A program made the position numbers and the translations under genes. This document shows, in pieces, positions 1 to 10,961 of a stretch of DNA of 10,961 bases. The DNA comes from Desulfobacteraceae bacterium. GTDB taxonomy: Bacteria > Desulfobacterota > Desulfobacteria > Desulfobacterales > ETH-SRB1. The notes beneath the pieces are model-generated. The model did no database searches and was not told the DNA's origin. It saw only the letters and a list, made by a program, of their open reading frames with translations. The stretch covers positions 1-10,961 of the forward strand of contig DAOWEW010000054.1 of the NCBI GenBank assembly GCA_030638305.1, in the 5' to 3' direction. How positions within the stretch are numbered: position 1 is the stretch's first letter; each line of letters begins with the position of its first letter.

Positions 1-198
1 AGGGTTATAGCAGAAAATCTGCAAAAATTTAATACCATCTCAGATCAAAACCTGGAAGCTTGTCTATTATCTACAGAATACAGCTATGACCTTGTAGTAT
101 TCCTGCATTTCGGGTACTGACTTATAATCTTTAGGATGCGTTGCACTTGTGATGGTTCTGGCAAGGAATCTCGCTAAACCCTGGCTGAAATTTATTTG
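1..198. other. Left-edge stretch with no assignable gene
   Basis: Two short open stretches compete here and neither can be chosen. On the plus strand a frame is open from the window edge to a TGA at 118-120 and would be the last 39 residues of a gene entering from the left. On the minus strand a frame runs from just after the ImmA/IrrE stop codon to a TAA near position 50. It would encode about 40 residues including PKDYKSVPEMQEYYK, but has no start codon near its beginning. The minus-strand peptide could be a decayed remnant downstream of the metallopeptidase. No clear terminator (hairpin plus T-run) is visible. Confidence 0.3.
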
Positions 199-972
199 TT
201 AATTTGGTCTAATCCAAAGGATAGAAACCACAAAGCCATGTCGGGGTGATCCAATTGAATGTTCTACGATTTTATTAATACCAATAGTTTCGATCCAGGC
301 ATCTGAATCTATTTCGACCGGTTCTTTGTCCATTTGTTTGCTAATGAAAAAATCATAAGCTAATGTTCTTTTATCAAGTTTCTTGTCTCTACGAATGAAC
401 GGCCACCAGTCAGGGCTTTTGTAAAACCATTGGACTTTTCCTTTGGATGAAAAAACAATCGCACATTTTTCTGGGCAAAGCCTGACAAATTTAATCGCAG
501 TAGCGGTTAAGGATGATCTAAAATCCTTCGCTATTTGGATTATAGGCTCAAAGTTTACCTCAGCCACATCACATCGTCTTTCGACCAGATTTTTGGGGAG
601 GATAAGTTCACTTGCAAAAAAGTTCGCCTGGGTTTCCTGGCTGCTTTGATACCAGTTCATCATATCTTCATCACTGCAGACCTTTTGGATTGATTCAACA
701 TGGTTCATTACAAGATGCCCCAATTCGTGGGCGATACTAAATCTTTTCCGCTCCGGACTATCTGTTGGGGGAATTCTTATCGTGGCATGATTACCGATAC
801 TCACGATGCTTGCTGCGGCTCGGCTAATTTTTTGTTCAATAACCGTTGCTCCCAAGGCAAATGCTATATCCCTGACTCTAATGTGTTCATGTGAGCATAT
901 TCCGAATTTCTCTATAGTTTTAGAGGCCAATTGCTCGGCATTCAGTAATTTTAGGTCTATTTCATTCGCCAT
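199..972 (-). CDS. ImmA/IrrE-family zinc metallo-endopeptidase
   Basis: This 257-aa protein is a predicted cytoplasmic zinc peptidase of the ImmA/IrrE (COG2856) type. It carries the gluzincin signature HELGH at residues 82-86, with SIAHELGHLVMNH as context. A downstream QETQANFFASELILP segment supplies the likely third zinc ligand (Glu113), and this arrangement is diagnostic of the family. Family members cleave a transcriptional regulator (ImmR in ICEBs1, DdrO in Deinococcus) or act as antitoxin-like partners, so the natural substrate would be encoded next door. The start ATG has a GAAGAAGG ribosome binding site 5 bases upstream and lies inside the preceding gene (11-base overlap), implying translational coupling. 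No N-terminal XRE helix-turn-helix is fused; the neighbouring regulator is a sigma-like protein instead. The C-terminal ~100 residues, rich in aromatic residues, are not recognised. Family assignment is firm; the substrate is inferred from context. Confidence 0.9.
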   Translation of the reverse strand: MANEIDLKLLNAEQLASKTIEKFGICSHEHIRVRDIAFALGATVIEQKISRAAASIVSIGNHATIRIPPTDSPERKRFSIAHELGHLVMNHVESIQKVCSDEDMMNWYQSSQETQANFFASELILPKNLVERRCDVAEVNFEPIIQIAKDFRSSLTATAIKFVRLCPEKCAIVFSSKGKVQWFYKSPDWWPFIRRDKKLDKRTLAYDFFISKQMDKEPVEIDSDAWIETIGINKIVEHSIGSPRHGFVVSILWIRPN

Positions 973-1393
973 CGCTGCCTTCTTCCAAGTTTCGTCGATA
1001 GTGAGCCATCTCCAGATCTTCCAGAATTGAGATTATTTCCTCGGTTCCCATGGCATCCAAATTCCTATAAGCGAGTCCAACCTTGGGGCCACTCAATTCC
1101 TTTATCCTTGCCATGATCTGATCCTTGGACCAATCACTAAACTTCCCGATAAATTCACGCCCTTTCTGTACCAGTTCGACCCTCTTGTCCCTTGCGGCAT
1201 CAAGAGCTGACCTTTTGGCTGCCATGGAAATACTCAACTGTGCCTTCTTTAAGCGCTCCAATGCAGAGCCAACATCAATTCCATCATCCTGAAGTTCATT
1301 TTTTATATCTTCAACTGTTTGTCCATCGCTCCTGCCTAACGCATCAGTTAAGGCATCCATTGTTCTCATATATTTTTCTTTATCTATGCTCAT
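962..1393 (-). CDS. Conserved-looking 143-aa protein between sigma-like factor and ImmA peptidase
   Basis: I do not recognise this protein. It is 143 residues, highly charged, and predicted mostly helical by eye, with no Cys, no membrane segment and no signal peptide. A stretch around residues 31-48 (IKNELQDDGIDVGSALERLK) resembles short helical segments found in proteins paired with ImmA-type peptidases, but that is an impression, not an identification. The C-terminus is acidic (EEGSDGE). The gene starts 14 bases inside the end of the sigma-like gene, behind AAAGG 8 bases upstream of the ATG. Its own end overlaps the peptidase start, so all three products are probably made in fixed proportion. 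Position suggests an adaptor, an anti-sigma-like factor, or the substrate cleaved by the peptidase. These are inferences only. Confidence 0.75.
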   Translation of the reverse strand: MSIDKEKYMRTMDALTDALGRSDGQTVEDIKNELQDDGIDVGSALERLKKAQLSISMAAKRSALDAARDKRVELVQKGREFIGKFSDWSKDQIMARIKELSGPKVGLAYRNLDAMGTEEIISILEDLEMAHYRRNLEEGSDGE

Positions 1394-2045
1394 TCTTCCT
1401 GCCTTTCTTTGGAAGATTGTTTTTTAATTTCGGATTGTAATTTTCAAGCCGTCGGCGGAGTTTCCTTAACAGATTATTGACCTTCTTTCTATCGTATCCC
1501 GTCGCCTCAGCAATATGCCTCGTCTTGCTGATTCCGTCCTCAATACACAAAATAATCATTCCCAGATCTTCATCCTCATCAGATAGCTTATTTAATTCGT
1601 CCATGAGAGGTTGAAGATTTTCGGCCTCTATAAGCTCTTCCTCAGGGTTCTTCGGTTTTAAAAATCCCTTTGTTTCATCACCAAATTTTAAAACTTTATC
1701 ATCTTTTGTGGAACCATCCTTATTACAAAGTGATTCCTTAGGAAAACCAGTTACATGTTCAGCCTTATGGCTCGTCATGCTCTTGATTATACCTATTAAA
1801 AAGTTTTCAAGCTTTGGGCACTTGTTTTTGTTCCAGTTCCTGCAAGTCCCTCCAGTCCCAACTCCATAGGCTCTTGCTATAGCTTCACCAACTAAGGCCT
1901 CGGGGTCTACTTCATCACCTATCAATACAAATTTCTTTGCTCTCCAAACAGCATATTTAAGGACCGGAGAGAGCACTTTGTCCCAATCAGCCTTATCCAG
2001 TTCTTCACGAATTGAGGGATCATACTTTGGTGAATGTCGCGGCAT
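1380..2045 (-). CDS. Sigma-70-like (ECF-like) transcription factor
   Basis: This 221-aa protein has the two-lobed layout of a small sigma factor. Residues ~25-90 (LKYAVWRAKKF, DPEALVGEAIARAYG, then CPKLENFLIGIIKSM) match the helical pattern of sigma region 2. Residues ~150-208 (MDELNKLSDEDEDL, GMIILCIEDGIS, RHIAEATGYDRKKVNNLLRKLRRRL) match a region-4 helix-turn-helix. A charged linker with many Asp/Glu/Lys residues joins the lobes. The last ~15 residues are Lys/Arg-rich. It would recruit RNA polymerase to specific promoters, or act as a DNA-binding regulator if it no longer binds core. It is first in a three-gene operon with a 143-aa protein and an ImmA/IrrE peptidase. The ATG is preceded by GTAGGG about 8 bases upstream; a stronger AGGAGG lies further upstream with no usable start next to it. 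A palindrome at 2111-2136 may be its operator. Confidence 0.72.
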   Translation of the reverse strand: MPRHSPKYDPSIREELDKADWDKVLSPVLKYAVWRAKKFVLIGDEVDPEALVGEAIARAYGVGTGGTCRNWNKNKCPKLENFLIGIIKSMTSHKAEHVTGFPKESLCNKDGSTKDDKVLKFGDETKGFLKPKNPEEELIEAENLQPLMDELNKLSDEDEDLGMIILCIEDGISKTRHIAEATGYDRKKVNNLLRKLRRRLENYNPKLKNNLPKKGRKNEHR

Positions 2046-2110
2046 GTTTTTAACCCTACTTAATTATTGCCTCCTACTTCCTTATGCCGGTTTCAATGGA
2101 TTTTTTTCAA

Positions 2111-2136
2111 TTTTTTACAACATTTTTTGTAAAAAA
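2111..2136. promoter_or_regulatory. Perfect 10-bp inverted repeat in divergent intergenic region (operator candidate)
   Basis: TTTTTTACAA (2111-2120) is followed by a 6-base spacer and TTGTAAAAAA (2127-2136), a perfect inverted repeat. It lies between the minus-strand sigma-like gene (start at 2045) and the plus-strand 51-aa gene (start at 2223), so one bound protein could control both. A TACAAT -10-like hexamer at 2154-2159 lies to its right for the plus strand, but no good -35 is spaced correctly. As a terminator it makes little sense, because both flanking genes read away from it. Confidence 0.45.
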
Positions 2137-2209
2137 TCGGAAGTTATCGGCAATACAATTTGAGCGGCAGAAAGGGGCAACGAGATTGTGTATTTAAGAA
2201 CTAATAGAG

Positions 2210-2219
2210 AGGAGGTGAT
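2210..2219 (+). promoter_or_regulatory. Near-perfect Shine-Dalgarno sequence for the 51-aa gene
   Basis: AGGAGGTGAT is almost fully complementary to the 16S rRNA 3' end and sits 3-8 bases before the ATG at 2223, depending on which end is counted. It decides which of the overlapping frames here is translated: the 51-codon frame, not the longer 68-codon frame that starts upstream of this site. Confidence 0.8.
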
Positions 2220-2222
2220 AAA

Positions 2223-2378
2223 ATGTCAACACCATCTGCACCATACTACTATAAAGAGGGATCTGATACCTATCACTGGGAAACATCCTGTTCGAAGAAC
2301 AATTATCCTGCACCTGGCTGGAAAAAAACGAATTCCCGGCCTTCAAAAGAACAGTGCAATGAGTGCAAGAGCAAATAA
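2223..2378 (+). CDS. 51-aa Cys/His mini-protein, probable zinc-binding
   Basis: This short gene starts directly behind a near-perfect Shine-Dalgarno sequence and ends at TAA 2376-2378. The product begins MSTPSAPYYYKEGSDTYHW and has one His (H18) and three Cys (C23, C45, C48), arranged YH-x4-C-x21-C-x2-C. That spacing resembles small zinc-binding modules of the 'YHxxxC...CxxC' type, such as the Ada metal-binding fold, but is shorter; this is a structural guess. There is no signal peptide or membrane segment, so it should be cytosolic. It is divergent from the sigma-like operon and shares its upstream palindrome. The IS element begins 86 bases downstream. Translation is well supported; the function is unknown. 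Confidence 0.72.
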   Translation: MSTPSAPYYYKEGSDTYHWETSCSKNNYPAPGWKKTNSRPSKEQCNECKSK

Positions 2379-2464
2379 TCCTCACATGCACTAAGTTAAA
2401 TTATTTTGATCTTTGTTGCCCTTTTACCTGAGCCTAAGCCTAAACCCAAAACAAATAACATTAA

Positions 2465-2491
2465 GGAATCAAAAATAAATAACCTTTACAC
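2465..2491 (+). repeat. IS left terminal inverted repeat
   Basis: Starts GGAATCAAAAATAAATAACC. It pairs with the reverse complement of 3751-3777, with mismatches at positions 3, 7 and 27 of the repeat. Confidence 0.85.
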
Positions 2492-2520
2492 TTATCAGTA
2501 GTTCTGGTATACATAGTGGC

Positions 2521-3756
2521 ATGTTGGAATTACCTGAGAATGCCAGAGCTATCAAAGAAGAGTTTGAAGATATTGCATACTCATTAAATGAACGCCAAAT
2601 TCGCTTATGGTGCGCGGCCAAAGCTTGATCTTATAATAGAATATGTGGTAGGGGCGGCGTCATGGCTGTTCATAAAGCAACACATATTTCTCGACCGAGA
2701 ATTTATCTTGGTTTAAAAGAAATAAAAAGTAAAGAAAATTTAGAAAAAAGTCGCGTTAGAAAAGCAGGGGGAGGACGTAAAAAGGTTACGGAAAAGCAGG
2801 CAGGCATATTAGAAGATTTAGAACTGTTAGTAGAACCGTTGACTAGGGGAGACCCGGAATCACCTCTTCGCTGGACTTGCAAGAGTACATATAATCTTCG
2901 TGATGAGCTTATTGATCAGGGGTATACAATCAGCCAGCCCAAAGTCGGCAATTTATTATCGGATTTGGGTTATAGTTTACAATCAAACAAAAAAACTAGA
3001 GAAGGCAACGGCCACCCTGACAGAAACGCGCAATTTGAACATATTAATGAAACTGTAAAAATATTTCAGAAATCCGGTTGGCCGGCTGTTTCTGTTGACA
3101 CAAAGAAAAAAGAGAATATTGGAAATTACGCTAATAAAGGCAGGGAATATAGCAAAAAAGGCCAGCCCGAAGAGGTGGAAGCCTATGATTTTATAGATAA
3201 AGAGCTAGGCAAAGTAGCTCCTTATGGCATATATGATCTTTTTAGAAATGAAGGTTTTGTCAATGTTGGAATCAGCAAAGATACTGCGGAATTTGCGGTC
3301 AACTCAATAAAAACTTGGTGGCATGAAATGGGAAAGATTAAATATCCCCATGCCAGGGAATTGCTGATTACTGCGGATTGTGGTGGCAGCAATGGCTATA
3401 GAGTCAAGCTATGGAAGGTTGAGTTGCAAAAATTTGCGAATGAAACCGGAATGCTCATAACCGTTTGTCATTTTCCACCAGGGACAAGTAAATGGAATAA
3501 AATTGAGCATAAAATGTTTTCTTTTATATCAAAAAACTGGCGGGGAAAACCTTTAATAACAAGGGAAACGGTTGTTAACCTGATTGGTAGCACAAAAACT
3601 AAAAGCGGGTTAAAAATAAAAGTAAAGCTTGATGAGAATATTTATAAAACAGGCAGAAAGATAACTGACAAAGAATTTAAAAAAATCAACATACAACAGT
3701 CGGATTTTCACGGTGAATGGAACTATAAAATCAAACCAACAGTTGATATAATGTAA
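2521..3756 (+). pseudogene. ISAzo13-family transposase with an in-frame TGA at codon 36
   Basis: The DDE transposase frame runs from ATG 2521 to TAA 3754-3756 (411 codons) and is interrupted by TGA at 2626-2628. The 35 codons before the stop (ending LNERQIRLWCAAKA) and the sequence after it (GRGGVMAVHKATHISRP) both fit the N-terminal helix-turn-helix region of this family, so the TGA looks like a point mutation, not a gene boundary. Translation could restart at ATG 2662, giving 364 aa that begin inside the DNA-binding domain. The catalytic core is preserved: SVDTKKK (Asp146 of the 364-aa product), ITADCGGSNG (Asp239) and TSKWNKIEHKMFS (Glu282), together with the family hallmark RWTCKSTYNLRDEL. 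The shortened protein keeps catalysis but may lose terminal-repeat recognition. Family assignment is firm; whether the element is still mobile is unclear. Confidence 0.85.
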
Positions 3757-3777
3757 AGGTTATTTATTTTCGATCCC
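3751..3777 (-). repeat. IS right terminal inverted repeat
   Basis: On the minus strand it reads GGGATCGAAAATAAATAACC at its outer end. It includes the transposase stop codon (3754-3756). The adjacent TAA 3778-3780 is the right copy of the target duplication. Confidence 0.85.
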
Positions 3778-3791
3778 TAAGGAGAATAAAG

Positions 3792-4049
3792 ATGGCAAAA
3801 TCAAAAGTAACCAGACCGAAAGCAGCAAGAAACGCATCAAGGACACTCCGAAACAAATCAACTGGATCAACGTCCAAGACTTCAGCCGGCAGCGCTCTAT
3901 CCCAAACAAAGGCGCCAAAAAAAGTGACCTCAAAGAGGGCAGCAAGCGCTGCATCCAAGGTTCTTCGTGATGGTAGAACCAGTAAGAAATCAAAATCGGC
4001 GGCCGGAAGCGCGCTCTCTCAGAGACCATCAAGCAAGAAAAAGAAATAA
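3792..4049 (+). CDS. Small basic protein made of two tandem ~40-residue repeats
   Basis: This 85-aa protein is dominated by Lys, Arg, Ser, Ala and Thr. It consists of two copies of one unit: residues 5-44 (KVTRPKAARNASRTLR... SAGSALSQTKAPK) and 45-84 (KVTSKRAASAASKVLR... AAGSALSQRPSSK). Each copy ends with the shared AGSALSQ motif. Composition and repeat recall small histone-H1-like or nucleoid-binding proteins, so a nucleic-acid-binding role is plausible but unproven. GGAG at 3781-3784 gives a good ribosome binding site 7 bases before the ATG. The IS right end and its target duplication abut that site, so expression now depends on the IS or on read-through. The intact coding frame indicates that either the insertion is recent or the gene is still used. 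Confidence 0.75.
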   Translation: MAKSKVTRPKAARNASRTLRNKSTGSTSKTSAGSALSQTKAPKKVTSKRAASAASKVLRDGRTSKKSKSAAGSALSQRPSSKKKK

Positions 4050-4096
4050 AGAGATATGAATGGCAAACGACTTGTTTATGAGCATCCTGCAGAATT

Positions 4097-4387
4097 TCAA
4101 ATCGCAAGTAGCCGCGCAGTAGCACCAACTTGCCAGTTTTCCTCTGCCATTTCACTTGGATCGGACAGGACAAAGTACTCCAGGGCGCGGCGCGCAAAGA
4201 TACCGAAGAGTTCTTCTTCCTTGAAGCGGTCAAATTCGCGGGCCAGGGCCTCAAGCATTCGGTGGTCATCGACGAGCGACCCCTTGGCAACTCCCGGCGA
4301 CAGTTCTTTCCAGGCGCTCTCCGGTTGGTCAAACCACTCACGCGCATGAGCGGGCAGTAGAAGAACGAGGTCCCTTTCATATTCCAT
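4097..4387 (-). CDS. Unknown 96-aa protein, divergent from the AbiE operon
   Basis: I do not recognise this protein. The frame has strong coding character: codons are mostly G/C at the third position (e.g. CTC, GCC, CGC, TTC) and the reading GVAKGSLVDDHRMLEALAREFDRFKEEELFGIFARR is typical of a folded helical protein. No Cys, membrane segment or signal peptide is seen. It is noticeably more GC-rich than the flanking 85-aa gene and abiEi, suggesting a separate origin. It ends 48 bases from the converging 85-aa gene. The start ATG at 4387 lacks a strong ribosome binding site; AGGGA lies about 15 bases upstream, and an ATG at 4399 (out of frame) is nearer to it. A TATAAA on the minus strand near 4445 could be a -10 element. 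Confidence 0.6.
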   Translation of the reverse strand: MEYERDLVLLLPAHAREWFDQPESAWKELSPGVAKGSLVDDHRMLEALAREFDRFKEEELFGIFARRALEYFVLSDPSEMAEENWQVGATARLLAI

Positions 4388-4474
4388 ATTCGCATGTCAT
4401 TCCCTAACGTCTTTATTCCGGACAGCAACAAGTTGGCGAAAATTTTATATGAACTATGACGCATGAAATATAGT

Positions 4475-4504
4475 TTGACATGATAGAGTAGTATATACTA
4501 TATG
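4475..4504 (+). promoter_or_regulatory. Candidate promoter of abiEi-abiEii
   Basis: A consensus -35 TTGACA lies at 4475-4480. The best-spaced -10 candidates are CTATAT (4498-4503, 17-bp spacer) and TATATG (4499-4504, 18-bp spacer); the better hexamer TATACT (4494-4499) is only 13 bp away. A 12-bp palindrome TAGTATATACTA covers the -10 area. Transcription would start near 4510, inside the inverted repeat at 4504-4534. Confidence 0.55.
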
Positions 4505-4534
4505 CAGTTATTCGACTAATAAACGAATAACTGC
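4504..4534. promoter_or_regulatory. 11-bp perfect inverted repeat upstream of abiEi (autoregulation operator candidate)
   Basis: GCAGTTATTCG (4504-4514) and CGAATAACTGC (4524-4534) form a perfect inverted repeat with a 9-base spacer, ending 14 bases before the abiEi start. Characterised AbiEi antitoxins repress their own promoter by binding inverted repeats through an N-terminal winged helix, and this site overlaps the expected transcription start. Only one copy of the repeat is visible here. Confidence 0.65.
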
Positions 4535-4548
4535 GCATTTAATATACT

Positions 4549-5364
4549 ATGAAACCACTTACAGGCATAGGGAAAATTGATCGAGAAAGAATTGCAGCGA
4601 TAATCCGTGGCACAAAAGGCACAATATCGGTTGATGAGGCTGCCGGGATTTTAGATATTGCATCCACAGATGCCGCAAAAATGCTTTCGCGATGGGCAAA
4701 GAAGGGATGGATGTCACGAGTTCGCCGCGGCCTCTATGTATCTGTGCCCTTAGAATCTCGAACAGCGGACGTGCCGCTTGAAGATCCCTGGCTGATTGCT
4801 GAGCGTCTTTTTGCACCGTGTTATATCGGCGGGTGGAGTGCTGCAGAATATCTGGATTTTACTGAACAAATTTTCAGCACGGTTATGGTTATGACTGTTC
4901 AAAAGCCAAGGGATCGCAGCCCAAAAATAAAAGGAACAGACTTTATGCTGCGCACAGTCGCTGAAAAAGCCATGTTCGGCCTCAAGCCTGTATGGAGGGC
5001 ACAAGTAAAAATTCCAGTATCTGACCCCACGCGTACTATACTTGATATGTTGAGCAATCCTGTTTTTGGCGGTGGAATACGTTCTGTCAAAGATATGTTT
5101 ATCAATTATTTACGTTCAGAAAATAAGAACCTGGAACAGTTAATTGAATATGCACAACAGTTAGGAAATGGCGCTGTATTTAAACGACTTGGCTTTTTAC
5201 TGGAAATAGTTGCCCCTGATGAAACGGAAGCTATAGATAAATGTCGCTTAAAGCTTACAGCAGGTAACACAAAACTTGATCCAAAGCTCAGTAATAACAA
5301 ACTTATTACTCGTTGGCGGCTGTGGGTGCCGGAAAACTGGAAAAGGTTAAAACAAGTTGATTGA
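4549..5364 (+). CDS. abiEi: AbiEi-family antitoxin / transcriptional repressor (type IV TA)
   Basis: This 271-aa protein has the AbiEi architecture. An N-terminal winged helix-turn-helix (residues ~27-68: TISVDEAAGILDIASTDAAK, LSRWAKKGWMSRVRRGLYV) would bind the operator. The following segment PLEDPWLIAERLFAPCYIGG and a basic C-terminal domain are typical of the family. In characterised systems AbiEi both represses the operon and counteracts the AbiEii toxin without stable protein-protein binding, hence type IV. Its length matches family norms and no truncation is seen. The start ATG has no Shine-Dalgarno sequence; TATACT directly precedes it. The 3' end overlaps the abiEii start by 8 bases, giving coupled translation. 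The antitoxin appears intact although the partner toxin gene is interrupted by a MITE. Confidence 0.88.
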   Translation: MKPLTGIGKIDRERIAAIIRGTKGTISVDEAAGILDIASTDAAKMLSRWAKKGWMSRVRRGLYVSVPLESRTADVPLEDPWLIAERLFAPCYIGGWSAAEYLDFTEQIFSTVMVMTVQKPRDRSPKIKGTDFMLRTVAEKAMFGLKPVWRAQVKIPVSDPTRTILDMLSNPVFGGGIRSVKDMFINYLRSENKNLEQLIEYAQQLGNGAVFKRLGFLLEIVAPDETEAIDKCRLKLTAGNTKLDPKLSNNKLITRWRLWVPENWKRLKQVD

Positions 5365-6085
5365 TAAATCTGAAATAATGGATTTCTCAAGAGAGTTTGG
5401 CCTTGTTGCCAATGTCGTTGAGAAAGACTATGTGCTTGGCTGGGTGCTTGCCGGTATATTCAATCACGCTGAAATAGGATCAAGCTGGATATTTAAAGGC
5501 GGTACATGTTTAAAAAAATGCTATTTTGAAACATATCGCTTTTCTGAAGATCTGGATTTCACACTTTCCGAACCAAATCATCTTGATCAGGAGTTTCTCG
5601 TAAATTATTTCAAAGATATTTCGGAATGGGTTTATGATACCGCAGGTATTGATATCCCAAAAAATTTAATCCGCTTTGATGTTTATAAAAACAAGCGTGG
5701 AGGCATGTCTGCCCAAGGACGGATTGGTTACAGCGGTCCAATGCAGCCAAGAGGTGATCTTCCCCGCATTAAGTTGGATTTAACTACAGATGAAATACTT
5801 GTACTTGATTCTGTTGTAAGAAAAGTTCATCATCCGTATTCTGATTTGCTGGATGAAGGAATTCAGATCAGATGTTATTGTTTTGAAGAAGTATTCGCAG
5901 AAAAAGTCAGGGCGCTGGCAGAACGTGAACGTCCGCGTGATTTATATGATGTAGTTCATTTGTATCGTCATGATGGGTTTAAATCTGATCAGACCATTAT
6001 TTTAAGGAACGTGGACGAATTAACTTCCACAAGTAGGCGCACAGATTTGGGTCGAATTTGTTTGATCTCAGATCACAAAAGTTGA
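5357..6085 (+). CDS. abiEii: AbiEii-family nucleotidyltransferase toxin, C-terminus cut off by a MITE
   Basis: The product is the nucleotidyltransferase toxin of the AbiE pair. Signature motifs are GGT (residues 48-50, in WIFKGGTCLKK) and SEDLDF (63-68, with metal-binding Asp65 and Asp67). Further conserved elements are EEVFAEKVRALAER (Lys183) and RPRDLYDVVHLYRH (192-204). Family members transfer nucleotides to tRNA or other acceptors and arrest growth. I place the start at TTG 5357, overlapping abiEi, because residues MIDKSEIMDF fit the family N-terminus; ATG 5378 is an alternative. Native sequence ends at Leu216 (codon 6002-6004). The last 26 residues (RNVDELTSTS...SDHKS) are encoded by the inserted element and end at its TGA (6083-6085). 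The whole catalytic domain remains, so a shortened toxin may still be active; this is inference. Confidence 0.88.
   Translation: MIDKSEIMDFSREFGLVANVVEKDYVLGWVLAGIFNHAEIGSSWIFKGGTCLKKCYFETYRFSEDLDFTLSEPNHLDQEFLVNYFKDISEWVYDTAGIDIPKNLIRFDVYKNKRGGMSAQGRIGYSGPMQPRGDLPRIKLDLTTDEILVLDSVVRKVHHPYSDLLDEGIQIRCYCFEEVFAEKVRALAERERPRDLYDVVHLYRHDGFKSDQTIILRNVDELTSTSRRTDLGRICLISDHKS
6006..6030 (+). repeat. MITE left terminal inverted repeat
   Basis: 25 bp, matching the reverse complement of 6161-6185 at 23 positions. The outermost GGAACGTGGACGAA is identical in both ends. Confidence 0.88.
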
Positions 6086-6160
6086 TGGAATAGCGAGCTA
6101 TTTCAATATTTTTGGGATTTGAGATCGAACAAAGGCGGCCTGAAGCTGTGATGCATAGTT

Positions 6161-6185
6161 GAGGAAGTTATTTCGTCCACGTTCC
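6161..6185 (-). repeat. MITE right terminal inverted repeat
   Basis: 25 bp, partner of 6006-6030. It is followed by TAA (6186-6188), the right copy of the target duplication. Confidence 0.88.
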
Positions 6186-6220
6186 TAAGCACGCTTGAGA
6201 AAAAATGCGAATTTAAAGAA

Positions 6221-6958
6221 ATGCCAGTTCCAATAATGGAAACATTCAGGAACCGTCCTGAACGCGAAGAACTGGAAGCTGAATGGAAAAATATGCTCGC
6301 CCATCAGTTGCCTGCTCTACCACCTTTTGCACAGTTCTGGAAAGAACTTCCGGAAGTAATGGAATGGTTGCATGGTACAGTTGAAAAAACTGTAAAACAA
6401 TCAATTCATTCTGGACGAGTAGCAATTGATGAGACATGGCAACCTCCTTCAATGGCTCAGGCCTGGCATACAGAAACGCCGCTTGAAAAAATCCGTTTTG
6501 CATCAGCAAACAGACTTTGTGTTAATCTTCATTATAATGGCAATTATCGCCTGATAGAGCTATATTCATTACGTCGCTCTCAAGCAGGAAATCTTCTGTT
6601 GTTCGCTTTAAGGCATGAAACAGAAGAATGGCGATCATATCGTGTTGATAGAATTCAAGATGCAGAAGTCACGAATACTTCTTTTGTTCCAAAATATGCT
6701 GTTGAACTTACGCCATCTGGTCCAATTTCTGCCCCAGGATTAACTCGTAATTCCGGCAGGATTTCTTTTTCCAGGCCGACTGTTAGACGTTCACGATCTA
6801 TCAAACCAAACTTTGGGCCGACATATGTTATAGAATGTTCATATTGTGGTAAAAAATTTAATCATAAGAAAATGAATACCCGTTTGAATAAACACAAGGA
6901 TAAAAATGGATATCCATGTTCAGGAAGAAATGGATATCTGGTTGATACAACATATTAG
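6221..6958 (+). CDS. Detached C-terminal part of the AbiEii toxin: WYL-like domain plus zinc finger
   Basis: This frame is the displaced 3' half of abiEii. The native sequence really resumes at 6189 (STLEKKCEFKE), and the ATG at 6221 is only the first internal Met. Residues ~12-52 are helical (NRPEREELEAEWKNML, FWKELPEVMEWLHG). Residues ~88-162 resemble a WYL domain (LEKIRFASANRLCVNLHY, RLIELYSLRRS, RSYRVDRIQDAEV), a fold that binds ligands or nucleic acids in many phage-defence regulators. A C-terminal zinc-finger-like motif has C206-x2-C209, His225 and Cys233 (YVIECSYCGKKF...HKDKNGYPC). With the MITE removed the toxin would be about 472 aa: nucleotidyltransferase, helical linker, WYL-like domain, zinc finger. 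No ribosome binding site is visible at 6221, so the fragment may not be translated. Confidence 0.75.
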   Translation: MPVPIMETFRNRPEREELEAEWKNMLAHQLPALPPFAQFWKELPEVMEWLHGTVEKTVKQSIHSGRVAIDETWQPPSMAQAWHTETPLEKIRFASANRLCVNLHYNGNYRLIELYSLRRSQAGNLLLFALRHETEEWRSYRVDRIQDAEVTNTSFVPKYAVELTPSGPISAPGLTRNSGRISFSRPTVRRSRSIKPNFGPTYVIECSYCGKKFNHKKMNTRLNKHKDKNGYPCSGRNGYLVDTTY

Positions 6959-7056
6959 ACGGATTAAGGGGACGTAGCTCAGTTTAGGGAGGAACTTGCG
7001 GGACGTGTATTTGTAAATCAGTTATCGGCTTAGGAGCTTGATAATATTATAAATAT

Positions 7057-7146
7057 ATGACACATAATTATTCAAAACCAATTCGTAAAAAGCTACGGGA
7101 GCTGGCTGGTCTTGCAGCAACATCTGGGCAAAAACGCCCCGAATGA
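7057..7146 (+). pseudogene. N-terminal scrap of a small conserved protein
   Basis: The frame ATG 7057 to TGA 7146 encodes 29 residues starting MTHNYSKPIRKKLRELAGLA and then losing plausible character (ATSGQKRPE). The first 20 residues match my recollection of a family of ~65-residue proteins that begin 'NYSKPIRKKLRELAGLAYERELSK' and occur near toxin-antitoxin genes. I cannot verify this. The junction would lie at about 7116, where the frame abuts the NifV-like reading frame. TAGGAG (7031-7036) is too far from the ATG (20 bases) for a good ribosome binding site. Confidence 0.4.
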
Positions 7147-8182
7147 TATCACGGCCATCGGAAACCTCGACATCCTCCGCCATAATTCTACTGCCTTTGC
7201 CCAAAAAGAATTTAAGGAACTGCTCGTTTTTGCCGGATTGGCCAGAAAACTCGCAGGATGTCCGAAACTTGCCCTGTGGTGCCGGTGCCTTCCCAAAGAC
7301 ATTGAAGAAACGTTGGGCATGTCGCCTGATGTTCTTGCACTTTCTATTCCTGTTTCAGACATTCATATAGAGCATAAACTGGGTCAGGATAGAAGATGGG
7401 TAATGACGAAAGTACGGGAAAGTATACGGCAGGCGCGAGACAAAAGTTCCTGTTATCTTTCCCTTGGTCTGGAAGATGCCTCCAGGGCTGATCCGGATTT
7501 TGTTGACGAGGTCTGCCTTCTGGCCGTAGCAGAAGGCATAAACAGAATACGTTTTGCAGATACCGTCGGAATCATGGATCCAGTCTCCATGTTCAGGATT
7601 GTTACGAAATTAAGAAAACGATTCAGCGTTGATCTCGGGGTCCACACACACAATGACTTCGGCATGGCTACGGCCAATGCGGTGGCCGCATTGAAAGCCG
7701 GAGCCGATTTTGCGGATGTCACGGTAAACGGACTGGGAGAACGGGCGGGAAATGCTGTCCTGGAAGAAGTGGTGGCCTTTCTGGTCAAAAGGAGTAGTCT
7801 GCCTCAGTACAAACTCAAATATCTCCCTCAGATCGCTCACTATGTGGCACAAGCTGCTCGTATTCCGCTTTCCCATAGAAGCCCTGTGGTTGGAGAGGAT
7901 ATCTTTACATGCGAATCGGGAATCCACATAGATGGAATAATAAAAAATCCTTCCAATTATAAACCATTCGATCCTGCGGAGGTATCTATGCGGAGAAAAT
8001 TCCTTATCGGCAAGAAGACGGGAAAAAGTGCGCTGCGTTACAAGCTCAGGAGTCTGAAGACAAATACAGAAGACAGAGTTCTGGAAGAACTCTTAATGAA
8101 GGTCAAAATCGAATCATCGCGACTAAAAACGAGTTTTAGCGACGAAGAGCTGTTGCGTTGCGCAAGCATGCTTTCCCTATAG
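7112..8182 (+). CDS. NifV-type homocitrate synthase, 5'-truncated (probably non-functional)
   Basis: From about residue 50 the product is clearly a member of the DRE-TIM metallolyase family (homocitrate, isopropylmalate or citramalate synthase), closest in feel to NifV. It has ALWCRCLPKDIEE, SLGLEDASRADPDFV, IRFADTVGIMDP, the metal-binding HTHNDFGMATAN (His178, His180) and VNGLGERAGNA (Asn206). A C-terminal lid segment FTCESGIHIDGIIKNPSNY and IGKKTGKSAL follows. These enzymes condense acetyl-CoA with a 2-oxo acid; in NifV the product homocitrate is a ligand of nitrogenase FeMo-co. The N-terminal strand DTTLRDGEQ, which supplies a metal-binding Asp and the catalytic Arg, is absent, as is the following ~40-residue EIEVG...MG region. 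The first ~30 residues here do not look homologous. The TTG start at 7112 is only the best formal start. No nif genes are nearby. The remaining frame is undamaged, so the truncation is probably recent. Confidence 0.8.
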   Translation: MQQHLGKNAPNDITAIGNLDILRHNSTAFAQKEFKELLVFAGLARKLAGCPKLALWCRCLPKDIEETLGMSPDVLALSIPVSDIHIEHKLGQDRRWVMTKVRESIRQARDKSSCYLSLGLEDASRADPDFVDEVCLLAVAEGINRIRFADTVGIMDPVSMFRIVTKLRKRFSVDLGVHTHNDFGMATANAVAALKAGADFADVTVNGLGERAGNAVLEEVVAFLVKRSSLPQYKLKYLPQIAHYVAQAARIPLSHRSPVVGEDIFTCESGIHIDGIIKNPSNYKPFDPAEVSMRRKFLIGKKTGKSALRYKLRSLKTNTEDRVLEELLMKVKIESSRLKTSFSDEELLRCASMLSL

Positions 8183-8220
8183 CTTTCCCTTTTCTAATTC
8201 CTCTAAGAAAGCCCCTTTTT

Positions 8221-8367
8221 ATGGCTATAATATTTGAGCATCTCTCAGCAGATCAGGCCGATACATACCGGCTGGTCCTGTCCTCATCCGGCATTTCGCA
8301 CCGCTCGAAAAAAGGAAAGTGGGGCGAATCGGTGTGTTTTATCGACACGAAATTTTTTCTTGACTAA
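8221..8367 (+). pseudogene. 48-aa N-terminal scrap resembling a DUF2007/rhomboid-type N-domain
   Basis: ATG 8221 to TAA 8367 encodes MAIIFEHLSADQADTYRLVLSSSGISHRSKKGKWG and then ESVCFIDTKFFLD. The first ~35 residues match my memory of the 'ENLS..EADTY.LVLSASGI...KKG..GWDI' domain found alone or in front of rhomboid proteases. The expected GWDIWV strand is replaced at KWG|ESV, so a junction is inferred at about 8325. The 39-base gap after the nifV-like stop has no strong ribosome binding site. Assignment is from memory and tentative. Confidence 0.35.
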
Positions 8368-8388
8368 TTGCTATTAATTTTCTACATT
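8360..8388 (+). promoter_or_regulatory. Promoter of truncated antitoxin-like gene
   Basis: TTGACT (8360-8365) and TACATT (8383-8388) are separated by exactly 17 bases (5/6 and 4/6 matches to consensus). GGAGGT (8404-8409) follows before ATG 8416. The -10 lies inside the palindrome at 8379-8398, as expected for an autorepressed toxin-antitoxin promoter. Confidence 0.6.
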
Positions 8389-8398
8389 TTTGTAGAAA
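8379..8398. promoter_or_regulatory. Perfect 8-bp inverted repeat over the -10 (operator candidate)
   Basis: TTTCTACA (8379-8386), a TTTT spacer and TGTAGAAA (8391-8398) form a perfect inverted repeat that covers the -10 element and predicted start site. Location and symmetry fit binding by a dimeric antitoxin-repressor encoded just downstream. Confidence 0.6.
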
Positions 8399-8415
8399 CA
8401 TTCTGGAGGTATTTT

Positions 8416-8508
8416 ATGGCTCAGGCTCATACACAAATATCAGCCTATATTTCGGAAGAGACAAAAAATCTAGTGGAGCGGTATGTTCGGGCCGCGGTAT
8501 CAAGATAA
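8416..8508 (+). pseudogene. First 30 codons of a putative antitoxin, 3' end lost
   Basis: ATG 8416 follows GGAGGT with a 6-base gap and opens a 30-codon frame starting MAQAHTQISAYISEETKNLV and ending ERYVRAAVSR. The beta-strand plus helix pattern (TQISAYIS / EETKNLVERYVRA) fits the N-terminus of ribbon-helix-helix-like antitoxins. I recall family members continuing '...VRAHGIKKGFLIEQALLHHLQAL'. Here the frame stops right after VRAA, and from about 8509 onward the opposite strand encodes a metal-exporter remnant instead. Promoter, operator and ribosome binding site are all intact, so only the coding body and any toxin partner have gone. Confidence 0.55.
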
Positions 8509-8842
8509 GATTAAAAATTTTAATAAGCACGGAATCCTTGAGGCTATATGAAAAAAGTGGAAGCATGCCGTGACCATTTTGTACAAATGATGATGTGAGG
8601 AGTACTGAAAAAGGTATAAGTCCCTGTGTATACATCATCAAAAATATGAAATGCGGTCCTGATTCCGGAATGATGCCCATTAAGGCTCCGATCACCAATA
8701 TCCACAGCATATGTTCATGGATAAAGGCATCCAGATTCCAGAAGGCCAGGCCCCAGTGCACAAAAAGAAGAGCTCCAAAACTCCACAAAAACACACGAAA
8801 CAGGTGCTTCTTTATAATGTGGTCCCAGATATGACTATGTTG
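8509..8842 (-). pseudogene. C-terminal remnant of a 10-TM metal exporter (ArsP_2 / putative manganese transporter)
   Basis: On the minus strand the frame is open from 8842, after an in-frame TAG at 8843-8845. Its sequence starts HSHIWDHIIKKHLFRV and runs through FLWSFGALLFVHW and LWILVIGALMGIIPESGPHF to IPFSVLLTSSFVQNGHGMLP and SLKDSVLIKIFNLIL. The GIIPESGPH and QNGHGMLP motifs with flanking membrane helices are hallmarks of the second half of this exporter family, as I know it. About two-thirds of the N-terminus is missing: an intact member has roughly 350-400 residues. After FNLIL (about 8510) the frame runs into the antitoxin fragment on the other strand and becomes meaningless until TGA/TAA near 8414. 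The only ATG (8794) lies inside a membrane helix. Both ends are therefore broken. Confidence 0.75.
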
Positions 8843-8854
8843 CTAACCATTTAT

Positions 8855-8900
8855 GGGTTCAGATGTACAGATGTACGTGGTTCACGTCAAATCTGAACCC
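8855..8900. repeat. Nested palindrome, possible extragenic repeat
   Basis: GGGTTCAGAT (8855-8864) and ATCTGAACCC (8891-8900) are perfect 10-bp inverted repeats. Between them are a tandem AGATGTAC x2 (8861-8876, sharing bases with the left arm) and a hairpin ACGTG-GTT-CACGT (8874-8886). The element sits exactly between the broken exporter remnant and the end of the activase operon. It could be a REP/MITE-like extragenic palindrome or a terminator without a T-run. Confidence 0.55.
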
Positions 8901-8916
8901 TGAAAGGGGCAACTGT

Positions 8917-8934
8917 GTTGTTTTATTCAACAAC
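8917..8934. terminator. Weak hairpin downstream of activase operon
   Basis: GTTGTT (8917-8922), a 6-base loop and AACAAC (8929-8934) form a perfect 6-bp stem 66 bases after the last minus-strand stop codon. There is no T-run on either side, so intrinsic termination is doubtful. Together with the palindrome at 8855-8900 it may act as a 3' barrier for the minus-strand operon. Confidence 0.25.
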
Positions 8935-8999
8935 GGGACTCTCCTTGTCCGGAAAAGGAAGCCCTATCCCTTGGCAAGTTTCAAAAGAATCTGCTTTCT

Positions 9000-9098
9000 T
9001 CAGGGACAAATTTTAAAACAGCTTCTATTCCCTCGCCCTGTGTCTTTACCTGTCCCAGGTCCCTGACCTCTTGGTCCTGTTCCATTTCCTCTTAGCAT
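9000..9098 (-). CDS. 32-aa Gly-rich peptide resembling the DUF5320 N-terminus
   Basis: ATG 9096-9098 is preceded by AAAAGGAGGTGA (complement of 9104-9115), a near-perfect Shine-Dalgarno sequence with ideal spacing. The peptide starts MLRGNGTGPRGQGPGTGKDT and ends GRGNRSCFKICP. The opening MxRGxxTGPxGxGPxTGxxxGR pattern is that of DUF5320 proteins, small Gly-rich proteins common in anaerobes and often next to NifX/NifB-like or Mrp-type genes. Here it is shorter than usual (the family is typically ~60-120 aa) and has two Cys (C27, C31) near the C-terminus. It is the last gene of the activase operon. The upstream gene's TGA lies inside this ribosome binding site, implying translational coupling. 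Translation is well supported; the function is unknown. Confidence 0.65.
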   Translation of the reverse strand: MLRGNGTGPRGQGPGTGKDTGRGNRSCFKICP

Positions 9099-9103
9099 TT
9101 TAC

Positions 9104-9289
9104 TCACCTCCTTTTAATCCTCTTCCTCTGTCCCGAACAAACCGGGCAGAAGAAATCTTCCCAAAATTCCGTTTTACCGTACATTGGACACGGTTCAGCA
9201 ACAGAAACGGTAAGAGGGAAAAGACTGAAAATCCTCAATACCGTTAATCTGAAATCTGTAATACGATCTTTCATCTGATTTTCCGCCAT
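9104..9289 (-). CDS. 61-aa Cys-containing small protein in activase operon
   Basis: Not recognised. The product starts MAENQMKDRITDFRLTVLRI, has a moderately hydrophobic stretch (LRIFSLFPLTVSVA, ~18-31) and then a Cys-rich tail: EPCPMYGKTEF followed by EDFFCPVCSGQRKR. Two CP motifs 13 residues apart suggest a small zinc ribbon or redox/metal site, but only three Cys are present (C34, C48, C51). GAGAAGG lies 8 bases upstream of the ATG. The gene begins 45 bases after the activase stop and its TGA (9104-9106) falls within the ribosome binding site of the next mini-gene, so it looks like a genuine operon member. The hydrophobic stretch is too short for a confident membrane segment. Confidence 0.55.
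   Translation of the reverse strand: MAENQMKDRITDFRLTVLRIFSLFPLTVSVAEPCPMYGKTEFWEDFFCPVCSGQRKRIKRR
9105..9115 (-). promoter_or_regulatory. Strong Shine-Dalgarno overlapping the preceding stop codon
   Basis: The complement reads AAAAGGAGGTGA, with the final TGA serving as the stop of the 61-aa gene. The overlap decides the start of the 32-codon gene at 9098 and suggests that ribosomes terminating at the first gene reinitiate on the second. Confidence 0.7.
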
Positions 9290-9334
9290 GATTCATACCT
9301 TCTCATCCTTAAGATTGATGTTGGTATTTCTCAA

Positions 9335-10961
9335 TTATTTCCGTATAAGATTACTTGCTTTTTTCCACAAATTCAGACCTGATATCCATGCCTTTCCTTT
9401 CTCGATTTCAGGCGATACATAGTTGTCAAAGACAGGTATATCTCCCGGCCAAATGCGGAAGCCGGAAAATGGCCAGGCTGTTGCATGTACAGGCATTGCT
9501 TCGGGGCCATGCTCCATCTCTTCTCTGGCAGCAACGATCATGAAATGCAGCCTGTTTAAGATATTTACCTCGCTTGCTCCTGCATCCATATCAAGCGAAA
9601 GCAGGTTCAGATGTGGAAACATTTCTTTGAGTTTTTTCTCCATACCTCTTCCGGTAATATGATTTGAAATGCAACCGAATGGTTGAAGGCAGACTATATT
9701 GCCGATCCCTTCATTGAGCATGGCAATCATCTCGGCAGTCAAAAGCCATCCTTCGCCGAACTGGTTGGCCAGGCTGACCACCTCTCCCGTAATTTCAGCC
9801 AGATCTTTCAGGTTAAAAGGCTTTCTGTAAAAACGAAATTGCTGCATGACCCTTTCTATCTGATAAAGATGATATCTTGTATAAAGATACATGAGTTTAT
9901 ATTTAAGGCTGTCAACAATGGAATTCTTAAAAAAGGAACTTTGAGCAAAATCTTCATTAACAAACTTCTGGGCAAAAAAGTTCTGCAAACAGGGAAGCAC
10001 TACCTCCACCCCCTGATCAGAGAGCCAGTCTATAATGTTTCCATTGGAAAAAAAGTTGTATTTTACAAATATTTCGCCCACCACTCCTATTCTGGGAACA
10101 GGCACTTCTGAGACTTTAACGTCATTAAAATCTGTTACGGCCTTTTCCAGCAGGTTAAGAAGGTAATGATAATCCGCTCTTTCAATACCTGTTTCCATTT
10201 CCGAAAGATATTTGGCGTGCAAGGCCTTTGAGTCGCCTCGACTCTCCTCCCTTACCACCGTGGTTAGATACATCTGAGTCAAAGGATCAGTGAAAATTAC
10301 ACCCAGAGCCATTCGTTTGATCAATTCCTTTTTATCGATAATAAATCCAGGCTGAGGATTGATATCTTCATTAGATATGGCAATTACAGGAATATCCTCC
10401 AGCCCCGCATCAGTCAGTCCTTTCCTGATAAGCGAAACATAAGATGACGCCCGGCACTGGCCGCCGGTCTGAGTTAAGATTATTGATGTCTTTTTCGGAT
10501 CATACCTGCCGGATTGGAATGCCTTGATTATATCTCCTGCAATAAGAACCGCCGGATAGCACATATCATTATTGATATTCTTAAGGCCTAATTCTACAGA
10601 TGCCTTATCCTGCGGCGGAAGTACATCCAGCTTATAACCCAGCGGCTTAAATACAGCAGGAAGAAGCGGAGAATAAAAGGGAGAAAAATAAGGAGCAATA
10701 AGGGTTCTTTCTCTATCTTCCGGCATGAAGACAGGATTTGTTTTCTTTTTCCTTCCTTTTGTGTACAGAGTTCTGCCCGCATTTTCTTTCACTGCTTCCA
10801 GCATGGAACGTAGTCTGATCCTGACCGCGCCCAGATTGGATATTTCGTCCATCTTGATTGACGTGTACATTTTTCCGGAAGTCCTGAGGATTTCTCTTAC
10901 TTCATCGGCAGATACAGCATCAAGGCCACAGCCGAAAGAAGTAAGATGGACCAGTTCTGCC
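9335..10961 (-). CDS. 2-hydroxyacyl-CoA dehydratase-type large activase, C-terminal part (5' end outside window)
   Basis: The frame is open to the window edge; the ATG at 10870 is internal, because the 30 codons before it ([20 protein letters not shown]) continue a conserved motif. About 541 C-terminal residues are visible of a protein that is usually ~1000-1450 aa: one or two BadF/BcrA-type ATPase activase domains, DUF2229, and a C-terminal HGD-D-like region. Visible conserved segments are [64 protein letters not shown] and [20 protein letters not shown], then [20 protein letters not shown]. The Cys residues in CYP, GGQC and FGC are probable iron-sulfur ligands. Such proteins use ATP to drive electron transfer into (R)-2-hydroxyacyl-CoA dehydratase or benzoyl-CoA reductase-type enzymes; large fused forms are common in anaerobes, with the physiological substrate often unknown. 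Two small genes follow in the same operon. Confidence 0.88.

Follow-up and report, generated by a model that had tools for sequence, protein, structure and literature searches.

A 180-bp MITE interrupts the toxin gene of an antiphage AbiE (type IV) toxin-antitoxin operon in the DNA analysed here, a stretch of 10,961 nucleotides (the window) at positions 1–10,961 of contig DAOWEW010000054.1 of a Desulfobacteraceae bacterium. We consider it very likely that this is a non-autonomous element that was moved by an ISAzo13-family transposase and inserted recently, and that the toxin gene lost its function as a result. The features of the operon and of the element are as follows.

4489–4549, no strand assigned: 26-nt inverted repeat just 5′ of abiEi, a candidate autoregulatory operator (repeat search).
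4549–5364, plus strand: intact AbiEi antitoxin gene, 271 aa, overlapping the toxin start (PADLOC AbiEi, 1.4e-115, nearly the whole profile; Pfam AbiEi_4).
5357–6004, plus strand: 5′ piece of AbiEii, 216 codons, TTG start as listed (Pfam AbiEii, 1.5e-35; PDLC02317 positions 1–217).
6003–6005, plus strand: TAA target duplication, left copy (flank comparison; single TAA in the uninterrupted homologue L113).
6006–6185, no strand assigned: MITE, 180 bp, a hairpin over its whole length (terminal repeats, fold, target duplication and a family consensus that is also 180 bp).
6006–6030, plus strand: left terminal repeat, GGAACGTGGACGAATTAACTTCC... (repeat search; ISAzo13-type tip by PWM).
6083–6085, plus strand: first in-frame stop (TGA) within the MITE (translation from the toxin start).
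6161–6185, minus strand: right terminal repeat (repeat search; 28/30 identical to the ISAzo13 tip of locus L217).
6186–6188, plus strand: TAA target duplication, right copy (flank comparison).
6188–6958, plus strand: 3′ piece of AbiEii, 256 codons and stop (PDLC02317 positions 218–395; WYL, 1.7e-05).

The initial annotation described 25-bp terminal repeats with 23 matches, a TAA duplication, and an addition of exactly 61 codons containing two TGA codons. All of this is confirmed: left and right repeats are identical at 23/25 positions, element and duplication together add 183 nt to the toxin frame, and translation read on from the toxin start meets both TGA codons within the element. The repeat search returns arms of 34 nt that are 88% complementary, and the self-complementarity extends beyond the terminal repeats over the whole length of the element, which alone folds with 77 pairs and together with flanking bases reaches −107.5 kcal/mol (z = −16.4 against 200 dinucleotide shuffles). 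Below 600 bp, free of a transposase gene, and bounded by terminal repeats and a target duplication, the element has the make-up of a MITE, and it has multiple near-identical dispersed copies. Stops close all six frames, in this copy and in the family consensus alike, which rules the element out as a supplier of coding sequence. Coding palindromic elements of the RPE type are translated in frame as a peptide insert; that identity is ruled out by the two in-frame TGA codons and the closed consensus. Preservation of the toxin frame turns out not to be special to the abiEii site. Every 180-bp copy keeps frame because together with its duplication it adds 180 + 3 bp, a number divisible by three, and selection for an exact 61-codon insert is ruled out, the length being a property of the family.

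Excision on paper had been said to restore a perfect frame, and homologues of the toxin uphold this. When proteins were searched with an intact homologue, 7,932 of 8,000 scored candidates passed 1e-20, and in all of the best 120 of these the places that correspond to the end of the 5′ piece (...DQTIIL in the window) and the beginning of the 3′ piece (STLEKK) adjoin with zero residues between them. Scanned separately, the two pieces also adjoin on one 396-position PADLOC AbiEii profile (PDLC02317), and neither has an internal stop. Continuous sequence across 6005/6189 is found among the locus homologues as well: seven of the nine that match both pieces are contiguous at the junction in local alignments (L110–L116), while the alignment of L117 ends 11 residues before that point and L118 carries an internal deletion on the upstream side. 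The site in L113 reads TTTTAAGCAC, with a single TAA in place of the window's TAA-element-TAA; a TAA is present at the corresponding site in L110 and L115 too, and absent in L111, L112 and L114.

The initial annotation further saw here a clean natural before/after pair, which stands only as a comparison across species. The nearest homologue by the 5′ piece among the best 120, P0022, is 90.3% identical over the 5′ piece and 93.8% over the 3′ piece. Of 11 genomes tested, G005 (JAFDFV) is the nearest to the window, with 89% amino-acid identity for the 9335–10870 gene. One of its contigs holds the window's flanking genes (9335–10870, 88.7% nucleotide identity; 7112–8182, 78.5%) without the AbiE locus. 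A search of that contig for AbiEi or either toxin piece gave no protein match and a single 18-nt DNA match, and the sole match to the AbiEii profile in G005 is weak (5.1e-19) and on another contig. A 163-bp stretch of the window (9111–9273) is also absent from this otherwise 89% identical contig (L139).

The initial annotation asked for further copies of the element, and in other Desulfobacterota MAGs these are abundant. The exact tip pattern occurs in at least 109 stretches of a one-genome-per-species collection; these 109 all come from deltaproteobacterial or desulfobacterial MAGs, 64 of them from JABZFQ. Copies up to 98% identical are present in 11/11 genomes reached via tip-bearing loci. 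The exact tip was found in 26/389 sampled genomes of the class, with 822 matches in G001 (3.5 Mb), 183 in G003, 86 in G007, 70 in G002 and 58 in G005, and the reversed control pattern gave 0 in every row shown. Chance is not an explanation for the MITE, since all 11 genomes hold copies and tips reach 822 against 0 for the control. Searches for the element in plasmids and phages (blastn) and for the exact tip pattern in viral contigs gave no match.

The 109 loci contain 330 tips when up to 4 mismatches are allowed. These form 108 inward pairs 60–3500 bp apart with identical 3-nt flanks, nested combinations counted. TTA flanks 62 of these pairs and TAA 42; by length, 37 pairs span exactly 180 bp and 14 span 181. 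Counting each left tip once gives 93 copies of 150–230 bp; identical 3-nt flanks surround 71 of them (42 TTA, 27 TAA and 2 ATA), and 37 of the 71 measure exactly 180 bp. Set against a consensus built from 79 aligned copies, the one in the window shows 4 differing positions (median 11, minimum 1) and is therefore probably young. Miniature relatives with the same tips occur at 67–69 and 101–107 bp in the 109 loci and at about 120 bp in L172, L185 and L186. Genome G093, a single contig of 4.07 Mb, has 180-bp copies with TTA, and G174 has copies of about 120 bp. In L180 (G093) one ORF (GNRVVKQNNQDYDSPW...), which presumably resembles Rpn/YhgA-type PD-(D/E)XK proteins, occurs repeatedly in alternation with several 180-bp copies; the arrangement suggests tandem duplication of MITE plus gene. 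In several loci the contig ends some 200 bases or less from a tip, which suggests that the repeats break up such assemblies.

Members of the family are clearly depleted from coding sequence. Only 5 of the 71 copies with duplicated flanks are entered by an ORF having at least 100 codons outside the element, each such ORF ending 15–37 bases inside it. By a similar test, 12,166/20,000 random positions in the same loci (61%) fall inside such an ORF; one MAG supplied most of these loci, and ORFs rather than curated genes were used, so the ratio is rough. The abiEii copy, deep inside its gene, is an exception within a mostly intergenic family.

The window also contains an insertion sequence upstream of the operon, whose features are these.

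2465–3777, plus strand: ISAzo13-family insertion sequence with TAA duplication (NF033519, 9.5e-166; PF07592, 6.7e-141).
2662–3756, plus strand: its transposase ORF, from the ATG at 2662, without the first 27 profile positions (profile match starts at 28).

Its tips share GG at positions 1–2 and AAATAAC at 13–19 with the right tip of the MITE. The N-terminus of its transposase looks interrupted, and as a source of transposase for the MITE it is a possible candidate. Two other stretches of the window were noted in passing, an 85-aa Lys/Ser/Ala-rich basic ORF at 3792–4046 without an NCBIfam match, and, on the minus strand at 199–2045, an IrrE-like peptidase gene next to an ORF that is weakly sigma-70-like (below cut-off).

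Tips of the ISAzo13 family were collected from loci drawn from the class, in which 81/291 genomes have a match. The terminal-repeat search required identical 3-nt flanks and imposed no letters on the repeats or the duplication. In our judgement 9/30 ISAzo13 loci gave convincing pairs (L194, L196, L197, L198, L202, L209, L210, L211 and L214), all with TAA or TTA flanks and mostly with GG...AAATAA-type tips such as GGAATGAGCACGAAATAA and GGAATGAGTTTTAAATAACTTCCCCA. Pairs that scored about as well but were bounded by other trinucleotides came from L193 (TTT), L205 (GAT) and L207 (AGA), each at 18/24, and from L191 and L200 at 17; the pairs in these named loci are taken as chance, and the rest of the 30 gave weak pairs or none. 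A narrower repeat search, from which 13 short loci were excluded, added further copies of the elements of G110 and G248 with TTA (L251) and TAA (L252) flanks; the exceptions are L227 (G248 element), with TAT flanks, and L225 (G110 element), without a clean duplication.

From 22 tips of 11 ISAzo13 elements (the convincing pairs, the window element and L141) we built a PWM, leaving the MITE out; our own selection of the convincing pairs is a possible bias of this matrix. Scanned with this matrix, the 109 loci and the window together offer 1,455,294 positions, and 283 of them score at least 18. MITE tips (at least 19/26 letters) account for 276 of the 283, and two of the other seven belong to the window insertion sequence, itself in the training set. 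None of 100,000 shuffles of the tip reaches the score of the MITE tip. Left-out ISAzo13 tips score 5.8–25.3 and MITE tips 18.3–22.5, which by this measure puts the MITE well inside the ISAzo13 range. As judged from the PWM scan and the 11 elements, then, the MITE has both the target duplication and the tip pattern of an ISAzo13 derivative.

A partner candidate lies at L217:1200–2791, in genome G082 of the same family as G003. There a TAA-flanked tip, GGAACGTGGACGAAATAACTTCCCCAACT, is followed 64 bases on by ISAzo13 transposase frames (NF033519 N-terminal part 7.1e-29, main part 1.1e-108). The tip is identical to the right tip of the MITE consensus at 29/30 positions and to the tips of the window copy at 26/30 and 28/30. 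Since the next 30 bases match the MITE at only 6–7 positions, the MITE appears to share only its ends with this element. The transposase is split into two overlapping frames, for which damage, error or frameshift expression are alike possible. We recognised no right end, and the contig stops 173 bases past the transposase. Relatives of this transposase are present in 28/389 genomes (E ≤ 1e-60), and among the best repeat pairs around them no MITE tip was seen.

The strongest competing explanation, though an improbable one, is that the MITE is ordinary and its mobiliser a different transposase that targets TAA/TTA, for example an IS5/PIF-like enzyme, the likeness to ISAzo13 tips being convergent or borrowed. 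Consistent with it, none of the loci examined showed a complete autonomous ISAzo13 element bearing MITE tips at both ends, and 6/11 carrier MAGs have no ISAzo13 match over cut-off. Against it, the matrix trained on ISAzo13 alone picks MITE tips almost exclusively, and L217 couples an ISAzo13 transposase with a MITE tip. Carrier MAGs with an ISAzo13 match number 6/11 at E ≤ 0.001 and 5/11 over cut-off; the mobiliser is therefore often missing from carriers or unassembled in them. MITE tips occur in 3/10 loci with ISAzo13 fragments from carrier MAGs (L142, L146 and L149), where the L146 pair and one L149 pair are MITE-sized and the other tips unpaired. No recurrent transposase ORF was found inside the unpaired tips of the 109 loci, and no autonomous element was recognised in G093 or G174. 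The ISAzo13 element of G270 was rejected as a partner on account of its different tips (GGAACTGTAATAAAATAAC), though MITE tips occur elsewhere in that genome.

What the insertion does to the toxin differs in one respect from the initial annotation, in which the catalytic domain was spared entirely. All four AbiEii motifs (I–IV, placed by eye) do lie upstream of the cut in the 5′ piece. The predicted structure of an intact homologue, however, matches whole MenT3, MenT4 and JHP933 toxins up to residue 282 (fold relatives among M. tuberculosis and H. pylori structures, by Foldseek and VIA-align), and the cut at 216|217 falls within helix 212–225 of this model, inside the AbiEii/MenT core fold. 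On the model, the last part of the core (to about 282) is lost in addition to the accessory domains. The 3′ piece encodes the rest of the core, a WYL-like domain and a Cys/His-containing tail. The predicted truncated toxin has 242 aa, 216 of them native and 26 from the duplicated base and the MITE. A folded remnant may still form from the 5′ piece, because the minimal nucleotidyltransferases ANT(2″)-Ia and LnuA end near residue 206–229 of the model. As to AbiE membership, the locus has adjacent AbiEi and AbiEii genes and lacks a complete AbiEii nucleotidyltransferase toxin, with the interruption after codon 216 and the modelled core running to about 282. The neighbouring antitoxin is intact, as first annotated. 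AbiEii proteins differ in natural length: longer forms of about 472 aa have the WYL-like domain and Cys/His-containing tail, and the AbiEii frames of L115–L117 end soon after the core (282–294 aa).

Substitution rates were compared with intact homologues, although many dS values are saturated or not estimable. Compared with five intact homologues, the 3′ piece has a dN of 0.14–0.25 (0.16–0.28 among those homologues), and its dN/dS where dS is estimable is 0.08, 0.12 and 0.20 (intact pairs 0.10–0.13); for the 5′ piece the estimable ratios are 0.04–0.11. Because the highest value, 0.20 against L112, exceeds the intact pairs, the 3′ piece may be slightly relaxed and the insertion correspondingly less recent.

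The split gene might instead work as two proteins, the 242-aa remnant and a product from 6221 with the remainder of the core and the WYL-like domain, in a two-part or antitoxin-independent system. We find this improbable as well. An ATG-started ORF of 245 aa does begin at 6221 within the 3′ piece and could be translated, both pieces are open, their dN/dS is low (0.04–0.11 for the 5′ piece and 0.08–0.20 for the 3′ piece), and the end points of the minimal nucleotidyltransferases fit a self-contained 5′ product. But few substitutions are expected since insertion in so young a copy, and the low ratios would thus reflect the past; the cut breaks a helix, and a consensus scan of 5900–6320 finds no promoter-like site. 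That the hairpin is primarily a functional RNA or regulatory element of the operon, or an assembly artefact, rather than transposed DNA is very improbable, for despite its strength and some paired double changes among the copies (12/62 pairs), the target duplication, the uninterrupted homologues and hundreds of copies at other sites contradict it, Rfam has no match at gathering thresholds anywhere in the window, and relatedness of the copies alone can produce the pairing excess. The excess is small, with 84 broken cells where shuffling gives 118 on average and 109 at least, and we do not accept it as proof of selection on RNA. The hairpin may nevertheless have an added regulatory effect.

Loss of the toxin through an ISAzo13-mobilised MITE could have come about as follows. 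An ISAzo13-family DDE transposase acting in trans, which would recognise GGAA(C/T)...AAATAAC-type tips and duplicate TAA/TTA, inserted the MITE into abiEii next to a TAA by a cut-and-paste or replicative event; we infer this mobilisation from the shared ends and target. Translation would stop within the MITE, and the resulting protein of 242 aa would lack the last part of the toxin core. The toxin would then be inactivated twice, by truncation and by a near-perfect 180-nt hairpin in the mRNA, a potential substrate for double-strand RNA cleavage. Such cleavage of the abiEii transcript is suggested because RNase III has been reported to cleave Correia-containing transcripts (PMC10969869, as far as the excerpts of that paper go). 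With the upstream antitoxin gene intact, loss of the toxin would cost the cell little and the copy would be tolerated inside the gene, which would explain its survival at this site in a family that is otherwise largely absent from genes.

Among known elements the closest likeness is to the ISAzo13 family itself (NF033519, PF07592), whose accepted elements have the 3-bp TAA/TTA duplication and GG...AAATAA-type tips of equal spacing; the MITE differs in its 180-bp length, its lack of coding capacity and its lack of likeness to the L217 element beyond about 30 nt. Geobacter uraniireducens, another member of the former Deltaproteobacteria, is host to the MITE Chunjie. By description, in sizes and placement rather than in sequence or parent element, Chunjie resembles the present family: its copies are 178–235 bp and mostly intergenic, and one disrupts a phosphate uptake operon (excerpts of PMC10969869). 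The same excerpts describe Correia elements and ERIC, from unrelated hosts, as many-copy MITEs that are mostly intergenic. MITEs of Ca. Thiomargarita nelsonii, an uncultured host of the sulfur cycle, are likewise abundant and lie in or within metabolic genes (hupL and the dsrA intron); according to the excerpts of PMC4853749 they differ in having 10-bp direct repeats and TATA-type ends rather than TAA, and other parents are discussed for them. The operon itself matches the two-gene abiEi-abiEii arrangement with motifs I–IV (here placed by eye) of the AbiE type IV system, as excerpted from PMC3985639, and departs from it in its extra WYL-like domain and tail and in being interrupted.

Several carriers have been assigned to named lineages: in the excerpts of PMC10553843, JABZFQ, JAJSZO, JAJSZP and JAFDFV are Seep-SRB1a, for which partnership with ANME-2a is described, and MAXM (C00003104 in the table of that paper, C00003106 in its sequence record) is Seep-SRB1g, obligate syntrophic partners of the methane-oxidising archaea ANME. 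A text search of that paper found no word beginning 'transpos'. The exact tip is present in 10/17 sampled genomes of the family of G003 and in 2/4 of that of G007. A link between the MITE family and a syntrophic lifestyle was set aside, as the lifestyle labels cover five named carriers only. More speculatively, and we think it doubtful, the ISAzo13-linked hairpin MITE could have burst separately in the seafloor sulfate reducers Seep-SRB1a and Seep-SRB1g, syntrophic partners of methane-oxidising archaea, up to hundreds of copies in 3.5 Mb, supplying genome-wide mRNA processing sites while rare genic copies prune dispensable defence genes, the present AbiE toxin among them; the processing role is conceivable because most copies are intergenic and would read as 180-nt RNA hairpins.

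Taken alone, the interruption of the toxin is an ordinary loss-of-function event, and it offers a natural example in which a toxin-antitoxin operon has lost the toxin and kept the antitoxin gene. The MITE family comes with a likely mobiliser, and the literature searched, including what was available of PMC9208149, PMC9296519, PMC4853749 and PMC10969869, yielded no link between ISAzo13 and a MITE and no earlier description of this pairing. The more interesting part is the family itself, for its connection to ISAzo13 and for how abundant it is in bacteria that partner ANME.
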